This document shows positions 1 to 64,000 of a DNA stretch of 64,000 nt, piece after piece. The notes under the pieces are model-generated. The model saw only the letters and a program-made list of their open reading frames with translations, was not told the DNA's origin and did no database searches. The stretch's first letter is position 1. Each line of letters starts with the position of its first letter. The position numbers and the translations under genes are program-made. Origin of the DNA: Deltaproteobacteria bacterium GWB2_55_19 (GTDB taxonomy: Bacteria > Desulfobacterota > GWC2-55-46); the NCBI GenBank assembly GCA_001797465.1, contig MGPQ01000002.1:116539-180538 (forward strand), written 5' to 3'.

Positions 1-26
1 CCTGTCTGTTTCTAAATTGATAATCT

Positions 27-147
27 CCGGCCCCCTCTTTAGAAAAGAGGGGTATTTAACCGCTCGCAATGATAAAAACGCCCCCTCCCCACCTCCCCTT
101 GTAAAAAGGGGAGGAGATTTAAACGCCCCTCCTTGCCAAGGAGGGGC
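27..147. repeat. Cluster of three GC-rich palindromic repeats (family C)
   Basis: Three short perfect or near-perfect palindromes lie in tandem: CCCCTCTTT/AAAGAGGGG-like at about 33-55, CCTCCCC/GGGGAGG at 93-115 and CCCCTCCTT/AAGGAGGGG at 126-146. Related palindromes recur in gaps at 14.9, 16.4-16.6, 17.8-18.1 and 34.3 kb. They sit downstream of ilvA and could act as terminators or mRNA-end hairpins, or be REP-like elements. No gene is seen in bases 1-169. Confidence 0.7.
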
Positions 148-169
148 TTACGGGAGATGATTTCGGGTC

Positions 170-1354
170 TCAGCCAGGCGACGCCCCCTTAATCCTCTTT
201 GCAATCCTCTCCTTGTGCTCCTCGCCTTCTACCTCCAATATCATGTCGAGCCTTATCATGCGGACCGGCACGTCCATCGCGTCCCTCTGGTGCGTTATAT
301 GGAGGATGTTCGCGCGCGTTGCCGCTATCTCTGAAGTGAGCTTTGAGAGAGCGCCGGGGACGTCCTCGACTACGAGCGAGAGCCTCATTATCCTGCCTTC
401 CTTCAGCATACCGGCGCGTATGACCCGGTCGAGCATGGTGACGTCGATGTTGCCCCCGCTCAAAACGAAGACGGCTTTCTTTACGGCGGGTAGCTTCCCT
501 TCCATGGCGGAGGCGATCGTAACCGCGCCAGCGCCCTCAACTATGAGCTTCTTCCTCTCCATGAGGAGCAGGATGGAGGCGGCGATCGACTCCTCGCTGA
601 CCGACACGACACTATCCACATACTTCTGGATAATAGGAAAGGTCCTGACCCCGACCCGCGTTACGGCTATGCCGTCGGCTATCGTAGCCTTTCTCCCGAC
701 TACAACGGGGCGTCCCGCCTTAAGAGACGCCATGCAGGAATCCGATGCCTCTGACTCGACACCGACCACCTTTATATCTTTTTTAATGGACTTTACAGCC
801 GTGGCTATCCCGGAGATGAGCCCGCCCCCGCCTATGGGCGCGACTACGAGGTCCACGTCCGGCAACGCCGCCATTATCTCAAGCCCCACGGTCCCCTGCC
901 CGGCGATGACAAGGTCGTCGTCAAACGGGGGGATGAATACCATCCCCTTTTCCCTGGCGAGCGTTTGCGCCCTCTCGCAGGCCTCGTCGAAAAAGTTGCC
1001 GTAAAAGACGACTTCCGCGCCGTAGCTTTTCGTCGCCGCGAACTTCACAATCGGCGCGCTCTCCGGCATGACGATAAGGGATTTTACGCCAAGGAGGGCG
1101 GATGCCCACGCGACCCCCTGGGCGTGGTTGCCGAGGGAGGCGGTTATGACGCCTCGCGCCTTCTCTTCATCCGTAAGCATGGAAATCCTGTTGTACGCGC
1201 CGCGCACCTTAAAGGAGCCGGTCTTCTGGAGGTTTTCGAGCTTCAAGTGGCACTCGAACCCATATGCCCTCGAGAGCGAGGATGAGTGGATGAGCGGGGT
1301 GTGGGTGATGACCTTTTTGAGCCTCTCTGACGCCTCTCTGATGAGGTCGAGCAT
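170..1354 (-). CDS. ilvA: Threonine ammonia-lyase (threonine dehydratase) with C-terminal ACT domain
   Basis: Pyridoxal-phosphate enzyme that deaminates L-threonine (and serine) to 2-oxobutanoate, the first step toward isoleucine. The 394-residue length fits the short IlvA/TdcB-like class with one ACT domain. The PLP lysine lies in KTGSFKVRGA (about K49), the phosphate-binding glycine loop GGGGLISG is near residue 175, and a regulatory ACT domain fills about residues 322-394. ATG at 1354 is preceded by AGGAGG. The gene is monocistronic as far as the window shows, with two hairpins in its leader. Which isoform it is (biosynthetic or catabolic) cannot be decided here; the single ACT domain favours the short type. 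Confidence 0.93.
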   Translation of the reverse strand: MLDLIREASERLKKVITHTPLIHSSSLSRAYGFECHLKLENLQKTGSFKVRGAYNRISMLTDEEKARGVITASLGNHAQGVAWASALLGVKSLIVMPESAPIVKFAATKSYGAEVVFYGNFFDEACERAQTLAREKGMVFIPPFDDDLVIAGQGTVGLEIMAALPDVDLVVAPIGGGGLISGIATAVKSIKKDIKVVGVESEASDSCMASLKAGRPVVVGRKATIADGIAVTRVGVRTFPIIQKYVDSVVSVSEESIAASILLLMERKKLIVEGAGAVTIASAMEGKLPAVKKAVFVLSGGNIDVTMLDRVIRAGMLKEGRIMRLSLVVEDVPGALSKLTSEIAATRANILHITHQRDAMDVPVRMIRLDMILEVEGEEHKERIAKRIKGASPG

Positions 1355-1362
1355 CGAACCTC

Positions 1363-1416
1363 CTGAAAATATCTAATTTTCAGAAGTAGCCTTTAAATAG
1401 CGCGCAATTTAAAGGC
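1363..1416 (-). promoter_or_regulatory. Double hairpin in the ilvA leader
   Basis: Two palindromes lie directly upstream of the ilvA start. One is 1363-1383 (arms CTGAAAAT and AATTTTCAG); its 3' arm, in the sense of ilvA, abuts the AGGAGG ribosome-binding site. The other has perfect 10-bp arms GCCTTTAAAT (1389-1398) and ATTTAAAGGC (1407-1416) around an 8-base loop. The outer sequences resemble the ends of repeat family B (20.5 and 41.4 kb). A role in ilvA translation or transcription is inferred only. Confidence 0.5.
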
Positions 1417-1544
1417 TGCCTCCGAGAATTGTTATTATTTTAGCGGTACCCTGAAGAGATTATATCAGAAGAGAAAAAGGAGTTGGAAAGGCTTTGATTA
1501 TTTTCCTTATTTGGGAGGGGGAAGGACTCTTCATTGCAAAAAAA

Positions 1545-2282
1545 TTATTTTTTCATCCTCTGCCTCTTCGCCTCGAATAGCGCTATGGCCCCGGCCTGCG
1601 CGGCGTTTAGCGAGCTTATCTTTCCGGCCATCGGTATGGATACGAGGAAATCGCAGGCCTCAAGGACGAGCCTCCTTATCCCCTTGCCCTCGCTCCCGAC
1701 GACTATGGCGAGGTCGCGGTTCAGGTCCGCCCTGTATATCTCCTCGCCTCTGCCGGCCTCAATGCCGGCGACCCAGACGTTCTCAACTTTCAGCCTTTCA
1801 ATAGCCCTCGTTATGTTGACTTCCCTCGCTATGAGCGCGTGCTCGGTAGCCCCTGCGGAGGCCTTGGCCACAACGGGCGTTACTTCCGTCGCCCTGTCCT
1901 TCGGGATGATTATGCCGTGGACCCCTGCCGCGTCCGCGGCCCTTACAAGAGAGCCGAGGTTCTGGGGGTCCTGGATGGAGTCGAGTATAAGGAAGAACGC
2001 CTCCTCACCGGACTTCTTCCAGGCCGCGATCAGGTCTTCCATCTCCCTGTACCTGAAGGCCCCTTTGAGAAAGGCAACAGCGCCCTGGTGTTTGTCCGTT
2101 CCGGAGAGGCGCTTCAACTCGTCCGGCGGCGAGACCTCGACCTTAATGCCCCTTGACCTCGCGGTATTAAGTATCTCGTTTACAGGCTTGTCCGAGCGGG
2201 AAGACGATATGACGACCTTTTCTATCCCCTCGCCGGATGCGAGCGCCTCGATTACCGGGTTTATGCCGTAGATGACCCTCAC
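1545..2282 (-). CDS. rlmB: 23S rRNA (guanosine-2'-O-)-methyltransferase-type SpoU/TrmH protein, RlmB-like
   Basis: SpoU/TrmH-family SAM-dependent 2'-O-ribose methyltransferase, probably acting on 23S rRNA. The product is 245 residues. An N-terminal substrate-binding domain begins with VIYGINPVIEAL, and the SPOUT knot motifs VGSEGKGI (about 195-202) and IPMAGKISSLNAA (about 217-229) mark the SAM site. I chose the GTG at 2282 because it places the conserved YGxNPV at residue 4; the longer frame to 2348 would run into the preceding gene. The TPR lipoprotein stop codon is one base upstream, so the two are coupled. RlmB rather than another SpoU paralogue is the best guess. Confidence 0.85.
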   Translation of the reverse strand: MRVIYGINPVIEALASGEGIEKVVISSSRSDKPVNEILNTARSRGIKVEVSPPDELKRLSGTDKHQGAVAFLKGAFRYREMEDLIAAWKKSGEEAFFLILDSIQDPQNLGSLVRAADAAGVHGIIIPKDRATEVTPVVAKASAGATEHALIAREVNITRAIERLKVENVWVAGIEAGRGEEIYRADLNRDLAIVVGSEGKGIRRLVLEACDFLVSIPMAGKISSLNAAQAGAIALFEAKRQRMKK

Positions 2283-2283
2283 C

Positions 2284-2910
2284 TCAGGGGAGCCCCTTGA
2301 GCCTGTCCTGCATTGACGCATACTTCTCGGCGTCGCCGGCAAGCTCATAGAGCTCGGAGAGGTGCGTGTATATCTCTTTCAGCGGATTGGCCCCCGCGTT
2401 AGAGGCGTCCGCGCGCGAGGCGGCCTTAAGGAGGCTCTCTTCCGCGTCCACGTACTCCTCCTCCCTCGTCTGTATAACGCCTATGGTGTCTAAGTACATG
2501 TAATCGGTATCGGGATCGAGTTCGAGCCCCTTCATCGCGGTATCCTCGGCCCTGCCGTACTCTCCCCTCTCCATGTATATCCAGGCTAGGTTATTGTAGT
2601 AGGCGCCCTTCGAGGGGTTTATCTCTATCGCGTTCAGGAACCCCTCCTCGGCCTCATCCAAGTTGTTCCGCCTGAGATTAAGGTTAGCTATCGCGAACCA
2701 CGCGCTCTCGCGGATGTCCTTTGAATCGGATTCAAGGGCCTTCCGGTATTCCCGGAAGGCGAGGTCATTCTCACCCTTTGACTCGTAGATGGAGGCGAGT
2801 GAGAGCCTCTCAACGTCGGAGAGGAGGAACGAGGGCTTCTCTACCTGAATCGCGCCGCAGGCCGGGAGCAGGAACGCTAAAACTACGGGGAGCGCATACC
2901 GGAGCCTCAT
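2284..2910 (-). CDS. TPR-repeat lipoprotein, partner of the PA2778/PA2779 pair
   Basis: Predicted lipoprotein of 208 residues with tetratricopeptide repeats. With the ATG at 2910 the protein starts MRLRYALPVVLAFLLPAC, a signal peptide with lipobox LPAC (Cys18). Helical TPR units follow, recognisable from A-W-F-A-I-A-N-L, A-Y-Y-N-N-L-A-W and Y-M-Y-L-D-T-I patterns. The start overlaps the PA2778-like stop (ATGA, 2907-2910), which supports 2910 over the upstream ATG at 2964. It probably serves as an envelope scaffold for the peptidase; its substrate is unknown. Confidence 0.8.
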   Translation of the reverse strand: MRLRYALPVVLAFLLPACGAIQVEKPSFLLSDVERLSLASIYESKGENDLAFREYRKALESDSKDIRESAWFAIANLNLRRNNLDEAEEGFLNAIEINPSKGAYYNNLAWIYMERGEYGRAEDTAMKGLELDPDTDYMYLDTIGVIQTREEEYVDAEESLLKAASRADASNAGANPLKEIYTHLSELYELAGDAEKYASMQDRLKGLP

Positions 2911-3503
2911 CTGCGCCCTCCTTTGGACTTTATGAGAAGGGTCGAGTAGCCGGTCTTTGACCATGCCTTTTCAAGCGCTTCGTAGGAATATACCCGCTCC
3001 TTGTCCATCCCCGAGTGCGCGATCACCATCCCTGAAATGTCGCTGTAACCGACGGCCACTATGTAATGGCCGACAGGATAAGACTCGAAGCCGAGGTTCA
3101 GGAAGAGTATGAGCGGAGTTTTTTGGGCTATCTTCTCGCGTAAGTCGTCGAGCCCGCCCTTGTAATAGGCGGCCTCCATCCCCTTGTCTTTCGCGAAAAG
3201 GAGCATGTCAATGGGGAGCGTGCCCTTGAGCCTTGTCTGGTAGACCTCTATGATGGCCTCATCTATATCAGTGGCGCCCGTGGCGCCCCAGTACGCGACA
3301 AGGGACGCGAGAGAGGCCGGCCCGCACATGTACTCGTCCTGCGGATAGAAAGGGACATCCCTGATAAACGAGCCTTTGCCGGGGTTCGCCTCTATCTCAT
3401 CGATTATATGCCTTGTCTCTATCAGTATCCCGCCGCAGCCCGGGAGGATGAAAAGAAGGAGGGCGAGGGCCAGCAGGGCCGCTCTTGAACCTGGTTTTTT
3501 CAT
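2907..3503 (-). CDS. PA2778-family lipoprotein with C39-like cysteine peptidase domain
   Basis: Envelope-anchored protein of 198 residues related to the bacteriocin-leader (C39) peptidases. A signal peptide ends in the lipobox LPGC (Cys23). The catalytic motif QDEYMCGPASL puts the cysteine at about residue 60, and the histidine lies in VGHYIVAVGY. A downstream aspartate candidate sits in the following HSGM/D stretch. PA2778-type peptidases are found next to PA2779-type membrane proteins, as here. The physiological substrate is not known; a protein-processing or sorting role is inference. It lies between the PA2779-like gene (57-bp gap) and the TPR lipoprotein (4-bp overlap). Confidence 0.85.
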   Translation of the reverse strand: MKKPGSRAALLALALLLFILPGCGGILIETRHIIDEIEANPGKGSFIRDVPFYPQDEYMCGPASLASLVAYWGATGATDIDEAIIEVYQTRLKGTLPIDMLLFAKDKGMEAAYYKGGLDDLREKIAQKTPLILFLNLGFESYPVGHYIVAVGYSDISGMVIAHSGMDKERVYSYEALEKAWSKTGYSTLLIKSKGGRR

Positions 3504-3560
3504 GCGAGTGCTTCCTGTTGCCGCGCGCCCCCGGAAGGGGGCGCGCTATATTCAAAACAT

Positions 3561-3956
3561 TCATCTTATGATGATCTTGCGGTCTGAGAGCTTCATTATC
3601 ACCATCACGAGTATCACGATGACGAGGAGCGCGATGACTACGCCGAGTCCGTCGCCGCCGGGATACAGGCCGTCAAGCTGGGAGGCGAACTGGTGCAGTT
3701 CGTCGTCTGTGAGCCTCTCAATCCTTGGCATTATCTCGGCTGAGGGGAGTCCCGTTGCCTCAAGCTTGTCGGCGACGAGCCTCGACTCAAGGACCCTCTG
3801 GACCTTCGCCATGTCAACGGCGCGGCCGGACGCCGCGACGGCCTCCGGGCCTGCCACGTAAGCCATCGATTTGGCCGGGATAGCGCCTATCACAAACATG
3901 CTGAAAGCGACGACAAGCGCGATTTGCCTGAAATACAGCCTTTTGAAAAGCCTCAT
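3561..3956 (-). CDS. PA2779-family small membrane protein
   Basis: Small protein of 131 residues with an N-terminal hydrophobic segment (about 8-30) and a C-terminal hydrophobic segment (about 105-124) ending in a short basic tail, matching the PA2779 layout. The middle contains the family-like stretch ...RVLESRLVADKLEATG. The ATG at 3956 is chosen over 3983 because GGGGGTG precedes it at good spacing. It is first gene of the operon PA2779-PA2778-TPR-rlmB. The C-terminal segment with basic end resembles sorting-signal architecture, and with the adjacent peptidase this suggests processing, but that is a hypothesis. Confidence 0.8.
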   Translation of the reverse strand: MRLFKRLYFRQIALVVAFSMFVIGAIPAKSMAYVAGPEAVAASGRAVDMAKVQRVLESRLVADKLEATGLPSAEIMPRIERLTDDELHQFASQLDGLYPGGDGLGVVIALLVIVILVMVIMKLSDRKIIIR

Positions 3957-4012
3957 ATTAACACCCCCATTGGATTTTCGCATGTATTCGGATAATATCA
4001 GCAGGCATATTG

Positions 4013-4041
4013 TTTATAGACCAAAAAAGAGGCTCTGTCAA
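4013..4041 (-). promoter_or_regulatory. Near-consensus sigma70-type promoter for the PA2779 operon
   Basis: On the minus strand TTGACA (plus 4036-4041) and TATAAA (plus 4013-4018) are separated by exactly 17 bases. Transcription would start near 4006, giving a leader of about 50 bases before the PA2779-like ATG at 3956. Confidence 0.7.
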
Positions 4042-4047
4042 CATCCC

Positions 4048-4076
4048 TTGCAAAAGCACAAGGACTGTGCTATTTT
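4048..4076 (+). promoter_or_regulatory. Candidate promoter of the DUF507 operon, possibly leaderless
   Basis: TTGCAA (4048-4053), 17-base spacer, TATTTT (4071-4076). The first DUF507 ATG is at 4083, so a start site about 7 bases after the -10 falls on or next to the start codon. No strong Shine-Dalgarno is present (only CAGG touching the ATG). It overlaps back to back with the stronger divergent promoter. Confidence 0.4.
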
Positions 4077-4082
4077 CGCAGG

Positions 4083-4358
4083 ATGAAACTCTCAAAAGAA
4101 CAGGTGGAAAAGGTCTCTGCCCTTATAATCGACAAACTCAAGGGGAAGGACCTCATCGTCTTCAAGGCCGCGGAGCCAAAGGTGCTCGAGCGCGTCAACG
4201 AGGTAATACTCGCGGACCTCCGGGCAGAAGACATCCTGGACAAAGAGGTCGAGGAAATACTCAAGTCCCATTCCGTAGAGGGGCAGAAGATCGACTACAG
4301 AAAGATGTTCAACATGGTAAAGGGCAAGCTCGCCAGAGAAAGGGGGCTCACCCTTTGA
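4083..4358 (+). CDS. DUF507 family protein, first copy
   Basis: Small soluble protein of 91 residues, helical and highly charged, beginning MKLSKEQVEKVSALIIDKL. This matches DUF507, a family of unknown function common in Deltaproteobacteria, Aquificae and Nitrospirae. It ends with the conserved-looking KIDYRKMFNMVKGKLARERG. The second DUF507 gene starts inside its stop codon, so the two are translationally coupled and probably form a complex. No enzymatic motif is visible. Confidence 0.85.
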   Translation: MKLSKEQVEKVSALIIDKLKGKDLIVFKAAEPKVLERVNEVILADLRAEDILDKEVEEILKSHSVEGQKIDYRKMFNMVKGKLARERGLTL

Positions 4359-4639
4359 GGCTCTCCGACGACAGGATCTCGCACATCGCCCACCTCGTCT
4401 TCGACGGCGTCTGGAAGGACGACCTCGTTGACTTCAAGAACGAGGAAAAGGCCCTCATCGAGATAAAAAGGGCGATAGCCGACTACTTGAAGGTTGAGGA
4501 CGAGGCCGACACCATAGCCAGAGATAAGATACGGTCGCTTTCAAGGGACGTCCCCGAAGGGTCCCGCGAGTGGGAGATCCTCTACAAGAAGTACTTCGAG
4601 GAGGAGGCGTCGAAAAAAGGGTTCTTCTCCAGGGGCTGA
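4355..4639 (+). CDS. DUF507 family protein, second copy (TTG start)
   Basis: 94-residue paralogue of the preceding gene: MRLSDDRISHIAHLVFDGV at the start parallels MKLSKEQVEKVSALIIDKL, and both end in a helical charged tail. TTG at 4355 overlaps the first gene's TGA (4356-4358), a typical coupled junction; a longer reading frame exists upstream but is antisense-like and lacks family similarity. The C-terminus EEASKKGFFSRG differs from copy 1. Function is unknown. The tandem arrangement suggests a heterodimer. Confidence 0.8.
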   Translation: MRLSDDRISHIAHLVFDGVWKDDLVDFKNEEKALIEIKRAIADYLKVEDEADTIARDKIRSLSRDVPEGSREWEILYKKYFEEEASKKGFFSRG

Positions 4640-4705
4640 GGACGTCGCCCCGCAAAACCCCGCCATCCCAGCGTTCATCCGTTCGCACCCCCCGGAGCTC
4701 TCCGA

Positions 4706-5305
4706 ATGAACTACATCCTCTTGATCCCGCCGATAAGCGGCGCCATTATCGGGTGGATAACAAACTACGTCGCGATAAAGCTCCTCTTCAGGCCCCACAG
4801 GCCGGTCCATATCCTGGGCCTGAAAATCCAGGGCGTGATACCGAAGCGCCGGAAAGAAATAGCCCGCTCCATAGCAAGGGCCATTGAAAAAGACCTCCTG
4901 TCGTCCGAAGACCTCGCCAACGCCCTTGGCGGCCTCGACTGGGAAAAGGAGATCGAGAAGGTCGTCGAGGAGGCCGTAGAACACAAGTTCTCGGGCCGCG
5001 TCCACAGGCTCCCTGTCGTAAGCCTGCTCTCAGACAACATCAAATCCCAGATAAAATTCATCATCACAAAAGAGATACTCCGGCAGGTCGACAGGAACAA
5101 AGGCGCCTTTGCCTCGAAGCTCAAGGACCGCGTCGATATAAAGGAGATGCTCGTCTCCAGGATAGACAAGCTCGACCTCAAAAGGTTCGAGGGGCTCCTA
5201 ACCGAGTTCATAGCGCGGGAGTTGAAACACCTTGAGATACTCGGCGGCGTCATGGGTTTTCTTATCGGCGTTGCTCAATCGGCCTTCACATACTTTTTAG
5301 GATAA
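4706..5305 (+). CDS. DUF445 family membrane protein
   Basis: 199-residue protein matching the N-terminal part of DUF445 (YheB-like) membrane proteins. A first transmembrane segment at about 3-27 (IPPISGAIIGWITNYVAIKL) is followed by the family hallmark FRP and IPKRRKEIA. A central helical stretch separates it from a C-terminal hydrophobic segment (about 177-198). The protein is shorter than many members (about 380-420) but of the compact form. It lies two bases upstream of thiD. Role unknown; the link to thiamine is positional only. Confidence 0.8.
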   Translation: MNYILLIPPISGAIIGWITNYVAIKLLFRPHRPVHILGLKIQGVIPKRRKEIARSIARAIEKDLLSSEDLANALGGLDWEKEIEKVVEEAVEHKFSGRVHRLPVVSLLSDNIKSQIKFIITKEILRQVDRNKGAFASKLKDRVDIKEMLVSRIDKLDLKRFEGLLTEFIARELKHLEILGGVMGFLIGVAQSAFTYFLG

Positions 5306-5306
5306 T

Positions 5307-6041
5307 ATGAGGACAGCCCTGACCATAGCGGGTGCCGACCCCTCGGGCGGGGCGGGGATTCAGGCGGACCTCAAGGTCTTCGAGGCCTTCGGGATAAAAG
5401 GCCTTTCCGCCATAACCGCGCTTACCGCGCAGGACGGGCACGCCGTACACGCGGTCCTGCCGGTCCCGCCCGAATTCCTGCTGAGGGAGATTACCGTACT
5501 CCTCAAAAAATACCGGGTGGACGCGGTAAAGGTAGGGATGCTCGGGACAGGCGAGAACGCCATTGCGCTCGCCGGGCTCTTCAAAAAAACGGGGCTGAAG
5601 AACATCGTCCTCGACACAGTCCTCGCCTCTACGGGCGGGAGGCCTTTGATAGATGAGGGCGGCGCGGGCGCCGTTAAAAAGCTCCTGAAATACGCGTGCA
5701 TCGTCACGCCAAACCTCCGAGAGGCGTCAATCCTGACCGGCATGGATATCGGTGATTTACAATCGATGGAGGAGGCCGCGCGCTCGATACACTCACTCGG
5801 CGCTCGCTCGGTGCTCGTTAAGGGCGGGCACCTCGCCGGGAATCCGGTAGACGTCCTCTTTGACGGGAAACGGTTCGATTACTTCAAGGGGAGACGCCTC
5901 AAGGGAAATACGGAGCGGTTCCACGGCACCGGGTGCATCCTGTCAGCGGGGATAGCCGCGAGCCTCGCGAAAGGCAGGGGCGTAAAAAAGGCGGTGGAAG
6001 AGGCGCGCGAGCGGCTTGCGTCAATACTCAAGAAACGTTAA
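5307..6041 (+). CDS. thiD: Hydroxymethylpyrimidine/phosphomethylpyrimidine kinase
   Basis: Cytosolic kinase that phosphorylates HMP and HMP-phosphate to HMP-PP for thiamine synthesis; ribokinase superfamily. The 244-residue protein starts TIAGADPSGGAGIQADLK, the substrate-binding signature, and has KVGML at about 75-80, TPN at about 131-133, VLVKGGH near 170 and the anion-hole/catalytic motif FHGTGCILSAGIAA near residues 205-218. No fused ThiE domain. The upstream DUF445 stop is one base away, so expression is coupled. No TPP riboswitch is visible. Confidence 0.95.
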   Translation: MRTALTIAGADPSGGAGIQADLKVFEAFGIKGLSAITALTAQDGHAVHAVLPVPPEFLLREITVLLKKYRVDAVKVGMLGTGENAIALAGLFKKTGLKNIVLDTVLASTGGRPLIDEGGAGAVKKLLKYACIVTPNLREASILTGMDIGDLQSMEEAARSIHSLGARSVLVKGGHLAGNPVDVLFDGKRFDYFKGRRLKGNTERFHGTGCILSAGIAASLAKGRGVKKAVEEARERLASILKKR

Positions 6042-6070
6042 ACACGCTGAAAAGCAACCCTTAAAACGCT

Positions 6071-6307
6071 TTTGTTTGTTTTTCAAAACTCCCGGGCATA
6101 GGTGAGCGAAGCATAAGGGAGGAGGAGACTCGCGAGCCGGGGGAGATTAGACGCGAAGCGCTCTAAGGGGCGAGCGAGTGGGCGGGGCAGGGAGAAAGCG
6201 AGCGAACCCTATGCCCAAAAGCGCGCGGGGCGCGCAAAAGAGCCTTGGGTAGAAGATTTAATTTGTCCGATTACGAATCAATGGGTTCTGGTTTCAAACC
6301 TGAACCC
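6071..6307 (+). repeat. Interspersed repeat family A, copy A1
   Basis: About 237 bp between thiD and radC, near-identical (inverted) to copies A2 (16.6 kb) and A3 (34.4 kb). In order: TTTTGTTTGTTTTTCAAAA; arm GGGCATAGG (6094-6102); a GAGCGAGC-rich middle; arm CCTATGCCC (6208-6216); a small hairpin GCGCGC/GCGCGC (6221-6235); a constant tract GTCCGATTACGAATCA; and a terminal palindrome GGGTTC...GAACCC (6283-6307). No open reading frame is conserved among copies. A GC-rich family C palindrome follows at about 6320-6340 (CCCCCTTTA/GGAAAGGGGG). No gene is seen in 6042-6384. Confidence 0.8.
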
Positions 6308-6384
6308 GAAAAGAAGCTCCTCAATCCCCCTTTAGGAAAGGGGGAGGAAAGCCGTGTCCAAGCCGCCCTACAGGTGGCAGAGGC

Positions 6385-7149
6385 TTAAGAAGCCCCTTTT
6401 ATCCACCCCAGCTCCCTCGCGCTCAAGTTCCCGCCCTTACCCCTTATAAGGTAGTCGTGGACGATTATGTCGATGGAGGACGCCGCTCTCTCAAGCCCTT
6501 GCGCGAGCGTCCTCTCCTTGACAGACGCCTTTGCCGCGGCCTCAGGCGTGTTATGTACAAATATGATGGAGCGGGCGTTGTGCTTAAAGGCCTTCTCGAT
6601 GATGCTCCGTGGAGAGATGGAGGCGTAGTCCCCCGCTTCCTCAGAGGCCATGACGTTTCCGCGCCTTTCCGCGGGACAAGCGGCCCGCCCGCCCCCTTTC
6701 GCCCCTATCGCACCCTCGAATATCGTCTCCACCCCGAGTATCTCGTTCTTCGAGCTCAAATAAAGGGCGTAGAGCGCCTCCTGGGCCGGACCGCAGGCGC
6801 GGTCTATGAAGTCGATCGCGTCCTTTGCCGAGCGGACCGGGTTTTTGCCTGTCATCCTTTCAAGGAGGTACGCGCCGGAGACTTCTTTTAACAGCATCAA
6901 GAGGACGGCCGAGTGGACTCCGACACCAGGGACGGAGGCGAGTTCGTCCATGCCGGCGTCGAAGACCCCCCGGAGCCCCTTGAACCTTTTGATGAGCTCC
7001 TTTGCGACGGGTTTGACGTCCCTGCGGGGTATGGCGAACGTGAGCAGGAGCTCAAGCGCCTCGTAGTCGTGAAACCCGCCTAACGAGGCCTTCAGGTACT
7101 TCTCCCTGATCCTGTTCCTGTGTCCGGCCTTCGAGGATGCTGTCGTCAT
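6385..7149 (-). CDS. RadC-like JAB/MPN protein with altered metal site
   Basis: RadC (UPF0758) family protein, 254 residues. It has an N-terminal helix-hairpin-helix-like region (about 20-75, containing LASVPGVG) and a C-terminal JAB/MPN domain. RadC proteins normally carry HxHPSG...S...D as metal-binding motif. Here the corresponding place reads HNTPEAAAKAS (H199-N200-T201, Ser209), so the second histidine and the SG pair are missing. An insert of about 20 glycine/arginine/alanine-rich residues precedes it (around GAKGGGRAACPAER). ATG at 7149 is preferred; a GTG at 7191 would add 14 residues read from repeat DNA. Peptidase activity is doubtful. Function of RadC itself is unsettled. Confidence 0.8.
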   Translation of the reverse strand: MTTASSKAGHRNRIREKYLKASLGGFHDYEALELLLTFAIPRRDVKPVAKELIKRFKGLRGVFDAGMDELASVPGVGVHSAVLLMLLKEVSGAYLLERMTGKNPVRSAKDAIDFIDRACGPAQEALYALYLSSKNEILGVETIFEGAIGAKGGGRAACPAERRGNVMASEEAGDYASISPRSIIEKAFKHNARSIIFVHNTPEAAAKASVKERTLAQGLERAASSIDIIVHDYLIRGKGGNLSARELGWIKGAS

Positions 7150-7185
7150 GTTGAGGCGCCCGGTCGTATAGGGAAATCTTCGCTT

Positions 7186-7276
7186 TGTCACTCCCGCAAT
7201 ACTTAAGCGGGAATCCAGAGTCTTTTAGCAAACTTAATACAAACATGGATTCCCGATAAAAAGCATCGGGAATGAC
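7186..7276. repeat. Inverted CTCCCGC/GGGAAT repeat (family D)
   Basis: Two inverted modules, CACTCCCGCAATACTTAAGC-GGGAATCCAG and GGATTCCCGATAAAAAGCA-TCGGGAATGACA, flank about 30 bases. Single modules recur at 16434-16470 (CATTCCCGAGG...GGAAATCCAG) and 17818-17852 (GGATTTCCCG...GCGGGAATGAC). REP-like palindromic units, also widespread in other GC-rich proteobacteria. They lie between radC and the slipin gene and may act as an mRNA 3' end hairpin. Confidence 0.6.
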
Positions 7277-7287
7277 AAATATGAATC

Positions 7288-8052
7288 TTAATCGGTTTTT
7301 AGCCCCTTAAGGAACGGCTTGATGATGTCCATCGGGAGCGGGAAGAGTATCGTAGAGTTCTTCTCGGCCGCAATCTCCGTAAGCGTCTGCAGATAGCGTA
7401 GCTGAAGGGATACCGGGTTCTGGCTCAAAAGGTTCGCCGCCTCGAGTATCTTGGCTGAGGCCGAGAATTCGCCGTCGGCGTGTATTATCTTCGCCCTCTT
7501 CTCCCTTTCGGCCTCGGCCTGCTTGGCCATCGCCCTCTTCATCTCTTCGGGGAGATCAATCGCCTTTACCTCGACGAGCGCGACCTTTATGCCCCACGGG
7601 TCGGTCTGGCGGTCGAGTATCTCCTGTATTATCTTGTTTATCTTTTCGCGCTCCGTCAGGAGGTCGTCGAGATCGCCCTGCCCGCAGACGCTCCGGAGCG
7701 TCGTCTGCGCGAGCTGGCTCGTGGCGTAGAGGAAGTTCTCGACCGCTATGATCGCCTTGTCCGGCTGGACCACCCTGAAATAGACGACGGCGTTCACCCG
7801 GACAGACACGTTGTCCCTCGTTATGACCTCCTGCGGGGGGACGTCCATCGTGACGGTCCGGAGCGACACCTTTATCATCTTCTGTACGCCGGGGAAGAGG
7901 AGTATGAGCCCCGGCCCCTTTACCGCCTGGAACCGCCCGAGGAAGAATACGACCCCCCTTTCGTACTCCGGGAGTATCTTTACCGCGCTCCACAATAAGA
8001 GGAGGACGATTATAATAACGACTATCGTCCCTGTGCCGATTCCGAAGTTCAT
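7288..8052 (-). CDS. Slipin/stomatin-like SPFH (band 7) protein
   Basis: 254-residue membrane-anchored SPFH-domain protein. A single N-terminal transmembrane segment (about 8-26) is followed by the slipin hallmark [15 protein letters not shown] (about 28-42) and [10 protein letters not shown]; the C-terminal half is a long helical coiled region with [20 protein letters not shown] lies at good spacing before the ATG. It is the downstream partner of the NfeD-type protease gene (40-bp gap). Slipin/NfeD pairs are conserved across bacteria and archaea, where the protease cleaves the slipin C-terminus; the pair is thought to act in membrane microdomain organisation. Confidence 0.93.
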
Positions 8053-8092
8053 CTCAAGCCTCCGTGTTTTTTATTCAGAAATACGCAAGCGG

Positions 8093-9391
8093 TCAATCCG
8101 CCTTCACGACCTTTAAAGAGAGCCCCTTTACCTCGACGACCTTCACCTTGTCCCCTGCCTTCAACGGAGCGTCCGTCGTCGCGTTCCAGTACTCGCCCTC
8201 GATGAATATCTTTCCTTCCGTCTCAAAATCGTCTACAACCGAGCCGACCTCGCCGACGAGCCCTTCCATGCCGCTTACCGGCTTCCTCTTATAAATCTTC
8301 AACGCATAGTACATGGCGCCCAATATCGCGGCCGTCATGAAGCCGACCGTCGGGAGTATCACCCATATGGAGAGCCGCATGAAAGGCGCTGGCGATTCGA
8401 AGAGCATGAGAGAGCCGAGTATTAAAGAGACTATTCCGGCGATCGTCAGTAACCCGTAGCTTACGACCTTCAGCTCCACTATGAAAAAGACTATCGCGAG
8501 GCCGATAAGGAGTAGCCCCGCGTAGTTGATGGAGAGCGTCTGGAATGCGTAGAAGGCGAGTATGAGGCAGAGCGCGCCGACGACACCCGGGAGTATCGCG
8601 CCGGGGCTGGAGAGCTCGAAGTATATGCCGATGAGCCCTATCATCATGAGTATATAGGCGACGTTAGGGTTGCTTATGGCGTTCAGTATCCTGAACCGCA
8701 GGTTCATCTCGTGGTCTTTTATCTCAGCGGTCTTTACGTTAAGAGGACGCGCGCCTCCCGGAAGCTCGACCTGCCTGCCGTCGAGTTTATTTACGAGCTC
8801 GAACCTGTCTGTTGCGATTATATCTATTACGCCGAGCTTGAAGGCCTCCTCAGCCGTGATGTTCACGCTCTCCCTTACGGCCTTCTCGGCCCACTCGGCG
8901 TTCCTCCCCCTCTTTGCCGCTATCGACTTTATATAGGCTACGGCGTCGTTCTCGACCTTCTTAGCCATCGTCTCGTCCATTTTGCCGCCGCCCATCGCTA
9001 CCGGATGCGCGGAGCCGATGTTCGTGCCTGGGGCCATTGCCGCGACGTTCGCCGCGTATGTGATGAAGACCCCGGCGGATGCCGCGCGTGAGCCCCCTGG
9101 CGCGACATAGACTATTATGGGGGTGTCGGATGAGAGGATGTGCTTCACTATCTCCCTCATGGAGAGGTCGAGGCCTCCGGGGGTGTCGAGCTCTATGATG
9201 ACCGCCACGGCGTTCTCGTCAGCCGCCTTTTTAATGGCCCCCAAGATGTACTCGGCCATGACAGGGTTTATGATCCCGTCGGCCTTTACATAGTAGACTG
9301 GGCCGGTTTTTTCTTCGCCGGAAGCATGGCTGGCAAGTGAAAGAAATAGGGCAAGTATCAGAAAGGGGATAAGCCTTGACTTTAAGCTCAT
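8093..9391 (-). CDS. NfeD-family membrane serine protease (1510-N/ClpP-class plus NfeD domain)
   Basis: 432-residue long-form NfeD. A signal peptide (1-25, ending SHASG) precedes a ClpP-class protease domain at about 30-230, with the nucleophile in GSRAASAGVFI (second serine, after A-A) and the lysine in the conserved helix region near AMAPGTNIGSAHP. Four or five transmembrane segments follow (about 232-375) and a C-terminal OB-fold NfeD domain (about 375-432, GLVGEVGSV...VKVVEVKG). A good promoter ends 7 bases before the ATG. It forms an operon with the slipin gene. Confidence 0.92.
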   Translation of the reverse strand: MSLKSRLIPFLILALFLSLASHASGEEKTGPVYYVKADGIINPVMAEYILGAIKKAADENAVAVIIELDTPGGLDLSMREIVKHILSSDTPIIVYVAPGGSRAASAGVFITYAANVAAMAPGTNIGSAHPVAMGGGKMDETMAKKVENDAVAYIKSIAAKRGRNAEWAEKAVRESVNITAEEAFKLGVIDIIATDRFELVNKLDGRQVELPGGARPLNVKTAEIKDHEMNLRFRILNAISNPNVAYILMMIGLIGIYFELSSPGAILPGVVGALCLILAFYAFQTLSINYAGLLLIGLAIVFFIVELKVVSYGLLTIAGIVSLILGSLMLFESPAPFMRLSIWVILPTVGFMTAAILGAMYYALKIYKRKPVSGMEGLVGEVGSVVDDFETEGKIFIEGEYWNATTDAPLKAGDKVKVVEVKGLSLKVVKAD

Positions 9392-9397
9392 AAGCCG

Positions 9398-9426
9398 ATT
9401 CTATCAGGGATTTGTCGATATATCAA
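9398..9426 (-). promoter_or_regulatory. Promoter of the nfeD-slipin operon; mRNA possibly leaderless
   Basis: On the minus strand TTGATA (plus 9421-9426), 17-base spacer, TAGAAT (plus 9398-9403). Only 6 bases separate the -10 from the nfeD ATG at 9391, and there is no Shine-Dalgarno, so the transcript would start at or beside the A of ATG. Confidence 0.55.
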
Positions 9427-9469
9427 CGGAACGGGGATGGACTTCCAAAAAAGGTGAAAAGGACAGGAG

Positions 9470-10159
9470 CTACGCTTCTGCTTGGAGCGCCCTTATGACC
9501 ATCTTCATGTCTTCGTGGGATTCTTTTTTAAAGACCTGCTTTTTGACGATGTCGCCAAGCGAGTGCGTTACGGCGATTTTTAATCCGTTCCGGGCCTCGA
9601 TCCTGCCGCGCAATCGCCCGATCTCCAGCGAACCTGTAAAGATGAGCGCGGCGAGGCCGCCGAGGGCGACTATGACGGACGACTTCCATTCTCCTATCTT
9701 CTCATCGATAAGCGGCTTGATGGAAAGGACTGCGCCGTTCATTTGAGCGTTGTCCTTCATGGCCGTTGCGGATAATATCAAAGGCTCGCTCACTGCCTCT
9801 GCCCTTATCTCTCCGGCGAACCAGCTTAAGAGCTTTTGCGCCTGAACGGACTCGACCTCTGGAAAGGGGTTTGTATCGCCGGAGTGCACGGTCCTGCCTG
9901 CCGCAAAGAGCGCTCCACCTATTCTCCAGAGGCAGAATACTACTGCCTTGGTCCCTGCCTCGAACCCGACTTTCGCTGACCACGCGTCCGCGTCTTGAGG
10001 CCCGGCGTCGATTGGGGCAGTTGCGGAAGAAGCCTCCGGAGGCGACTGTGGTTCAGCCTTTTTAACTGCTATATAGGCTATGCCCGCGGCCTTCAGCGAT
10101 TCAAAGAGCCTCTTCGCGTCCCTCAAAACGCCGTCTATATTATTTTCCGAATCCGTCAT
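9470..10159 (-). CDS. Hypothetical protein, 229 residues
   Basis: I do not recognise this protein. Residues 1-35 form a charged helix (VLRDAKRLFESLKAAG), residues 40-62 a proline/alanine-rich linker (PQSPPEASSATAP), and 63-150 a mixed globular region containing CLWRIGG and GRTVHSGD. A hydrophobic stretch at about 160-180 (SSVIVALGGLAALIFTGSL) may be a membrane segment or a buried strand-helix. The tail (about 195-229) is charged and helical. There is no signal peptide. ATG at 10159 follows a short divergent gap with the phospholipase C-like gene. Codon use resembles the neighbours, so it is probably a real gene. Confidence 0.55.
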   Translation of the reverse strand: MTDSENNIDGVLRDAKRLFESLKAAGIAYIAVKKAEPQSPPEASSATAPIDAGPQDADAWSAKVGFEAGTKAVVFCLWRIGGALFAAGRTVHSGDTNPFPEVESVQAQKLLSWFAGEIRAEAVSEPLILSATAMKDNAQMNGAVLSIKPLIDEKIGEWKSSVIVALGGLAALIFTGSLEIGRLRGRIEARNGLKIAVTHSLGDIVKKQVFKKESHEDMKMVIRALQAEA

Positions 10160-10247
10160 TGAACACCCTCAAAACGCCTGTCAATACTATCTTCTACTAC
10201 CTTTTTTTCCTCTTTACAACACCATTCCCTTCGGATAGCATATAATC

Positions 10248-11102
10248 ATGTTCTTTGCGTTAATCGCCGCTATTTTAGCGGTTTTCCTCTTGCCTGAAGC
10301 GGCCCATGCCTGGGGCCCGGCGACCCACCTTGAGCTTGGACAAGCGGTCTTGAACAGCCCCGGGGCGTTGTCCCACCCGGTAAGGGCCCTTATCGCGACG
10401 TTCCCCTACGATTTTCTCTACGGCAACGTAAGCGCGGACATCGTCGTAGGCAAGAATCTTGTGGAGGAGCTCAAGCACTGCCACAACTGGAAGGTCGGCT
10501 TCAAGCTCCTTAAAAAAGCGGAGACCGATTCCCAAATGGCCTTCGCCTACGGGTACTTAAGCCATCTGGCCGCCGACACCATCGCGCACAACCACTTCAT
10601 CCCCGAGATGATGATAAGGTCGTTCTCGGCCCGTACGCTCCGCCACATATACTGGGAGATGAGGTTCGACGCGCTCGCCGACAAACGGGTCTGGCAGATA
10701 CCTAAAAAGATGATCAAACTCGTCCACAAGGACAACGACCGTCTGCTGGACTCCACCATCGAGGATACGCCTCTGTCCTTCCGGACGAACAAGACGATAT
10801 TCTCGTCCATCATGTCCCTCAACAGGTTCGAGCAGTGGCACAGGATGCTCACCCTCCTTTCGGTCTCGTCCAAGTGGAGCCTCCACAGGGAGGACCACGA
10901 GAGGTTCTTCTCCGCCTCAGTCGAGGCGATACACGGGCTTCTTGCCTCCGCGCAAAAGGCCCCGTGCGTAAAAAAAGACCCTACCGGCAAGCACAGCCTG
11001 AACTCCGCGAAGTTCATACGGAAAAGGCTCGTCGTTATAAGACGGCGCGGGAACGAATGGGAAGAGGCGATGGACAACGCGCTTAAGTGGGTGAAGATAT
11101 AA
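10248..11102 (+). CDS. Zinc-dependent phospholipase C-like protein
   Basis: 284-residue protein with an N-terminal hydrophobic signal (1-21, ending AAHA) followed at once by WGPATHLELGQ, as in zinc-dependent phospholipase C proteins, where the mature N-terminal Trp and a His bind zinc. Further metal-ligand candidates are YGYLSHLAADTIAHNHFIP (H, D, H, H; about 103-121) and HIYWEMRFDAL (H, E, D). The signal lacks an N-terminal positive charge. A TATAAT lies just before the ATG (see rejected items). The family contains both true phospholipases and nucleases-like relatives; substrate unknown. Likely exported to the periplasm. Confidence 0.8.
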   Translation: MFFALIAAILAVFLLPEAAHAWGPATHLELGQAVLNSPGALSHPVRALIATFPYDFLYGNVSADIVVGKNLVEELKHCHNWKVGFKLLKKAETDSQMAFAYGYLSHLAADTIAHNHFIPEMMIRSFSARTLRHIYWEMRFDALADKRVWQIPKKMIKLVHKDNDRLLDSTIEDTPLSFRTNKTIFSSIMSLNRFEQWHRMLTLLSVSSKWSLHREDHERFFSASVEAIHGLLASAQKAPCVKKDPTGKHSLNSAKFIRKRLVVIRRRGNEWEEAMDNALKWVKI

Positions 11103-11321
11103 TCCCTTCCCGCCGGCACGCCACCCTATAAAAAAACTCACGATCGGAAGACCCTGGTAGACATCCTGACCCTTAAACCAGAACGACTAAGGGCCTTCAG
11201 AGAAGAGCCGCTGCAAGCTACGCTTTTTTAACCGGACCGTAGTGGTTGCAAACCTGAACCCGCAAAGAGCTTGGTTACTCCGCCCAATCCACACCGACTA
11301 AAGAACTGTAGTTCTCTACCC
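11103..11321. other. Intergenic gap with a short remnant of repeat family A
   Basis: Between the convergent phospholipase C-like gene and tatC. At 11241-11262 the sequence GTTGCAAACCTGAACCCGCAA matches the terminal palindrome end of family A (compare copy A5 at 58820-58838). Nothing else recognisable; no clear terminator with a T-run. Confidence 0.45.
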
Positions 11322-12104
11322 TTATTCCTCGTCCTCTATCCCGTCCTCGTCCTCTTCGGCGTCATCCGGGGCCACCCTCTTCTTGCCGAAGAGCTTCGCC
11401 ACTATTATCCCGACGCCGTAAAGAAAAAAGAGCGGCCCCGCCATGAGGAGCTGGTTAAAGACGTCCGGCGTGGGCGTGAGTATCGCCGCGACGACCAAAA
11501 TCCCGACAAGCGCGTACCTCCACCACGAGAGGAGCTTTCCGGCTGTGACGAGCCCGAGCCTCGCGAGCACGAGGATCGCGAGCGGCAATTGAAACACCAC
11601 CCCGAAGGCGATCAAAAACTTCGTCGCAAAAGAGAAATAGAGGTCCATTGACAGAAGCGGCTTGAGCGAATCGGATGAGTAGCTGAGGAGGTACTTGAAG
11701 CCAAAAGGGAAGACGACGAAGTAGGCGAAAAGGGCGCCGGCGGCGAAGAGCATGATGGAGGATATCACGATCCCCAGGAACCACGCCCTCTCGCCCTTGT
11801 AGAGCCCTGGCGCGACGAACCCCCATATCTCGAAGAGTATCACGGGGCTCGCGAGTATCAGCCCTCCGAAGAGCCCGACCTTCATGTATATGAAAAACGG
11901 CTCGACGACCCCGGTGAAGACCATGTGCGCGTCGCCGGGCGGGAGCGCCGGTATAAGCGGCTTTGTGAGGAGCCCGTAGAGCTCCACCGAGTAGTTGTAG
12001 CAGAGAGCGAAGCCTATGGCCGTCGCGATGACGCAGACGATGAGCCTCTTCCTGAGCTCCCGGAGGTGGGTGGTCAGGGCCATTGCTGTCTCTTTCTCGA
12101 TCAT
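11322..12104 (-). CDS. tatC: Sec-independent protein translocase TatC
   Basis: Multispanning core of the twin-arginine translocon that recognises RR signal peptides. The 260-residue protein has six hydrophobic segments. Conserved features are HLRELRKRL at the N-terminus (about 13-21), PLIPALPPGD in the first periplasmic loop, the FEIWGFVAPGLYKGER motif (about 100-115) and FGVVFQLP near residue 190. The C-terminal tail is acidic (DDAEEDEDGIEDEE). The start is ATG at 12104, or possibly the ATG 21 bases downstream. It follows tatB by 21 bases. Confidence 0.95.
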   Translation of the reverse strand: MIEKETAMALTTHLRELRKRLIVCVIATAIGFALCYNYSVELYGLLTKPLIPALPPGDAHMVFTGVVEPFFIYMKVGLFGGLILASPVILFEIWGFVAPGLYKGERAWFLGIVISSIMLFAAGALFAYFVVFPFGFKYLLSYSSDSLKPLLSMDLYFSFATKFLIAFGVVFQLPLAILVLARLGLVTAGKLLSWWRYALVGILVVAAILTPTPDVFNQLLMAGPLFFLYGVGIIVAKLFGKKRVAPDDAEEDEDGIEDEE

Positions 12105-12125
12105 CCTTAAGGCCTTTTCGGTATT

Positions 12126-12428
12126 TTATTTCTGAGGGGCTTCCGGTGGCGCGGAGTCTTTACCGGGGGCGGTCGCGGCGGCAGGCGCGTCTGATGCGGC
12201 GGTGGATGCGGAGGCGGCTTCTCCGGCATCGGCCCCTGCCTTTCGGGGCCTCTTTCCTTCTTCAGGCTCAATGCCGGCGATGCTCTTCTTCAGCTCGTCG
12301 CCGGCCCTCCTGAACTCGTTAAAGGCCCTCCCGAGCGTGCGGGCGATACCGGGGAGCTTCTCAGGCCCGATGAAGATGAGCGCTACGACGAGTATGACTA
12401 TGAGCTCGGTGAGACCTATCCCGAACAT
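12126..12428 (-). CDS. tatB: Twin-arginine translocase subunit TatB (TatA/B family)
   Basis: 100-residue single-span protein beginning MFGIGLTELIVILVVALIFI, with the glutamate at position 8 typical of TatB. The hinge GPEKLP follows, then an amphipathic helix (ARTLGRAFNEFRRAGDELKK) and an alanine/proline-rich disordered tail (about 65-100). Partner of TatC in binding RR precursors. No separate tatA gene is visible in the window, so this may serve both roles or tatA lies elsewhere. Confidence 0.88.
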   Translation of the reverse strand: MFGIGLTELIVILVVALIFIGPEKLPGIARTLGRAFNEFRRAGDELKKSIAGIEPEEGKRPRKAGADAGEAASASTAASDAPAAATAPGKDSAPPEAPQK

Positions 12429-12441
12429 CCTTCGCGGGCCT

Positions 12442-12903
12442 TTATTTCGTCGGCGGGATGACGAGGACCGGACACTCGGCCCGCCTCATGACCCGCTCTG
12501 TGGTACTGCCGAAGAGGAGCCGGTCGACGCGCGTCCTCCCAAAGGTCCCCATGACCACGAGATCCATGCCGGACCCCTTCGCCGTCTTCAATATCTCCTT
12601 GTAGGGCTCGCCGACGAGGATGCTCTGCTCGAACCCCTTAAACCCCTTGAAATGCCTGGCGCAGAAGTTTTTCAGCATCTCCGAGGCTGAGGCCTTCAAT
12701 TCCTTGTCGAGCTTCTCAAACGACAGGTGCGGCAGGTAGAACCCGGCCGCCTCCCTGCTCACGTCCACCACGTGAAGGACGTGTATGCGGCCCTTGCCCT
12801 GGCGCGCGAGCATGAGCGCGTATGAAGCCGCCGCGACGGAAGCCTCGGTAAAGTCCGTCGGGAAGAGTATCTTCTTGAAACCCTTTGTGTCCCTCTCTGC
12901 CAT
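12442..12903 (-). CDS. Universal stress protein (UspA family)
   Basis: 153-residue UspA-domain protein. KKILFPTDFTEASVAAASYAL at the N-terminus, HVLHVVDVS in strand 2 and the ATP-binding C-terminal motif GTFGRTRVDRLLFGSTTERVMRRAECPVLVI are present; the G-x2-G-x9-G(S/T) pattern is intact, so it may bind ATP. It lies 13 bases upstream of tatB and so probably heads a usp-tatB-tatC operon, driven by a promoter at 12972-13000. Confidence 0.92.
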   Translation of the reverse strand: MAERDTKGFKKILFPTDFTEASVAAASYALMLARQGKGRIHVLHVVDVSREAAGFYLPHLSFEKLDKELKASASEMLKNFCARHFKGFKGFEQSILVGEPYKEILKTAKGSGMDLVVMGTFGRTRVDRLLFGSTTERVMRRAECPVLVIPPTK

Positions 12904-12971
12904 TTTATATTCTCCCGTGCGTCTCTTTTGATTTAGGGCGCGTGTGTGCCGGCTTTCAGCGTGATTCCAGT

Positions 12972-13000
12972 ATAATATATAAGGGGGCAGGGCTTTTCAA
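12972..13000 (-). promoter_or_regulatory. Sigma70-type promoter of the usp-tatBC operon
   Basis: On the minus strand TTGAAA (plus 12995-13000), 17-base spacer, TATTAT (plus 12972-12977). Transcription would begin near 12965, about 62 bases before the usp ATG. Confidence 0.5.
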
Positions 13001-13023
13001 CAGGTTTTCCCGCATAAACCCCT

Positions 13024-14844
<1,821 letters not shown>

Positions 14845-14869
14845 TCAGTTACCTCTTATCCATTTGTCT

Positions 14870-14890
14870 CCCCTCCCTTGATGGGAGGGG
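14870..14890. repeat. Family C palindrome between glmU and glmS
   Basis: CCCCTCCC (14870-14877) and GGGAGGGG (14883-14890) around TTGAT, followed by a degenerate second GAGGGGAGGGGG. It lies in the intercistronic gap and might adjust the ratio of the two mRNAs. Confidence 0.6.
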
Positions 14891-14914
14891 ACTGAGGGGA
14901 GGGGGATTTTTTCC

Positions 14915-16309
14915 TCAGCCCTTCTTCTCCGCCCTCTTCTTCTTTGCCCACCCCTCGATGACGCGCTCTTTGGCCCTCGTTACCACAAGGGCGTCCGGCG
15001 GCACGTCCTTCGTGACGGTCGTGCCTGACCCGACATACGCGCCCCTGCCTATCGTCACCGGCGCCACAAGCTGGGAGTCGCTCCCGATAAAGGCGTTGTC
15101 CTCTATCGTAGTCCGGTGCTTATGGACCCCGTCGTAGTTGCAGGTGATAGTCCCGGCGCCGATGTTCACGGACTCGCCTATGACGGCATCTCCGATGTAT
15201 GAGAGATGATTTATCTTCGAGCCTTTGCCAATCCGCGATTTTTTCACCTCGACAAAGTTCCCTATCCGCGCCTTGTCTCCTATCACATTGCCGGGGCGGA
15301 GCCTCCCGAACGGCCCTATCTGGACATTCTCCCCGACGACCGAATCTTCCACTATCGAATAGCCCTTTATCGCGGTTCCCGCGCCTATCCTTGAGTCCAT
15401 TATCCGCGCGCCCTCTTCGATTACAACGGACTCGCCGATTATGCTTCCGCCCTTGATATGCGCCCCGGGATAGACGACCGTATCCGCGCCTATCTTTACG
15501 CCGTAGTCGATGTAGGTACGGTCCGGGTCTATTATGGTGACGCCCCCCATCATGAGCGACTCGTTTATCCTCAGCCTCATGACGGATGCCGCCCTTGCGA
15601 GCTCGACCCTGTTGTTTATGCCCATCACCTCTTCGGGCTCGGAGAGCGTGAGGGCCTTTACTTTCAACCCCTTCGCGATTGCGAGCGCGATAAGGTCCGG
15701 GAGGTAATACTCTCCCTGCGCGTTATCCCTGCCTATCTTTTTTATGGCTGTAAAAAGGAAGTCCGAGCGGAAGATATAGATGCCGGAGTTGACCTCGTTG
15801 ATATGCCTCTCTACTGGCGTGCAGTCCTTGTCCTCGACGATACGGACGACCGCCCTCTCCTCATCCCTTACGACCCTGCCGTAGCCCTTCGGGGCGTCCA
15901 GCGCCATGGTGATGAGCGAGATTGCGGGACGATTCCTGCCCCCTGCCCTGTGAAGTTTCAGGAATGCCGAGACGGTCTCTTTGGTTATCAAAGGCACATC
16001 GCCCGAAAGGACGAGTACGTCACCGGAGAAGCCCGAGAGGGACTTAAGCGCGGTTGCGACCGCGTGGCCTGTACCGAGCTGTTCTTTCTGGAGTATGAAC
16101 CCGATCTTTTTGGAGGGGAACGCGGCCTTTACATCGTCGGCGCCGTGGCCTATGACGATTGCGACCCGCCCGGCCTTTAGCTCTTCCATAATGGCTAATG
16201 GATAGAAGAGCATGGGCTTGCCCGCGACCTCGTGGAGGACTTTGGGCCTCGTTGATTTCATCCTGGTGCCCTTGCCTGCCGCAAGGACGATGACCGCGAG
16301 GTTCTTCAT
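14915..16309 (-). CDS. glmU: Bifunctional UDP-N-acetylglucosamine pyrophosphorylase / glucosamine-1-phosphate N-acetyltransferase
   Basis: 464-residue bifunctional enzyme of UDP-GlcNAc synthesis. The N-terminal nucleotidyltransferase carries VLAAGKGTRMKS (about 8-19), the QLGTGHA motif (about 76-82) and SGDVPL. The C-terminal left-handed beta-helix (about 250-430) has hexapeptide repeats and acetyltransferase residues around IGNFVEVKKSRIG, INHLSYIGDAVIG and the NYDGVHKHRT motif. Length and domain order are standard. A promoter ends 7 bases before the ATG. Confidence 0.97.
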   Translation of the reverse strand: MKNLAVIVLAAGKGTRMKSTRPKVLHEVAGKPMLFYPLAIMEELKAGRVAIVIGHGADDVKAAFPSKKIGFILQKEQLGTGHAVATALKSLSGFSGDVLVLSGDVPLITKETVSAFLKLHRAGGRNRPAISLITMALDAPKGYGRVVRDEERAVVRIVEDKDCTPVERHINEVNSGIYIFRSDFLFTAIKKIGRDNAQGEYYLPDLIALAIAKGLKVKALTLSEPEEVMGINNRVELARAASVMRLRINESLMMGGVTIIDPDRTYIDYGVKIGADTVVYPGAHIKGGSIIGESVVIEEGARIMDSRIGAGTAIKGYSIVEDSVVGENVQIGPFGRLRPGNVIGDKARIGNFVEVKKSRIGKGSKINHLSYIGDAVIGESVNIGAGTITCNYDGVHKHRTTIEDNAFIGSDSQLVAPVTIGRGAYVGSGTTVTKDVPPDALVVTRAKERVIEGWAKKKRAEKKG

Positions 16310-16316
16310 CCTTTCA

Positions 16317-16345
16317 AAGATATATTATGGCCGGAGGTTCGTCAA
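16317..16345 (-). promoter_or_regulatory. Promoter of glmU-glmS; mRNA possibly leaderless
   Basis: On the minus strand TTGACG (plus 16340-16345), 17-base spacer, TATCTT (plus 16317-16322). Only 7 bases separate the -10 from the ATG at 16309. GAAAGG touches the ATG directly, too close for a normal Shine-Dalgarno. Confidence 0.5.
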
Positions 16346-16369
16346 GGGTTTTAGGTGCAAAGGAGTGGA

Positions 16370-16600
16370 GAGGAGATGATCTCTCCTCCCCTTTACAAGG
16401 GGAGGCCGGGAGGGGTCGCTTCTTCGATTATTCTGTCATTCCCGAGGTTTGAATCGGAAATCCAGTCTTTGCCTTTCCAGATACCTCCCCTCCCTCGATG
16501 GGAGGATTGAGGGGAGGGTGAAACCGCTTGCTGTTTCAGGTTTGCACAGTGGTGCGGGGCTTTCATCCTCCTTTTCTAAAGGGGGATAGCGGGGGATTAT
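16370..16600. repeat. Cluster of GC-rich palindromes (families C and D)
   Basis: Contains a perfect palindrome CCTCCCCTT/AAGGGGAGG (16385-16405), a family D module CATTCCCGAGG...GGAAATCCAG (16438-16467), CTCCC/GGGAG (16486-16507) and CCTTTTCTAAAGGGGGA (16570-16586). All are noncoding and resemble units at 0.03-0.15, 17.8-18.1 and 34.3 kb. No gene is seen in 16310-16853. Confidence 0.65.
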
Positions 16601-16607
16601 TATGATC

Positions 16608-16842
16608 TCGCTCTGCGGTCGAAGCCCTTTTGCGCGCACCGCGCGCTTTTGGGCATAGGATTCGCTCGCTTCCTTCCTCCCCCTCCCGCTCGCTCGCCCC
16701 TTGAGCGCTTTCGCGTCAATCTACCCCGGCTCGCTCGCCTCGCCCTCCCTTATGCTTCGCTCACCTATGCCCGGGGGTTTGAAAAACAAACAAAAAACGA
16801 TAGGCGGGCGGTAGGTTGGGCTAAGCACAGCGAAGCCCAACG
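16608..16842 (-). repeat. Interspersed repeat family A, copy A2
   Basis: Inverted relative to A1. GCGCGC hairpin (about 16632-16646), arm GGGCATAGG (16651-16659), GAGCGAGC-rich middle, arm CCTATGCCC (16764-16772) and GAAAAACAAACAAAA are conserved. The terminal GGGTTC palindrome and the ATTACGAATC tract are missing or diverged. It is followed by a hairpin TTGGGCT/AGCCCAA (about 16816-16840), which also follows copy A3. Confidence 0.75.
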
Positions 16843-16853
16843 ATTCATGTCCT

Positions 16854-17392
16854 CTATTTCCAAACCCACCAAGTCTCTTTTGATAGCTGGTTTTTTGAAT
16901 ATGGGATTTTTGCAGGTTTCGAGCCTTTCTGTATATTTAAGGCTTGCCAAAATTCTGTGGGTGTCATCATTTTTATGGCATAAGTTTTTTCACGCAGATT
17001 CCTTAAAAAATCCTGATCGTAAGTTAAAAGATATTCACATCCTCCAACTTCAGCTTCTGCTAAAATTTTACAATCCATTTTATTTTTTCGCCCTTGTGAA
17101 GCCTGGAGTATTCTTGACTCCTGGAATCAACACAATCGAGATCAACTGATAATATATCATCTATCAGTAAATCAGCTATTTCTTGATGATTCTGTCTGTT
17201 CTTTTTATTTTTTATCTTTTCATATTCCTCTTTAACCGAAGGAGGTACATATAAATTCTTATCCCTATAAAGATAGGTGCGTAGAAGTGCTTTTTTTTCA
17301 TTTGCCAAATTGTCCTTTGGCTCATTACCTCCGCACATTGCATCAACAAGATACGTAAGGGAATTTGACTCGATACACACTGGATTTTTCAT
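16854..17392 (-). pseudogene. PIN-domain protein, frameshifted in an A6 tract
   Basis: Two overlapping frames give one PIN-like protein. The N-terminal part (17392 down to 17060) has SNSLTYLVDA, PPSVKEEYEKI and ends in the wrong frame; the C-terminal part (17078 down to 16854) has NKMDCKILAEAE, GCEYLLTYDQDFL, the typical PIN aspartate and T-x-D-x-D-F end. A one-base shift in the run of six T (plus 17083-17088) restores a fused protein of about 178 residues. The first PIN acidic residue seems replaced (ESNS instead of D). The segment is clearly richer in A+T than its neighbours, suggesting transfer. GAGAGGAGA precedes the ATG. No antitoxin gene is visible next to it. A sequencing slip in the homopolymer cannot be excluded. 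Confidence 0.65.
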
Positions 17393-17481
17393 AATTCACT
17401 TCTCCTCTCAGTGCATTGACAATCCCATGAGCCTAAAAGTAGTATCTACAAAAAAACATTTCAAGCCTCTCCTTCTATAAC

Positions 17482-17520
17482 AAAACCCCAGCACAGTCTT
17501 TTGACCGCGCCGGGGGTTTC
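17482..17520 (-). terminator. Intrinsic terminator-like hairpin after the zinc-ribbon gene
   Basis: AAACCCC...GACCGC pairs as AAACCCC/GGGGTTT plus an inner imperfect stem around the loop TTTT, with TTTTGTT after it on the minus strand and GGTTTCATTT on the plus strand. It lies 3 bases after the stop of the 17523-17738 gene and before the PIN gene, so it would isolate the two. Confidence 0.6.
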
Positions 17521-17522
17521 AT

Positions 17523-17738
17523 TTACAATTTTATTTTTCTTTTAGAGGGTCTCTCGCCTGGCGAGAGCTCGAAGGGGTCGGGCTCGACCTCCCGTTCAAC
17601 AAAGGCGTGGCCGCCGATTGCGAGCGCGGGGGAGTGGCAGAAAGGGCAACGCAGGCTCATGCCGTGAGGCATGCCCCTGAAGCCCTCCTTATAGAAGAGG
17701 CCGCATCCGCGGCATTCGATATCTATTTCAAGGTCCAT
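17523..17738 (-). CDS. Small zinc-ribbon protein, 71 residues
   Basis: Short protein with two CxxC knuckles, CRGCG (Cys9, Cys12) and CPFCH (Cys31, Cys34), spaced like a rubredoxin-type zinc ribbon. Between them lies FRGMPHGMSLR; the tail is charged (ERPSKRKIKL). ATG at 17738. The gene has typical codon use. Function is unknown; such ribbons bind nucleic acid or act as protein adaptors. A terminator follows directly. Confidence 0.6.
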   Translation of the reverse strand: MDLEIDIECRGCGLFYKEGFRGMPHGMSLRCPFCHSPALAIGGHAFVEREVEPDPFELSPGERPSKRKIKL

Positions 17739-17768
17739 CAGTGTCCTTCTGTTCGTGTTTGGGAGAAA

Positions 17769-18062
17769 TCACCCTCCCCTTCGTCCCCTCCCTCCAAGGG
17801 AGGGGAGATTACTGCAACTGGATTTCCCGTTTGAGACTTGCGGGAATGACGGCGTAATTGCCAGAGAGGGGCTTTAAAACGACCCCTCCCTACCTCCCCT
17901 TGTTAAGGGGAGGAGATAAAACCCGCAAGCCATCCGACCGTCCGTCTTTTAGCTCCCCTCCTTACCAAGGAGGGGCAGGGGGAGGTCGTATTTCTTTTCA
18001 ATCACCGGAGGGGAAAGTCCTCACCCTCCCCTTCGTCCCCTCCCTCCAAGGGAGGGGAGATT
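17769..18062. repeat. Family C palindrome cluster with an exact 42-bp direct repeat
   Basis: The 42 bases at 17769-17810 recur without change at 18021-18062; each contains the palindrome CCCCTCCCT/AGGGAGGGG. Between them lie CCTCCCCTTGTTAAGGGGAGG-like (about 17891-17911), CCCCTCCTT/AAGGAGGGG (about 17963-17985) and a family D module (17818-17852). No gene in 17739-18066. The copy at 18021-18062 starts 5 bases after the nrdJ stop and may end its mRNA. Confidence 0.75.
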
Positions 18063-18066
18063 TAAT

Positions 18067-20457
18067 CTACCCGCACTCGCTGTACCCGCAACCCCTGCAG
18101 ACAAGGCACCCGTCAGAGTGCTCCACGGCCGAGCCGCAGTCAGGGCACGCGCCGCGCTTCATCAACTCAGGCGCGAGCATGAAATCAAGCTTGGAGTTCG
18201 GCATATTGAGACTGCCGAGGCTTCCCGCCATAGACCCGAGCGACAATGCCGCGGCGGCGTTCCGCTTCAAGCCCAGGTACCAGTCCATCGCCTGCGCCAT
18301 CGCGTCCGAACATGACATCACCTTGCCACCGCCGAAGCCAACCGGCAAATGACAGCTTATGCCCCTCATCTGCTGGACTATCTCCTCGGCCTGTATGCCG
18401 CTACGGAGCGCGAGCGACGTCATCCTGCCCATCGCCTCGCACTGGGACGATACGCACCCGCCGGCCTTGCCTATCTGCGTGAATATCTCGAAGGGCCTGC
18501 CCTCCTCGTCTTCGTTTATGGTGACGTAAAGGTTGCCGCACCCGGTCTTAATTTTTCTGGTCACGCCGAAGGCGACTTCGCCCCTCGGCTTGGGCTTCGG
18601 AGACGGCACAGGCACGGCCATCTCGGTTGCCTCTGCCTTCTCGATCTCCTTCGCCTCCTTCTTCTCGCTCCCCTTGTTCAGCACCTGGATCTCGCGCGAG
18701 CCGTCCCTGTAAACGGTCACGCCCTTGCACCCGGTCCTGTACGCCATGATGTAGGCCTCGGCGACGTCCTCAACGGTAGCTTCATTCGGGAAGTTGACCG
18801 TCTTGCTGACCGCGTTGTCCGTGAACTTCTGAAAAGCCGCCTGCATCCTTATGTGCCAGTCTGGGTTTATGTCGTGGGAGGTGACAAGCGTCCTCTTTAC
18901 GTCATCGGGTATCCCCTCGACGTCGTGGAGCGAGCCCTTTTTCGCGATCTCCTTCATTAGCTCCGGGGAGTCAAAGCCCCTCTCGCGGGCAATCTCTTCG
19001 AAGAGCGGGTTCACTTCTATGAGCTCTGTCCCTTCCATGACGTTCCGCGTGAAGGCGAGCGCGAAGAGCGGCTCGATGCCTGAGGAGCACCCGGCGATTA
19101 TCGATATCGTCCCGGTCGGCGCGATGGTGGTAACGGTTGCGTTCCTCGGCCCCTTCTTGCCGTCGTAGATAGAACCCTTGCAGTTCGGGAACGCGCCCCT
19201 CTCGCCGGCGAGATCGACTGAGGCGTCTCTGCCCTTCTCCTGTATGAAGGACATTATCTTTTCGGCGAGCTCTATCGCCTCTTCGGAGTTGTACGGGACG
19301 CCGAGCCTTATAAGCATGTCTGCGAAACCCATGACGCCAAGGCCTATCTTCCTGTTGGACTTGGTGACGCGCTCGATATCGGGGATCGGGTACTTGTTCA
19401 TCTCGATTACGTTGTCGAGAAAGTGGACGGCCTTCCTTATCGTGTTGTCTAGCTTATCCCAGTCGAACTCGTAGCCGTCTCTCTCAAGCGTAAGCATCCG
19501 GCTAAGATTTATGGAGCCGAGGTTGCAGGACTCGTACGGGAGGAGCGGTTGCTCTCCGCACGGGTTCGTAGACTCTATCTGCCCTATGTGCGGGGTCGGG
19601 TTGTCCCTGTTCATCTGGTCGATGAATATTACGCCTGGGTCGCCGTTCTTCCACGCCATCTTGACGATCTTGTCGAAGACCTCTCTGGCGCGGAGGCTCC
19701 CTACCGGCGTCTTCGTCCTCGGGCTTATGATGTCGTACTCGCCGTCGGTTTCGACCGCGTTCATGAAGGCCTCGGTGAGGCTGACCGAGATATTGAAGTT
19801 GTTGAGCTTGGAGTTGTCCTCCTTGCAGACTATGAAGTTCATGATGTCCGGGTGGTCTACGCGGAGTATCCCCATGTTCGCGCCGCGCCTCGTGCCGCCC
19901 TGCTTTATGGCCTCTGTCGCGCTGTCGAATACGGTCATAAAGGAAATGGGGCCCGAGGATATCCCGGAGGTCGAGCCGACCGAGTCGCCGGAAGGCCGGA
20001 GCCTCGAGAACGAGAACCCGGTGCCGCCGCCGGACTTGTGTATGAGCGCCGTGTGCTTTACCGCCTCGAAGATGGAGTCCATCGAGTCTTCGACCGGGAG
20101 CACGAAACAGGCCGAGAGCTGTTGCAATTCCCTTCCGGCGTTCATGAGCGTCGGGGAGTTGGGCATGAACTCAAGGGAGGTCATCATCCTGTAGAACTCT
20201 CCGGCCGTCTCTTCCACATCAACGGCGGGGTCGAATTTGATTTCGGCTTCCGCGATATTGCGGGCCACACGCCAGAACATCTCTTCGATAGTCTCTACGG
20301 GGTTGCCTCCCGTGTCTTTTTTAAGATACCGCTTCTCCAGGACCCTCCTGCCGTTTTCGTTTATCTCGACGCGCGCATGCTCGTGCTTAGGCTTCTTCGC
20401 GGTCTTTTTCTGCGGCAAGGCTGAGTTCATAAGACGGCTGTAAATGTCCTGATCCAT
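18067..20457 (-). CDS. nrdJ: Vitamin B12-dependent (class II) ribonucleoside-diphosphate reductase
   Basis: Adenosylcobalamin-dependent reductase that supplies deoxyribonucleotides. The 796-residue protein has no ATP-cone apparent at the N-terminus and shows the catalytic barrel with STNPCGEQPLLPYESCNLGSINL (active-site cysteine and N-x-C-x-E motif; about 295-317), the other redox cysteine in LSACFVLP (about 123-130), and P-T-G-T-I-S-I near 450. A long linker (about 620-655) precedes a TSCPD-like domain with CGNLYVTINEDEEGRPFEIF, and the C-terminus (about 773-796) is a zinc ribbon CPDCG...CLVCRGCGYSECG carrying shuttle cysteines. The cofactor is made by the cobalamin locus at 44-58 kb. Confidence 0.95.
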   Translation of the reverse strand: MDQDIYSRLMNSALPQKKTAKKPKHEHARVEINENGRRVLEKRYLKKDTGGNPVETIEEMFWRVARNIAEAEIKFDPAVDVEETAGEFYRMMTSLEFMPNSPTLMNAGRELQQLSACFVLPVEDSMDSIFEAVKHTALIHKSGGGTGFSFSRLRPSGDSVGSTSGISSGPISFMTVFDSATEAIKQGGTRRGANMGILRVDHPDIMNFIVCKEDNSKLNNFNISVSLTEAFMNAVETDGEYDIISPRTKTPVGSLRAREVFDKIVKMAWKNGDPGVIFIDQMNRDNPTPHIGQIESTNPCGEQPLLPYESCNLGSINLSRMLTLERDGYEFDWDKLDNTIRKAVHFLDNVIEMNKYPIPDIERVTKSNRKIGLGVMGFADMLIRLGVPYNSEEAIELAEKIMSFIQEKGRDASVDLAGERGAFPNCKGSIYDGKKGPRNATVTTIAPTGTISIIAGCSSGIEPLFALAFTRNVMEGTELIEVNPLFEEIARERGFDSPELMKEIAKKGSLHDVEGIPDDVKRTLVTSHDINPDWHIRMQAAFQKFTDNAVSKTVNFPNEATVEDVAEAYIMAYRTGCKGVTVYRDGSREIQVLNKGSEKKEAKEIEKAEATEMAVPVPSPKPKPRGEVAFGVTRKIKTGCGNLYVTINEDEEGRPFEIFTQIGKAGGCVSSQCEAMGRMTSLALRSGIQAEEIVQQMRGISCHLPVGFGGGKVMSCSDAMAQAMDWYLGLKRNAAAALSLGSMAGSLGSLNMPNSKLDFMLAPELMKRGACPDCGSAVEHSDGCLVCRGCGYSECG

Positions 20458-20480
20458 GCTCTTAAATTCCCCCTTTTGGG

Positions 20481-20719
20481 TTTCTGGCTACCTCAAAAAT
20501 TGTTCTTTTTCCTGACTGCTCGGCGCAGGGCCAAAGTCTCGAACGGAGCCTTTGGGGTAAATCAATTCTCCAGCCGTTTGATATGGATTTGCCCGTCCGG
20601 CCAGGACTGCGTCAGGCCGGAAACAAAAATGCTCACATATTACCATATATGCTCCGCTTTTTATTTCCGCCCTTCCTTGACCTCAGAAAAAATTCCTAAT
20701 TTTCAGAAACAGCTTTCTG
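20481..20719. mobile_element. MITE-like repeat family B, copy B1, with 6-bp target duplication
   Basis: A 227-bp element (20487-20713) with imperfect terminal inverted repeats of about 30 bases: left GCTACCTCAAAAATTGTTC, right (reversed) GCTGTTTCTGAAAATTAGG. It is flanked by exact copies of TTTCTG (20481-20486 and 20714-20719). The inner part shares ATGCTCACATATT, ATATGCT and CGCTTTTTATTTCCGCCC with copy B2 (41.4 kb); B1 has an extra insert of about 85 bases. No transposase is encoded. It lies within the inferred 5' leader of nrdJ. Confidence 0.75.
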
Positions 20720-20912
20720 ATAATTTGTAGTTTAATGGCCCTTCGGAAATGGGGCCCTTAAGACTTTTGAAAGACCGACATGCCCCGTAGTGCTTGAAAA
20801 CTTTTACGCCTCCGAAAAGGTAATTACTCGCTTGCGACGGCGTGAGTTCACTTTGGCCGGCCGGAACCAATTAAGTCTTTGGATTTACAAGAAAAACAGC
20901 GTATATTGTGGA
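20720..20912 (-). promoter_or_regulatory. Remaining nrdJ leader, no gene
   Basis: About 190 bases between element B1 and the inferred start site. On the minus strand it contains a hairpin GGCCC/GGGCC (about plus 20738-20757) and GGCCGGCC. I looked for a cobalamin-riboswitch core (GCCACTG) and found none. An unrecognised structured leader is possible. Confidence 0.3.
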
Positions 20913-20920
20913 TGAGACCT

Positions 20921-20950
20921 ATCTAACCACAACATATAGTATATTGTCAA
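20921..20950 (-). promoter_or_regulatory. Candidate nrdJ promoter with operator-like palindromes (NrdR-like)
   Basis: On the minus strand TTGACA (plus 20945-20950), 18-base spacer, TTAGAT (plus 20921-20926). The spacer is filled by the imperfect palindrome ACAACATATAGTATATTGT (20929-20947). A second CCACAATATAC lies at plus 20901-20911, just after the predicted start site. Both share ACAATATAC, which resembles half of the NrdR box (ACACWATAT). The motif spacing is 38 bases, not the usual about 31, so assignment to NrdR is tentative. Confidence 0.45.
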
Positions 20951-21189
20951 GCGCGATTTTGTGCAAACCGCGCCTTTTCATGCGAGGGCATAAGGGCTGG
21001 ATTTTGCCTGTTTAATGGGACAACTCGCTTATCAAAAAGCCGTTCCAAAGGGCCGGGCAAGGGTAAAAAAACGCGGACCCGCGCTTAAGGCGCGTCGAGA
21101 CAGGGGATTCAGACGGTCAAGCGGGATGGTTTTCAAAAACGCGGTAAAATGAGGCGGGAAAACAGCTTCGGAACGCCTGTTTAAAACCC
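20951..21189. other. Intergenic region upstream of nrdJ, downstream of DUF190
   Basis: No coding frame of note. A GC hairpin GACCCGCGC/GCGCGTC lies at about 21079-21098, and TTTTTTT-like runs occur only as A-runs (21065-21071), so it might end transcripts coming from the minus-strand DUF190 gene. Otherwise nothing recognised. Confidence 0.3.
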
Positions 21190-21516
21190 CTACCTATATG
21201 CGATGACCCTTATGTCCTCAATCGTTATGAGCCCTTCCTTTACCATCTTGTCAAGCACAGGGAGAAAGTCCTCGATCCTCTCTTTCCTGTCTACGATCTC
21301 CACTACCATCGGGAGGTCTTCTGACAGGCGTAGCACCTTCGAGGTGTGGAGCCTGCTGTGGACGCCGTAGCTCAAAACACCCCTTAAGACCGTCGCCCCG
21401 GCGAGCCCGCGCCTCCGGGCCTCCTCGACTATCGCTTCATACAGGGGTCTTCCGTCGAACCTGTCGCTCTCGCCTATGAATATCCTCAAAAGCTCCGCGC
21501 CTTCCGGTAGTTTCAT
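21190..21516 (-). CDS. DUF190 family protein
   Basis: 108-residue soluble protein of the DUF190 family (PII-like fold). Features include LLRIFIGESDRFDGRPLYEAIVEEARRRGLAGATVLRGVLSYG with HSRLHTSKVLRLSEDLPMVVEIVD. The family is often encoded next to crcB, as here (16-bp gap), and is thought to modulate the channel, but that is inference. Typical length. Confidence 0.9.
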   Translation of the reverse strand: MKLPEGAELLRIFIGESDRFDGRPLYEAIVEEARRRGLAGATVLRGVLSYGVHSRLHTSKVLRLSEDLPMVVEIVDRKERIEDFLPVLDKMVKEGLITIEDIRVIAYR

Positions 21517-21532
21517 TTGTCGGCCTCCTCTT

Positions 21533-21904
21533 CTAAAGCAGACGCCCGAGCGCGAGCCCGAGCATCAGGCATATTATGCCTGTAATGTTTTGAAGCGCGA
21601 TATTGCCTAATGCGAGCGCCCACTCAGAGTCCCGCATGAGCTGGTTCGTCTCGAAGATGAAGCTCGAGAACGTCGTGAACGCGCCCATGAACCCGACGAG
21701 GATGACAGTCCTCGTCTCCCCGGATATCGCGAGCCTGCCGTCGGAAGCCGACCAGACGACCCCGAAGAGGAGGCACCCGGCCATATTGACCGTGAACGTC
21801 CCCCAGGGAAAAACAGTGCCGGTCGCCCTCTGGACCGCCCCGCCGAGCCAGTACCTTAAGAGCGTCCCGGCCACCCCGGCTATCGCCATGTAGAGTATCT
21901 TCAA
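21533..21904 (-). CDS. crcB: Fluoride exporter CrcB (Fluc)
   Basis: 123-residue four-helix dual-topology channel that exports fluoride. The conserved GFMGAFTTFSSFIFE (about 72-86) contains the phenylalanine box, and N-terminal GVAGTLLRYWLGG and PWGTFTVNMAGCLLFG (fluoride-lining asparagine) are seen. The short form functions as a dimer. I looked for a fluoride riboswitch upstream (21905-22020) and saw none. Confidence 0.93.
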   Translation of the reverse strand: MKILYMAIAGVAGTLLRYWLGGAVQRATGTVFPWGTFTVNMAGCLLFGVVWSASDGRLAISGETRTVILVGFMGAFTTFSSFIFETNQLMRDSEWALALGNIALQNITGIICLMLGLALGRLL

Positions 21905-21986
21905 TGCTTACCCGTCTGTTTTAGGGAAATATCCACTATTCTATTTTAAAACCCCTCCGTAATCAAATAAAATATCTGGTAATTTG

Positions 21987-22015
21987 TTGACTACCAACGG
22001 CTCTTGATGTTAACT
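21987..22015 (+). promoter_or_regulatory. Candidate promoter of the tol-pal operon
   Basis: TTGACT (21987-21992), 17-base spacer, TTAACT (22010-22015). The start site would be near 22022, about 88 bases before the tolQ start. Confidence 0.35.
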
Positions 22016-22109
22016 TTAAGGGATAGCTACGCACCAAAGTCACGGACGCATGGAAAGGCAAGCGGTAATATAACCCACGGAATTAATTATAGAAAGGACC
22101 TTACCTGAT

Positions 22110-22811
22110 TTGAACGGCCCCTTGACTCAGCCAGGCCTCTGGGAGATGGTAGCCGGTGCGGGGATGATGGTTAAGTTCGTGCTCCTCGTCCTCCTCCTCT
22201 TCTCCGTATTTTCCTGGGCGATAATCGCGTACAAGTTGATCCTGCTTAAAAGGATCGAGAAAGAGACGCACGCCTTCTACGAGCTTTTCTGGGACAAGCG
22301 CCAGTTCGCGCAGATTTCCGCCGCCTCAAAAGGCTTCAAGGCGACCCCGCTCGTCGGGCTCTTCAACGCCGTATATACCGAGCTTACGAACATAATGAAG
22401 GCCAACGAGCCGCTCGGGGGCAGGGTCCAGAAGGACGATATAGAACGGCTCCAGAGGATACTCAAAAAGGCGCGCGCCATAGAAACCGCGAAGCTCGAAT
22501 ACGCCGTAGGCTTTCTCGCCACGACCGGCAATACCGCGCCGTTCATCGGCCTCTTCGGCACGGTCTGGGGCATAATGACGTCGTTTCGGTCCATCGGGGC
22601 CAAAGGCGCGGCGAACCTCGCGGTCGTAGCGCCCGGCATCTCGGAAGCGCTTGTGGCCACGGCCATGGGGCTCTTAGCCGCGATACCGGCGGTCATGGGC
22701 TACAACCATATAATTACGCGCATAGGCCGGATAACGGCCGAGATGTCCAACTTCTCATCCGACCTCCTGAACGTCGTTGAAAAACAGGTCTCTAAAAAGC
22801 CGGGGGCCTGA
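22110..22811 (+). CDS. tolQ: Tol-Pal system proton channel subunit TolQ
   Basis: 233-residue MotA/TolQ/ExbB family inner-membrane protein that with TolR uses the proton motive force to drive outer-membrane constriction. It has one N-terminal span (about 18-40) and a two-span channel region (about 130-205), with GNTAPFIGLFGTVWGIMTSF and GISEALVATAMGLLAAIPAVMGYN. The start is TTG at 22110, preceded by GAAAGGACC; an internal start would lose the conserved N-terminus. First gene of tolQRAB-pal-cpoB; tolR begins 2 bases after its stop. Confidence 0.95.
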   Translation: MNGPLTQPGLWEMVAGAGMMVKFVLLVLLLFSVFSWAIIAYKLILLKRIEKETHAFYELFWDKRQFAQISAASKGFKATPLVGLFNAVYTELTNIMKANEPLGGRVQKDDIERLQRILKKARAIETAKLEYAVGFLATTGNTAPFIGLFGTVWGIMTSFRSIGAKGAANLAVVAPGISEALVATAMGLLAAIPAVMGYNHIITRIGRITAEMSNFSSDLLNVVEKQVSKKPGA

Positions 22812-22813
22812 GG

Positions 22814-23224
22814 ATGGAAACGGGCCAGGACGAGAGGAGGCTCCTCGCGCAGATAAACGTGACGCCTTTCGTCGACGTGATGCTCGTCCTCCTCATCATC
22901 TTCATGGTCACGACCCCGATGATGCAGGAGGGGGTGGACGTAAGCCTCCCGAAGGTCGAATCCGGCGCGTTAAAGGCCGACGACGAGCCGCTCATCGTAT
23001 CAATCGACAAACACAGGCGCATATTCCTGAACGACAGGCCGTTCAGGCCCGAAGAGCTTAGAGCCAAGCTTGAAGCGATAAGAAAATCGGGTGGCGCCGA
23101 GAGAATGGTACTCCTGCGCGCCGACGAGTCCGTCCCCTACGGCTTCATCATGTCGGCGATGGCCGACATCAGAAAGGCGGGCATCGAGAGGGTCGGGATG
23201 GTGACAGAGCCGGGGGAGAGATAA
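22814..23224 (+). CDS. tolR: Tol-Pal system protein TolR (ExbD/TolR family)
   Basis: 136-residue protein with a single N-terminal transmembrane helix preceded by AQINVTPFVDVMLVLLIIFMV; the essential channel aspartate lies in VDVMLVLLIIF (about Asp21). The periplasmic domain has YGFIMSAMADIRKAGIERVGMVT at the C-terminus, typical of ExbD/TolR. Position between tolQ and tolA supports TolR rather than ExbD. Confidence 0.95.
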   Translation: METGQDERRLLAQINVTPFVDVMLVLLIIFMVTTPMMQEGVDVSLPKVESGALKADDEPLIVSIDKHRRIFLNDRPFRPEELRAKLEAIRKSGGAERMVLLRADESVPYGFIMSAMADIRKAGIERVGMVTEPGER

Positions 23225-24106
23225 GTGGAAGGACTGCTCCGGGGACAGAGCGGGTTGCATAAGGCCCTCGCGGGCTCCATCATTTTTCATGCCGTTATCC
23301 TCTCAGCCGGGCTGTTCCTTTTCGAGGCCGGCTCGAAGAGGGATTTTCTTGCGCCGGTATATACGGTAGAGATCGTAGCCCCCTCAGGAGAGAGCGCCAG
23401 GGCGTCGACCCAACCCTCTATCGAGCCCCAGGCAACGGCGGATACGACCGAAGCAAAGGGACCGGCTAAGGAAGAAAAAAAGACCGAGGCTAAGGCTGAA
23501 AAGGTCCGGATAAGGGAGAGCGCGTCCGTATCCGACGCATTAAAGAAGGTCGAGGAAAGGGTAAGGAAAAAGACCGAAGCCGCCTCCGTCTCTTCCAAGA
23601 TAGAAGAAATTAAAAAGAGGCAGGAAGAGCGCGCCGTTGATACGGGCAAAAGGCTCTCGGAACTGAAAAAAGAGCTCGGTGCAAAGTCCGCTGTCTCTCA
23701 TCAGCCCCAGGCCGGTCCAACAGCCTCATCGACTGCCATTGAGGCGGCAAAAGGCGCCGCCAAATCCGCCAAAGGGCCCGCAGGCGCCGGGGGCGGCACG
23801 GCAACAGGCGGCCTCAAGTCCAGGTATCCGGCCTATTACAGCATCATACACGACCGGGTCAAGGACAACTGGGAATACCCGGAGGGTTTCGATTACAAGA
23901 AGGTCTCGGTCATCGTTTCAATCAAGATAGACCGTAGCGGCTCTCTCCTCGAACTCCTCCTTGAAGAGAGCTCGGGGAACAAGAGGTTCGATGAATCCCT
24001 TATGAACGCGGTGCAGAAGGCCGCGCCATTTCCGCCCCTGCCGCACGAGTTCGAAGGCAAGTACCTTGAGACCGGCTTGAGGTTCTGCCCCGGATGCGCC
24101 GATTAA
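23225..24106 (+). CDS. tolA: TolA-like periplasm-spanning protein with TonB C-terminal fold
   Basis: 293 residues. An inner-membrane anchor (about 18-38) is followed by a long low-complexity, lysine/glutamate/alanine-rich helix (about 70-190: KGPAKEEKKTEAKAEK, VKKVEERVRKKTEA), and the C-terminal domain (about 205-290) contains YYSIIHDRVKDNWEYPEG and VIVSIKIDRSGSLLEL, typical of TonB/TolA C-domains. GTG start at 23225, directly after the tolR stop. It bridges TolQR to TolB/Pal. Confidence 0.9.
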   Translation: MEGLLRGQSGLHKALAGSIIFHAVILSAGLFLFEAGSKRDFLAPVYTVEIVAPSGESARASTQPSIEPQATADTTEAKGPAKEEKKTEAKAEKVRIRESASVSDALKKVEERVRKKTEAASVSSKIEEIKKRQEERAVDTGKRLSELKKELGAKSAVSHQPQAGPTASSTAIEAAKGAAKSAKGPAGAGGGTATGGLKSRYPAYYSIIHDRVKDNWEYPEGFDYKKVSVIVSIKIDRSGSLLELLLEESSGNKRFDESLMNAVQKAAPFPPLPHEFEGKYLETGLRFCPGCAD

Positions 24107-24145
24107 GGCGCGCAAAAACGCTGTCTTACGCAGACAAAGGGAATA

Positions 24146-25465
24146 ATGATAACAAAGACCATGGCTTTTTTATTCGCGATATTTTTGCTCCTGCCCTTTG
24201 TTGCCGAGGCCAAGGTCTACATAGACTTAGCCGCGCCTCAGGCAAAAAAGCTCCCGATCGCCATACAGGACTTCAAGCCACTCGGGGAGGGGGCCCGGAC
24301 AACGGACCCGGCGATCGCAAGGCTCGGCGCGGAACTCGTGGACACACTACGGTCTGACATAAGGTTCTCGGGCCTTTTCAATATAATCGAAAAGGACGCC
24401 TACCTCGAAGACGCCGCCTTATCCGGCCTGACCGAAGATAAAATCGAGTTTCGCCTCTGGAGGGCGATAGGGGCAGACACCCTCATAAAGGGCGGCTTTT
24501 CAATTGAAAAAGATAAACTCGTCGTCGAGGTCCGCCTCTTCGATTCCGTCACCGAAAAACAGGTCCTCGGGAAGAAGTACATCGGGTCCCTCGCCAACCC
24601 CAGGCGGGTCATGCACTACTTCGCCGACAACCTCTACGAGGAGCTGACCGGCCGCAAGGGCATCTTCACGACCCGCATCATGTTCGTCTCGAACAGGGAC
24701 GGCAACAAGGAGATATACGTCGCCGACTACGACGGCAGGAACGCTCTGAAGGTGACGAGGAACAAATCCATCAACTTATCCCCCCAGTGGTCCCCTGACG
24801 GCAGGAAGGCGCTCTACGTCTCATACAAGAGGGGCTGGCCCTCGCTCTTCCAGCTCGATCTGACGAACGGCCAGGACTCCGCGGTCTCAGCCAAGCCGGG
24901 GATAAACATAGGCGGCAGGTACTCCCCCGACGGCACGCGGGTGGCGCTCACGTTAAGCGGGGATAAATCCCCGGAGCTCTACACGCTCGACCTTTCAACG
25001 CTCGAGTACAGGAGGCTCACCGACAACTACGGGATAGACGTCTCTCCCGCGTGGTCGCCGGACTCATCCCGCATAGCCTATGTATCAGATGTCGCTGGAA
25101 ACCCTCATATTTTCATGTTAGAATTGGCGACTGGGGCCGCAAGGCGCTTGACCTTCGAGGGAAGATACAACTCAAGCCCGGCATGGTCCCCGGACGGGAG
25201 CAAAATAGCCTTCTCCCGCTCGGATTCCGGGAGGTTCAACATCTGGGTGATGAACGCCGACGGTGGAGGCGCCACACAGCTGACTTTCGACGGGAACGAC
25301 AGAAGCCCGTCGTGGTCGCCGGACGGCAGGTATCTGATATACAGCTCCACCGCAAAAGGGGTCTCGGCCCTGCGCGTCATGCGCTCCGACGGGACCGGAT
25401 CGATGAAGGTGGAGACCGGGACTGGAAACGAAAAATCCCCGGTCTGGTCTCCTTATCTTCAATAA
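24146..25465 (+). CDS. tolB: Tol-Pal system beta-propeller protein TolB
   Basis: 439-residue periplasmic protein. Signal peptide 1-22 (ending VAEA), N-terminal alpha/beta domain (about 25-160) with IAIQDFKPLG and a C-terminal six-bladed propeller (about 170-435) made of repeated SPAWSPDSSRIAY, SPAWSPDGSKIAF, SPSWSPDGRYLIY units. It shuttles between TolA and Pal. Standard length and gene order. Confidence 0.96.
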   Translation: MITKTMAFLFAIFLLLPFVAEAKVYIDLAAPQAKKLPIAIQDFKPLGEGARTTDPAIARLGAELVDTLRSDIRFSGLFNIIEKDAYLEDAALSGLTEDKIEFRLWRAIGADTLIKGGFSIEKDKLVVEVRLFDSVTEKQVLGKKYIGSLANPRRVMHYFADNLYEELTGRKGIFTTRIMFVSNRDGNKEIYVADYDGRNALKVTRNKSINLSPQWSPDGRKALYVSYKRGWPSLFQLDLTNGQDSAVSAKPGINIGGRYSPDGTRVALTLSGDKSPELYTLDLSTLEYRRLTDNYGIDVSPAWSPDSSRIAYVSDVAGNPHIFMLELATGAARRLTFEGRYNSSPAWSPDGSKIAFSRSDSGRFNIWVMNADGGGATQLTFDGNDRSPSWSPDGRYLIYSSTAKGVSALRVMRSDGTGSMKVETGTGNEKSPVWSPYLQ

Positions 25466-25507
25466 GGGCTTAAGGCTTTTTTAACCTTTCAGCAGAGGAG
25501 GTTTACG

Positions 25508-26116
25508 ATGAAAAGACTATTCGCGATAATACCAGTGCTGGCGTTAAGCGTTACGCTCATCCACGGTTGCGGAGGGAAAAAGGCCGTTAACGACGACATA
25601 TCCGGCAAAGCAACCGAGGCAGAGCCGCAAGCTCAGGACTCGGCGGTCGTCGTACCCGAAAACGCCCCGATAAGCGAGGCTGTAACATCAGAGGACCTCT
25701 ACGGCCCGGCAAAGACCGGCGGCAAATACGCCTCGCTCACCCCCGGAGACACGCTGACCTTGCAGGCCGAGAAGGAAGGCCGGCTCTATACCATATACTT
25801 CGACTACGACACGTACTTCATCAGGGACGCCGACAAGGACAACCTCTCGAACAACGCCAAATGGCTATCCCTGAACTCCCGGGTAGCGGTGCGCATCGAG
25901 GGGCACGCGGATGAGCGCGGCGAGACCGAGTACAACCTCGCGCTCTCCGACAAGCGCGCCAGGTCCGTCAAGAAGTTCCTCGAAGACATGGGGGTTAAGG
26001 CCGAGAGGCTGGATGCCATCAGCTTCGGCGAGGAAAAACCCGCCGTCCCGGGCCACGACGAGGAGGCCTGGGCTAAAAACAGGCGCGCCGAGTTCATGAT
26101 AACAAGGACAAACTGA
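25508..26116 (+). CDS. pal: Peptidoglycan-associated lipoprotein Pal
   Basis: 202-residue outer-membrane lipoprotein that binds peptidoglycan. Lipobox LIHGC (Cys21), a proline/acid linker to about residue 90, then the OmpA-like domain with YFDYDTYFIR, VRIEGHADERGETEYNLALSDKRA (about 128-151) and KNRRAEFMI; the peptidoglycan-binding aspartate and arginine are present. GAGGAGG lies before the ATG. Its stop overlaps the cpoB start by one base. Confidence 0.95.
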   Translation: MKRLFAIIPVLALSVTLIHGCGGKKAVNDDISGKATEAEPQAQDSAVVVPENAPISEAVTSEDLYGPAKTGGKYASLTPGDTLTLQAEKEGRLYTIYFDYDTYFIRDADKDNLSNNAKWLSLNSRVAVRIEGHADERGETEYNLALSDKRARSVKKFLEDMGVKAERLDAISFGEEKPAVPGHDEEAWAKNRRAEFMITRTN

Positions 26117-27072
26117 TGAAAGGTACGATACACAGGCTTTCAAACGGCGTCTTCCTCTCCTTTATTGCCCTCGGGCTCGCCATTGCGCTCAACGGGTGCG
26201 GGCCGGGTTTCCCCATAATGACCGGGGAGCAGGAGAAGCTCGTAAAGAACGTGGAGATGCTCGTAAAGGATAACGAGGAATTGAAGAACCGCCTCTCGGC
26301 GCTCGAATCCGGCAATGGTACAAGGGCCGAGCTGGACGCCATGAAAAGGTCGGTCGCAGAGGCGAACGCCGGGGTAGAGGTACTCCGCCACGACCTCTCG
26401 TTCGCGAAGGGCTCGGCTGAGGAGGCCGGGCTGGAGAGGGGACGCGTAAAAGAGGCGCTCGATTCCGTTAAGTCCACGATAAGGTCCGCTGACGAGAGGC
26501 TCAAATCATTGGAAAAGGCCTCTGCCGGGGACGCCGAGGCTTTAGCCGCCTTAAGGTCCGCAATCGACGGCAACGACCGGAGGCTCGGCGAGCTCAAGGA
26601 CGCCATAGCGTCCGTTGAGAAAAAGGCCATTGCCGCGGCTGAGGGCTCGCGGGCGGCAGAGGCTCAATCACAGGGTCATAACGCGAAAAAGGAACAGGAA
26701 CCGCCTGAAGCGATGTACGCCAGGGGCTATAAAGAGACGATAGACAAGGACTACGCAAAGGCCGCCGAGACCCTGAAATCCTTTCTCGCGAACCACGGAG
26801 GGCACAAGCTCGCGGGCAACGCGCAGTACTGGCTCGGCGAGGTGTATTACGCCAGAGGCGACTGGGAGATCGCCATACTCGAGTTCGACAAGGCCGTGAA
26901 GAAGTACCCGGAGAGCGAAAAAATCCCGGCCGCGATACTTAAAGAGGCGCTCTCGTTCGAGAAGCTCGGCTCAATGAAAGAGGCGCGGGTCCTCCTGAAC
27001 GAGGTAATGGAGAGGTTCCCGAAGTCCACTGAGGCGAAGACCGCCAAAAAAAGGCTCGAATCGCTAAGATAG
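26116..27072 (+). CDS. cpoB: Tol-Pal associated protein CpoB/YbgF, predicted lipoprotein
   Basis: 318-residue periplasmic TPR protein coordinating Tol function with cell wall synthesis in E. coli. The N-terminal coiled coil (about 35-185, repeated EELKNRLSALES, ERLKSLEKAS) matches YbgF trimerisation region but is longer than usual. Three TPR units fill about 200-315, with YKETIDKDYAKAAETLKSFL, AQYWLGEVYYARGDWEIAI and the final EAKTAKKRLESL. Unlike E. coli CpoB, which has a cleaved signal, this copy has a lipobox ALNGC (Cys28), so it is probably membrane anchored. Confidence 0.9.
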   Translation: MKGTIHRLSNGVFLSFIALGLAIALNGCGPGFPIMTGEQEKLVKNVEMLVKDNEELKNRLSALESGNGTRAELDAMKRSVAEANAGVEVLRHDLSFAKGSAEEAGLERGRVKEALDSVKSTIRSADERLKSLEKASAGDAEALAALRSAIDGNDRRLGELKDAIASVEKKAIAAAEGSRAAEAQSQGHNAKKEQEPPEAMYARGYKETIDKDYAKAAETLKSFLANHGGHKLAGNAQYWLGEVYYARGDWEIAILEFDKAVKKYPESEKIPAAILKEALSFEKLGSMKEARVLLNEVMERFPKSTEAKTAKKRLESLR

Positions 27073-27145
27073 CGCATAAAAGGGGCGCGGGCAGAGCCTT
27101 GCGCCCTTTCCCAAACCGTGGATGGCATCTCTCTGAAAGGCGCGA

Positions 27146-28123
27146 ATGGCTGATAACTCAGCAGGCAAGGTCCTACTGGTGGACGACTCAGCGCAGGTCC
27201 GGGCCGTAATAAGGGATACGCTGAAGGATGTCTTCCCGGTATTCGTCGAGGCCGACGACGGGTTGACCGCCATAAAGGCCTTTGTGGAGGAGCGTCCGGG
27301 GTTCATCATCACGGACATAGAGATGCCCTCCATAAACGGCTACAGGTTCATCTCCACCATCCGGAACATGGACGACGGCAGGGACGTGCCTATCGTCATG
27401 CTCTCCGGGAACAAGGACTCCCTCAAGAAAAAACTGACCGGCTTCAACCTCGGGGCGAGCGACTTCCTCATAAAGCCGTTTGAGCGCGAGGAGCTCCTGG
27501 CCCGCGTAAAGTCGCTCCTGCGGATGCGCCACCTCATGGACGAGCTCAAGGAGAAGAACGCGCTCCTTGAAAAACTCGCCGTCACTGACGACTTGACCGG
27601 CCTCCCCAACAGGAGGCACTTCTTCGAGACTGTAAGGGAACAGCTCGCTTTGGGCCTGCGCCACAACTTGAAACTCGCCTGCATGTTGATGGACATAGAC
27701 CACTTCAAAGCGATAAACGACACATGGGGGCACGTCGCCGGGGACGACGTATTGAGGAAGATCGGGGCGCTCCTCGCCTCCTGCAAGAGAGAGGGCGAGA
27801 TACTCGCAAGGTTCGGCGGCGAGGAGTTCATCATCTGCCTCTTCAATACAGATTCCGAAAACGCGCTCCGGGCGGCCGAGAGGTTCAGGGCGCTTGTGAA
27901 GACCTACGATTTTTCTTCGGTCTACTATCCCTCTATAAAGGTCACCGTCTCCATTGGCCTCGCCGTCTACCCTCAGGGGGCGCTCATCTCCATAGACGAC
28001 CTCATAAAGGCGGCTGACAAGGCGATGTACGCCTCCAAGGTCGCTGGCAGGGACAGGGTCACGCTCCACGAGTGGTCGGCTCCGCCCCCCGCAACGGACA
28101 AGGCCCCTATAATCGACAAGTGA
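27146..28123 (+). CDS. Response regulator with GGDEF (diguanylate cyclase) output domain
   Basis: 325 residues. REC domain (1-125): acidic pocket DD at 13-14, phospho-acceptor Asp57 in FIITDIEMPS, conserved lysine in FLIKPFE. GGDEF domain (about 145-310): ADVTDDLTGLPNRRHFFE at entry, MDIDHFKAINDTWGH, and the active-site loop RFGGEEF (GGEEF at 224-228), consistent with activity. The autoinhibitory I-site normally RxxD reads REGE here, so feedback inhibition may be altered. No EAL domain. Independent of the tol operon (73-bp gap). Confidence 0.93.
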   Translation: MADNSAGKVLLVDDSAQVRAVIRDTLKDVFPVFVEADDGLTAIKAFVEERPGFIITDIEMPSINGYRFISTIRNMDDGRDVPIVMLSGNKDSLKKKLTGFNLGASDFLIKPFEREELLARVKSLLRMRHLMDELKEKNALLEKLAVTDDLTGLPNRRHFFETVREQLALGLRHNLKLACMLMDIDHFKAINDTWGHVAGDDVLRKIGALLASCKREGEILARFGGEEFIICLFNTDSENALRAAERFRALVKTYDFSSVYYPSIKVTVSIGLAVYPQGALISIDDLIKAADKAMYASKVAGRDRVTLHEWSAPPPATDKAPIIDK

Positions 28124-28194
28124 CCGCGCGGGGCCGATGCTCAAACCCGGCGCCTGTGCGAACAAACTCCGCAGACTCACGATAATCCAAAGAT

Positions 28195-29325
28195 ATGTCC
28201 CAAGTCTCCATAACAAGATGCACCTCTTATGAAATCCAGGAGGTTTACCGGGCCGTAAAGGAATCTATCGACCTTTTGGGCGGCATGGATAGGTTCGTCT
28301 CAATGGGAGAGCGTATCCTCCTTAAACCCAACCTGCTCGCCGGAAAGCCGCCGGAGACGGCGGTTACGACCCACCCGGAGGTCGTCCGCGTCCTTATAAG
28401 GCTTGTGAAGGAGGCCGGGGGCGTCCCCGTGGTCGGCGACAGCCCCGGGCTCGGGGCCGCCATGAAGGTCGCGGACAAATGCGGCGTGGGCCCCGTATGC
28501 AGGGAAGAGGGAGTCGAACTTGTCGATCTTAAGACATTAGTAGTCGCCGAGAACCCAGGCGGCCGGACATTCAAGCGCCTTGAGGTGGCCAAAGAGGCTC
28601 TTGACTGCGACGGCATCATAAACATCCCGAAGCTCAAGACCCACGCGCAGATGTTCCTGACGCTGGGTGTTAAGAACCTCTTCGGGTGCGTACCCGGAAA
28701 ATTGAAGCCGCAGTGGCACTTATCCGCCGGAGTCGAGAGCTCTCACTTTGCCGCCATGCTTCTCGACCTCTACGCGTTCCTGCACCCCAGGCTGACCGTA
28801 ATGGACGGCGTAGTCGGCATGGAGGGGAACGGCCCCGGCGCCGGAGACCCGAGGAAGATAGGGCTCGTCTTCGCGGGGGCCGACGCCGTCGCCCTCGACA
28901 CCGTCGCCGCAACCGTACTCGGGGCCCATCCGCACGACCTCCCGCTACTTAAGGCCGCCGCAATCAGGGGGCTTAATACCGATATCAACGGGATAGAAGT
29001 GCTCGGCGAAGAGATATCTAACGTCAAGGTCCACGGCTTCAAGTTCGCGCCGCTCGTATCCCTCAATTTTGCCGACAGGCTCCCGCACTTCCTTGACAGG
29101 AGGCTAAGGCGCGCCCTCACCTCGCGCCCGTCCGTCGAGCGCGCGAAGTGCACGCTCTGCAATATCTGCGTCCAGGTCTGCCCGGCGGAGGTAATGACAA
29201 AGACGGAGAGGATCGGGATAGACTACGACAGGTGCATAAGGTGCTACTGTTGCCAGGAGATGTGCCCCGAGGGGGCGATAGCCCCGGTCGACGGGTGGCT
29301 GAAGCGCCTTATCCCCGGGTTCTGA
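28195..29325 (+). CDS. DUF362 domain protein with C-terminal 2x[4Fe-4S] ferredoxin domain
   Basis: 376 residues. DUF362 domain (about 1-300) with LLKPNLL, VVGDSPG, NIPKLKTHAQMFLTLGVKNLFG and MEGNGPGAGDPRKIGLV. The C-terminus carries two cluster motifs, CTLCNICVQVCP (about 319-330) and CIRCYCCQEMCP (about 346-357), as in bacterial ferredoxins. Known relatives are redox proteins of unclear substrate, common in anaerobes. The start codon ATG has no obvious Shine-Dalgarno. Likely cytosolic. Confidence 0.88.
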   Translation: MSQVSITRCTSYEIQEVYRAVKESIDLLGGMDRFVSMGERILLKPNLLAGKPPETAVTTHPEVVRVLIRLVKEAGGVPVVGDSPGLGAAMKVADKCGVGPVCREEGVELVDLKTLVVAENPGGRTFKRLEVAKEALDCDGIINIPKLKTHAQMFLTLGVKNLFGCVPGKLKPQWHLSAGVESSHFAAMLLDLYAFLHPRLTVMDGVVGMEGNGPGAGDPRKIGLVFAGADAVALDTVAATVLGAHPHDLPLLKAAAIRGLNTDINGIEVLGEEISNVKVHGFKFAPLVSLNFADRLPHFLDRRLRRALTSRPSVERAKCTLCNICVQVCPAEVMTKTERIGIDYDRCIRCYCCQEMCPEGAIAPVDGWLKRLIPGF

Positions 29326-29345
29326 CCCCTCTCCCTCGATTCAGG

Positions 29346-29374
29346 TTGCGCGGTTGTTTTTTCTGCTATATACT
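29346..29374 (+). promoter_or_regulatory. Candidate promoter of the DUF3047-AsmA-methyltransferase genes
   Basis: TTGCGC (29346-29351), 17-base spacer, TATACT (29369-29374), in an AT-richer stretch after the DUF362 stop. Start site would be near 29381, about 43 bases before the DUF3047 ATG. Confidence 0.4.
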
Positions 29375-29423
29375 CACAATCGTGAAATTAATTATCATCG
29401 GCCAGATCGAAGCGCGGGTATAG

Positions 29424-30110
29424 ATGAAAGGCAAAAAGGCCCTCTTTATAAAACCAGCCGTCCTCCTCTCCGCGCTTGTCGTCTCAACGGCCATCGCGCT
29501 CGGAGCGTCGGCGGATGTGTCCCAGAAGGACACCTTGAGCGTCCCCATAATCGCCTCGCCCAAAGGGGCCCAGGGATGGAAGCTCAAGGAGTGGAAAGGC
29601 AAGGCCGACGTCGAGGTCGTCGAGGCCGAGGCGGGGGCGGCCTTTCATTTGAGGAGCAGGTCTACTTCCACGGCCCTGTATAAAGAGGTCAAGTTCGATA
29701 TAAAGGACTACCCGTTCCTCAACTGGAGATGGAAGGTAACTGAACTGCCGGCCAACGGGGACGTGCGTAAGAAAACAACTGACGACCAGGCCGCTCAGGT
29801 CTATGTGGTCTTCCCCAAGTGGCCGGCGCCGTTAAACAGCAGGATAATAGGCTACATCTGGGACACAAGCGTGCCTGCCGGGATATCTCTGCAGTCGACG
29901 AAGTCATCATACACCAGGTACATCATCGTAAGGGGCGGCGCAACCGACCTCGGAAAGTGGATGACTGAAAAAAGAGACGTATACCAGGACTACAAAAGGC
30001 TCTTCAAGGAAGAAGCCCCGAAGGTGGGCTCCGTATCCGTGATGATAGATTCAGACGACACGCAGACATCCGCCGAATCGTACATAGGGAACATCTATTT
30101 CTCCAAGTAA
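29424..30110 (+). CDS. DUF3047 family periplasmic protein
   Basis: 228-residue exported protein with a signal peptide (1-28, ending ALGASA). DUF3047 signatures are LNWRWKVTELPANGDV, the following DDQAAQVYVVF, RNIGYIWD-like RIIGYIWDTSVP, RYIIVRGG and the C-terminal VMIDSDDTQTSAESYIGNIYF. The DUF3047 fold resembles a beta-sandwich; function unknown. It precedes the AsmA-like gene by 105 bases. Confidence 0.85.
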   Translation: MKGKKALFIKPAVLLSALVVSTAIALGASADVSQKDTLSVPIIASPKGAQGWKLKEWKGKADVEVVEAEAGAAFHLRSRSTSTALYKEVKFDIKDYPFLNWRWKVTELPANGDVRKKTTDDQAAQVYVVFPKWPAPLNSRIIGYIWDTSVPAGISLQSTKSSYTRYIIVRGGATDLGKWMTEKRDVYQDYKRLFKEEAPKVGSVSVMIDSDDTQTSAESYIGNIYFSK

Positions 30111-30215
30111 CGACGATTAAAGGCCCGCCTTCAACCTCCGTCCATTTTCTGGTATGCTGAGTATTGCCTTCTAAAACGCCTTTCGGGCTGATCTTAACTC
30201 TTCCACGGAGCGCTG

Positions 30216-33200
30216 GTGGCAAAGGACGACCGGTACAGAAAAAGGCTCAAATACGCCTGCATATCAGCGGCTATCCTCGTCCCGGTAGCCTCGGCGCTCG
30301 TCTATCTCGTTGTTACGCCAGTAGACCTTACCGATCATAAGTCCCGCATCGAACCCATTTTCTCATCCAGGGTCGAGGGGACGGTCTCTTTCGATACGAT
30401 CTCGATCAAGTTCCTGCCATCCCCTGACATAAGGCTAACCGGCCTCAAGGCCTCGGGGCCTGAGGGGGAGGTCATCTCGGCGCGCCGCTTAAGGCTCCAC
30501 GCCGCGCTCCTGCCGTTCCTGCTGGGAAGGACGGTGTTAAAGGACGTCGAGGCCGATGGGCTCGACGTCCTTATCAAGAGGTATCGGACAGGCGGCCTCA
30601 ACATCAGGAGGTTCTTCAAGGCCGAGGAGGCAAAAAAGGATGAGGGCGCCCTCTCGATAAAGTCATTGAAGATAGTTGACGGCTTCGTAACGTACATAGA
30701 CGAAAAACCCCCAAGGCCCGCCACATTCGAGTTCTCGTCCATAAACGCTTATTCATACGATACGGGACGAGGAAAAGTCTTCAGGGCCGAAGCCGCCCTT
30801 GACGGCTCCCCTGTCTCCATTTCAGGTATCGAGAAAGATGGGGTCGTGAAATGGACAGGGACGGTCAAGGATCTGCCCGCCTCCATCATTGACCCGTACT
30901 TCGCTGACGAAGAGGTCACGCTTGGCGGCATGGGCAGGGTTTTTCTCTCATACGACTCAGGGCTCGTAAACCCGATAAACGCGATAGTCTTCGCAAACCC
31001 TTTGAAAATATCCCACCCCACGCTCGCCGCCCCTTTATCCATGCCTTCAGCCTCAGCAAGGGTCGAGGCCTCTCCCGAAAGGGACGGCAAGAGGGACATA
31101 TACTTAAAAGACGCGCTTTTGAGGCTCTCTGGAGCGACTTTCACCGGCTCGTACAGCGCGTCCGGCGTTGGCGCCCAAAGGGAGTTCTCTTTCAGCCTCA
31201 CCTCGTCGCCTATAAAGACACAGGCGCTCAAAGGCCTTGTGCCGGTCAAGGCGCTGAAGGGGCCAGCCGTTGTTGCACTCAACAACGCCTCTCCAACAAA
31301 AGGGACTATCTCCATACGCGAGCTTGCCGCCCGCGGCCTCACGCGCGAGCTCAAGGGTGGAGCGGCCTTCAAGAGGCCTGGGGCCGTGACATTATCGGCC
31401 TCTATCAACGGCCTCGCCTTTACGTATAAGGGGCTCAAGCTCCCGATTTCCGGCGTTTCGGGCTCGGTTGACGTAAAGGACGACGCCCTTAAGTTCGAAG
31501 GCTTTCACGGGAGTTACGGGCAAGAAATAGTCCGGGACTTCGCAGGGTCCATAAGAAACCTGACCGGCAGGATGGATTACGAGTTCTCGCTGGACGCTGT
31601 TTTCGACGCCGGGGAGTCGATAGAGATAGCTAGGGACCTCGTAGAGTCTCCGAAGGCGAAAGACGCGCTCGGAAGGGCAGAGGCCGGGGGCGCGATAGAC
31701 CTTGACGCAAGGGCCTGGGGGTCTTTAAGGTCAAAGGATCTCCCAGGGTATTCCGGGGAGGTCACGCTTGCGGACGGATGGCTCTCTTACGAGAAACTGC
31801 CGCGTATTAACGAAGCGAGCGCGTCAATTACATTCGACGATAAAAAGATCGGGGTAGCTTCGATCAGCTTAAGCGACGGACTCTCTTCAGTCAGGCTCAC
31901 TGGCACGATCAATGATTACATAAAAGGCGACCCCTTCTTCGACCTCGCGCTTTCCTCAGTTGTCTCAGGCGGGACTATCGACAATACCCCGGCGCTCGAA
32001 AAAATGAGACAAGACCTCTCCGTCAAGGGAGAGGCCGCGCTCAACGGACGCCTCATCGGCAGAAAGGGCTCGTTTGTTGCAAAGGCCTCTCTCGACGCGC
32101 GCAAGGCCGGTATAGAGTACAAAAAATACCTGCGTAAGGAAGAAGACTACCCCTTTTGGATAGACGCCGACCTCTCCCTTGACGGGAAGAGGCTCGGCAT
32201 AAAAGGCCTCTCCCTCGCCTTCGGGTCGTCCCGTGCCGATGTGTCGGGTGAGACGTCCCTGGACATGAAGACTTACGACCTAACGCTCCAGTCGAGGGAG
32301 TGCAGGATCGCGGACATCGACGACGTCTCGCCGCTATTAGACAAGGACTTCGAGAGCTCCGGTCTCCTCTCATTCATGATGAAGGCGGCAAAGACGCCGG
32401 ACAAGGAAAGGCCGGCAATAGAAGGCGACATAATGGTAAAGGACGCGCGTTTCCAGTCGCCCTACATTGCGAAACCAGTGGAGAAGATAAACGCCTCGGC
32501 CTTTTTCAAGGGGAACACGGGTAAGGTCTCCCTGGACAAACTCTCGGTCGGAGATACCGAGCTCTCCGGCTACATGGACGTCCTCGACATAGAGGGCAGG
32601 AGGGTCGAGTTCACGCTCGACTCCACGCGCTTGCTCACCGACGACTTCATCGTAAGAAAGAAAAATGGCACGGTGGAAGAAGATAAACCAACCGCGCCTA
32701 AGAAGGATAAAAAGGCGGACGAGACGCTCCCTGTCACGGGCTCCGGAAGGATAAGGATAGCCGAGGGGGCTCTCGGCGGACACCCGTTCAAGGGCTTGAA
32801 GATCGATATAAAGCTCGAACCAGAGGCCATCGTCATCGAGCCCTTCACGGCGGAGATAGACTACGGGTCCATCTTCGGAAAGGCCGAGGTATTCCGGGGG
32901 AAGGACGAGCCCCTCTCCTTCAGGGCCGACGCCGGGTTCGCGGATATAAAGCTCGAGAGCTTCATCTCGGGGTTCGGCGCGAAAAATGCGGTCCTCGCCG
33001 GCAATATGCAGGGGACGATCGAGCTCACCGGCAAAAGGGGGGCGCATCCCTTCGTAAGCGGTCTGAACGGCTTTGGCAGGCTCAAGGCCGAGCGCGGCAA
33101 GGTCTGGAAGTTCCCGATACTCTCGCGCATATTCTCGTTCGTCAACATCGTCTCCATCGACGAGGCCTTCAGGGAGGGGCTCCAGTACAAGACGATAACC

Positions 33201-33554
33201 GGGGACCTCAAGTTGAGGGACGGGGTCCTCTCCTCCGAGAACCTCGCCCTCGACAGCGACACGCTCCGCATGTCCGCGTCGGGCGAGATAGACTTTCCCG
33301 ACTCCCACATCGACGCCTTGCTTGCCTTCCATCCTTTTGTTACCATAGACAAGATCATCTCTTCTATCCCGCTTGCCGGCTGGATAATCACGGGCAAAGA
33401 AAAGTCCACCGTCTCCATGTACTTCGCGGTGGAAGGGCCGCTGAATAAGCCGGATATAGACCCGGTGCCGATAAAGAGCATAAGCGACCCGGTCTTCGGC
33501 ATCCTCGAGAGACTGCTTGTGGCGCCGGTGGAGATACTAAAGGAGATAAAGTAA
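30216..33554 (+). CDS. Large AsmA/DUF748-family envelope protein
   Basis: 1112-residue protein anchored by one N-terminal transmembrane helix (about 13-35) with a long periplasmic part. It has an AsmA-like N-terminus (FSSRVEGTVSFDTISIKFLPSPDIRLTG) and an AsmA C-terminal signature around residues 960-1090 (GNMQGTIELTGKRG, ILSRIFSFVNIVS, IDALLAFHPF). Family members are RBG-type beta-grooves implicated in lipid transport to the outer membrane. GTG start with GGAG upstream. The methyltransferase gene begins 2 bases after its stop. Confidence 0.85.
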   Translation: MAKDDRYRKRLKYACISAAILVPVASALVYLVVTPVDLTDHKSRIEPIFSSRVEGTVSFDTISIKFLPSPDIRLTGLKASGPEGEVISARRLRLHAALLPFLLGRTVLKDVEADGLDVLIKRYRTGGLNIRRFFKAEEAKKDEGALSIKSLKIVDGFVTYIDEKPPRPATFEFSSINAYSYDTGRGKVFRAEAALDGSPVSISGIEKDGVVKWTGTVKDLPASIIDPYFADEEVTLGGMGRVFLSYDSGLVNPINAIVFANPLKISHPTLAAPLSMPSASARVEASPERDGKRDIYLKDALLRLSGATFTGSYSASGVGAQREFSFSLTSSPIKTQALKGLVPVKALKGPAVVALNNASPTKGTISIRELAARGLTRELKGGAAFKRPGAVTLSASINGLAFTYKGLKLPISGVSGSVDVKDDALKFEGFHGSYGQEIVRDFAGSIRNLTGRMDYEFSLDAVFDAGESIEIARDLVESPKAKDALGRAEAGGAIDLDARAWGSLRSKDLPGYSGEVTLADGWLSYEKLPRINEASASITFDDKKIGVASISLSDGLSSVRLTGTINDYIKGDPFFDLALSSVVSGGTIDNTPALEKMRQDLSVKGEAALNGRLIGRKGSFVAKASLDARKAGIEYKKYLRKEEDYPFWIDADLSLDGKRLGIKGLSLAFGSSRADVSGETSLDMKTYDLTLQSRECRIADIDDVSPLLDKDFESSGLLSFMMKAAKTPDKERPAIEGDIMVKDARFQSPYIAKPVEKINASAFFKGNTGKVSLDKLSVGDTELSGYMDVLDIEGRRVEFTLDSTRLLTDDFIVRKKNGTVEEDKPTAPKKDKKADETLPVTGSGRIRIAEGALGGHPFKGLKIDIKLEPEAIVIEPFTAEIDYGSIFGKAEVFRGKDEPLSFRADAGFADIKLESFISGFGAKNAVLAGNMQGTIELTGKRGAHPFVSGLNGFGRLKAERGKVWKFPILSRIFSFVNIVSIDEAFREGLQYKTITGDLKLRDGVLSSENLALDSDTLRMSASGEIDFPDSHIDALLAFHPFVTIDKIISSIPLAGWIITGKEKSTVSMYFAVEGPLNKPDIDPVPIKSISDPVFGILERLLVAPVEILKEIK

Positions 33555-33555
33555 G

Positions 33556-34308
33556 ATGTACGAGGGCAAAGGCTACTGGAACAGGCTCAAGGCCGAATGG
33601 TACAGGAGGGGGCTCGACTACTCGACCCTGCCGAAGGTCGCGCTCTCCTTCATAGTCCCGAGGACAGAAGACGCGAAGACCTTTCTCGACGTCGGAAGCG
33701 GGTGCGGGACTCTCTCCATACCGCTCGCAAGGGCCGGGAAGAAGGTGACTGCCCTCGACCCCTCAAAGGCGATGATAGAGATATTACAGCGCGACGCCAG
33801 GGATGCGGGGCTTAAGATAAACACGATAACCGCGCCCTGGAATGATGCCGGGTTAAAGCCGCACGATGTGATAGTCTGCGCCAATGTGCCGCAGTTATTG
33901 AAAGAGCCGAGGAAGTTCATCGAAGAGGCTACCCCGCTTGCGAAAAAAGCCGTCTTCTTGATCGAGAACGCGGACCCTAACGCGGATAAGTTCTATTACA
34001 AGGAATTGTATCCGCTCCTCTTCGGAAAGCCCTTCGGCGAGAGGTCGGACTACATAAAGACATACAACACCCTGCACGATATGGGAATATTCGCCAATGT
34101 CGAGATTATAGACTACGACTTCGACCAGCCCTTCATCGATCTCGACGAAGCGGTCTCGTTCTGGAAGGAGTACATCGGGATTGTGACCGAGGAACACGAC
34201 GCTAAACTCCGCGGTTTTCTCGAAAAGAAGCTTGTAAAAAAGAAGGGGATGTTGTTTGCGAAGTTCAGAAAGAAGTCGGCGATAACGTGGTGGAGGAAGG
34301 GGAAATAG
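33556..34308 (+). CDS. Class I SAM-dependent methyltransferase
   Basis: 250-residue cytosolic protein with Rossmann-like motif I FLDVGSGCGTLSIPLARAG (about 43-61), an acidic residue after VTALDPS (motif II) and DVIVCANVP as motif III/IV. The C-terminal half (KFYYKELYPLLFGKPFG) is not recognised, so the substrate cannot be named. It may be coupled to the AsmA-like gene (1-base gap). Start ATG; the preceding AGGAGATAAAGTAAG gives a Shine-Dalgarno. Confidence 0.8.
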   Translation: MYEGKGYWNRLKAEWYRRGLDYSTLPKVALSFIVPRTEDAKTFLDVGSGCGTLSIPLARAGKKVTALDPSKAMIEILQRDARDAGLKINTITAPWNDAGLKPHDVIVCANVPQLLKEPRKFIEEATPLAKKAVFLIENADPNADKFYYKELYPLLFGKPFGERSDYIKTYNTLHDMGIFANVEIIDYDFDQPFIDLDEAVSFWKEYIGIVTEEHDAKLRGFLEKKLVKKKGMLFAKFRKKSAITWWRKGK

Positions 34309-34311
34309 TTT

Positions 34312-34347
34312 CTTCCCCCTTTTCTAAAGGGGGATTGAGGGGGATTA
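34312..34347. repeat. Family C palindrome after the methyltransferase
   Basis: CCCCCTTTT/AAAGGGGGA followed by GAGGGGGATTATAA at 34315-34346. It directly follows the methyltransferase stop and precedes repeat A3. Same unit type as at 16570-16586 and 6317-6340. Confidence 0.6.
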
Positions 34348-34355
34348 TAAATCGC

Positions 34356-34628
34356 GGGTTCAGGTTTACAACCTGAACCCATTGATTCGTAATCGGACAA
34401 ATTAAATCTTTTACCCAAGGTCCTTTTGCGCGCTCCGCGCGCTTTTGGGCATAGGATTCGCTTGCTTTCTCCCTCCCCCGCCCACTCGCTCGCCCCTTAG
34501 AGCGCTTCGCGTCTAATCCGCCCCGGCTCGCTCGTCTCTTCCTCCCTTATGCTTCGCTCACCTATGCCCGGGAGTTTTGAAAAACAAACAAAAGGTTGTA
34601 GGTTGGGTTAGCGGAGCGTAACCCAACA
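34356..34628 (-). repeat. Interspersed repeat family A, copy A3 with trailing hairpin
   Basis: Near-identical to A1 in inverse orientation: terminal palindrome GGGTTCAGGTTT...GAACCC (34356-34380), GATTCGTAATCGGACAAATT tract, GCGCGC hairpin, arm GGGCATAGG (34447-34455), GAGCGAGC-rich middle, arm CCTATGCCC (34561-34569), GAAAAACAAACAAAA. A hairpin TTGGGTTA/TAACCCAA (about 34601-34624) follows. No gene in 34309-34633. Confidence 0.8.
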
Positions 34629-34633
34629 AACCC

Positions 34634-35437
34634 CTAAAAACTATGACTGCTCTTCATCAGCATCGACACACCTAAATACGTAAAGATGACCACGAAAAAC
34701 CCTATTACCGTCGCCACCGACAGCCCCTTGCCCCGCCAGTCCTTCAGGTAATACGCGTGCATCGCGCCCGCGTAGTAGACCCATACGATGAACGACCAGA
34801 GTATCTTCGGCTCCCACATCCAGTAGGTCCCCCAGGCAAGATAACCCCACACCGCCCCTGAGAACATCGAGGCCGAAAAGAAGAAGAACCCCCAGAGGAC
34901 TGACCTCCCGGCGATCTCCTGGTATTTGACAAGCTCGCCGTTCTCCTTCCCCCTGATGCCCGTAAAAAGATAGAGCACCGCGCCTGAGAAGGCGAGGGTG
35001 AAGAGCGCGTAGGCCGCGAAAGACGCCGTCACGTGTATCTCGAACCAGCGGGTGTCCAGTATCAGCGTCAACGGAGAGCCCGGCTTTTCGTTAACAAGCG
35101 CGAAGACTATCGCGAGGATGGCTATCGGGACGGTTATAAGCTCGGTCGTCCGCTCCTTGTACCTGTACGCGACGATGAGGCTCGTAACAACAGTCGTCCA
35201 CGAGAAGAAGACGAGTGTCTCGTACATCGAGGCCATTGGCGCGTGTCCGGTTGAATGGATACGCTCAATGAGCGCAAGGGAATGGACTGCGAGGCCTATC
35301 GTAAGGAGGATGCGCGAGAGTTTTTCGAAATTGGCCTTGCCGGAGAGGTTATATACTACTGCGGTGACGAACGACAAACCATAGACGACGAGCGACGCGT
35401 ACAGAAACGGCTTCAACGGATTATCTACCCCTCTCAT
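34634..35437 (-). CDS. ccsA: Cytochrome c biogenesis protein CcsA/CcsB-type (heme handling)
   Basis: 267-residue polytopic membrane protein of the heme-handling family. About eight hydrophobic segments; the WWD-like domain WGYLAWGTYWMWEPKILWSF (about 205-224) and flanking histidines (HVTASFAAYAL, MHAYYLKDW) mark heme delivery in system II cytochrome c maturation. ATG at 35437 overlaps the queE stop by 17 bases. The partner CcsB/ResB-like protein is not in the window. Confidence 0.85.
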   Translation of the reverse strand: MRGVDNPLKPFLYASLVVYGLSFVTAVVYNLSGKANFEKLSRILLTIGLAVHSLALIERIHSTGHAPMASMYETLVFFSWTTVVTSLIVAYRYKERTTELITVPIAILAIVFALVNEKPGSPLTLILDTRWFEIHVTASFAAYALFTLAFSGAVLYLFTGIRGKENGELVKYQEIAGRSVLWGFFFFSASMFSGAVWGYLAWGTYWMWEPKILWSFIVWVYYAGAMHAYYLKDWRGKGLSVATVIGFFVVIFTYLGVSMLMKSSHSF

Positions 35438-36071
35438 CAGACCAGATGTATTTGTGCAGTTGCAGCTGGAGCCGCGCTTTCAACCCGTCCTTCAATATCC
35501 ACTCGGCGAGAAGGGCCGGGCCGAGGTCGGGCTTTACCGGCGCGAAGAGGACCTTCGCGGTCCTGTCCTCGACGTATTCGTCGAGGAACTTTTTCGCGCA
35601 TTCGTAGTCGTCCCTGTTGCCGATAACGAACTTGAGCTCATCCTCGGCTGTGATGAGGCTCAGGTTTTCCATGAGGAACGACCACGCGTGGCCGCTCGAC
35701 GGGCACTTGAAGTCGATTATCTTTACGGCCCTTTTATCGAGCCCGGCAAGACTTACAGACCCGTTCGTCTCGACAAGGACCGTGTTGCCGGCCTCAATCA
35801 GCCGTCTTGCAAGCTCCTTTGCCTCTTCCTGCAGAAGAGGCTCCCCGCCTGTTATCTCGACAAGCCCGCTCCTGTACAACCCAGCCTCCCTCTTGGCCTC
35901 CGCGAGTATCTCATCAACTGAGAGTTCCCGCGCGCCCTCGGCAGACCTCGCGTATTGCGTATCGCACCAGGTGCAACTCAGGTTGCACCCGGCGAGCCTT
36001 ACAAAGACGCAGGGTAGCCCCGCGTAGGTCGATTCGCCCTGTATGGAAAGGAATATCTCGCTTACAAGCAT
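35421..36071 (-). CDS. queE: 7-carboxy-7-deazaguanine synthase (radical SAM)
   Basis: 216-residue radical SAM enzyme that converts carboxy-tetrahydropterin to CDG in queuosine synthesis. The [4Fe-4S] motif is CNLSCTWCDT (Cys-x3-Cys-x2-Cys; about 28-35), preceded by FLSIQGESTYAGLPCVFVR. GGEPLLQEEAKEL is the SAM-binding GGE motif. Length is typical of compact QueE. It overlaps ccsA downstream and starts one base before the Lon-like stop. Other queuosine genes are not in the window. Confidence 0.92.
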   Translation of the reverse strand: MLVSEIFLSIQGESTYAGLPCVFVRLAGCNLSCTWCDTQYARSAEGARELSVDEILAEAKREAGLYRSGLVEITGGEPLLQEEAKELARRLIEAGNTVLVETNGSVSLAGLDKRAVKIIDFKCPSSGHAWSFLMENLSLITAEDELKFVIGNRDDYECAKKFLDEYVEDRTAKVLFAPVKPDLGPALLAEWILKDGLKARLQLQLHKYIWSDERGR

Positions 36072-38527
36072 TACCCTTCCTTTTTCGTCTCTTCCTGCTT
36101 CGCCTTTGCCCCGGCCTCGCCCTTCTTCTTCTCAGGCCCCTTGCCGAAGTCCTTGAGGGACCGGGCCAGGGTCAAAAGCCGCTTCTCGACGAGATAATTG
36201 ACAGTCCCCTCCGGGTACTTGCCGTCCGCGTCCTTATCTCCGGCAGGCTTGCCGGACAATATCTCGAACCCCTCGTCCACCCTCTCTATCGGGTATATGG
36301 CGAACCTCCCGGCCTCGACCGCCTCAACGACCTCGGCCTTCAGCATCAGGTTACGGACGTTCCTTTTGGGTATTATGACGCCCTGAGAGCCAGTAAGGCC
36401 TTTTGCCTTGCAGACCTCGAAAAACCCCTCTATCTTCTCGTTCACCCCGCCTATGGGCTGGACCTCGCCCATCTGGTTCATCGAGCCCGTTACGGCGATT
36501 GCCTGATCGATCGGGAGGCCCGAGAGACTCGATAACAGCGCGTAGGTCTCGGAACAAGTCGCGCTGTCGCCCTCTATCTCCTCGTACATCTGCTCGAAGG
36601 TGACGGTCGCCGAAAGGGCCAGAGGGAAGGTCTGCGCGTAGCGTTCTCCCAAAAAGCTCGTGAGTATCATAAGCGCCTTGTTGTGTATCCTGCCGCTCAT
36701 CTTTACTTCGCGCTCGATGTTCACTACGCCTGAGTCCCCCATGAAGGTCCGGGCCGTTATCCTCGATGGTTTGCCGAAGGCGTAGTCGCCGGGGTCGAGG
36801 ACGGCTATGCCGTTCACCTGTCCGACGACGGAGCCGTCGGTCGCGACCATGATGGTGTCATCGGTGATATAGTCCCTTATCTTCTCCTCTATCTTCGAGT
36901 TCCTGTAAACGCGCTCTTTTATCGCCTTTTCCACGTGCAGGGCAGTTACCGCCGCCGCCCCCTCGGACTTAGCCCAGTACCCGGCCTCGACTACCATCGA
37001 CTTTATCTCGTTGAACCTCGCCGAGAGTTTCTCCTTGTCGCCTGCGAGCCTGCAACCGTACTCGACTACCCGCGCGACAGCCCCCCTGTCGAACGGGGCG
37101 ACGCCGTCCTCCCTGCATCGCGTGGCCACGAAGTGCGCGTACTTCAGTATGTTATCTTCCGTCTTCGGGAGCACGTTGTCGAAGTCCGCCTTCACCTTGA
37201 AGAGCTTCCTGTACTCGTTGTCGAGGTTGTAGAGGAGGTAATAGATGAACGGGTCGCCTACGATGACGAGCTTTATGTTTACCGGTATCGGCTCGGGCTT
37301 CAAGGTGGCGGACGACACCTGCCTGTACTGCTCCCATACGTCCTCTATCTTCGCCTCCTTGTTCTTTATCATCCTCTTCAGCGAGTCGTAGACGAATATG
37401 TTCCTTAAGATGTCGATGGCGTTTACTATGAGGTAGCCGCCGTTCGCCCTGTGCACCGAGCCCGCCTTTATCATCGTAAAGTCGGTCGTAGCCAGGCCGA
37501 ACTGGACGCGGTACTCGATCCTGCCGAAGAGGTTGTAGTACGTCGGGTTCGTCTCGCAGACGACCGGCGCGCCCTCCGCGTCCTTGTTGCTAACGATGAG
37601 GTTCACCTTGTACCTGTCGAAGGTCGGCTCCGTCCTCTGGAGCTTAAAGCCGCCGAGGGCAAGCGGCGCCTCCTCCTTTGGCCTGAAGTCGTCGATGCTC
37701 TGGAGTATGTTCTCCTTTGCCTTGAAGAGGAACTCGACGACGCCCTTGAACTCCTTGAACTTGTCGAGGAGATCGTTTATGTGCGGGTTCACCACGTACT
37801 GGACGACCTCCCGGTCGAGGGCGGTTATCCTGTCCTTCGTCTCCTTCTCTATGTTCCTCGCCTCGCGTATCGCGTCAGAGAGCTTGTCCTGGAGGACGGA
37901 GAGGTTCTTTTCTATCTCTGCCCTTTTGTCCCCTGGCAAGGCGTCGAACTCGTCCTGACTCAAGGCCTTGCCGCCCTTCGCCGGCACGACGGATAAGCCG
38001 CTTACGGACTTCTTAAGGATGAAGCCCTTCTCTATCGCCCTCTGCTCGAGCCTGAAAAATATCGCGCGGGTCCTCTCCTGCTGGCCTTCGATTATCTCGT
38101 CCCTGTGCTTCTCATAGTCCTTGGACTCGAAGACCTTGGGGATGTCTCTCCGGAGGGCCTCGACGAGCTCGTCCATGTCGGTAGCGAGCTCGGAGCCTCT
38201 GCCGGGAGGCAGGGAGAGCGCCTTCGGCGCGTCCGGTTCCGAGAAGTTGAATACATAGCAGAAGTCGTCCGGGACCGGCTCTCCCTTGGCCTTCTTATGG
38301 ACAAGCTCCCTTATTGTCGTGTTCTTCCCCGTGCCGGACTCGCCGAGGACGAATATGTTGTAGTTGTGGTTTACGACCCCGAGCCCGAACTCTATCGATT
38401 TAAGCGCCCTCTCCTGGCCGACCATCTCCTTTAGGGACGGCAGTTCGTCGGTGGTGGCAAAGGAAAAGACCCCGTCATCGCACTTCCAGTTTAGCTCGGA
38501 CGACGGCAAAGGCATCACTCTCGGCAT
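36071..38527 (-). CDS. Lon-like ATP-dependent protease (LonB/YcbZ type)
   Basis: 818-residue AAA+ serine protease. Walker A GESGTGKNT at about 57-65 and an AAA_32-type N-domain; a long helical insert fills about 170-270; the second Walker-like region is DDFCYVFNF and later FKVKADFDNVLP. The Lon catalytic dyad is Ser655 in EIEGDSATC and Lys698 in GGVNEKIEG, spaced 43 residues as in Lon. No N-terminal substrate LON domain. The tail is lysine/glutamate-rich. A TATAAT lies at plus 38581-38586, about 50 bases upstream. Role: degradation of misfolded or regulatory proteins. Confidence 0.88.
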   Translation of the reverse strand: MPRVMPLPSSELNWKCDDGVFSFATTDELPSLKEMVGQERALKSIEFGLGVVNHNYNIFVLGESGTGKNTTIRELVHKKAKGEPVPDDFCYVFNFSEPDAPKALSLPPGRGSELATDMDELVEALRRDIPKVFESKDYEKHRDEIIEGQQERTRAIFFRLEQRAIEKGFILKKSVSGLSVVPAKGGKALSQDEFDALPGDKRAEIEKNLSVLQDKLSDAIREARNIEKETKDRITALDREVVQYVVNPHINDLLDKFKEFKGVVEFLFKAKENILQSIDDFRPKEEAPLALGGFKLQRTEPTFDRYKVNLIVSNKDAEGAPVVCETNPTYYNLFGRIEYRVQFGLATTDFTMIKAGSVHRANGGYLIVNAIDILRNIFVYDSLKRMIKNKEAKIEDVWEQYRQVSSATLKPEPIPVNIKLVIVGDPFIYYLLYNLDNEYRKLFKVKADFDNVLPKTEDNILKYAHFVATRCREDGVAPFDRGAVARVVEYGCRLAGDKEKLSARFNEIKSMVVEAGYWAKSEGAAAVTALHVEKAIKERVYRNSKIEEKIRDYITDDTIMVATDGSVVGQVNGIAVLDPGDYAFGKPSRITARTFMGDSGVVNIEREVKMSGRIHNKALMILTSFLGERYAQTFPLALSATVTFEQMYEEIEGDSATCSETYALLSSLSGLPIDQAIAVTGSMNQMGEVQPIGGVNEKIEGFFEVCKAKGLTGSQGVIIPKRNVRNLMLKAEVVEAVEAGRFAIYPIERVDEGFEILSGKPAGDKDADGKYPEGTVNYLVEKRLLTLARSLKDFGKGPEKKKGEAGAKAKQEETKKEG

Positions 38528-38617
38528 ATTACCCCCTGGACAGGAATTTTCGCGGAAAAGACCTCTTAAGCCACTGTCATATTATACACGATAGCCGGCC
38601 TTTGTCTCCTGGCCCGC

Positions 38618-39577
38618 TCAGTGGAGGTGGTCCCTGTGGTTGTGGCCGCGCTCCTTGTGCGCGATCTTACCGAAGATGTCGCTGGCGTCGCACCCGGAGC
38701 ACTCGGCTTGGAGGGTAGTATAGAAAATATGGTGGTCCCCGGCAAGCCTTTCATTCACTTCTCCGAATATCTCGCCCATCCTCCACCTCTCGGTAGGCAC
38801 GATATCAAGGTGCGCGCTAAGCGCGTAGACGTTGTGGCATATCGACCAGATGTGGAGGTTGTGGACGCTCGATATCCCCTTTGACGCCTTTATGTCCTCG
38901 ACGACCTTGTTTAAATCTATGTCCTTGGGCACGCCCTCAAGCAATATGTGGGCGGAGTCCTTCATTATCCGGTACGCGCCGGATAAGATGATGAGGCCTA
39001 TGACGACGCTTATTATCGGGTCCGCCATGAACCATCCGGTGTAATGCATGACGAGGGCCCCGATGATGACGCCGACCGAGGCCGCGGCGTCTCCGACTAC
39101 ATGAATAAAGGCGCTCTTTATGTTCATGTCGGTTGCGGCGTAGTGCTTGAGCCAGAGGGCGACGATGAGGTTGACGACAAGGCCGACCGCGGCAACTATG
39201 ACCATCCCGACGCTCTCTACCGGCGCTGGGTCAAGGAGCCTCTTGTAGGCCTCGTAGAATATGTAGATGGTAAGCAGAAAAAGGACCGCGCTGTTTATGA
39301 AGGAAACGAATACCTCGACCCTGTGCAGGCCATAGGTCCTCTTTTCGGTGGGGGGCATCTCGGAGATGTATATGGCGAACCAGCTGAGGGAAAGCGCGAA
39401 TACGTCCATGAAGACGTGCGCGGCGTCCGACATGAGCGCGAGGCTGTTAGTCAGATAGCCGCCGACAAGCTCGGCTATGAATATGACGCCGGTTAAGACG
39501 ACAGAGAGCTTGAGTCTGCCTTTGAGCGCCCTGTCCATTTCGTGGGAATGATTGTGAGAACGGAGGTGTCCTTCCAT
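38618..39577 (-). CDS. Cation diffusion facilitator (CDF) family metal efflux protein
   Basis: 319-residue H+/metal antiporter with six predicted spans. Zinc-type site residues appear in LALMSDAAHVFMDV (Asp51, His54, Asp58) and IHVVGDAAASVGV (about His158, Asp162). The protein begins with a His-rich MEGHLRSHNHSHE and ends with HKERGHNHRDHLH, likely metal-sensing tails. Cytoplasmic domain includes LHIWSICHNVYALSAHLDI. Substrate likely Zn/Cd/Co; not fixed from sequence. Confidence 0.9.
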   Translation of the reverse strand: MEGHLRSHNHSHEMDRALKGRLKLSVVLTGVIFIAELVGGYLTNSLALMSDAAHVFMDVFALSLSWFAIYISEMPPTEKRTYGLHRVEVFVSFINSAVLFLLTIYIFYEAYKRLLDPAPVESVGMVIVAAVGLVVNLIVALWLKHYAATDMNIKSAFIHVVGDAAASVGVIIGALVMHYTGWFMADPIISVVIGLIILSGAYRIMKDSAHILLEGVPKDIDLNKVVEDIKASKGISSVHNLHIWSICHNVYALSAHLDIVPTERWRMGEIFGEVNERLAGDHHIFYTTLQAECSGCDASDIFGKIAHKERGHNHRDHLH

Positions 39578-39602
39578 GGACTTTCCCTTGCAACACTTTG
39601 AT

Positions 39603-40697
39603 TTATCTATTGATTACCCAAATATTCTCCCTCTTTAATGATACCCTTATAAGCCTTCCTATGGCAAGAGATAACTTCCTCACCACAAAGTTCGGAAGCT
39701 CCACCTTTATGAGCGTGTCCCCTGTGCCGACCTTCAAAAACAGCACCTGCGTCGAGCCCTTGCCCGTCGCCGAGACTATCTCTCCCTCTATGATATTGTC
39801 CTGGACTTTGCTGTCAAGGACCTTGTCAGGCCTTATGACGAGTATCTCCTCGGGCCTTATGCAGAAGGAGACCTCAGCCCCTATCAATGGGCCGCCTTCG
39901 CCGGGCATGAACGCCTTTATAACCCCTAAGTCAGGGTTCGTGATGATGACCTGCCCTTCATTGACCCCGGCGACGGTGCCGGTGAAGATATTCCTCGTGC
40001 CGATGAACCTCGCGACGTCCCTCGTCGCTGGCCTGTAAAAGACGTCCTCCCTGAGGCCCGACTGCTCAATACGTCCGTTATTGATGACCGCGATGCGCCT
40101 GCCTAGCATGAACGCCTCCTCGAGGTCGTGCGTGACGAGTATCGTCGTTATCGGATAGGCGTCGTGTATGCGGAGGAGGTCTGCCCGGAGCTTTTCCCTC
40201 ACCTGATAGTCGAGCGCCGAGAAGGGTTCGTCGAGGAGGAGCACCCTCGGCTCTGAGGCGAGCGTGCGGGCCAGCGCGCACCTCTGCTTCTGCCCGCCGG
40301 AGAGTTCGCGCGGGTACCTCTCCTCAAGCCCGGTCAGGCGCGTAAGGGAGACAAGCTCCTTTACCTTTGCCTCCACCGCGCCTTGTTTGGCGCCTGCGCC
40401 GTAGGCGATGTTCTCGAATACCGTCATGTGCGGGAAAAGGGCGTAGTCCTGAAAGAGATACCCTATCTTCCTCTCCCTTATCGGCCTCGCGACGCCGGTC
40501 TTTGAATCGAATACCTTTTCAGACCCGATGGTGACGTACCCCTCGTCAGGGGCTACGATCCCTGATATCATTTTTAATATGAGGGTCTTGCCCGCGCCAG
40601 AGGGGCCGAAGAGGACGAGGAGGTCGTCGTTTAGCGAGAGCGAGACGTCTATCCGGAACTCCCCGAAAGACTTCTTTATGTCGAACCCCAGGTCCAT
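39603..40697 (-). CDS. modC: Molybdate ABC transporter ATP-binding protein ModC
   Basis: 364-residue ATPase energising molybdate uptake. Walker A FGPSGAGKTLILK (about 33-45), signature ELSGGQKQRCALAR, Walker B VLLLDEPFSALD, and a C-terminal MOP/TOBE domain (about 290-362) binding molybdate. I start at ATG 40697 because the 80 residues upstream in frame are antisense-like sequence over the modB end; the first residues MDLGFDIKKSFG then align with ModC. Two bases separate it from the modB stop. Confidence 0.95.
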   Translation of the reverse strand: MDLGFDIKKSFGEFRIDVSLSLNDDLLVLFGPSGAGKTLILKMISGIVAPDEGYVTIGSEKVFDSKTGVARPIRERKIGYLFQDYALFPHMTVFENIAYGAGAKQGAVEAKVKELVSLTRLTGLEERYPRELSGGQKQRCALARTLASEPRVLLLDEPFSALDYQVREKLRADLLRIHDAYPITTILVTHDLEEAFMLGRRIAVINNGRIEQSGLREDVFYRPATRDVARFIGTRNIFTGTVAGVNEGQVIITNPDLGVIKAFMPGEGGPLIGAEVSFCIRPEEILVIRPDKVLDSKVQDNIIEGEIVSATGKGSTQVLFLKVGTGDTLIKVELPNFVVRKLSLAIGRLIRVSLKRENIWVINR

Positions 40698-40699
40698 CC

Positions 40700-41356
40700 T
40701 CAGAACCTCCCCTTCGTGAACCTTCCGGCGATATAGAGGACTATGAACGAAAAGAGCGTGATGACGCCCACGAGGACGTTCGCGGTTTGTGCGTCCCCCG
40801 CCTGCACGGCGTCGTATATGGCGATCGGCAGGGTCTGCGTGAGGCCGGGGATGTTCCCGGCGACCATCAACGTCGCCCCGAACTCCCCGGTCGCGCGGGC
40901 AAACGCCATGACCGCGCCCGCGGCTATCCCCCTCCACGCCAGAGGCAGGGTTATGTCCTTTATGACCTGCAACTCGGTCTTGCCGAGGAGCCGCGCCGCG
41001 TCCTCAAGGTCGGAGCCAACGCCTTCGAGCGCCGCGCGCGCCGGCTTAACAAACAGGGGGAGCGACGATATGAAGGACGCGATGACCGCGCCCTTCCATG
41101 TAAAGACTATCTGGAGCCCGAAGACGTCCTCAAGGAACCTCCCCAGAAAGCTCAACCTGCCGAACGCCCCCAAAAGGTAATAGCCGAGCACCGTCGGCGG
41201 TATGACGAGCGGCTGCATGATGATGATATCGAGGACCGCCTTTCCGAGGAACTCCCTCTTTGCCATGACCCAGGCGAGTAAGAGCCCGAAGGCGACGGTA
41301 AAGACCGTAGCCGTGAAGGAGACCTTTATGGTCAGATATAAGGGGTATAGGTCCAT
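40700..41356 (-). CDS. modB: Molybdate ABC transporter permease ModB
   Basis: 218-residue membrane protein with five hydrophobic spans. Conserved permease loop EDAARLLGKTELQVIKDITLPLAWRG (about 136-161, EAA-like motif) and PTVLGYYLLG are typical of ModB. It starts 12 bases after the end of MITE copy B2, which separates it from modA. modC is downstream with a 2-base gap. Confidence 0.95.
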   Translation of the reverse strand: MDLYPLYLTIKVSFTATVFTVAFGLLLAWVMAKREFLGKAVLDIIIMQPLVIPPTVLGYYLLGAFGRLSFLGRFLEDVFGLQIVFTWKGAVIASFISSLPLFVKPARAALEGVGSDLEDAARLLGKTELQVIKDITLPLAWRGIAAGAVMAFARATGEFGATLMVAGNIPGLTQTLPIAIYDAVQAGDAQTANVLVGVITLFSFIVLYIAGRFTKGRF

Positions 41357-41361
41357 TATGT

Positions 41362-41513
41362 GTTAAGGCTACCTCTAAAAATTGTTCTTTTTCCTGACCT
41401 CTGCGTCAGGGCGAAAATAAAAATGCTCACATATTCCCATATATGCTGCGCTTTTTATTTCCGCCCTTCCTTGACTTCAGAAAAAATTCCTAATTTTTAG
41501 AGGCAGCTTTAAG
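41362..41513. mobile_element. MITE-like repeat family B, copy B2, between modA and modB
   Basis: A 140-bp element (41368-41507) with imperfect terminal inverted repeats, left GCTACCTCTAAAAATTGTTC and right (reversed) GCTGCCTCTAAAAATTAGG, that is, about 20 of 30 bases alike. Flanks GTTAAG (41362-41367) and TTTAAG (41508-41513) agree in 5 of 6 bases, a probable target duplication. The centre shares ATGCTCACATATT, ATATGCT and CGCTTTTTATTTCCGCCC with B1. No transposase. Confidence 0.75.
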
Positions 41514-42252
41514 GCAGTGCGAAACCGTATTTTTTCAGTATAGCTGAGCCCTTCGGCCCCTTGAGATACGCGATGAACCTTGCCGCCTCTCCTTTTTTCG
41601 TTGATGAGCTCACGACCCCGAGCGCCTGGCTTATGGGCCTGTGCAGGGACTCTTCTATCGGCGCGTAGCTTATCCCCGGCGTCCCGGCAATTGATAAGGC
41701 GATGATGCCCGCCTCGGCGTTCCCGGACTCGACGAACTGCAACGCCTGTCTGATGTTCTCGCCGAAGACGAGCTTATGTCTAACCGCCTCCCAGACCCCG
41801 GCGGATTTCATCGCCTCTTCCGCGGCCCGACCATAAGGTGCGTGCGCCGGGTTCGCGATGGCTATCTTCTTAACGGACGGCCCGGCGAGGTCTTTGATGG
41901 AAGGGAGGTCCGCGCCCTCCTTAACAGCCACGGCGATCCGCCCCCTGGCGTAGACCTCGACCGTATCCCTATCGACGCTCTCCAGGTCCTTGAGCTTCTC
42001 CATGTACCGAAGATCGGCGGAGAGGAATACGTCAAAGGGGGCGCCCTCGGCTATCTGCCTTGCCAGAAGGCCCGTTGAGCCAAACGACATGACCGGCCTT
42101 ATTCCCGTATCCTTCTCGAAGCCTGCGGCTATCTCCTTCAACGCGTAGGATAAGTCCGAGGCCGCGGCTATGGTCAGGGTCCTTTCTTTCCCGGACGCTG
42201 TCGCCGGGAGCAACAGAAAGAAGAGCGCGAACGCAAATCTCAAAATACGCAT
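41509..42252 (-). CDS. modA: Molybdate-binding periplasmic protein ModA
   Basis: 247-residue solute-binding protein. Signal peptide about 1-22 (ending ATASG). Ligand pocket features ASDLSYALKEIAAGFEKDTGI, FGSTGLLARQIAEGAPFDVFLSAD (the G-S-T/S pattern that binds molybdate or tungstate oxyanion) and IANPAHAPYGRAA. Preceded by an intrinsic terminator and a MoCo-type riboswitch, so modA expression should fall when molybdenum cofactor is plentiful. modB and modC follow after the MITE. Confidence 0.95.
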   Translation of the reverse strand: MRILRFAFALFFLLLPATASGKERTLTIAAASDLSYALKEIAAGFEKDTGIRPVMSFGSTGLLARQIAEGAPFDVFLSADLRYMEKLKDLESVDRDTVEVYARGRIAVAVKEGADLPSIKDLAGPSVKKIAIANPAHAPYGRAAEEAMKSAGVWEAVRHKLVFGENIRQALQFVESGNAEAGIIALSIAGTPGISYAPIEESLHRPISQALGVVSSSTKKGEAARFIAYLKGPKGSAILKKYGFALP

Positions 42253-42272
42253 ATGGATACCTTGTCAGAGGC

Positions 42273-42300
42273 AAAAAAAAAGCCAACCGGAAAGGTTGGC
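42273..42300 (-). terminator. Intrinsic terminator upstream of modA (riboswitch expression platform)
   Basis: On the minus strand GCCAACC TTTCC GGTTGGC forms a perfect 7-bp stem (plus 42282-42288 and 42294-42300), followed by nine T. It ends 21 bases before the modA ATG and after the riboswitch aptamer, so ligand-dependent premature termination is likely. Confidence 0.85.
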
Positions 42301-42313
42301 GCTAAAAGCGACC

Positions 42314-42420
42314 TTTATCTCCTTTCCAAACACGGGAGGCGCTGGCCGTTTCCAGCCACGCCCTGATCGGCCGATACCCCTTAGGTCTTAAACCCTTAGG
42401 CGGATCGGCTCGGAGACGGT
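42314..42420 (-). promoter_or_regulatory. Probable molybdenum cofactor (MoCo) riboswitch of modABC
   Basis: Minus-strand leader contains in order CTCCGAGCC, GGGTATC, a GAAA-type tetraloop stem GGCTGGAAACGGCC (about plus 42343-42358) and GCCTCCCG, then GGAAAGGAGA. This arrangement upstream of a molybdate transporter fits my memory of the MoCo RNA motif; I did not check it against a covariance model. It is followed by an intrinsic terminator. Confidence 0.65.
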
Positions 42421-42520
42421 AAATATTTAAGTTTTCAAAAGCGGATGGTACGGACCGGCTCTACCCGCCGCTTTCAGTCATTCGAGGATATCATGGCTTG
42501 CGCCCGCGAGTCAACCGCCT

Positions 42521-43897
42521 CTACGCCGGTATGCTGAAGCCGAATGTGATGCCGCCGTCTTTCCCAGGCTCGACCCAGACGGACCCGCCATGGTGCTCGA
42601 CGAAGCTCTTTACAATGGAGAGCCCGAGACCCGCGCCTCCGGTCTTTATCCCTTCCTCGGTCTGGTAGAAGGCGTCGAATATGCGCTCGGCCTCTATGGC
42701 GGAGATGCCCTTGCCGTCGTCTGTGACGGTAATGGAGAGCCCCTGGTCGGTGAAGCTGGTATCGAGCCTCACCTCGCTCGCCGCGTGCTTGAAGGCGTTT
42801 GAAAGGATGTTGTATATGATCCTCTGGAGCTTGTCCTCGTCGGCAAGGAGCTCCTTATCCGGCACTGCGTCCTCCCTGTACGGAGAGCCGTTCAGGACGA
42901 GCTTTTTTTCAGACGACTGGAACGGCTGGACCGCGTCTTTAAGGACCTTCTGGAACGAGACCCTGCCCTTCTTGAGCGTCAGCACCCCGCTCTCGGCGCG
43001 GGAGAAATCCAGTATGTCGGATGTCATGGACGAGAGCTTCTGCGCGCCTGATAAAAGCGACTCGAACCTCTTCCTGTGCCTGTCGGTGATGGAGCCCCCG
43101 AGTTGCATGAGGAGGAGCTCCGTTGAGGTCATAATGGAAGTGAGCGGGCCGCGCATGTCGTGGACGATATGGTCTATGTACATCCTGTTCAGCCGCTCGT
43201 GCTCCTTCTGCCCTGTCATGTTGAAGGCGATGCCGAGGAAGTTCATTATCTCGCCGGAGTCGTCCTTTACGGCGTTTATGGAGAGGAGGACAGGGACCTC
43301 TTTGCCGTCCCTGGTGACGTTTATAATCTCGCCCCGCCAAAAGCCCTTCGCAGGGTCGAGTATGTCCTTCCACATCCTCTCGTAGAGCTCTTTGGTGGAG
43401 TGGCTGGACTTCAAGACCCTCGGGTTCTTCCCGAGGAGCTCCTCCCTCGCATATCCGTAGGTGTCGAGAAAGGACTGGTTCACGTCCATGATGTTCCCGG
43501 CCTTGTCCGTCACTGCGACCGCGTCGTTGGAGAACCTGAACATCCGCTGGAACCCCTCTGAGAGTATGCCGGGGACCTCTGCGGTCTTCGCGGTGCTCAC
43601 CAGTACGAGGAAGGCGTAGAGCTCGTTAGCGCGGTCTTTCAGCGGATGGACGGAGAGGTAGACCGCAAGCGGCTCCGACCCCTTGCGCCTCAAAGACGCC
43701 TGAGAGACCTTGACGGCGCCGGACGACCTCGCCGCGCCGATGAGGTCTGTTACAGCCTCGGCGGATACAGCCAACGAAGTCAGCGCGGCCCCGGAGAGCT
43801 CGTCCTCTGAAAAACCGAGCATCTCCCTCGCACCCTCGCTGGAACGGAGGATGATGCCGTCGGTATTGATGCTTAGATTGCCTTTTTTCACGCTCAT
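42521..43897 (-). CDS. PAS-domain sensor histidine kinase
   Basis: 458 residues, no membrane segments, so cytosolic. Two PAS regions (about 10-110 and 120-235; second with DAVAVTDKAGNIMDVNQ and FLGIAFNMTGQKEHERL) precede the dimerisation helix with H246 in HDMRGPLTSIMTSTELLL. The ATPase domain has N box NILSNAFKHA (about 350-360), G1 DDGKGIS and G2 GGAGLGLSIVKSF. Its partner response regulator is not adjacent. Signal unknown. Confidence 0.9.
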   Translation of the reverse strand: MSVKKGNLSINTDGIILRSSEGAREMLGFSEDELSGAALTSLAVSAEAVTDLIGAARSSGAVKVSQASLRRKGSEPLAVYLSVHPLKDRANELYAFLVLVSTAKTAEVPGILSEGFQRMFRFSNDAVAVTDKAGNIMDVNQSFLDTYGYAREELLGKNPRVLKSSHSTKELYERMWKDILDPAKGFWRGEIINVTRDGKEVPVLLSINAVKDDSGEIMNFLGIAFNMTGQKEHERLNRMYIDHIVHDMRGPLTSIMTSTELLLMQLGGSITDRHRKRFESLLSGAQKLSSMTSDILDFSRAESGVLTLKKGRVSFQKVLKDAVQPFQSSEKKLVLNGSPYREDAVPDKELLADEDKLQRIIYNILSNAFKHAASEVRLDTSFTDQGLSITVTDDGKGISAIEAERIFDAFYQTEEGIKTGGAGLGLSIVKSFVEHHGGSVWVEPGKDGGITFGFSIPA

Positions 43898-44131
43898 GGT
43901 CAGGGGATATAACAGGGTCTACTTGAAAAAACAGACTACATCACAAGGGAAGCAGTTCTATTTTTTATACTATTTACCGCAAAATTTTTCAACAACTTTA
44001 TGGGGCAGGGCAAAAAGACAGAAACGGCCACATGTTTAATGCTGATAAATCTGCATATTACCGGGCAATTGCAAATGGAACATTTTGCTCGGAAGGCTTT
44101 TACGCGAAACAGTATAAACACCCTTTTTGAA
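43898..44131. other. Intergenic gap, AT-rich, no gene
   Basis: Between the histidine kinase start and the deoB stop. It has no long open frame with typical codon use. GTTATATCC (minus strand) near plus 43907-43915 is a weak -10 candidate for the kinase. No terminator with a T-run was found after deoB. Confidence 0.3.
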
Positions 44132-45313
44132 TCAGAGGACCTCCCTGAGAAATGACCTTCCTTTGACCGCGCCCGCTGATTCCCCTGTCCCGAAGACCTC
44201 GGCGAGGGTAGCGCCGAGGTCGGCGAAGGTCTCCCTCGTCCCAAGATTCACGCCCTTTTTCAGACCCTTGCCATAGACGAGGAGCGGGACATGCTCCCTC
44301 GAATGGTCCGTCGAAGGGGTCGTGGGGTCGCACCCGTGGTCCGCGGTTATGACGAGCATGTCCTTGTCGTCAAGGAGCGCGGTAAGCTCCGGTATCCTCC
44401 TGTCTATCATCGAGAGCGCAGTCGCGTACCCTATCGCGTCATTCCTGTGGCCGTAGAGCGTATCGAAGTCGACGAGGTTCGTGAAGACCACCCCTTCGTT
44501 GTATCTCCGGACGGCGTCTATCGTCCTGTCCATTCCGTCTGAATCACTTTCCGTGTGTATCTCCTCGGTCAGGCCCCTGTGTACGAATATATCGCCGACC
44601 TTCCCGACGCCTACGACCGGCAGGCCCTTCTTCTTTATCCTCTCTATTATGAACTCGCCGGGGGGCGCAATAGGCCAGTCCTTTCTCCTCGTCGTCCTCT
44701 TGAACGAGCCGGGACGCCCGAGAAAGGGCCTGGCTATGACCCTGCTTACGCCGTACTCGTCCATGAGGGCCCTCACAGTAACGCAGACCTTGTAGAGCTC
44801 CTCTATCGGGACGAGTCCCTCGTGCGCGGCTATCTGGAAGACGCTGTCCGCCGAGGTATAGACTATGAGGCGCCCTGTATTCAGGTGCTCTTCCCCGAGC
44901 TCGTCTATGATACCGGTACCGGACGCAGGCCTTCCGCCGAGCCAGCCGTAGCCAGTCTCCCTCTCGAACCGCTCCATCATCTCTTTCGGGAATCCGTCAG
45001 GATATGTGGGAAAGGGCCTCTCAAGCGTGACCCCGCACATCTCCCAGTGGCCGGTAGCGGTGTCCTTTCCGGGCGAGGCCTCCCTCATCCTGCCGTAAGA
45101 GGCTATGGGGCTCCCGCTCCTCTTCACATTGGTCACGCCTTCTATCAGGCCTAACCCGAAGGAGGAGAGGTTCTCTATATCGAGGCCGTTGACCGCCTTT
45201 GAGAGGTTGACGAGCGTGTTAGCCCCCTTGTCGCCATAGGCGTCGGCGTCCGGAAGCTCGCCGACGCCGAGCCCGTCGAATACGATGATGACTACCCTTT
45301 TAATCCTGGACAT
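44132..45313 (-). CDS. deoB: Phosphopentomutase
   Basis: 393-residue enzyme of the alkaline-phosphatase superfamily interconverting ribose-1-phosphate and ribose-5-phosphate (and deoxy forms). Metal site VFDGLGVGELPDADAYGD (about 10-27), DTATGHWEM (about 85-93), NLVDFDTLYGH (about 265-275), and ADHGCDPTTPSTDHSREHVPLL (about 315-336) are intact. It lies 16 bases after cbiH on the same strand, so it ends the cobalamin operon. Confidence 0.95.
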   Translation of the reverse strand: MSRIKRVVIIVFDGLGVGELPDADAYGDKGANTLVNLSKAVNGLDIENLSSFGLGLIEGVTNVKRSGSPIASYGRMREASPGKDTATGHWEMCGVTLERPFPTYPDGFPKEMMERFERETGYGWLGGRPASGTGIIDELGEEHLNTGRLIVYTSADSVFQIAAHEGLVPIEELYKVCVTVRALMDEYGVSRVIARPFLGRPGSFKRTTRRKDWPIAPPGEFIIERIKKKGLPVVGVGKVGDIFVHRGLTEEIHTESDSDGMDRTIDAVRRYNEGVVFTNLVDFDTLYGHRNDAIGYATALSMIDRRIPELTALLDDKDMLVITADHGCDPTTPSTDHSREHVPLLVYGKGLKKGVNLGTRETFADLGATLAEVFGTGESAGAVKGRSFLREVL

Positions 45314-45329
45314 GAGAGGACTGTATACC

Positions 45330-46115
45330 CTACCTTAGGCTATAACCGCGCGGCGTAATTATCCGCCCGGACCTGACATACGAACTCGAATTCCCGACTA
45401 TGAGTATCGTGAGCATGTCAATGGAGGCGTAATGCGCGCCGACTTCGCCGAGCGTCGTGACAGCCGCCTCCTCGTTCTCTCTCGTCGCGTTCTTCACGAT
45501 ACCGACGGGCGTCTCCCTGCCTCTATGCCTGAGAATGATATCGACGGCCTTTGAGAGCCCCTCTACCCTCTTCGAGGACTTCGGGTTATAGAGGACGATG
45601 ACGAAGTCCGCCTTTGCGGAGGCCTCCACGCGCCCCTCAATAAGCGCCCAGTCGGTCAAAAGGTCGGAGAGCGAGATGGAGGCGAAGTCGTGCATGAGCG
45701 GCGCGCCGAGTATGGCGGACGCGGCGGCGAAGGCCGGGACGCCCGGGATGACGTCTACCTTGAGGCCAAGGGACTCCGCCTCTACGAGCTCAAGTATGAG
45801 CCCGGCCATGCCGTATATGCCGGCGTCCCCTGAAGATACGACCGCGACAGCCTCTCCGTTATTCGCGAACTCAATAGCCTTCCTGCACCTCTCCACCTCT
45901 CCGGTCATCCCGGTGGAAAAGACCGCCTTACCCGCTATGACCGGGCGTATGAGGTCTATATACCTCGTGTACCCGACGACCCTGTCGGCGCGCTTTAGCG
46001 CGTCGAGCGCCTTTCCCGTCATGTGAGGAATGCCGCCCGGGCCGATGCCTACGACCGAAATGGAACCCTTGCGGCCGCGATCGTCACCCTTCCTGTCTTC
46101 ATTTTCCGTATGCAT
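45330..46115 (-). CDS. cbiH: Cobalt-precorrin-3B C17-methyltransferase CbiH/CobJ
   Basis: 261-residue corrin C-methyltransferase that contracts the ring and methylates C17. SAM-binding GIGPGGIPHMTGKALDAL (about 24-41), VVGYTRY and VVSSGDAGIYGMAGLILEL, then LSDLLTDW as in CbiH. Start ATG at 46115 is supported by GGAGG 9 bases upstream, although it lies 66 bases inside the end of cbiG. The first 18 residues are charged and poorly conserved. Confidence 0.93.
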   Translation of the reverse strand: MHTENEDRKGDDRGRKGSISVVGIGPGGIPHMTGKALDALKRADRVVGYTRYIDLIRPVIAGKAVFSTGMTGEVERCRKAIEFANNGEAVAVVSSGDAGIYGMAGLILELVEAESLGLKVDVIPGVPAFAAASAILGAPLMHDFASISLSDLLTDWALIEGRVEASAKADFVIVLYNPKSSKRVEGLSKAVDIILRHRGRETPVGIVKNATRENEEAAVTTLGEVGAHYASIDMLTILIVGNSSSYVRSGRIITPRGYSLR

Positions 46116-47098
46116 AGCTTCTTTCCTCCGGATGAAAGAAGGGCGGAAGGTTCTGCCACCCCTCCGGCCCCGGTCGTGTCAAAGACGAACCGCGACCGCT
46201 TAAGCCCCTTCATCTCCCTTTCGAGTTCTTCCGCCTTGAAAAATTCTATTTCAAGCCCGAGCGAGCGCGCGTAACCTGTAAGCCCTTGCTCGTCTCTCTT
46301 GATGTCAATAGTAGCCACCTTCGCAATCGACGATGTCGAGAGCCCGGCGTCTTTAAATGCCTTCTCTACCGCCGCTTTTATCTCTTTAAGCGGAACACCC
46401 CTGCGGCAACCGATGCCCACGGCAATGTCCTTAGGCCTCAATACAAGAGATACGGGAGGCGCGACATTTGTCGAGGCGCTAACGAGGGCTATAACGCCCG
46501 CGCCGCGCTTCGGGGCCGTCTTTCTAAAGACGAAAGGCCCGTCCTTGAAGGCCTCCTTTAACGCGGAGCGCCTCTCCCTGTCCTCGTCTATTACAATAAT
46601 GCGTCCGCCTTTGAGTATCTCGGAGTTGACCCGCTTTATGGACCTTGTATCCTCTATCGTGAGATAAAATTGTTTTGCGACGTCTTCTATGCAGGGCAGT
46701 CCCCTTAAGTCCGTAGCCGTTGAGACGACCGGGGTGGCGCCTAAAATCCGGGCAATTTCGCAGGCGAGCGAGTTCGCGCCCCCGAGGTGCCCCGACAACA
46801 GGCTCACTACGAACCTCCCCGCCTCGTCCATGGATACGACAGCCGGGTCTGAGGCCTTGTCCAATACATACGGCGCTATCGTCCTTACGGCTATGCCGGA
46901 GGCGGAGATGAATACAAGGGGCGTCCTTGTCTTCCACGCCTCTTTAGCGGCCTTTTTAAGGCCGCCGTCCTTCAAATCAGCCGGGAGGTAGAGGCGCGCC
47001 TTGGGGAAGGCCTTTGCAATCTTCTGGCCGAGGGAGAGCCCGGCATTTGTCATTGGCAGGATAAAGAGGTCCAAGCCTTGAGTCTCGCCCTTCTTCAT
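46049..47098 (-). CDS. cbiG: Cobalt-precorrin 5A hydrolase CbiG
   Basis: 349-residue enzyme that opens the delta-lactone and removes the C20 two-carbon fragment (acetaldehyde). N-domain with DLFILPMTNAGLSLGQKIA and SGHLGGANSLACEIARIL; central region VIDEDRE; C-terminal domain with VGIGCRRGVPLKEIKAAVEKAF and ATIDIKRDEQGL, the CbiG C-domain motifs. ATGA overlap with the creatininase gene (47095-47098). Confidence 0.93.
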   Translation of the reverse strand: MKKGETQGLDLFILPMTNAGLSLGQKIAKAFPKARLYLPADLKDGGLKKAAKEAWKTRTPLVFISASGIAVRTIAPYVLDKASDPAVVSMDEAGRFVVSLLSGHLGGANSLACEIARILGATPVVSTATDLRGLPCIEDVAKQFYLTIEDTRSIKRVNSEILKGGRIIVIDEDRERRSALKEAFKDGPFVFRKTAPKRGAGVIALVSASTNVAPPVSLVLRPKDIAVGIGCRRGVPLKEIKAAVEKAFKDAGLSTSSIAKVATIDIKRDEQGLTGYARSLGLEIEFFKAEELEREMKGLKRSRFVFDTTGAGGVAEPSALLSSGGKKLCIRKMKTGRVTIAAARVPFRS

Positions 47099-47814
47099 CT
47101 GACCTTGTCAAAGCCCTTTACGAGCACTTCGACCTTATCGACCATGAGGTTAAAAAGGGCCTCGCCCTTTTCTCTCGTTGCCTTCCCAGGGTCCCCCCAT
47201 ACAGCGCCCTTCCAGTATTTGACCTTCTCTTTGAGTATATACGGCCTGGGGAAGTGCGGGTACTCCTCCTTTGCCCTGCCCTTCACGAGCCGGGGCGCGA
47301 GGAACATGACGAGCGAGGTCTCGGCCTCTCCGGCGTGGGAGTCGTTCGAGGTCTCGACGATATCACGCGCATCATTACCGAGCGTTTCATAAATAGAGAG
47401 CGCCGCCATCTTCGTATCCTCAAGCGTAGCGGCGAGCGATTCAGAGGCCTCCCGGAGCGCCGCGACATGCAACGACCCGCCGTGGCCGGAAATGAGTAGA
47501 AAGTTCCTGAATCCGCATCTGTGTCCGCTCTTGACGATGTCTGTTACTATAAGACGGAGCGCGTCCGCGGATATCCCTATGGTCCCGGGGTGGTCCCCGG
47601 TCGACGTGCAAACCCCGTACTGGAGCGGCGGGGCCATGAAGACCTTATCGTTCCTCTCGGCGGCCTTCCTTACGACCTCCCTTATAACGAGCGTATCTGT
47701 ATTGAGCGGCAGGTGGGTCCCGTGCGCCTCGACGGTCCCGAGCGGGAGTATGAGCGTTTGCGCCTTCCGAACGGCCTTTTTGAACTCAGTCATCGTCGTC
47801 TCGCCGAGTATCAT
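47095..47814 (-). CDS. Creatininase-family amidohydrolase embedded in the cobalamin operon
   Basis: 239-residue metal-dependent amidohydrolase fold. GTVEAHGTHLPLNTDTLV (Glu, His, Asp ligands; about 28-45), GDHPGTIGI and LISGHGGSLHV (about 108-118) match creatininase/formamide-hydrolase proteins. It sits between VanZ and cbiG with ATGA overlaps on both sides. Creatininase-family proteins also occur in cofactor-maturation pathways, so a role in corrin synthesis is possible but unproved. No cbiJ (precorrin-6A reductase) is seen in the block. Confidence 0.85.
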   Translation of the reverse strand: MILGETTMTEFKKAVRKAQTLILPLGTVEAHGTHLPLNTDTLVIREVVRKAAERNDKVFMAPPLQYGVCTSTGDHPGTIGISADALRLIVTDIVKSGHRCGFRNFLLISGHGGSLHVAALREASESLAATLEDTKMAALSIYETLGNDARDIVETSNDSHAGEAETSLVMFLAPRLVKGRAKEEYPHFPRPYILKEKVKYWKGAVWGDPGKATREKGEALFNLMVDKVEVLVKGFDKVR

Positions 47815-48197
47815 ATCCGCCTCCTCCTTGACTGGCCCATGAACGAAAAAACACGGCTGGAGACGATAGCCCCGGTTACGCCGCCCGCGCCGTTTACGAT
47901 CGCGTCTATTACATCCGGGGTCCTCTCGGGGAAGAAGGACTGAAGTACCTCCATAAGCGCCCCGAAGAGAAAGGCGGCAACCCCAGCGATGATGACGGCC
48001 CGCGGGCTTTTAAGCCCCTCTTTGGGCCTCATCGCCCTTACCCAGAGCCCGCCCATGGCCGCGTATGCGGCGAAGTGATAGGCCTTGTCTATCTCCCAGA
48101 ACTCCGGCAGGCCCTCCGGCATCGGCGCAAGCGAGGCCCAGACTATCGCCCCCGAATAAACGGCCAACGGTGCCCAGTATCGGAAAAGGCGCGTCAT
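47811..48197 (-). CDS. VanZ-family small membrane protein within the cobalamin operon
   Basis: 128-residue protein with about four hydrophobic segments. The VanZ-like signature is DKAYHFAAYAAMG (about 38-50) with an upstream YWAPLAVYSGAIVWASL span; FGALMEVLQSFFPERTPDVIDAIVNGAGG (about 78-106) is also typical of VanZ (P-x-R-x-x-D). ATG overlaps the cbiF stop (48194-48197) and its stop overlaps the creatininase start. VanZ links to glycopeptide resistance only in name; its function here is unknown. Confidence 0.85.
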   Translation of the reverse strand: MTRLFRYWAPLAVYSGAIVWASLAPMPEGLPEFWEIDKAYHFAAYAAMGGLWVRAMRPKEGLKSPRAVIIAGVAAFLFGALMEVLQSFFPERTPDVIDAIVNGAGGVTGAIVSSRVFSFMGQSRRRRI

Positions 48198-48952
48198 CCC
48201 CTGTATCCGTGGCTGAAACCCTTGTCATAGAGGAGCGAGGCCTGGGAATCGTCCCCTATGGCCCTGCCGACTATGATGAGGGCGTGCCTGGTTATACCCG
48301 CCTCCTTGACCTTCCCGGCTATATCCGAGAGCGCGCCCCTGACTATCAACTCATCCTCCCACGACGCCTTGTAGACGCACGCGGCAGGGGTATCCGCCGA
48401 ATAGCCCTTTAGAAGCTCCTCGACTACCTTATCTATCATAGAGACGCTCAAGAACACGCATATCGTCGCGTTGTGCGCGGCAAGGGCCGAGAGCCGCTCG
48501 GCCTCTGGCACTGGTGTCCTCCCCTCGAGCCGCGTGAATATCACGGTTTGCGTCACCCCCGGCATCGTAAACTCCCTTTTTAGCGCCGCCGCCGAGGCGA
48601 ACGCCGACGAGACGCCCGGGACGACCGCGTAGTGGACGCCCTCCTTTTCAAGGATGGCCGTCTGCTCCCTTAACGCGCCATAGAGGGACGGGTCGCCGGT
48701 ATGCAACCTTACGACCTTTTTGCCCTCTCTCGCGGCCCTTATCATGACGCCCGTTATCTCATCAAGGTTCATGGAGGCGCTGTTCAGCGCCTCCGCGTCT
48801 TTCCGGCAGTACTCGATGACCTTCTCGTCGAGCAAAGAGCCGGTAAAGACTACGAGGTCCGCTTCTTTTAGAAGCCTCATGCCCTTGACGGTTATGAGCT
48901 CAGGGTCCCCGGGGCCGCCTCCGACAAAATGTATGGTAGTCGCTTCCCTCAC
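48194..48952 (-). CDS. cbiF: Cobalt-precorrin-4 C11-methyltransferase CbiF/CobM
   Basis: 252-residue SAM-dependent C11-methyltransferase. It begins with MREATTIHFVGGGPGDPELITVKG; later HTGDPSLYGALREQ, PGVSSAFASAAALKRE and FTRLEGRTPVPE are characteristic of CbiF. I start at GTG 48952, which overlaps the cbiL stop as GTGA; the longer frame would begin inside cbiL. Confidence 0.94.
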   Translation of the reverse strand: MREATTIHFVGGGPGDPELITVKGMRLLKEADLVVFTGSLLDEKVIEYCRKDAEALNSASMNLDEITGVMIRAAREGKKVVRLHTGDPSLYGALREQTAILEKEGVHYAVVPGVSSAFASAAALKREFTMPGVTQTVIFTRLEGRTPVPEAERLSALAAHNATICVFLSVSMIDKVVEELLKGYSADTPAACVYKASWEDELIVRGALSDIAGKVKEAGITRHALIIVGRAIGDDSQASLLYDKGFSHGYRG

Positions 48953-49671
48953 GCCCTTGCCTTTCTCAATATGACCATCGAAAAGTACCCGGCCTTCCTG
49001 CCCTTGAGCTTGCCTATGCCGCGAACGACCTCCTCGTCCTTCCATCCGACGCGCGAGGCAAAAACGGATGAATCCGCAACGCCGAGTGCGAGCGCGAGGT
49101 CTATTATCCTGTCCAGGGCCTTCCCTGCCTTCATGAGAACGACGGAATCAAACTCGCCCATCCTCCTCCTTATCTCTTCCTCTCCAGCGGACGCGGGCAT
49201 GACTACAACGCGCTCGTCCGATTCCGCGAGCGGTACGAGCGCAGCTGAGGCCGCGGCGGAAAACGACGTCACTCCGGGGACTGAGCGCACCTCGGCCCCG
49301 GCCTCTTTTACGAGCGGCACGAGGTAGCTGAACGTCGAATATAACATCGGGTCGCCGAGCGTGATGAAGGCGACGTCTTTGCCTTGTTTAAGCCTTTCTA
49401 TGATGGAAGCCGCCGCGACTTCGCGCGCCTCTTGAAGCGCATTCGAGTCCTTTGTCATCGGGAAAAGGAGCTCCAGCGGCTCATTACCCTCGACCCCGGC
49501 GGCACGGACGATTGAATACGCCTTGCTCTCGTTCTCAGAGGCCGTCTCCGAGGACTTCGGGTACGCGAGCACCGCCGCCTCTTTTAAAACCCTTAAGGCC
49601 TTGAGCGTCAAGAGCTCCGGGTCTCCGGGGCCGACCCCTACGCCGTAAAGAGTGCCGGTCTTTTGCGTCAT
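48949..49671 (-). CDS. cbiL: Precorrin-2 C20-methyltransferase CbiL/CobI
   Basis: 240-residue SAM-dependent methyltransferase acting at C20 of (cobalt-)precorrin-2. Glycine-rich loop YGVGVGPGDPELLTLKALRVL (about 9-29), TLGDPMLYSTFSYLV and VPGVTSFSAAASAALVPL (about 130-150). ATGA overlap with the cbiET stop. Standard length. Confidence 0.95.
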   Translation of the reverse strand: MTQKTGTLYGVGVGPGDPELLTLKALRVLKEAAVLAYPKSSETASENESKAYSIVRAAGVEGNEPLELLFPMTKDSNALQEAREVAAASIIERLKQGKDVAFITLGDPMLYSTFSYLVPLVKEAGAEVRSVPGVTSFSAAASAALVPLAESDERVVVMPASAGEEEIRRRMGEFDSVVLMKAGKALDRIIDLALALGVADSSVFASRVGWKDEEVVRGIGKLKGRKAGYFSMVILRKARA

Positions 49672-50879
49672 GGTTTCCTGCCTGTAATGATGAATACCGG
49701 GTTAATCGCTGATAACATCGTAAGGCCGGATAAGTCCCGCGCCTTCGAAATCGAGACCTGTATGAGCTCGACCTGCCACTTCCTTGATTTGAAGAACGCG
49801 GTCGCCCGAGAGGCCGTCTCTATGGTCACGGCGTTCACCACACACCTTCCTCCGGGGAGGAGCCTGCGCGACGCATAGGCGAGTATCCTGCCTATATCTC
49901 TCCCGCCGCCGCCGACGAATACGGCTCCGGGCCTTTCCTTTATGATGGAGAGGCACTCCGGGGCCAGGCCCTGTATGACCTCGACGTTGTCGGCTCCGAA
50001 CTTCTTCCTGTTAGCGACGATATCCCTTACCCGCCTCGGGTCTTTTTCCACGGCGTAGACGATTGCCGCGCCAGAGAGCGCCGCCTCTATGGCGACGGAC
50101 CCGGTACACGCCCCTATGTCCCAGACGACAGACCCCTTTTTTATCATTAGCTTGGAGAGGCTTATGACCCGGAGCTCTTCTTTTGTTATCATCGCGCCAT
50201 TGTGCGCGAACTCCGCGTCCGGTATCCCAGGCGAGCAGACCTTTTCAGGCGGCCGATTATTATTAATGAGTATCATCACATTAAGCGGCGCGAACGTCTT
50301 GACACTTGCGATCTCAGGGAGTCCGCCTTCTGTGACTCGCTCGCCCTTCGCGCCTATCGATTCCACCACAAAGGCCCGGTATCCCCTCGCGGACTTGCCG
50401 ATCAATGCCTTAGCGATCGTTGCCGGGGTGTTGGCGTCGTCCGTAAAGACCGCTGTCTTGTCGTTTCTGAGTATCTCGTCAACGAGCGATTCAATGCCGC
50501 GCCTGCCGTGCGCGCTCAATACCTTTACGCCGTTCGCGTCTTCCTTAATACGCGCGAACGCCTCCTGAACGGCGCTGACGTTCGGGATGATAAGGACGCG
50601 CTTTTTGCCGAACCTCTTGATGATAAAAGACGCTATGCCGAAGAGGAGCGGGTCGCCGGTGGCGAGCACAACCGCGTCCTCGCCTCTCTTAAGCCTCTCT
50701 ATCCTCGTTGCAATGCCTTCGAGGCCGCCCTTGATGAGGACCTTCTCCGCCTTTGCTTCAGGGAACTCGTCGAGGTGGCGTTTGCCGCCGACGAGAAGGG
50801 ATGTCTTACTGATAAGCGCGAGCGCCTCTTTGCCGAGGCTCTCCCTCCCCTTTACCCCTATGCCTATCACGCGTATCAT
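49668..50879 (-). CDS. cbiET: Fused cobalt-precorrin-7 C5/C15-methyltransferase CbiET (CobL-like)
   Basis: 403 residues. The CbiE part (1 to about 200) has IRVIGIGVKGRESLGKEALALI, LATGDPLLFGI and VSAVQEAFARIKED; the CbiT part (about 205-400) has a Rossmann methyltransferase fold with VWDIGACTGSVAIEAAL and FVGGGGRDIGRIL. Fused CbiET corresponds to CobL. It also decarboxylates the C12 side chain. ATG at 50879 overlaps the cbiD stop. Confidence 0.95.
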   Translation of the reverse strand: MIRVIGIGVKGRESLGKEALALISKTSLLVGGKRHLDEFPEAKAEKVLIKGGLEGIATRIERLKRGEDAVVLATGDPLLFGIASFIIKRFGKKRVLIIPNVSAVQEAFARIKEDANGVKVLSAHGRRGIESLVDEILRNDKTAVFTDDANTPATIAKALIGKSARGYRAFVVESIGAKGERVTEGGLPEIASVKTFAPLNVMILINNNRPPEKVCSPGIPDAEFAHNGAMITKEELRVISLSKLMIKKGSVVWDIGACTGSVAIEAALSGAAIVYAVEKDPRRVRDIVANRKKFGADNVEVIQGLAPECLSIIKERPGAVFVGGGGRDIGRILAYASRRLLPGGRCVVNAVTIETASRATAFFKSRKWQVELIQVSISKARDLSGLTMLSAINPVFIITGRKP

Positions 50880-51982
50880 CTGTCAAGTCCAGATGAGAAT
50901 ATAATATTATCGTAACCGGCGAGTATCGCACGGATCTTTATCTTGCCGCCAAAGAACCCTGCCGAATTCTCCTTAACGAGCCTCACCGCTTCGTTTATCA
51001 CCTTGTCCAACCGCTCTTCCCTCAGTATGAAATAGACCTCTCTCGCGGTATTCGCGCCGAGTATCCTCTTTATAACGCCTTCTCCGGCGCCATTTTGGAC
51101 TGCGAGCCTTGCGAGGAACGGAAAATCCACGCTCGAGTCAGAACAGTGCGTCTCGAAGTTCCCTGCCGCGAGTTTTGTGAATTTTCCGAACTGGCCGGCT
51201 ATCGTAACCTTGTCTACGCCCTTTTTGCCGGATGCGTACCTGAGGGCGGAGCCCATGTGGTCGCCTGTGAGGACATACGAGGCAGGCGGGAGCTTAAGGA
51301 GCTTTTCCGCCGCCTTCTCGCTCGACCTGCCGGTCGAGAAGACGACCTCGTCGAATCCCCCGGCGACAATGACATCGACGCCGCAGTATATCGAGTGCGT
51401 AAACGCGGCGAGCGACATCGGCTCCACTATGCCGGTAGTCCCGAGTATCGAGATGCCGCCGACTATCCCGAGCCTCGGGTTCATCGTCTTTTCCGCGAGC
51501 CTTCTGCCCTCGGGGACCGTTACGGTCACGCAAACCGAAGGAGAGACGCTGAACCTCTCCATCTCCTCCTTGACCGCCAGCCTTATCATCTTAAGGGGCA
51601 CGGGGTTTATGGCGGGCCTGCCTGGCCCTATCTTCAGCCCCGGCTTCGTCACAGTGCCTACCCCCTCGCCGCCCTTTATAACGATGCGCCCAGCAGACCC
51701 GGTTATCCTTACTTCCGTTATGAACTCGGCCTTGTTCGTGACATCCGGGTCGTCGCCGGCGTCCTTTATGACGGACGCCCTCGCAAAACCTTTCTCCACG
51801 AGGACGCTCTCTACCGGTATCTCAATCTCGCCGCCCCTGGGAAGCGAGACGAATACCGAGCGCTCCGCCCTCGCCCTTTTGCCGAGCGTGTGGCCAAAAA
51901 GCGCATGTGCCGCTGCCTTTGCTCCGGCAGCGGCACATGTGCCTGTCGTGAAACCTTTTCTCAAAGCCTTTTGAGCCTTCAT
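50876..51982 (-). CDS. cbiD: Cobalt-precorrin-5B C1-methyltransferase CbiD
   Basis: 368-residue enzyme methylating C1 in the anaerobic pathway. KGFTTGTCAAAGAKAAAHALFG at the start (about 9-30), PRLGIVGGISILGTTGIVEPMS near residue 170 (contains the GGTSI-like CbiD motif), and THSIYCGVDVIVAGGFDEVVF are typical. Starts directly after the stop of the small membrane gene. No aerobic counterparts (cobG/cobN) are visible, which supports the cobalt-early pathway. Confidence 0.95.
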   Translation of the reverse strand: MKAQKALRKGFTTGTCAAAGAKAAAHALFGHTLGKRARAERSVFVSLPRGGEIEIPVESVLVEKGFARASVIKDAGDDPDVTNKAEFITEVRITGSAGRIVIKGGEGVGTVTKPGLKIGPGRPAINPVPLKMIRLAVKEEMERFSVSPSVCVTVTVPEGRRLAEKTMNPRLGIVGGISILGTTGIVEPMSLAAFTHSIYCGVDVIVAGGFDEVVFSTGRSSEKAAEKLLKLPPASYVLTGDHMGSALRYASGKKGVDKVTIAGQFGKFTKLAAGNFETHCSDSSVDFPFLARLAVQNGAGEGVIKRILGANTAREVYFILREERLDKVINEAVRLVKENSAGFFGGKIKIRAILAGYDNIIFSSGLDR

Positions 51983-52423
51983 TTACGCCTTCAGGGTATC
52001 GCCGTCCTCCCTGGACGGCCCCTTCCAGAAGGACCAGACGCCTGCTATCATCGCTCCGAGAAGCGCGGAGAGCAACAACCCCTGGAGGGTCTCAGGCGTA
52101 AGCACATGGTACCGCTCCGGCTCGATCGCGGATAACATCGCGCCTCCGGCCCGGAGCAGTAGCCAGATGAGGGTCGAAGTGAATACCGACCTCGCGTAGA
52201 TGTTCCCGAAGGGTATGAACCTCGCGCCCGCGCCGATGAAAGCGCCGGCTACCACCCCGAAAAGTCCGCCTCCGAGCGTGAACGAGACGGCATCATGGAC
52301 GAGCCCCGCCTCGGGCGCAAATGCGCCCGTCGCCGAGTTCACGGCCATCGACACGAGCCCCCAGAGGACGCCTCCGGCGGCCCCGACGATAATCCCGTCC
52401 TTTACGCCGAACTTTAGTGGCAT
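51983..52423 (-). CDS. CbtA-like small membrane protein, likely cobalt transport
   Basis: 146 residues with four or five hydrophobic segments (about 8-27, 43-65, 74-100, 118-137). It starts 10 bases inside the end of the CbtB-like gene, so the two are translationally coupled. CbtA is usually about 220-240 residues, so this is a short or divergent relative; the call rests mostly on context. GAGARFIPFG is the only distinctive motif. Probably a cobalt transporter subunit. Confidence 0.5.
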   Translation of the reverse strand: MPLKFGVKDGIIVGAAGGVLWGLVSMAVNSATGAFAPEAGLVHDAVSFTLGGGLFGVVAGAFIGAGARFIPFGNIYARSVFTSTLIWLLLRAGGAMLSAIEPERYHVLTPETLQGLLLSALLGAMIAGVWSFWKGPSREDGDTLKA

Positions 52424-52587
52424 GGCATCCCTATCACGTGCCTGAAGTCATGGAACGCGTCGTGCACGCCCGGCGCCACCGACTCCATGCCGAACGCTAC
52501 GACTACCATCGCAGACGCTATCAGGACCAGTGCCGCTGCCCCGATAATCATCCACCCCGTATTCTCTCTCCCAAGTATCCTTTCCAT
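52414..52587 (-). CDS. cbtB: CbtB-type cobalt transporter subunit, 57 residues
   Basis: Small protein below common length limits. ATG at 52587 follows TAAGGAGGTGCGGG, a strong ribosome-binding site. It has one hydrophobic helix (about 12-33), then HDAFHDFRHVIGMPCH at the C-terminus, the His-rich, Cys-His ending typical of CbtB (B12-regulated cobalt transport). The stop overlaps the start of the neighbouring membrane gene by 10 bases. Function: Co2+ binding/uptake at the inner membrane. Confidence 0.82.
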   Translation of the reverse strand: MERILGRENTGWMIIGAAALVLIASAMVVVAFGMESVAPGVHDAFHDFRHVIGMPCH

Positions 52588-52714
52588 CCCGCACCTCCTT
52601 ATAGATTATTCAGTATAAATATATGCTGTTCGAGTACGCCTTTACAAGGCCCCAGTGATTATACCCGAAAAACCTCTCTTTGATAACCAGAAAAAAGAAG
52701 GACGCCTGCCCTCC

Positions 52715-53971
52715 TTAAAAGAACGCCTGCAACCGCAGGCCGTACACGAGGAACGAATCCGCGTTCTCGTCCCCGCCGGGGGCGACGACGTACTGTATGT
52801 CAGGCGTTATGTGGAAGCCAGCCTCATCATCGGCGTGGGCGAGCGCCATGTTATAGTAAAACTCGGCGTAATGCTCGGCGCCGGAAGCGAAGGCAGGGTC
52901 CTGGGAAACGAGATAATCCTCGTAGTCCTGGCCCATGAGCGTAACTCCGTATCCAAACCCGGCCCTGTCGTTCACTCTCCCGAAGGCGCCGCCGTTTACG
53001 TGGACGCCGGCGGCAAGGAACTTGTCGAACTGCGCGACCTTCTCGTCCTGCATGCCGGCCCTGAACCATACGCCGAGGCTGTCGGTAAGATACTGGTCAA
53101 ATGAGACGCCGAAGCCGGTGTTCGTCTCATCAAAGAGCGTAGCGTCATTCGGGTTCGCGGTCGTGCTGATGTCGTCTCTCCCCTGGCGCATCCAGTAATA
53201 GAGCCTGTAATGGCCGTCCCTGTCCATGAGACTCAAGTTCAGGTTCGCCTCAGCCATGAGGAAGGGCTTGTCGAAGGCGTCGGCGTAATCGCCGTTCCCC
53301 TCAAACGCGCCGAGCGAGACATCGAAAGCTTCCGAAGGGACAAAGGTCGCCCTTATACCGGGGCTGTAGAAGTTCTCTGTGCCTCCGAACTCTATCGCGG
53401 GGTTATTGACGAAGATGTTCGCGAGGAACTGCGCCCGCTCGTTATTAGCGAAATCATTGGCGTCGAAGTAGCCGGTCGGGTCGAGCTGGCCAACGGAGAC
53501 CGTGAGCGTCTCATAGACATGCTCGTAGTACGCCTGCGTGAGATGCACCCCGTCGTTATCAAAGCCTTCGAGGTCGGCGTTAGTGCCGGTAGCGGACCCG
53601 TTCGGGCCGGCAAAGAGTCCGGGCAGCCCCTGCACGCCGGAGCCCTTCACTATGTCGAATACGAGGACCGCCGTGCCGTTCTCCCCGACCGGGGACTCGA
53701 AGACGAGGTCCGCCGAGAGCGCGAGGTCGCCCTTGGAGTTGTCAGCCGACGAGCCCTGGCCGATGAGCGTCACGCTTCCTCCGACCTTGAGCCCGTAGAG
53801 GCTGTGTATCGGGTGTAGCTTGTGCCCGAGCTCTCCGGCGGGCTCCGTCGCCATCACCTTGTCTTCGAGGTCCTGCACCCTTTTTTTGAGGGCGTCCACT
53901 TCGCTCTCAGCCAAGGCCGGAGACGCGAAAAAAAGCGCCCCCGCAAGAAACATCAACATCTTTCTGACCAT
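52715..53971 (-). CDS. OprB-family outer-membrane porin in the cobalt/cobalamin operon
   Basis: 418-residue porin. Signal peptide about 1-21 (ending PALA), a short coiled segment SEVDALKKRVQDLEDKV, then beta-strand-rich sequence. The C-terminal hallmark of OprB is DIQYVVAPGG followed by a final aromatic strand ending in LRLQAFF. ATG has GGAGG upstream; it starts 32 bases after cbiO. OprB members usually pass carbohydrates; placement behind cbiMQO suggests it admits cobalt or cobalamin precursors, which is inference. Confidence 0.8.
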   Translation of the reverse strand: MVRKMLMFLAGALFFASPALAESEVDALKKRVQDLEDKVMATEPAGELGHKLHPIHSLYGLKVGGSVTLIGQGSSADNSKGDLALSADLVFESPVGENGTAVLVFDIVKGSGVQGLPGLFAGPNGSATGTNADLEGFDNDGVHLTQAYYEHVYETLTVSVGQLDPTGYFDANDFANNERAQFLANIFVNNPAIEFGGTENFYSPGIRATFVPSEAFDVSLGAFEGNGDYADAFDKPFLMAEANLNLSLMDRDGHYRLYYWMRQGRDDISTTANPNDATLFDETNTGFGVSFDQYLTDSLGVWFRAGMQDEKVAQFDKFLAAGVHVNGGAFGRVNDRAGFGYGVTLMGQDYEDYLVSQDPAFASGAEHYAEFYYNMALAHADDEAGFHITPDIQYVVAPGGDENADSFLVYGLRLQAFF

Positions 53972-54003
53972 TCTCGGAAACCTCCTATAAGGTTTATGAT
54001 GCC

Positions 54004-54816
54004 TTACTCGTGCTCGTCATGGATGGAGAACGGGCCGTGGCTGTGTATATGTATTATGTCGCCGTGCCTGTGAGTATGCTCGTGTATAATGTTCGCCTTC
54101 AAGAGCAGGTCCTTGTCCCCGAGTATCTTGTCGGCCTTATCGTCCGCCGCGATGCCGTGGTCCTCGCCTATGACGATGACCCTGTCGCAGAAGTCGCCTA
54201 CGAGGCTCAAGTCGTGGGTAGCCATGATTATCGTCTTTTTAAGGTCTTTCAACCCCTGCAGGAGCTCGAAGAGCCAGACCTGCGTCCTCGGGTCGAGCCC
54301 GTTCGTCGGCTCGTCAAGCAAAAGGAGGTCCGGGTTCGTCGACAGGACCGAGGCTATCGCGACCTTCTTTTTTTCCCCGCTCGATAAGGTATACGGGGGC
54401 CTCTCTTTCAACGCGGAGATGCCGAGCATGTCGAGGAGCGCCGCTACCCTCCTCCTCACCTCGTCTTCCGGCAGTCCCAGCTGGAGCGGCCCGAAGGCGA
54501 CCTCGTCGAATACCGTAGGGGAGAAGAGCTGTACGTCAGGCTCCGGGAAGACAAAGCCCGTGCGCTCCCTGAAACACCTCTGGAACGGGCCGTTGAGCGT
54601 CCTTTCGTCGAGTATATCGCCCGCGAACCTCATCTCCCCTGAGGTCGGGAAGACGAGCCCGTTCATGATCTTTAGGAGTGTTGACTTTCCACTCCCGTTC
54701 GCGCCCAAAATGCCGAGGGACTCGCCCTGTGCAGCTGAGAAGCTTATGCCTTTCAGCGCATATCCCTCGCCGTAAGAGTAGCTGATGCCGGAGAGCCTTA
54801 AAACCTCTTGTGCCAT
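54004..54816 (-). CDS. cbiO: Cobalt ECF transporter ATP-binding protein CbiO
   Basis: 270-residue ABC ATPase. Walker A ILGANGSGKSTLLK (about 36-49), Q-loop PDVQLF, signature LSSGEKKKVAIASVL, Walker B LLLLDEPTNGLD and switch His (MATHDLSL). The C-terminal tail is histidine-rich (HEHTHRHGDIIHIHSHG...HDEHE), suited to metal binding, and is longer than usual. Acts with CbiM and CbiQ to import Co2+. Confidence 0.95.
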   Translation of the reverse strand: MAQEVLRLSGISYSYGEGYALKGISFSAAQGESLGILGANGSGKSTLLKIMNGLVFPTSGEMRFAGDILDERTLNGPFQRCFRERTGFVFPEPDVQLFSPTVFDEVAFGPLQLGLPEDEVRRRVAALLDMLGISALKERPPYTLSSGEKKKVAIASVLSTNPDLLLLDEPTNGLDPRTQVWLFELLQGLKDLKKTIIMATHDLSLVGDFCDRVIVIGEDHGIAADDKADKILGDKDLLLKANIIHEHTHRHGDIIHIHSHGPFSIHDEHE

Positions 54817-54832
54817 GGGTATCGCCCTTGCC

Positions 54833-55717
54833 CTAAACGCCGAAGGACAGGAAGAGGAAAAAGAGGGTAAGGAAGATCCAGATATAGTCCCTTCCCTCCA
54901 TCCCAGGGGCCCTGAGCGTCCTTAAGCGCCCGTCAAAGCCCCTCGATATCATCGCCATGTTGACCTCTTCGGCGTAACTAATGGATCTCTTTAGTATCAA
55001 AGCCATCCTCGACCCCGCCCACCCCTGGGCTTCTGAAAGTTTCACAGTAGCTATGGTCCTCGACTTCCTCGCAAGGACCGCGTCCTCGGCTGTCTTTAAA
55101 AGGACGAATATATACCTGAACGTCATGTAAAGCGCGGTGACGAACAGGTGCGGGACTTTAAGCTCCTTAAGCCCGCTGAAAAAGTCGGCCTGCCTGGTGG
55201 TCAGCAGGAGGAGCGAGGAGAGAGCGACCATAACTCCCACCCTTAATATCAGGAAGAGGCCTGTTTCAGCGCCCTCTCTCGTAACCGAAAGGCTTAAGCC
55301 GCCTATTGAGACGCCGAAGACCGGGGCCCCCGGGGTTATGAACTCAAAAAAAACAGGTATCGCTATGACGGACGTGAAAAATAGCGGCGGCGCGACCCTC
55401 TTGGCTAACGACGCCGCGCTCACGTTCGAAAGAGACATCGCTACCGCCGTTATTACAAGCGCCCCTATGAGCATGAACGCGCTCCCGGTCAGCGAGCCGG
55501 CGAGTATGAGAAACAAAAAACCGGCTATCCTCGCCTTGGGGCTTAATGACTGGAGCGCGCCAGGCCTGTCGGCCGCGCCGGAAGAGAGTGTCGCGCGCAT
55601 GAAGGCCGAGATGTTCATAAGGGTCTTGTCCAGAAAACCGTGCGTCCCGCCCTTGCCCGCAGGACACAACTCTCCGCGCGGCTCCTTCAGCCAGTCCGGC
55701 AACCTCACTTCCGCCAT
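54833..55717 (-). CDS. cbiQ: Cobalt ECF transporter T component CbiQ
   Basis: Membrane coupling protein of about 294 residues. Five or so spans, and coupling motif LKRSISYAEEVNMAMISRGFDG (contains the A-R-G-like energy-coupling region; about 257-278). I favour the ATG at 55717 with GGGGGAG upstream; the frame extends to 55744, which would overlap cbiM more. The overlap with cbiM is 13 bases in this reading. Confidence 0.88.
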   Translation of the reverse strand: MAEVRLPDWLKEPRGELCPAGKGGTHGFLDKTLMNISAFMRATLSSGAADRPGALQSLSPKARIAGFLFLILAGSLTGSAFMLIGALVITAVAMSLSNVSAASLAKRVAPPLFFTSVIAIPVFFEFITPGAPVFGVSIGGLSLSVTREGAETGLFLILRVGVMVALSSLLLLTTRQADFFSGLKELKVPHLFVTALYMTFRYIFVLLKTAEDAVLARKSRTIATVKLSEAQGWAGSRMALILKRSISYAEEVNMAMISRGFDGRLRTLRAPGMEGRDYIWIFLTLFFLFLSFGV

Positions 55718-56679
55718 CTTCTCCCCCAAAGGTAGATTGCGCACACGGCTACAAGACTGCCTACCACGGCTGATACTATGTATATAATGGCAGACCCGAT
55801 CCTGCCTTCAGCCGACGGGTGCCCGTAGCCAGGGAGCGCGCCCTTCCACGCCCCCTCGTAACTCGCCATGCCCGAAGGGACATAGCCGATCATCCCGAGT
55901 AACTCATCTCTCCCCCACTCGCCCCACGGCGTCCCAACGGCGAGCAGGCCCAAAGGCGTTAAAGCCGCGAGTATCACGAGCGTGGTCCAGAGCGGACGCG
56001 CGCCTGTCTTTGCCTTTGCCGCCCCTCCCACAGCCGCCTTCTCCATGTAGGAGACGACGAGCGCTGTGCCAAGCGCCTCGACCGGCCCTAAAAACAGCGC
56101 GTGCGGGACCATCATAGCCGGTATCGAAATCGATAGAGGGTACGGCGCGTACAGGGGTCTCCCGTCTGCGCCAGCCGATATAACAGTCTGTATCCCGAGC
56201 TCAATGCCGACGGCAAGGGCCGCGAGGTTCACGGCAACATAACCGGCGACTGCCGCAGCTGCTATCTTCCTCGCGCGGCCAGGGGTCCCGAACGAGATCA
56301 TTTTGAACGAATAATATCCGGCGAAGCTCATTATAAAGGCCATGTTGAAGCTGTTCGCGCCTATGGCGAGCACCCCGCCGTCGCCGAAGAGGAACGCCTG
56401 CAAGACCAGCGCGAGGCTGAGCGCGATCACGCCCGCCCAGGGGCCGAGCGCGATTGATACGACGACACTCCCGACCATGTGCCCGGATGAGCCCCCCGGG
56501 ATCGGGATGTTGAACATCATTATTACGAACGTAAAGGCCGCGCCGAGCGCGAGAAGAGGCAGATTTTTGAGCTTAAGCTCTGATTCGACCCGCTTTGAGG
56601 CGAAGTACCAGACCGGCAACATCCCGGCAAAAAAGACGGCGCAGGTCTTCGGGCTCAGGTATCCGTCCGGTATGTGCAT
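55705..56679 (-). CDS. cbiM: Cobalt ECF transporter S component CbiM with C-terminal CbiN/PDGLE-like extension
   Basis: 324-residue polytopic protein. MHIPDGYLSPKTC at the N-terminus carries the metal-binding Met1-His2 and the conserved PDG; FNIPIPGGSSGHMVG is the second metal-site motif; QAFLFGDGGVLAIGANSFNMAF follows. The C-terminal third (about 230-324) has extra spans with DELLGMIGYVPSGM, a CbiN/PDGLE-like extension, so no separate cbiN is needed. It follows the CbiX-CbiC gene by 21 bases. Confidence 0.93.
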   Translation of the reverse strand: MHIPDGYLSPKTCAVFFAGMLPVWYFASKRVESELKLKNLPLLALGAAFTFVIMMFNIPIPGGSSGHMVGSVVVSIALGPWAGVIALSLALVLQAFLFGDGGVLAIGANSFNMAFIMSFAGYYSFKMISFGTPGRARKIAAAAVAGYVAVNLAALAVGIELGIQTVISAGADGRPLYAPYPLSISIPAMMVPHALFLGPVEALGTALVVSYMEKAAVGGAAKAKTGARPLWTTLVILAALTPLGLLAVGTPWGEWGRDELLGMIGYVPSGMASYEGAWKGALPGYGHPSAEGRIGSAIIYIVSAVVGSLVAVCAIYLWGRRWRK

Positions 56680-56700
56680 TAAGAAAACCTTCTTGTAAAA

Positions 56701-57729
56701 CTACTCGAACGCGAGCTTGGCCGCTTCAATTAGGAGCGCGTTGACTATCGCGACCGCTACCGTTGACCCGCCCTTCCTGCCTGAAGATGCGATAAAGGGC
56801 ACTGAGCTCTTCATAAGCTCGGCCTTCGCCTCCTCTGCGCCCACGAACCCGACCGGCACGCCTATGACGAGCGCGGGGCTGGCCTCGCCCTTCCTTATGA
56901 GGGATAAGAGCTCGTTCAGAGCCGTAGGCGCGTTCCCTATGGCCACGACCCCTCCTTCCATCGAAGGCGCCGCCTTCCGCATGGAGGCCGCGGTCTTGGT
57001 CATCCCCTCGGCCTTCGCCATGCGCTCCACGTCCTTATCCGACGAAAAACAGAGCACGCGCGTGCCGGGAAAGAGCCTGTACTTCATTATCCCGGCCTCG
57101 ACCATCCTGACGTCTGTCACTATCGCTCTTCCAGCCCGGAGGGCCTTGAGACCCGCCTCTATCGCGCCCGGGCTGAACTTCAATATCTCCTTGTACTCGA
57201 AGTCGGCTGTCGTGTGTATGACCCTCTTCAATACCGGGAGCTCTCTGTCAAGATGCGTTGTGGCGCCGAGCTCCTTTTCGATGAGCGAGAAACTCTCCTT
57301 TTCAATCGGGTGCTGGCCCTCGGGCTTATCTACCGCCCCGACGGACTCTTCTATCCTCTCGACGGTTATATCGACGAGCCTTTTATCGAACCCGATGTTC
57401 CGTGTAAGCTTGATCTCAAGCCCGTTGTGGCGGCCCTTGGCCTCCTCCAGCTCATTCGGCAGGTCCTTTGTCACGTGGAGCCCCATGTATAAGAAATACG
57501 GCATGACGGCTATGTCCGTAAAGCCCCTGCCTACGAGCTCATCGACACCCTCCTGGAAGTCCGGCCTTTCAAGCTGAAGGAATGCAGGGAGGACGGCGTC
57601 ATAACCGCCGATCGCCTCTACCTCCCTGGCAACCTCCCTTAATGTTTCGTTCGCCTCTTTCGCCTTTGACCCGTGGCCGAGGAGGAGCACCGCCCTCTTT
57701 TTGCCATTGCATTTTCCCGCGCCAATCAT
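56701..57729 (-). CDS. cbiXC: Fused sirohydrochlorin cobaltochelatase CbiX and cobalt-precorrin-8 methylmutase CbiC
   Basis: 342 residues. CbiX-like part (about 10-125): LLGHGSKAKEANETL with metal-binding His, and MPYFLYMGLHVTKDLP with the second His; CbiC part (about 140-340): RVIHTTADFEYKEILKFSPGAIE (active His) and APTALNELLSLI. The fusion joins the first (Co insertion) and a late (ring methyl shift) step. ATG at 57729 is chosen because GGGAGGG lies 5 bases upstream; a frame to 57816 would read through the terminator. Riboswitch controlled. Confidence 0.9.
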   Translation of the reverse strand: MIGAGKCNGKKRAVLLLGHGSKAKEANETLREVAREVEAIGGYDAVLPAFLQLERPDFQEGVDELVGRGFTDIAVMPYFLYMGLHVTKDLPNELEEAKGRHNGLEIKLTRNIGFDKRLVDITVERIEESVGAVDKPEGQHPIEKESFSLIEKELGATTHLDRELPVLKRVIHTTADFEYKEILKFSPGAIEAGLKALRAGRAIVTDVRMVEAGIMKYRLFPGTRVLCFSSDKDVERMAKAEGMTKTAASMRKAAPSMEGGVVAIGNAPTALNELLSLIRKGEASPALVIGVPVGFVGAEEAKAELMKSSVPFIASSGRKGGSTVAVAIVNALLIEAAKLAFE

Positions 57730-57753
57730 CAAACCCTCCCTGCGACTCAAAAT

Positions 57754-57783
57754 AAAAAAACCCCGCTTCAAAAAGAAGGGGGG
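57754..57783 (-). terminator. Intrinsic terminator of the cobalamin riboswitch
   Basis: On the minus strand CCCCCCTTC TTTTT GAAGCGGGG forms a 9-position stem with one C-C mismatch, followed by seven T. It lies between the aptamer and the cbiXC start. Confidence 0.8.
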
Positions 57784-57853
57784 CCGGAAACGATAAAACC
57801 TCTCCAATACCCTCACCCTCTTTACCTTCGAAGGATCCGTGAGGCATTATCAA

Positions 57854-58024
57854 GGCAGGTCTCCTGACTTACGGGTCATCCTAATCTCCGCAACCTTCCC
57901 GGCGACCAGCCAGTGGCTCAATACGCGGATTTCGTAACCGTTTACAGTGGCGGGTCCGTTCCCGATTCTCCGACGGCAGTCGCGGTTATCAGCGACTGCC
58001 GCACAGACCACGGGATTCCCTTTT
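57854..58024 (-). promoter_or_regulatory. Cobalamin riboswitch upstream of cbiXC-cbiM-cbiQ-cbiO
   Basis: Minus strand contains the B12-box core GCCACTG (plus 57945-57951), a second GCCACTGG (plus 57909-57916), AGGGAATC near the 5' end (plus 58014-58021) and GGTCGCCGGGAAGG after the core, ending in a GTCAGGAGACCTGCC stem. With a terminator 70 bases on, this is a transcriptional off-switch: adenosylcobalamin binding stops expression of cobalt uptake and early synthesis genes. Confidence 0.93.
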
Positions 58025-58138
58025 CAAGCCCTTTTGGGGCGCCCTGATACGTGCTGGTCAATCATTACATCTTTGGAAAGTATGTGTCAAGGAAATACGG
58101 GGCGGATACGAATGGCGTTCACTTTACACATCTTGGGC

Positions 58139-58544
58139 GGGTTCAAGGTTGAACCCTGAACCCATTTATTCGTAACTCGACATACGCCTTGTATGGGCTC
58201 GCCGAATCTTCTGCACAATACCGTTTTGCTCGCTCCGCGCGCTTTGCGTTTTTTTAATTCCGGCATACTTTGATTTTTGCCTTTTGCGCCCTGCCGGGCT
58301 TTTTTCGGCATGGGGCTTCGCTCCCTCCGCCCTCCGCCCTCCGCCCTCCCCCGCTCGGCGCGGGGCCAATTTCAAATCGGGGCACTTAAGTCTACCTGAA
58401 GCACAGTTGTCCGATACGGATTTGCCAGTCCGGCGAGGACCGCTCGCCCCTTAGGGCGCTGTCGCGCCTTTTTACTTCCCCGGCTCGCTCATATGACTTC
58501 CTCCCTTAAGGTCGCTCACCCCATGCCTGGGGTGTTTTGAAAAA
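58139..58544 (-). repeat. Interspersed repeat family A, copy A4 (long form)
   Basis: Terminal palindrome GGGTTC...GAACCC (58139-58163), CCATTTATTCGTAACTCGACA tract, arm GGCATGGGG (58307-58315), arm CCCCATGCC (58519-58527) and TTTTGAAAAACAAA. The space between the arms is larger than in A1-A3 and contains a short tandem of CCGCCCT (about 58325-58349). Head to head with A5, so the two form a large inverted repeat centred near 58545. Confidence 0.7.
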
Positions 58545-58834
58545 CAAAAAAGAATTTGTTTTTGTTCTGTCTTTACAAACACACAGGCGCATGGCGGAGA
58601 GCGCCTCAGGGAGGGAGAGGCGAGCGCGCCGGGGTGGATTAGACGCTTGCGCTCGGCGCGCAAACAACTATGAAATGAGCGCGCAAGGGGCGCGCGAGCG
58701 GGTGGGGGAGGAAGAAAGCGCTTGGAGCCATGCGAATGAGCGCGCGGAGCGCGCAAAAAGGCTTTTTGGCAAACAGCATCGCCCGGCGCAGTTTAGTCAC
58801 GGAATTATGGGGTTCAGGGTTCAAACCTGAACCC
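58545..58834 (+). repeat. Interspersed repeat family A, copy A5
   Basis: Starts in AAAAAAGAATTTG; arms CGCATGGC (58588-58595) and GCCATGCG (58727-58734), GCGCGC hairpin at about 58739-58753, terminal palindrome GGGTTC...GAACCC (58810-58834). Less similar to A1 than A3 is, but keeps TTAGACGC and GAGCGAGC-type core. No gene in 57730-58864 besides the riboswitch. Confidence 0.65.
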
Positions 58835-58864
58835 GCAAGAGAAAAACACCCCTGCGGCGAGTAC

Positions 58865-60052
58865 CTACTCCCCCCTCATCCTCACGACCGCGTCCAGAAT
58901 CCGTTCCGCTATCTCGTCTTTATCAAGCGGCGGGAGCGTCTCTGTCTCGCCCTCGCGGTCTATGATCGTTACCTGGTTCGTGGGGCTGTCGAGCCCTGCC
59001 GGGGTGTTGGCTACGACGAGGTCGAGGTTCTTCTCATCTCGCTTCTTCCTCGCGTTCTCCTCCATATTTTCGGTCTCAAGCGCGAAGCCGACGAGGATCT
59101 GTCCGTTCTTTTTCAACTTGCCCATGGATTTCAAGACGTCTGTCGTCCTCTCCATCTCAATCGACAAGGTCTTCGCGTCCTTCTTGACCTTCGCCGGATA
59201 GCTCTTTGTCGGCCTGTAATCGGCTATGGCCGCGGACATGATGACGAGCGTGGATTGCGGGAAGTACCTTACGCAGGCGTCGTTCATCTCCTCGGCGGAA
59301 ACTACCTGAACGAACTCTATGTTCGCCGGCCTCGGGAGATAAGACGGGCCGCTGACCAGCACCACCTCGGCGCCTCTCCTCCGCGCGGCCCGGGCGATCG
59401 CGTAGCCCATCCTGCCCGAAGACGCGTTCGAGACGAACCTGACAGGGTCTATCGCCTCCCTCGTCGGCCCGGCTGAGACGAGGACCTTCTCGCCTTTCAA
59501 ATCCTTTACGCTCAACGCCTCCTCGGCGGCCTCCATTATCTCATCCACCGGGGAGAGCCTGCCCTTGCCCTCGTACCCGCAGGCGAGCTCGCCGGACGCC
59601 GGCCCGACAAAGTGATAGCCCAGGGATTTGAGCTTCTCGCAATTGCCTCTTACGATTTTATTCTCCCACATGTGGCAGTTCATGGATGGCGCGATAAGGA
59701 CCGGGGCAATCGTCGCCGACAATACCGTCGTAAGGAGGTCGTCGGCTATGCCGGACGCGATCTTCCCTATGATGTTCGCTGTTGCCGGGGCGACGATCAC
59801 AAGGTCCGCCTTATCGGCGAGGTCTATGTGGCTTATCCGCGTGCCTTCGGCGAGCTCGAAGAGGTTGTCATGGACCGGGTTCCTCGCGAGGGTCGAGAGG
59901 CTCAAAGGCGTGATGAACTCGCGGGCTGACCTCGTCATGACCGGCCAGACCGTCGCCTCAGCCTTTACAAGGAGGCGCGTAAGCTCGAGCGCCTTGTAAG
60001 CCGCAATCGCGCCGGTGACCCCGAGGACTATCTTTTTGTCCCTGAGTACCAT
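58865..60052 (-). CDS. coaBC: Bifunctional phosphopantothenoylcysteine decarboxylase / synthetase
   Basis: 395-residue bifunctional enzyme of coenzyme A synthesis. N-terminal CoaC flavoprotein (1-180): GVTGAIAAYKALELTRLL, the catalytic His in RISHIDLADKADL, and PSMNCHMWEN. C-terminal CoaB (about 185-395): VLVSAGPTREAIDPVRFVSNASSGRMG with the substrate-binding loop, and FALETENME. Standard length. It ends an operon following the MBL-fold gene. Confidence 0.96.
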   Translation of the reverse strand: MVLRDKKIVLGVTGAIAAYKALELTRLLVKAEATVWPVMTRSAREFITPLSLSTLARNPVHDNLFELAEGTRISHIDLADKADLVIVAPATANIIGKIASGIADDLLTTVLSATIAPVLIAPSMNCHMWENKIVRGNCEKLKSLGYHFVGPASGELACGYEGKGRLSPVDEIMEAAEEALSVKDLKGEKVLVSAGPTREAIDPVRFVSNASSGRMGYAIARAARRRGAEVVLVSGPSYLPRPANIEFVQVVSAEEMNDACVRYFPQSTLVIMSAAIADYRPTKSYPAKVKKDAKTLSIEMERTTDVLKSMGKLKKNGQILVGFALETENMEENARKKRDEKNLDLVVANTPAGLDSPTNQVTIIDREGETETLPPLDKDEIAERILDAVVRMRGE

Positions 60053-60687
60053 TATCGCCCCTCTTTTGCCATGTCGAGCACGAACGGGTTCATCATTTTC
60101 TCCCTCCCTATGGTCGAGGAAGGGCCGTGGCCGGGGAAAACCTTTACCGCGTCCCCGAGCGGGAGTATCTTCTTACTGATGGACTCCATGAGTTCGTCAA
60201 AAGACCCGCCCTCGAAGTCGGTCCTGCCGACAGAGCCCGCGAAAAGCGTGTCGCCGGTAAAGAGGTCCCCGTTCTTCCTATCAAAAAAGCAGACCCCGCC
60301 CCTCGTGTGCCCTGGCGTGTGCAGGACTTCGAGCGTAAGAGAGCCTGCCTGAAGCTTCATGCCGTCTTCCAATAGCTCGTCGGGCGCGCCCTGTTTGGGT
60401 ATCTTCACGCCGTATAGTATGCCATGGTCCTCTGCCTCATCCAGCAGGGGCGCGTCCTCGGAATGTATGGCAAGGACGCCTCCTTGCGCCTTCATCTGCG
60501 CGTCCCCGCCGACATGGTCGAAGTGGCCGTGGGTGTTTATAATGTACGCGACGGAGAGCCCTTCTTTCTTGAGTTCTTGCGCTATCATGTCAACATCCCC
60601 GCCCGGGTCGATGACAAAGGCGGGACCATTCTCCCAGACGATGTAGCAGTTGACGTCGAGCGGCCCGACAACAAGCGTCTTTATCAT
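60052..60687 (-). CDS. MBL-fold metallo-hydrolase (glyoxalase II-like)
   Basis: 211-residue beta-lactamase-fold protein. Motif NTHGHFDHVGGD (HxHxDH) at about 58-69, HTPGHTRGG with the third His, TGDTLFAGSVGRTDF with the bridging Asp, and FPGHGPSS near the C-terminus. This is the YcbL/glyoxalase II branch. I start at ATG 60687, overlapping the ManC/PMM stop as ATGA; the long frame beyond it is antisense to that gene. Substrate unknown. Confidence 0.92.
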   Translation of the reverse strand: MIKTLVVGPLDVNCYIVWENGPAFVIDPGGDVDMIAQELKKEGLSVAYIINTHGHFDHVGGDAQMKAQGGVLAIHSEDAPLLDEAEDHGILYGVKIPKQGAPDELLEDGMKLQAGSLTLEVLHTPGHTRGGVCFFDRKNGDLFTGDTLFAGSVGRTDFEGGSFDELMESISKKILPLGDAVKVFPGHGPSSTIGREKMMNPFVLDMAKEGR

Positions 60688-63191
60688 TTCTGCCAGCCCT
60701 TTATCTTGTCGGCGTACCTGGTTATGAGCTCTCTCGCCTTCTCTTCGGTCGAGGCCTCGGCGGTTAGATGGAAGTAGGGCTGGTCCTGCGAGGGATACGC
60801 GACTACCCAGTCGTCGCCGAAGTTTATCTTTATGCCGTCGAGCAGAACGGTGTCGAGCCGGAGCGAGTCCTCGGCGAGCATCCTCATTATAGTCCCCTTG
60901 TCCTCGAACGAGCAGGTGACCTTGTCCTTTATTATTATGGACGGCGGTATCTCCCTTATGAGCTTGTGGAGGCGCGCCCCCTGCATGGCGAGCATCTCGA
61001 GGAGCTTTACTATCGCATACATGCCGTCGAAGTTCGGCTGGAACTCGGGGAAGATGAAGCCGCCCGACTGCTCGCCGACGAAGAGCGTCCCCTCCTCTGC
61101 CGCGGCCTCCATGAGCCCCCTCGCCGTCGTCTTCGTCCTCTTTACCGTAAAGCCGTAAGTCTCGGCGAGCCGCTCTATGGCGCGCGACGCCGTTATAGGC
61201 ACGGCTATCGTCCCTTTCTTCCCCCCTGCGCGGCTGCACTTCATGGCGAGGAGCGCCATTATATTAAGCGCGGTGTCGCCGTCTATCGCCTCCCCGGTCT
61301 CGTCAAACAGGAATATCTTCTCGCCGCCGGCGTCGAGATAAAACCCCAGGTCCGCGTCAAGCGACCTTACGATAGAAGAGAGCTGGTCGATCGACTTCTG
61401 GAACTCCTCGGCCGTCTTCGTCGTCTTCTCCCCGTCGAGGTTCGCGTTAAGGGCGATGACCTCGCAGTTGAGTCTGCCGAGTATCGACGGGAAAATCCTC
61501 GACGAGGACCCGTATGAATAGTCCAGTATCAGCTTGAACCCCACGGAGCTTATCGCCTTCGCGTTGATGGTGGATGTGAACCCGTTCTGGTAGTACTCGA
61601 ACCCGTGTATGGGGAATACCATCTCCCCGGTATCCTCCATCGGCACGCGCTCGAAGTCCTCCCTGAAAAAAAGCTTCTCTATCGTCTTTTCGTACCCCGG
61701 GTGGAGGTCGAGCCCCTTGCTGTCGAAGAACTTAAGGTCGAGCAATTTCGGGTCGAAGGGCGATCTCCTCGTGTGCACGCCGCCCACTTCGCTCCCCCCG
61801 CGCGCGAGGAACCTGACGACCGGCATCGGCGTCACGCCGTAGTCGTGGACGTTCACTCCTGTCGATAATATCCCGGTCATGACCGCCCTGTTTATCATCC
61901 TGGAGGTCTTGTGCGCGTCCCTGCTCGTGGAGACGGTCGAGCCTTTCTTAAGAGACGCGCCGTAGGCCGCCCCGAACTTCGCCGCGAACTCGGGCGTGAG
62001 CTCGATGTTCGCGAGGCCCGTTACGCCGTAGGTCGAGAATATGTGCCTCGACCACCTCTCTCCCCAGATGAGGGATGACGCGAGTATCGCCTCATCCTCG
62101 ACGGTCTTATGCGGCCACACCTTCACGTTCGCCTTAAGCGTGCTGTTCCTGCCGATCTTGCAGTGGTCGCTGACGATAACGCCCTCGGCAAGGTGGGCCT
62201 TCTCGTATATCTCGGTATCGTTGCTTATTACGTTCTCCTGGAGAAACGCGCCTCTGGCGACCTTTACGTTATTCCAGAGGACCGAGTCGATAATGACCGC
62301 GCCCTCTTCAATTACGGTGTTCGCGCCGATTATGGAGTTCGATATGCGGGTGTCGGCCTCTATCTTGCAGTTCTCGCCTATGACTATCGACCCTTCCAGC
62401 TTCGAAGTGAAGTCTATCCTCGATCCCTTGCCCACCCAGATCTTCTTCTCGTTTATCCTCTCTCCCGGTATGCTCACATGGACCTTCTCCTGGAGTATGT
62501 CCATGTTCGCGGCCCGGTACTCCTCCAGAGACCCTACGTCCTTCCAGTACCCCTCGGCGACGTATCCGTAAATCGGCTCGTCCTTCTGGAGGAGCAGGGG
62601 GAACAGGTCCTTGCTGAAATCGAACTCCTTGTCCTTGGGGATGTAGTCGAGGACTTCTTTTTCGAGGATATAGATGCCTGTGTTTATCGTGTCGCTGAAG
62701 ACCTCGCCCCAGCTCGGTTTTTCGAGGAACCTTACGATGCGGCCGAGCTTATCCGTTATGACTATGCCGAAGGGGAGCGGGTTCTGGACCCTCGTAAGGA
62801 CGATCGTGGCCACGGCCTTCCTCTTCCTGTGGAACTCAAGGGCCTTGTTGAGGTCGAGGTCGGTGAGCACGTCCCCGCTTATTATAAGCGTCGTGTCGTC
62901 GGCCATCTTCCGCATGGCGCTCCCGACCGCGCCGGCTGTGCCGAGATCGACGGTGAGCGTTATGTAGTCTATTTTCACCCCGAGGTGCTCTCCGTCCTTG
63001 AGATAATCCGATATCATCTCCGGCTGGAAATAGAGGAGGGCAGTCATGTCCGTTATCGAGTTGGCCTTCAGGAGCTCTATTATATGCTCCATCATGGGCC
63101 TGTTGGCCATCGGGACCATCGGTTTCGGGAGGTTGTTCGTAAGGGGGCGGAGCCTCGTGCCGAAACCCCCGGCCATGATAACGGATCTCAA
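60684..63191 (-). CDS. Sugar-1-phosphate nucleotidyltransferase fused to a degenerate phosphomannomutase domain
   Basis: 835 residues. N-terminal nucleotidyltransferase (about 1-230) with IMAGGFGTRLRPLT and a left-handed beta-helix (about 250-370). C-terminal alpha-D-phosphohexomutase fold (about 375-830) keeps TSRDAHKTS and GEQSGGFIFPEF. The catalytic serine loop, normally TASHNP, reads TRRSPFDP, and the metal loop, normally DGDADR, reads DAGGEK, so mutase activity is doubtful. TTG start at 63191 with AAGGAGG upstream, which keeps the family N-terminus (V)IMAGG. Likely sugar activation for surface polysaccharide or regulatory. Confidence 0.85.
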   Translation of the reverse strand: MRSVIMAGGFGTRLRPLTNNLPKPMVPMANRPMMEHIIELLKANSITDMTALLYFQPEMISDYLKDGEHLGVKIDYITLTVDLGTAGAVGSAMRKMADDTTLIISGDVLTDLDLNKALEFHRKRKAVATIVLTRVQNPLPFGIVITDKLGRIVRFLEKPSWGEVFSDTINTGIYILEKEVLDYIPKDKEFDFSKDLFPLLLQKDEPIYGYVAEGYWKDVGSLEEYRAANMDILQEKVHVSIPGERINEKKIWVGKGSRIDFTSKLEGSIVIGENCKIEADTRISNSIIGANTVIEEGAVIIDSVLWNNVKVARGAFLQENVISNDTEIYEKAHLAEGVIVSDHCKIGRNSTLKANVKVWPHKTVEDEAILASSLIWGERWSRHIFSTYGVTGLANIELTPEFAAKFGAAYGASLKKGSTVSTSRDAHKTSRMINRAVMTGILSTGVNVHDYGVTPMPVVRFLARGGSEVGGVHTRRSPFDPKLLDLKFFDSKGLDLHPGYEKTIEKLFFREDFERVPMEDTGEMVFPIHGFEYYQNGFTSTINAKAISSVGFKLILDYSYGSSSRIFPSILGRLNCEVIALNANLDGEKTTKTAEEFQKSIDQLSSIVRSLDADLGFYLDAGGEKIFLFDETGEAIDGDTALNIMALLAMKCSRAGGKKGTIAVPITASRAIERLAETYGFTVKRTKTTARGLMEAAAEEGTLFVGEQSGGFIFPEFQPNFDGMYAIVKLLEMLAMQGARLHKLIREIPPSIIIKDKVTCSFEDKGTIMRMLAEDSLRLDTVLLDGIKINFGDDWVVAYPSQDQPYFHLTAEASTEEKARELITRYADKIKGWQK

Positions 63192-63240
63192 GTTGTGCCT
63201 CCTTGGAGTTTTTAAGGGAGTAAAACGCGGGTTTTAAGGA

Positions 63241-63266
63241 AACCCCGGGTCATCTCCGGGGTTTTT
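63241..63266 (+). terminator. Terminator-like hairpin with uncertain role
   Basis: AACCCCGG (63241-63248) and CCGGGGTT (63256-63263) around GTCATCT, followed by TTTTT on the plus strand. No plus-strand gene ends here; on the minus strand it lies 50 bases before the nucleotidyltransferase start, with TTTCCTT after it. It could be a leader attenuator or a barrier to antisense reading. Confidence 0.5.
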
Positions 63267-63371
63267 CGATTCTATCAGCAAATAATTTGGCCGTCAAGAC
63301 GCGTCTGCCCCGTCTCAAACAAGCTGAAACCGCCATTTCAGGGCTTGGCCCCCTCGTCTCCCTTAAAGTGT

Positions 63372-63400
63372 TTGACTTGCCACCCCTCCTTATGATAAAC
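63372..63400 (+). promoter_or_regulatory. Candidate promoter of the ATP synthase locus
   Basis: TTGACT (63372-63377), 17-base spacer, ATAAAC (63395-63400). A second TTGACA lies at 63423-63428 without a clear -10. Start site would be about 60 bases before the AtpZ ATG. Weak evidence. Confidence 0.3.
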
Positions 63401-63467
63401 GTCTTGTGTTTTAGTTCCCCCTTGACAACTCAACCAAGCAACGTGCCCTTTTGAGGCAGGGGGACCT

Positions 63468-63752
63468 ATGGCTCTGAACGGCGGAAATACCGGCAAAGGC
63501 AACGGAGAGGGCAAAGACGGCAAGGGCAAGGGGGGCGGCAACGAGCCCGGCCTGTTCAAGAACCTCGCCATGCTCTCCTCCATCGGGATAGCCTTTGTCG
63601 CGGCGACTTTCATCGGCCTCGTCATAGGCATCTATCTGGACAGGTACTTCGGGACTTCTCCCTGGCTGACTATCATATTCCTCGTCTTCGGGATAGCGGC
63701 GGGGTTCAAGAACGTCTACGACATGATAAAGAAGTATGCGTCTTCTGTTTAA
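63468..63752 (+). CDS. atpZ: AtpZ/AtpI-type F0F1 ATPase accessory membrane protein
   Basis: 94 residues. A glycine/lysine/asparagine-rich head (about 2-30, GGNTGKGNGEGKDGKG) precedes two transmembrane helices (about 36-62 and 67-86) with FIGLVIGIYLDRYFGTSPW, typical of AtpZ/AtpQ proteins, which precede ATP synthase subunits and may aid Mg2+ handling or assembly. GGGGGACCT-type site lies near the ATG. The next gene overlaps its end by 17 bases. Confidence 0.85.
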   Translation: MALNGGNTGKGNGEGKDGKGKGGGNEPGLFKNLAMLSSIGIAFVAATFIGLVIGIYLDRYFGTSPWLTIIFLVFGIAAGFKNVYDMIKKYASSV

Positions 63753-64000
63753 CCGCGGGCTATTGAAGGGAGCGCCTCTCTCGCTCCGGATACTCTTTTT
63801 CAACATCCTCGTCTGCGCAATCGGCTCGGCCCTTGCCTTAACGTACTGGCAGGGGCGCTCAACCGGTTTCGCGGCGGGCTTCGCGATAGGGCTCGCCAAC
63901 GTCTTCTGGTTGCTCCGTATCGCGAGGAAGGGCGTCGCGTGCGAGCCCGGACGAGCGGGCAGGATGGTGGCAAGGAGCTATTATCTCCGGTTCGCGGCGA
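63736..64000 (+). CDS. atpI: ATP synthase subunit I (AtpI), partial at window end
   Basis: Runs off the window; 88 codons visible. ATG at 63736, inside the end of atpZ. Starts MRLLFNRGLLKGAPLSLR, with hydrophobic segments about 19-38 and 46-64 (LNILVCAIGSAL-like and AAGFAIGLANVFWLL), consistent with the AtpI family; conserved pattern A-G-F-A-I-G-L-A-N. Followed presumably by atpB. Its first ATG may not be the true start. Confidence 0.65.
   Translation, partial: MRLLFNRGLLKGAPLSLRILFFNILVCAIGSALALTYWQGRSTGFAAGFAIGLANVFWLLRIARKGVACEPGRAGRMVARSYYLRFAA

Follow-up and report, generated by a model that had tools for sequence, protein, structure and literature searches.

The window analyzed here, a 64,000-nucleotide stretch (G000:C2:116539-180538) of a 2.625 Mb genome referred to below as the home genome (G000), holds five copies of an interspersed repeat, all at the positions at which the original prediction had placed them. 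The repeat is ~150 letters long, and its purine-rich strand, called the + strand throughout, runs from a T-rich 5′ end through the 5′ arm of helix P1, purine stretches, helix P3, the apical hairpin P4 and the return arm of P1 to hairpin P5. Core coordinates were obtained from a covariance model and converted to window positions. The five copies (A1 to A5), the parts of A1, and the palindromes at the A4/A5 composite are as follows:

6071..6307, + strand: copy A1 (core 6094-6239), a single of subfamily Z, comprising a T-rich 5′ end, the core, hairpin P5, a 3′ extension and the palindrome P6
6094..6102, + strand: 5′ arm of A1 P1, GGGCATAGG, covarying helix
6128..6138, + strand: 5′ strand of A1 P3, ACTCGCGAGCC; the outer tandem G.A site is T-A/C-G here
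6147..6166, + strand: A1 P4 hairpin, TTAGA-CGC-GAA-GCG-C-TCTAA, a GNA triloop that includes the CGCGAAGCG DNA mini-hairpin
6169..6179, + strand: 3′ strand of A1 P3, GGCGAGCGAGT
6208..6216, + strand: 3′ arm of A1 P1, CCTATGCCC, covarying helix
6221..6235, + strand: hairpin P5 of A1, GCGCGC-GGG-GCGCGC, with A tracts on either side; the GGG loop is exceptional, GGA or GGCA being usual
6283..6307, + strand: P6 palindrome beside A1
16628..16772, - strand: copy A2, subfamily Z, single
34355..34594, - strand: copy A3 (core 34424-34569), subfamily Z, single, with P6
58137..58163, no strand assigned: left P6 palindrome of the A4/A5 composite
58282..58551, - strand: copy A4, the subfamily Y member of a head-to-head pair, its apical region interrupted by a secondary insertion
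58563..58758, + strand: copy A5 (core 58587-58758), subfamily X half of the A4/A5 head-to-head pair
58810..58836, no strand assigned: right P6 palindrome of the A4/A5 composite

The covariance model describes 146 positions and 34 pairs. P1 is a long helix, accompanied in some subfamilies by an inner helix (P1b), and P3 combines Watson-Crick with tandem G.A pairs; the internal loop is purine-rich, and the purine stretches GGGAGGAAG and GGGGGAGGAAGGAAG inside the fold are conserved. P5 is a G+C-rich hairpin with conserved A tracts on either side, and many copies carry a 3′ extension with a separate palindrome, P6 (GGGTTCAGGTTGCAAACCTGAACCC), at its end. P6 also occurs without the core, alone or as inverted pairs (L013 and the 1501-1660 region of L062), and may be an independent element. 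Some copies have lost the P3-P4 apical domains (L074 and L163) and others carry secondary insertions there, with P1 and P5 retained in both cases. The apical-region insertions are distinct modules by genus and are palindromic themselves (L018 1434-1530, L012, L044, and L166; L114, L117, and L119; L061 and L129).

The long-range arms quoted in the original prediction were right (GGGCATAGG/CCTATGCCC in A1-A3 and GGCATGGGG/CCCCATGCC and CGCATGGC/GCCATGCG in the others), with the correction that A1-A3, A4, and A5 represent three subfamilies of the home genus (Z, Y, and X, respectively) and that A4 and A5 are the two halves of a single head-to-head composite. Two features said to be kept at the ends proved less general: the GGGTTC..GAACCC palindrome lies beside A1, A3, A4, and A5 and is missing beside A2, while A1, A2, A3, and A5 have the GCGCGC hairpin and A4 has GCCC-GGCA-GGGC in its place.

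The recurrence is not due to chance: in the home genome, a blastn search with A1 as the query returned 56 matches and iterated nhmmer about 55-60 copies, before the covariance model brought the family to ~80 copies. The repeat is not restricted to one assembly, as it was found in 23 of the 30 genomes and 8 of the 13 genera of the home taxonomic family, with genera g2, g6, g7, and g12 having their own sequence versions of a common plan. Six other families of the order, sampled by 18 genomes, yielded none, nor did the plasmid and phage collections searched, and a search with the core pattern matched solely groundwater "Deltaproteobacteria" MAGs (NC_groundwater_1706, 1707, 1708_Pr3, and 376_Ag). 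No Rfam family matched the repeat, either in the window (gathering score) or at 17 loci when the threshold was relaxed to E<=5. Some copies appear to cluster, with four pairs inside 20 kb of the home genome (L174, G000:C10:409000-428900) and several singles of G009 spaced 8-9 kb apart in one orientation (548977/557418, 588090/596691, and 2582651/2591844).

Covariation across the family

The original prediction held that pairing is kept while the bases change. We examined this with an arm-swap test that is independent of the structure-fitted alignment, using 59 copies from eight subfamilies and four genera. Cognate arms scored -27.5 kcal/mol compared with -19.5 kcal/mol for non-cognate arms, and the observed sum was reached in 0 of 5000 permutations, or in 1 of 5000 when exchanges were restricted to those within subfamilies. 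A covariance model, the next step suggested with the original prediction, was built from 13 Z copies of one genus, a single subfamily being used since the arms misalign in the mixed-subfamily MAFFT alignment (the RNAalifold input), and it found 123 matches, including copies in the other genera. In the alignment of these matches, which is fitted to the structure, double changes were seen at 34 of 34 pairs, with a score of 0.345 against 0.107 when shuffled and <=0.056 for slid structures.

The covariation of the arms, for which R-scape had been proposed, was assessed with an R-scape-like test (FastTree tree, Fitch changes replayed randomly on the branches, APC-corrected G statistic, and 40 null alignments). 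Five column pairs reached E<0.05; P1 contributed four of them and P5 the fifth, and no column pair outside the structure was significant. Genus g7 was looked at only once the model was fixed. Its P1 arms are fully paired (GTAACAGGGC/GCCCTGTTAC, GTAACATGC/GCATGTTAC, and GTTTACCCGGC/GCCGGGTAAAC), as is P3 (GCGAATCTCGCC/GGCGAGATTCGC, GCGAACCTCGCC/GGCGAGGTTCGC, and GCGAAACGCGC/GCGCGTTTCGC), with swap tests giving 4/5000 for P1 and 41/5000 for P3. Genus g7 thus behaved as predicted. Across the bacterial family, compensatory changes preserve the pairing, every related genus that was looked at closely has kept the ability to form the fold, and further copies keep this compensation rather than letting their arms drift apart. 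The arm-swap, tree-aware, and g7 results all agree in supporting selection on the fold, as the original prediction had suggested, and they extend that claim.

Folding strand and nature of the folded molecule

P3 contains two sites with tandem G.A pairs (5′-GA/5′-GA), at both of which the two strands exchange together for Watson-Crick pairs. The outer site reads GA/GA in 72 copies, GC/GC in 11, GG/CC in 8, TG/CA in 4, and GA/TC in 4, and the inner site GA/GA in 46, GC/GC in 40, GG/CC in 7, and GA/TC in 5. Because G.A pairs far exceed T.C pairs on the + strand (364 versus 25), it is the + strand that folds. The numbers of G.T and A.C pairs (98 versus 62) are compatible with either RNA or DNA.

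The hairpin loops fall into a few classes. Among ~100 copies, P5 loops are GGCA (51), GGA (40), GGTA (5), and GGAA (4). P4 loops are mostly GNA (~58), GACA (9), or CNNG (10). The GNNA loops mostly have C or T in the third position, and because this position is a pyrimidine, most of them are not RNA-type GNRA loops. The motifs d(cGNNAg) and d(gCNNGc) were reportedly selected as stable DNA tetraloops by Nakano in 2002. Closed by G-C stems, GNA and GNNA loops give the extraordinarily stable mini-hairpins of DNA, to which CGCGAAGCG belongs (PMC4686876). None of the GNA, GNNA, or CNNG loops was seen in eight terminator-like hairpins located outside the elements. GNA loops were also not used by the GTAGGGTGCGC REPs of the same genomes, in which they had been expected as a positive control; since these REPs are presumably handled as single-stranded DNA (ssDNA), GNA-type loops are not required of ssDNA elements. 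The DNA and RNA parameters of ViennaRNA contain no usable bonus for the observed loops, and the loops could therefore not be ranked.

Singles between tandem genes are co-oriented with the genes in 14 cases and opposed in 2 (on rough gene calls), which could come from transcription or from lagging-strand exposure. The original prediction left the choice between RNA and DNA open, and the loop classes, the strand-specific G.A pairs, and the head-to-head layout of heterodimers suggest, without amounting to proof, that the folded molecule is ssDNA. Copies in one genus are related by descent, which makes subfamilies and genera, rather than individual copies, the independent units of this evidence.

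Dimers, site turnover, and possible modes of spread

Copies occur as singles, which are common, or as dimers, all of which are head-to-head, and each pair looked at joins two different subtypes: in the home genus X is combined with Y, in g6 a is combined with b, and one g7 pair is likewise a heterodimer. Comparison between species shows that sites are gained, lost, or rearranged. A1 is absent from the orthologous site in three congeners, and G004 carries A2 at the same position as the home genome, as does G002 in a form that lacks P3-P4. The pair at G000:C10:421036 sits between two canonical terminators; at this site, G002 retains only CCTGAACCCGC, and G001 and G004 retain other remnants. At another site, the halves stand in reversed order in G004. 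These comparisons resolved neither a clean target-site duplication nor an exact excision. Points ~11141 and 58865 of the window adjoin in G001, G002, and G003, with the A4/A5 pair at one breakpoint, which indicates that a rearrangement separates these points in the home genome.

Searches for a partner enzyme covered several classes and identified none. The presence of Y1/RAYT genes (PF01797) does not track the repeat across genomes, matches being weak or absent in repeat-rich genomes, where a Y1 enzyme may have been lost or overlooked; no Y1 match was found in the repeat carriers G003, G005, G015, G017, G018, and G022, and the home genome has one weak RAYT-type gene. Among ten RAYT regions, only L159 has a copy of the repeat, ~900 bp from the gene, and at L153, L154, and L159 other, GTAG-type REPs lie at the RAYT gene. 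Reverse transcriptase (PF00078) is absent from the repeat carriers G000-G005, G009, and G015 and, among the carriers tested, was found in G006 only, a genome with two weak repeat matches. The Y2 transposase (PF04986, IS91-type) search gave no match, and the control genomes gave no match either. Autonomous copies with a gene between their halves were sought; the only inverted set with wide spacing that was read out encloses a housekeeping gene for an AAA+ ATPase (rarA-like, as judged by eye) rather than a transposase gene.

The repeat resembles REP/BIME (REPIN, RAYT/TnpA-REP) elements in its many intergenic copies, strand-specific hairpin, head-to-head heterodimers, and lineage-specific versions. 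However, its core of about 146 nt is about four times larger than a REP unit (20-40 nt), has a multi-helix fold with tandem G.A pairs, and does not flank the genome's RAYT. The definition of REPs includes an unpaired GTAG or CGTC at the hairpin foot (PMC3733652, PMC6006769), whereas the aligned and displayed copies of the repeat have no such foot, the sequence 5′ of P1 and P5 being C/A-rich or AAAA. The repeat works like a scaled-up REP/BIME but fails three defining REP features and is not to be filed as a REP. Derivatives of IS200/IS605 share with it strand-specific ssDNA hairpins near the ends and a lack of the usual terminal inverted repeats, but the repeat occurs in head-to-head pairs, and IS200/IS605-type TnpA was not found in most repeat-rich genomes. 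Integron attC sites are likewise large imperfect ssDNA hairpins with unpaired bases, recognized by shape; unlike attC sites in cassette arrays, the repeat is dispersed singly between genes, and in most subtypes no conserved GTTRRRY core is seen (GTTRRRY/RYYYAAC boxes judged by eye). Retron msr-msd RNAs also have a long outer inverted repeat enclosing a hairpin, but the reverse transcriptase that a retron has is missing from the eight carriers listed above.

The main rival to the ssDNA reading is a structured RNA, in which the + strand would be transcribed from its own promoter or by read-through into a 3′ UTR and would function as RNA, perhaps in the stability or processing of mRNAs or as a multicopy small RNA. 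We consider this rather unlikely. The covariation is what would be expected of an RNA family, and the co-orientation of singles with tandem genes, the excess of G.T over A.C pairs, and the stability of CTTG as an RNA tetraloop all fit it, but the GGCA, GACA, and GGTA loops, with C or T in the third position, are unlike GNRA, any given transcript would contain one half of a head-to-head pair in antisense, the C10:421036 copies lie beyond the canonical terminators of both flanking genes, and Rfam offers no match. A bidirectional transcription terminator or insulator between genes, with the - strand of P5 read as UUUU-GCGCGC..GCGCGC-UUUU, would account for the conserved A tracts on both sides of P5, for one P5 copy that fits the terminator pattern on the - strand, and for the excess of convergent over divergent neighbors among home-genome copies. 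It is nevertheless improbable, as two sites already have canonical terminators next to the element, the opposite strand is the one that carries the stable loops and G.A pairs, and P1, P3, and P4 would be unneeded, yet most of the significant covariation is in P1.

REP/BIME elements typically show head-to-head heterodimers, intergenic placement, and a sequence specific to the family (PMC3733652, PMC6006769), and together with the weak RAYT-type gene of the home genome these features could point to a REP proper, or an IS200/IS605-type palindromic derivative, mobilized by the RAYT/Y1 transposases of these genomes. This is highly unlikely given that P1 and P5 have no GTAG or CGTC foot, that the RAYTs sit among other, GTAG-type REPs, and that six repeat-carrying genomes have no Y1 match. 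Many copies are truncated or interrupted, as would be expected if an ancient inverted-repeat transposon were decaying passively and its fold had no function. However, cognate arms outperform swapped arms even inside subfamilies and other genera rebuild the fold with new sequence; the arm-swap and tree-aware tests go most of the way to refuting this reading, and we give it very little credence.

On balance, we lean toward a non-autonomous mobile element that acts as folded ssDNA and depends on an enzyme encoded elsewhere. The element would be interspersed and probably non-autonomous, with an active form in which the purine-rich strand folds while single-stranded, on exposure, e.g., as the lagging-strand template. 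A DNA-processing enzyme would then recognize the hairpins by shape and loop and copy or move the element. Spread probably takes place as head-to-head X-Y heterodimers, with many singles looking like halves left by insertion or deletion, and may proceed as is thought for REP/BIME (REPIN), through a different enzyme. More tentatively, the repeat may belong to a natural family of large structured ssDNA elements, selected as DNA and not RNA, with covariation that includes exchange between G.A and Watson-Crick pairs and among GNA, GNNA, and CNNG loops, and mobilized by an enzyme class not yet known. If the folded form is DNA, evolution would here have produced a large DNA fold of several helices, represented by >100 natural variants, in which rules for tandem G.A pairs and for GNA, GNNA, and CNNG loops could be read from covariation, as for RNA. 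It would also point to an enzyme by which such elements spread across an entire bacterial family, and would bear on why REP dimers are so often heterodimers, a frequency that has no obvious explanation (PMC3733652).

Other elements lie near the copies in the window. REP elements of the RAYT kind (GTAGGTTGGG..CCCAAC) directly adjoin A2 and A3 (16812-16842 and about 34598-34628), and REPs of the same kind flank a RAYT gene in the congener G004 (L159). A further palindromic family, CCCTCCCC..GGGAGGGG, occurs at 17769-17810, 18021-18062, 14867-14914, and 76-118, and its repeats are often inserted in the middle of an X-Y pair. The window also contains a cobalamin riboswitch (RF00174) and a molybdenum cofactor riboswitch (RF01055), at 57837-58061 and 42303-42427 (- strand), respectively.
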